From Candidatus Micrarchaeum sp. (GTDB lineage: Archaea; SpSt-1190; DYHY01): a stretch of DNA of 6,056 nucleotides. The position numbers and the translations under genes were made by a program. Shown in pieces: positions 1 through 6,056 of this stretch; within the stretch, counting starts at the first letter, position 1; each line of letters begins with the position of its first letter. The notes beneath the pieces were generated by a model, which worked only from the letters and a program-made list of their open reading frames with translations, was not told the DNA's origin and did not search any database. The DNA lies in assembly GCA_020723935.1 (NCBI GenBank), contig DYHY01000033.1, positions 1 through 6,056 of the forward strand, read 5' to 3'.

Positions 1-582
1 GCGAACCTCGCCGTGCACTCGGGCCTCCTGCGGGCCCTCAAGGAGGACGAGGTTGAGGCCGTCCTCGCCCACGAGATGGGGCACATCAAGCACAGGGACG
101 TGATAATAATGACTGTCGCCTCAATGATACCCGTCCTCCTCTACTATGTTGCGATAATCCTCCTCTCCGGCTCGTCTGACAGGGAGAACAGGCGTAGCGG
201 CCTCGCGATCTTCGCCGGCGGCTTCCTCGCCCGCTTCCTCGGGCAGCTCCTCGTCCTGTGGCTGTCCAGGACGCGCGAATACGCGGCCGACGAGTTCGCG
301 GCGAGGAATTCCAGCGGCAGGGCGCTCGCCTCGGGCCTCGTCAAGATCTCCTACGGCCTGGGTGATGGGGGCGTGGACCAGTCGATGGCCTGCCTCTACA
401 TAGCAGACAGGACGGGGGAGGACGCCAAGGGCCTCGCCGATTATCTGAGCATGGATTCCGCGGGCCTGGAGAACGCGATAAGGCGCGAGCAGGCGTTCGG
501 CTTCATGGAGGCGCTCATGACGCACCCCCTCACATCCAAGCGCATCCTCGCCCTCAAGAAGCTGGAGGAGAGGGCGGGCTAG
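1..582 (+). CDS. htpX: HtpX-like M48 membrane zinc metalloprotease, 5'-truncated by window edge
   Basis: This is an integral-membrane zinc endopeptidase of family M48 (HtpX), which in characterised members degrades misfolded membrane proteins. The frame is open from base 1 (Ala-Asn-Leu-Ala, then Val-His-Ser-Gly-Leu-Leu), so the GTG at 13 is an internal valine in the family's conserved AVxxGLL strand, not a start. The zinc site HEMGH is encoded at 70-84 within VLAHEMGHIKHRD. The third zinc ligand is the Glu at 277-279 in REYAADEFAA. Two hydrophobic segments follow the HExxH: one just after KHRD (VIIMTVASMIPVLLYY) and one just before the EYAAD motif. The C-terminal MTHPLTSKRI is the usual HtpX ending. 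Only 193 residues are present; family members are usually near 290, so about 100 N-terminal residues with the first membrane segments lie outside. All visible catalytic residues are intact. The next gene starts 12 nt later on the same strand. Confidence 0.93.
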   Translation, partial: ANLAVHSGLLRALKEDEVEAVLAHEMGHIKHRDVIIMTVASMIPVLLYYVAIILLSGSSDRENRRSGLAIFAGGFLARFLGQLLVLWLSRTREYAADEFAARNSSGRALASGLVKISYGLGDGGVDQSMACLYIADRTGEDAKGLADYLSMDSAGLENAIRREQAFGFMEALMTHPLTSKRILALKKLEERAG

Positions 583-586
583 GGGG
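581..586 (+). promoter_or_regulatory. Putative Shine-Dalgarno for the eIF-2B-family gene
   Basis: AGGGGG overlaps the htpX TAG stop and lies 8 nt before the ATG at 595. The spacing suits ribosome binding at an internal operon gene. The match to the anti-Shine-Dalgarno is only partial, so this is tentative. Confidence 0.45.
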
Positions 587-594
587 CCGCAGGG

Positions 595-1452
595 ATGCCG
601 GGGCGGTATTTTCCCGAAGTCGAGCGCACGGCGGTCGCGATCCGCGACCTGCGCATACAGGGCGCCGTTAGCGTCGCCAGGCGCTCCCTCTCTGCCCTCA
701 GGCTCTTCATTGAGCGCGAGGCCCCCTCAAGGGAGGACCTCTCGCGGCACGCGGGCCTCCTCTCGAGCCAGCGGCCCACGGAGCCGGCCCTGCAGAACTG
801 CCTTGCGCTGGTTCTCGCCAGCGGCGACCCGGCGCTGGCGTGCGCCCAGCTCCTCAACTCGTTCCAAACTGACTTCGCGAGGATCAGGGACGCGGGCTGG
901 CGCTTCGTCCCGGACGGCGGGACCGTCCTCACGCACTGCCACTCCTCCTCGGTCGTCGGCCTCCTGAAGGAGGCGCGCGAGAGGGGCAGGCGGTTTCAGG
1001 TCTATCACACCGAGACGCGCCCGCTCTACCAGGGCCACCGCACCGCCCGCGACCTCGTCTCCGCGAGGATCCGCGCGACGATGTTCGTCGACTCCGCCGT
1101 CAACCACTTCATGCCGGAGGCGGGCATCGTCCTCCTCGGCGCGGACTCTCTGGAGCCCGACGGGTTCGTCAACAAGATAGGGACCTCGCAGGTCGCTCTT
1201 TCCGCGCGCGAGAACGGCAAGCCCCTCTACGTCGTCTGCGGCCTGATGAAGTTCAACGCGAGCGGCGCGAGGATGGCGGTGGAGAAGCGGCCGGCATCTG
1301 AGCTCGGGTTCGCCCTCAGGGGCCTCGCGATAGAGAACCCGGCATTCGACTTCACGCCCGCGCGCCTCGTCAAGGGCGTCGTGTGCGAGGAAGGGGTGCT
1401 CCCCTTGAGGAAGGCCGTATCCCTGGCGAGGAAGAAGCTGGCCCGTTCCTAG
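595..1452 (+). CDS. eIF-2B alpha/beta/delta family protein, probable ribose-1,5-bisphosphate isomerase
   Basis: This 285-residue protein has the eIF-2B/MtnA/R15P-isomerase fold. An N-terminal helical part (about 1-100) contains the family's RIQGAVSVARRSL segment. A Rossmann-like half follows, with VLTHCHSSSVV (Cys115), HTETRPLYQG (Glu140-Arg142), GADSLEPDG (Asp184) and NKIGT (193-197). Archaeal ribose-1,5-bisphosphate isomerase uses a Cys and an Asp (Cys133 and Asp202 in the Thermococcus kodakarensis enzyme, as I recall). The spacing here, 69 residues, is the same, and true eIF-2B alpha subunits lack this Cys. I therefore infer an isomerase, probably converting ribose-1,5-bisphosphate to ribulose-1,5-bisphosphate in the archaeal AMP/nucleoside pathway. 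A related sugar-phosphate isomerase (MtnA-like) remains possible. It is shorter than the roughly 320-residue reference. No RuBisCO or AMP phosphorylase is visible in the window to confirm the pathway. It follows htpX by 12 nt, and its stop overlaps that of the opposing gene. Confidence 0.85.
   Translation: MPGRYFPEVERTAVAIRDLRIQGAVSVARRSLSALRLFIEREAPSREDLSRHAGLLSSQRPTEPALQNCLALVLASGDPALACAQLLNSFQTDFARIRDAGWRFVPDGGTVLTHCHSSSVVGLLKEARERGRRFQVYHTETRPLYQGHRTARDLVSARIRATMFVDSAVNHFMPEAGIVLLGADSLEPDGFVNKIGTSQVALSARENGKPLYVVCGLMKFNASGARMAVEKRPASELGFALRGLAIENPAFDFTPARLVKGVVCEEGVLPLRKAVSLARKKLARS
1449..1452. other. Shared CTAG: overlapping stop codons of convergent genes
   Basis: The palindrome CTAG gives TAG on the plus strand (1450-1452, end of the eIF-2B-family gene) and TAG on the minus strand (1449-1451, end of the downstream surface protein). 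The two coding regions therefore overlap by 4 nt, with no intergenic space. I see no T-rich tract on either strand near it, so each transcript must end inside the opposite gene. Confidence 0.9.
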
Positions 1453-3278
1453 CTGGCCGGAACCTCGTCCCCAAGGGTCCCTGGCAGGAGGGCGTCCGTC
1501 CTGCCGATCGACAGCTCTGCAGGCGACCTCAGCTGCCCGCTGAAGACGTCCGTGTAGTAGACATAGACGGTCCTTGACGCGCCCTTGGCGACCGAAGTTA
1601 TGAAGTCAAGCTTCATCTCCGTGCGCTGCGGCGGCAACTCCTTGGCCCCCTGCGTCACCTGGATCGTCCCGTTGCCCATCCTCGCGTACCCGGCGACGAC
1701 CGCTCCTGAGCCCGCCGAATTGGGGAAGAGGAACGTCCTCGTCCTCGAGATCACCGACGGGTCGAGGCTCTTGGAATCGTCAAGGACGATGAAGTTGGAT
1801 GGCCTTATGAAGCCAGGTATCGCGCGCGGCGAGAAGTAGAAGGCGCCCACGCCCACGCCCGAGGCGGAGGGCTTGGAGGAGTCCCAGTACGCGGAATACT
1901 TCCCGTCCACGACGACGCTGTCCTTGCTGGGCCACACCTCGGCCCAGTTGCTCTGGACGAGGAAGTTCTGGAACTTCCCGCCGAAGTCGATTGTGTTCAG
2001 GTTCGAGAGCTCCAGGTCGTAGTAGGGCGCCCCCGCGTAGAGGGAGATGAGGTATTTGTAGCCGTATTCCTTCGCGCCGCACGTCGTCGAGAAGACGTAC
2101 TCGACCCTTTTCCTCACCGGGCCGTCCTCCAGGATCTTGTGGTTCTTGTACGCGTACGAGGTGCAGGCCGAATAGTCCCAGCCCTCCTTGTAGTTGACCG
2201 AGGGCGTTATCCCGCTGTAGGCTCCCTGGGACCCGACGCTCTGGGCGAGGAGGTTCTCCTTCCCGAAATAGGAGAGGTTCGTTATCCCGCCCCTCACGAG
2301 CCCGAGGCACACGGAAACAATCCCGTTCTTCAGGCACAGCGCGCTGCCGTCGCCCTCCGTCCCGACAGAGAGGCTTGTGTCGTAGATGCCCTCCGTCGCG
2401 TCGGGGTTAGTGTAGTAGACGTAGTAGGTTGAGGACGAGTTCGCCCCGACCGTCGCCTGCATAAGTATTGTGCAGGAGCTCCCGGACGTCTGGAGGACTT
2501 GCATCGGGACGGCGTTCCCGAGCTGGTCGGTCACCCTTATCTCCGAGCACCTTCCGGTGAGGAGCTGGAGGGAGTCCAAGGTCACTTCAACAGGCTCCCC
2601 GGAATACCCCTGCCCGGACTCGTCCTTCAGGGCGAAGGCCTTCCTCCCCGCCCAGGCCCTGTTGAACCAGTTGCTCGAGACGCGCGAGGGTATCTCGAAG
2701 CCGTCCGCGTCCAGGACGACGACGGACTCGGCGGGTATCTGTTTGGTGAATGTGAGGTTCATCCCCGCGCCCCCGAAAGCCCAGACGTTCACGTAATCCC
2801 TGGCCTGGCTTGCGACCGAGAGGGGGCGCTTCCACTTGAAGACGGACATGTCCTTTCCCGCGACCTTCACGGTGTCCTGCGAGAGGCCGTTAGCAACGAC
2901 GCGCACCGTGTGGACGCCGTACGTCACGGAGAGCGGGAGCCTGACTGCCGCCGTCTCCTTGGAGGCGAGGCCCTGGAACCCTCCGATGGGGTCGACGGGC
3001 TTGCCGTCGAAATAGATGGCGGCGGAGTTTATCCTGTCCTTCCCGACGTTCCTCAGGTAGATCACGTTCGCCTTCACCGACTCTATCGCAACCGACGTCG
3101 AGATCCTCTTCTTCGCGGCCTCCACCTCCTTCTCCGCCTGGCTCTTGCCCATCGAGCTCAGGTTGCTCGTGACGAGCCACACAGCGAGGGCCGCCGAAAC
3201 CGCTATGACGACGATGAGCATGACGCCGACGATCTCGACGGCCGCGCGCCGCCGCCGGTTCCCCCTGGGGAAAGCCAT
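1449..3278 (-). CDS. Pilin-like secreted DUF2341 protein (downstream paralogue)
   Basis: A 609-residue predicted surface protein of unknown function. Residues 1-11 are very basic (RRRR at 8-11), followed by AAVEIVGVML and a hydrophobic helix to about residue 36. This resembles an archaeal type IV pilin/archaellin N-terminus, with a plausible prepilin-peptidase cut after Ala12. A short charged stretch (45-60) leads to a small beta domain (about 63-140) with the pilin-like phrase NVIYLRNVGK. A DUF2341 domain starts at WFNRAW (204-209) and ends at YYVYYTNPDA (285-294). A second conserved region follows (about 315-445). Six cysteines (244, 269, 315, 324, 372, 400) match those of the upstream paralogue. 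N-glycosylation sequons occur at 39, 174, 280, 334 and 536. There is no C-terminal membrane segment, so the N-terminal helix is the only anchor. It starts 6 nt after the paralogue and has a Shine-Dalgarno. A pilus-tip or cell-surface carbohydrate-binding role is inference. Confidence 0.85.
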   Translation of the reverse strand: MAFPRGNRRRRAAVEIVGVMLIVVIAVSAALAVWLVTSNLSSMGKSQAEKEVEAAKKRISTSVAIESVKANVIYLRNVGKDRINSAAIYFDGKPVDPIGGFQGLASKETAAVRLPLSVTYGVHTVRVVANGLSQDTVKVAGKDMSVFKWKRPLSVASQARDYVNVWAFGGAGMNLTFTKQIPAESVVVLDADGFEIPSRVSSNWFNRAWAGRKAFALKDESGQGYSGEPVEVTLDSLQLLTGRCSEIRVTDQLGNAVPMQVLQTSGSSCTILMQATVGANSSSTYYVYYTNPDATEGIYDTSLSVGTEGDGSALCLKNGIVSVCLGLVRGGITNLSYFGKENLLAQSVGSQGAYSGITPSVNYKEGWDYSACTSYAYKNHKILEDGPVRKRVEYVFSTTCGAKEYGYKYLISLYAGAPYYDLELSNLNTIDFGGKFQNFLVQSNWAEVWPSKDSVVVDGKYSAYWDSSKPSASGVGVGAFYFSPRAIPGFIRPSNFIVLDDSKSLDPSVISRTRTFLFPNSAGSGAVVAGYARMGNGTIQVTQGAKELPPQRTEMKLDFITSVAKGASRTVYVYYTDVFSGQLRSPAELSIGRTDALLPGTLGDEVPAS

Positions 3279-3284
3279 GCGCGC

Positions 3285-5165
3285 TCAGCTCCCCTCCGTC
3301 TCTTCCTCGCCAAGGTACGCCTTACCGGAGAGCGGGCCGTTCTTAGTGATGAGCTCGGTCATCGTCTTCTCGAATATCGTGTCCCTGACTTCGACTATCG
3401 TCTTGGCGACGATGATCGTCACCGGGTCGGGCATGACGCTCACGCCCTTGATCATGACGGTGCCGGGGGCGAGGAGCGTGCCCGTGCCGGAATACGGGTT
3501 GCCGCTGTAGAGGATCGTCCCGACGCCCAGGGACTGGGGTGAGGAGTAGATGTCGCTCCAGATGTAGCAGTTGTCTGGCGCGCACACGGTCCCCTCCTTG
3601 GTCATCGAGACCATCGAGGGATCCCAGTTGGCCGCGGCTATCAGGCTCTCGCCGCTCGGCGTGAAGAAGATCGGCGTGAGGGTGTCTATGCCGAAGTCGT
3701 AGCCGCTCCTGTTCGCGTACATCCCTATCGTGTACCTGTACGCGTAGGGCGTTCCCTCGCAGGTCGTCCCGAAGGTGTAGTTCACCTGCTGGTAGACCGC
3801 GCCCGTCGTCAGGACCTGCGGGCCCCCCAGGACCGTGTAGTTGGAGCACCAGAGGAGGTCGAGGCCCTCGCGGTAGTCGACCTGCGGCTGTATGCCGGTG
3901 CGGTAGTATTTAGTGTCCCTGCTGTGGACCTGGAGAAGGTTGTTGGCCTTCCCGGTTATCTCGGAGGAGAGGTACGTTATGCCCCCGTCGCCGGGCGCCT
4001 TGCCCAGGCAGAGGCGCAGGTCGCCGTTCTCCATACAGCCCGTCCCGGCGTTGAAGGGCAGGAGGTCGGTAACGAAGTTGGGCGCGGTCGCCGCTGGGTT
4101 GTTGTAGTAGACGTAGCCGATGACCTGGTTGTCGATGTAGGGTATCGCGTCGAAGGGGGCCACGACGTAGCACCAGTCCGACCCGCCCGCGAGGACCTGG
4201 TGGTATATCGGGACGCCGAGCTGGTTCGTGAACCGAAGCTCGTTACAGCTCCCGGTCGCGAGGGTGAGACCTGTGAAGTTGAAGAACGTGTATTCGAACT
4301 CCCTCTTCGCGCCCATCTCCTCGTTGGAGAACAGAGGGCGCCTCGTCCTCCACGCGGGGTTCCACCAGGCGGCCGTGCTCACCGCGCCGCCGGCGAGCTC
4401 CGGGAGGTAGGGCCCGTCCTTCTCCTTTATCTGGGTCATCATGACGTAGACGCCGTTCTGGTCCGCGGTCCTGGGCGCGCTCCAGGTGTTCTCGGATATC
4501 TTCCCCAGGGTGTCTAGCTCCATCGAGCCGTTCGGGAGCATGACCTTCATCTGGACGAGGCCGGGGACGAGGTTCGCGGTTATCGTTATCTCGAACGTCA
4601 TGTTCTGCCCGAGCTTGAGGGTGGTCGGGCGCGAGCGCGCGGTTATCCTGTCTAGGCAGTTGCCGCAGTCGTCCGGGCAGCGCACGCAGCTCTCCTCGAC
4701 AGGGAACTCGCAGATGTTGTTGCCGCAGCGCAAGGTCTTGGAGCGCTCGACGATGAACGTGGCGACCGAGCCGAACTCGGATGTTATTTTCACGTTGTCG
4801 TTCTTCTTCATGTCGAAGGGTATTGAGAGTATTATCGACTCGCCCGGGGACATGGTCTCGGAGCTCTGGTAGGCCTTGACGCCCTCGCCGTTGACGAAGA
4901 CGGTGAAGTTCTTGAGGACGGTCGTCCCCAGGTTCCTCACGTAGATGTTCTTCCCGAAGACCGAGTCGACCGCAAAGAGGGTCCCGGCCTCGCCCGTGCG
5001 CTGCTCAGTCCCCTTGGCGCCAGCGGCCTGCATCTGGTTCTGGGTCTTCGTGATGTAGTACCAGGTGCCCCCGGAAAAGGCCAGGACGAGGAGTATTATG
5101 AGGATGACCGACATTATGGCTTCCACCGCGCGCCTCGCGGGCCTCGCCGCCCTCCTTCCTACCAT
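3285..5165 (-). CDS. Pilin-like secreted DUF2341 protein with Cys-rich module (upstream paralogue)
   Basis: A 626-residue predicted surface protein, first gene of the minus-strand pair. Residues 1-12 are basic (RR at 4-5 and 11-12), then AVEAIMSVIL and a hydrophobic helix to about 37, again pilin-like, with a possible cut after Ala13. A small beta domain (about 64-140) carries NIYVRNLG and an FTVFVNGEGV strand. Residues 147-170 form a compact module with six cysteines, of the CGNxIC...CPDDCG type, absent from the downstream protein. A beta segment (about 180-250) precedes DUF2341, which starts at WWNPAW (267-272) and ends at GYVYYNNPAA (350-359). The conserved C-terminal region (about 377-515) follows. 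Cysteines 307, 332, 377, 386, 440 and 469 match the paralogue; 528 and 533 are extra. Sequons lie at 86, 188, 212, 296, 442, 462 and 485. The tail is acidic (EEETEGS), with no second membrane helix. The function is unknown. The ATG at 5165 is supported by a TATA-like box 31 nt upstream. Confidence 0.85.
   Translation of the reverse strand: MVGRRAARPARRAVEAIMSVILIILLVLAFSGGTWYYITKTQNQMQAAGAKGTEQRTGEAGTLFAVDSVFGKNIYVRNLGTTVLKNFTVFVNGEGVKAYQSSETMSPGESIILSIPFDMKKNDNVKITSEFGSVATFIVERSKTLRCGNNICEFPVEESCVRCPDDCGNCLDRITARSRPTTLKLGQNMTFEITITANLVPGLVQMKVMLPNGSMELDTLGKISENTWSAPRTADQNGVYVMMTQIKEKDGPYLPELAGGAVSTAAWWNPAWRTRRPLFSNEEMGAKREFEYTFFNFTGLTLATGSCNELRFTNQLGVPIYHQVLAGGSDWCYVVAPFDAIPYIDNQVIGYVYYNNPAATAPNFVTDLLPFNAGTGCMENGDLRLCLGKAPGDGGITYLSSEITGKANNLLQVHSRDTKYYRTGIQPQVDYREGLDLLWCSNYTVLGGPQVLTTGAVYQQVNYTFGTTCEGTPYAYRYTIGMYANRSGYDFGIDTLTPIFFTPSGESLIAAANWDPSMVSMTKEGTVCAPDNCYIWSDIYSSPQSLGVGTILYSGNPYSGTGTLLAPGTVMIKGVSVMPDPVTIIVAKTIVEVRDTIFEKTMTELITKNGPLSGKAYLGEEETEGS
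3289..3297 (-). promoter_or_regulatory. Shine-Dalgarno for the downstream DUF2341 gene
   Basis: Read on the minus strand, GGAGGGGAG lies within the last codons of the upstream paralogue (Glu-Gly-Ser), 10 nt before the ATG at 3278. It supports that start and translation of both genes from one mRNA. Confidence 0.65.
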
Positions 5166-5167
5166 CT

Positions 5168-5184
5168 GGGGCCCGGAACGCCCC
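5168..5184. repeat. Short GC-rich inverted repeat between promoter box and start codon
   Basis: GGGGC (5168-5172) and GCCCC (5180-5184) form a 5-bp stem with a 7-nt loop. It sits across the predicted transcription start of the minus-strand surface operon. On the plus strand it is followed by GTTTTC. It could be an operator half-site pair, a weak hairpin, or chance in GC-rich DNA. Confidence 0.3.
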
Positions 5185-5192
5185 GTTTTCAG

Positions 5193-5199
5193 TATTTAA
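5193..5199 (-). promoter_or_regulatory. TATA-like box (BoxA) for the DUF2341 operon
   Basis: The minus strand reads GGGTTAAATACTG, an AT-rich island in GC-rich DNA that matches the archaeal TATA box. Its centre (5196) is 31 nt from the ATG at 5165. This places the transcription start only a few nt before the start codon. No Shine-Dalgarno lies between, consistent with a leaderless or near-leaderless mRNA. Confidence 0.65.
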
Positions 5200-5223
5200 C
5201 CCTTGGCCACCCCCTGGGAAGTC

Positions 5224-5231
5224 ATTAAAAA
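5224..5231 (+). promoter_or_regulatory. TATA-like box (BoxA) for ileS
   Basis: ATTAAAAA is the only AT-rich stretch in the 57 nt before ileS that could serve it in the plus orientation. Its centre is about 30 nt before the ATG at 5258. The sequence from box to ATG is C-rich without a Shine-Dalgarno, so a leaderless mRNA is likely. Confidence 0.6.
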
Positions 5232-5257
5232 CCGCCGGACAGGCCCCTCCACCCGCG

Positions 5258-6056
5258 ATGGCTCTGGATTCGTCCTCCTTCAACCTGAACGCGATAGAGA
5301 CCGAGGTGCTCTCCTTCTGGCGGGCGAGCGGCGCCTACAAGGAGTGGAAGGCCCGCCAGGCGGGCAGGCCCCCCTTCACGTTCATCGACGGCCCGCCCTA
5401 CCCCACCGGGGCGATACACCTGGGCACGGCCTGGAACAAGACGATGAAGGACGCCGTCCTGCGCTACAAGGCATTCAGGGGCTTCAGGGTGAACGACACG
5501 CCCGGCTACGACATGCACGGCCTCCCGGTCGAGCTCAAGGTCGAGAAGGAGCTCGGGATCAAGAACAAGAAGCAAATAGAGGAGTACGGCGTCGACAACT
5601 TCATCGGCTACTGCCGCGAGTTCGCCAAGAGGAACCTGCGCATAATGAACGACCAGTTCATCCGCTTCGGCGTCTGGATGGACTGGGAGAACCCCTACAT
5701 GACGATAGAGAACTACTACGTTGAGGGCGTCTGGTGGGCGATAAAGCGCGCCTTCGAGGCGGGCCACCTTGTGAACGGCCCGAAGGTCCTCACCGTCTGC
5801 CCGCGCTGCGAGACGGCCCTCGCCAAGCACGAGCAGGAGTACGCGAACATCACTGAGGATTCGATATACGTCAAGTTCCCCCTGGCCGGGAGGACGGGCG
5901 AGTTCATACTCATCTGGACGACGACCCCCTGGACGATACCGACCAACATGGGCGTCATGGTCCATCCCGATTTCGAATACGTGTACGCGAAGCTCGCCAG
6001 CACGGGCGAGACCCTGATCCTCGCCAAGGACCTCGCGGAGAAGCTGTTTTCCGACA
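5258..6056 (+). CDS. ileS: Isoleucyl-tRNA synthetase, archaeal type, 3'-truncated by window edge
   Basis: IleRS charges tRNA-Ile with isoleucine in the cytoplasm and edits misactivated valine. The 266 complete codons seen here cover the start of the class I catalytic domain and the entry to the CP1 editing domain. Visible motifs are FIDGPPYPTGAIHLGTAWNK with the HIGH-type signature HLGT at 54-57, GYDMHGLPVELKVEKELG (83-100), FGVWMDWENPYMT (137-149), the zinc-type CPRC (181-184) followed by ETALAKHEQEY, and the threonine-rich editing peptide WTTTPWTIPTN (220-230). The CPRCETALAKHE and IHLGTAWNK forms point to an archaeal/eukaryotic-type enzyme. Full-length enzymes are about 1,000 residues or more, so the KMSKS loop and anticodon-binding part lie beyond the window. 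The ATG at 5258 gives a normal short N-terminus (MALDSSSFNLNAIE) and sits 30 nt after a TATA-like box. Transcription diverges from the surface operon. Confidence 0.95.
   Translation, partial: MALDSSSFNLNAIETEVLSFWRASGAYKEWKARQAGRPPFTFIDGPPYPTGAIHLGTAWNKTMKDAVLRYKAFRGFRVNDTPGYDMHGLPVELKVEKELGIKNKKQIEEYGVDNFIGYCREFAKRNLRIMNDQFIRFGVWMDWENPYMTIENYYVEGVWWAIKRAFEAGHLVNGPKVLTVCPRCETALAKHEQEYANITEDSIYVKFPLAGRTGEFILIWTTTPWTIPTNMGVMVHPDFEYVYAKLASTGETLILAKDLAEKLFSD

Follow-up and report, generated by a model that had tools for sequence, protein, structure and literature searches.

A conserved pair of large modular pilin-like proteins in a Micrarchaeum genome, candidate minor pilins with putative glycan-binding heads

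The window analysed here is a stretch of 6,056 nucleotides from a Candidatus Micrarchaeum sp. draft genome (1.14 Mb, 91% complete, 47 contigs), in which it corresponds to contig C13. Two adjacent genes lie on its minus strand, P2 first and P1 after a spacing of 6 nt, and the open reading frames agree exactly with an earlier reading made from the letters of the DNA (the sequence-only reading), which had described neighbouring genes for 609 and 626 residues.

1449..3278, minus strand: P1, the downstream gene, for a modular pilin-like protein of 609 aa (open reading frame, paralogue P2, orthologue at locus L063)
3285..5165, minus strand: P2, the upstream gene, for a modular pilin-like protein of 626 aa (open reading frame, orthologue at L063)
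5193..5199, minus strand: TATA-like TTAAATA, a putative promoter element from the sequence, 28 nt 5' of the P2 ATG

The GGAGG ribosome-binding sequence of P1 sits inside the 3' end of P2, and together with the spacing of the TATA-like element it fits a predicted single operon of P2 and P1. TATA-like elements at window positions 5193-5199 and 5224-5230 each lie 28 nt before the start codon of one of the divergent genes P2 and IleRS, a spacing consistent with leaderless transcripts for both. Besides IleRS, the contig neighbours are an M48 peptidase fragment and an IF-2B family protein (ribose 1,5-bisphosphate isomerase-like, under the cut-off of that model), whose convergent gene overlaps the 3' end of P1 by 4 nt (window 1449-1452).

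No pilus genes were found on the 8.5-kb contig carrying P1 and P2, which places the pair outside any type IV pilus locus and bears out the remark that no motor, platform protein or prepilin peptidase lies nearby. The assembly machinery was expected elsewhere, and the genome indeed encodes a prepilin peptidase (PF01478, contig C20; no PF06847 peptidase was found in the search of this genome) and has five T2SSE matches, with pilin loci on contigs C26, C16 and C20. A sister genome carries a pilus operon that encodes an ATPase, two T2SSF proteins and a pilin resembling the C26 one, and in another family of the same class (locus L104) a DUF2341 protein is encoded inside a pilus operon. The C20 pilus operon (L028 4258-7478, genome G000) includes two more large class III-like proteins, of 659 and 428 aa, in which no domain was recognised.

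P1 and P2 are full-length paralogues (BLASTP 135 bits, E 9e-38, 25% identity over 584 columns), in agreement with the tandem duplication proposed earlier, which we regard as ancient. In another genus of the same family (L033/L063), both genes are kept, their order unchanged, and the same divergent IleRS gene again lies next to them; because this arrangement recurs there, conservation of the pair is beyond chance. Alignment showed a linker common to P1 and its orthologue and absent from P2, and a beta insert common to P2 and its orthologue and absent from P1. Since these features are shared between orthologues, and with gene order also carrying the claim, the two genera most likely separated after the duplication; a quartet analysis of the C-terminal region sequences gave the orthologous pairing in 642 of 1000 replicates, weak support for that age. 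Six cysteines are invariant across P1, P2 and the two orthologues. A search of 101 genomes revealed no full-length homologues beyond L033/L063, and there were none in eight other genomes of the phylum; thus the search of related genomes that had been suggested as a check found close homologues only as a pair. A contig scan with P1 alone as query gave no match, while the alignment as query recovered L063, and a protein search of a plasmid collection gave none.

Both proteins begin with the basic n-region, pilin-like helix and beta domain noted in the sequence-only reading.

3099..3242, minus strand: P1 pilin helix, residues 13-60, right after RRRRA, a class III-like site (N-terminal profile E 6.6e-6; predicted helix 11-60)
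2853..3098, minus strand: P1 pilin beta domain, residues 61-142 (structure match and beta-only profile)
4989..5126, minus strand: P2 pilin helix, residues 14-59, right after RRA, a class III-like site (N-terminal profile E 7.5e-5; predicted helix 9-59)
4737..4988, minus strand: P2 pilin beta domain, residues 60-143 (structure match)

A [KR][GA] class III site stands right before the hydrophobic helix in each (RRRRA/AVEIVGV in P1, RRA/VEAIMSV in P2). The beta-domain motif given earlier, NxIY(L/V)RN(V/L)G, describes P1 (NVIYLRNVG), whereas its NxIY part misfits P2 (KNIYVRNLG). With an N-terminal profile built from stand-alone small pilins only, P1, P2 and the two orthologues were among the top matches and ranked higher than ordinary secreted DUF2341 proteins; those with ordinary signal peptides scored E values above 0.08. 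The helix, for which an ordinary signal peptide had been named as the outcome to check, therefore scores as a pilin helix instead. Among 3146 frames, a beta-only profile, with the helix removed, detected complete pilins of 142-158 residues at E 1.7e-9 and 4e-8, which means that the pilin similarity does not stem from hydrophobicity. With the curated models PF07790/TIGR02537, P1 reached 13.3 bits against a cut-off of 25.2 and P2 gave no match; one orthologue matched Pilin_N (4.6e-6) and arch_flag_Nterm (3.2e-6), and ArlF was matched at 4.6e-6 within the set of four. A PDB sequence search with the single proteins returned nothing significant, while a profile query returned mainly archaeal pilins.

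Structure prediction of each protein, also suggested earlier, gave models of low confidence (mean pLDDT 47 and 41, with only four sequences in the alignment), each with a single long helix and a beta domain in a pilin fold. The P1 model matched an archaeal T4 pilin (8fk7; VIA-align Z 9.6, 2.2 A over 84 residues) and FlaG (5tuh; Z 9.3, 1.9 A), and the P2 model matched FlaF (4zbh; VIA-align Z 8.8, 2.0 A over 78 residues) and 8fk7 (Z 8.2 over residues 15-142). Because the small-pilin profile, the beta-only profile and the fold matches agree, a complete archaeal type IV pilin module is well supported as the predicted N-terminus of both proteins. The same module occurs in proteins of 361-372 aa at L011 and L019 (genome G035), the latter running on into a LamG-like stretch and representing another modular pilin type.

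The remainder of each protein carries the predicted head, with an additional insert in P2.

2379..2678, minus strand: P1 divergent DUF2341 domain, residues 201-300 (PF10102 at 19.8-21.9 bits, cut-off 23.4; the part common to DUF2341 proteins over the cut-off)
1677..2375, minus strand: P1 supersandwich-like C-terminal region, residues 302-534 (DUF4861 profile and PL26, PL4 and GH38 folds)
4380..4736, minus strand: P2-specific insert, residues 144-262 (cysteine-rich stretch and beta region)
4080..4379, minus strand: P2 DUF2341-like domain, residues 263-362 (aligned to P1, no Pfam match of its own)
3366..4064, minus strand: P2 C-terminal region, homologous to the supersandwich-like region of P1 (BLASTP and alignment; invariant Cys 377, 386, 440 and 469)

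DUF2341 had been assigned to both proteins; P1 does hold a divergent copy and P2 its aligned counterpart, but P1 misses the Pfam cut-off and P2 has no Pfam match of its own, so we label them DUF2341-like only. Nor is this domain, taken earlier as the outward-facing one, the whole head, as a larger DUF4861/PL26/GH38-like C-terminal region follows it. That region corresponds to the shared C-terminal part that the sequence-only reading had left unnamed: it is homologous between P1 and P2, and in P1 it is DUF4861/supersandwich-like, with the six invariant cysteines. PF16153 (DUF4861) scores 27.8 bits in P1, over its cut-off of 22.3, and the BT_3233 polysaccharide utilisation family matches the P1 head at 1.3e-8, below its cut-off. 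In the P1 model, residues 209-525 matched PL26 rhamnogalacturonan lyase (5xqg) with Z 11.8 over 236 residues, at an rmsd of 10 A over two domains and spanning approximately the first half of the 880-residue chain; residues 302-534 matched PL4 and residues 296-526 the C-terminal part of GH38, both at about 4 A. A likeness to E. coli beta-galactosidase (Z about 8.5, rmsd about 19 A) was dropped as a loose stacking of separate beta domains. Given the low confidence of the model, these matches offer a lead to a glycan-related fold in P1 rather than proof of function, and the P2 head is assigned through its homology to P1. The relatives of the P1 head by fold or profile (PL26 exo-rhamnogalacturonan lyase 5xqg, the GH38 C-terminal domain, DUF4861 and the BT_3233 family) are enzymes or polysaccharide-utilisation proteins, and we know of none with a pilin module. 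A literature search found no papers on DUF4861.

The beta region of the P2 insert is shared with the L063 orthologue, while alignment showed that the cysteine-rich stretch is absent there. This stretch lies at window 4656-4727 (P2 residues 147-170) and reads CGNNICEFPVEESCVRCPDDCGNC. CGDR(I/L)C motifs resembling it occur in pilus-operon proteins at L104 (254 aa) and L148 (448 aa).

Across archaea, DUF2341 was present in 159 of the 394 genomes searched. The 59 proteins in 51 loci that we inspected mostly have ordinary signal peptides, and about 17 of them have class III-like N-termini (judged by eye, with no statistical test). Two other archaeal families encode adjacent large pilin-like pairs: one of 577 and 588 aa with DUF2341 in both (L130 5776-9259), and one of 857 aa with DUF2341, the first, and 1513 aa (L128 6934-14085). 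A single 750-residue protein with Pilin_N, Big_1 and DUF2341 stands beside T2SSE and T2SSF at L097. All three loci resemble P1/P2 in the class III-like N-terminus and DUF2341, and L128 and L130 also in their large neighbours; they differ in their other C-terminal parts and have no full-length similarity to P1 or P2. Since the head profile aligns only to the DUF2341 part of other archaeal DUF2341 proteins, the predicted combination of DUF2341-like and supersandwich-like regions appears special to the P1/P2 family.

The sequence-only reading had considered the two proteins exceptional in size for archaeal pilins, a view that does not stand, since descriptions already exist of modular pilins and of large DUF2341 proteins encoded at pilus loci in archaea. 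In Methanococci and relatives, Makarova and others reported pilus loci that encode two large DUF2341 proteins, for which they proposed a tip-adhesin role (PMC4858521), and in a 2023 screen of Methanococcus maripaludis, transposon insertions in the DUF2341 gene of the epd locus (MMJJ_08210) were among the transformation-defective mutants (PMC10133366). These proteins (arCOG03508 and others) resemble P1/P2 in coming as two large DUF2341 proteins per locus (PMC4858521), but they lie inside the pilus locus, whereas P1 and P2 stand alone beside IleRS. The supersandwich-like region was undetected in the Methanocaldococcus-like DUF2341 homologues examined. As other archaeal DUF2341 proteins align to the C-terminal profile only in their DUF2341 part, the tip role proposed for them is not transferable to the supersandwich. 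In bacteria, modular pilins have been defined and counted (PMC8179133), and a glycan-binding minor-pilin complex has been described with a modelled tip position (PMC9934059). Streptococcus sanguinis PilB and PilC share with P1/P2 a class III N-terminus and a small pilin module with a bulky grafted adhesive module; several such modular pilins are modelled together at the tip, and in PilC a glycan-binding lectin comes after an Ig-like module (PMC8179133, PMC9934059). Unlike P1 and P2, PilB and PilC are bacterial, bear vWA and ConA-like heads in place of the DUF2341-like and DUF4861/PL26-like supersandwich head, form no paralogous pair and are encoded in the pil locus. The arrangement in the window is thus a variant of a design known from bacteria and other archaea, in which the head combination is new.

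In our view, P2 and P1 are probably modular minor pilins that arose by an ancient duplication, with glycan-binding heads near the pilus tip. In both, a well-supported pilin module of class III-like leader, long helix and beta domain is joined to a predicted extracellular DUF2341-like/DUF4861-PL26-like head. After export, the genome's prepilin peptidase would cut behind RRA or RRRRA, and the helix would enter a pilus made by ATPases and platform proteins encoded elsewhere. The bulky heads, oversized for the pilus shaft, would sit together near the tip, where polysaccharide or surface glycan on a substrate, on a neighbour or on the cell's own S-layer may be their ligand; the tip position, the heteromeric complex and the binding are what we infer. 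A stronger version, with an obligate two-subunit tip whose heads, taken from polysaccharide-processing enzyme parts, recognise or even modify surface glycans of partner cells, seems distinctly improbable; if true, it would give an uncultured archaeon with a small genome a device on its pili for handling glycans.

The pilin-type N-terminus may, by another account, only anchor two glycan-binding surface proteins in the membrane, or link them to the S-layer, without any filament, as with the sugar-binding proteins of the Sulfolobus bindosome or the S-layer link of FlaF and FlaG in the archaellum. FlaF and FlaG are among the closest solved folds of the pilin module, the ArlF match points the same way, a BasA match was weak, and the P1/P2 locus lies apart from pilus operons; yet the small pilins resembling the module are of ordinary subunit size, several of them in tandem clusters, and a DUF2341 protein of the same class is encoded within a pilus operon (L104), so that we hold this account to be somewhat unlikely. 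That the heads are active polysaccharide lyases or debranching enzymes displayed on a pilin anchor is very improbable: the P1 head model does resemble PL26, PL4 and GH38 folds and has the sub-threshold BT_3233 match, but the PL26 likeness ends about halfway along the chain, no catalytic residues were identified, and the residues invariant in the four proteins are mostly Cys, Trp, Tyr and Gly. We give hardly any credence to ordinary secreted DUF2341 proteins with a plain Sec signal peptide or stop-transfer helix. Many archaeal DUF2341 proteins do have ordinary signal peptides, and P1 and P2 themselves fall under the Pilin_N cut-off, but the pilin N-terminal profile scores all four large proteins and not the ordinary secreted ones, and pilins are found even by the beta-only profile.

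Such pairs occur in the window, L128 and L130, which suggests that DUF2341 modular pilins recur in pairs among archaea, a recurrence that makes the tip-adhesin proposal of 2016 directly testable. If the reading of P2 and P1 as modular minor pilins is right, it bears on how small-genome archaea attach to surfaces and to partner cells, and the two heads, as soluble proteins, could be expressed for screening on glycan arrays. The modular pilin principle shown in bacteria would then reach an archaeal lineage, in combination with a head type unreported on pilins in the papers cited here.
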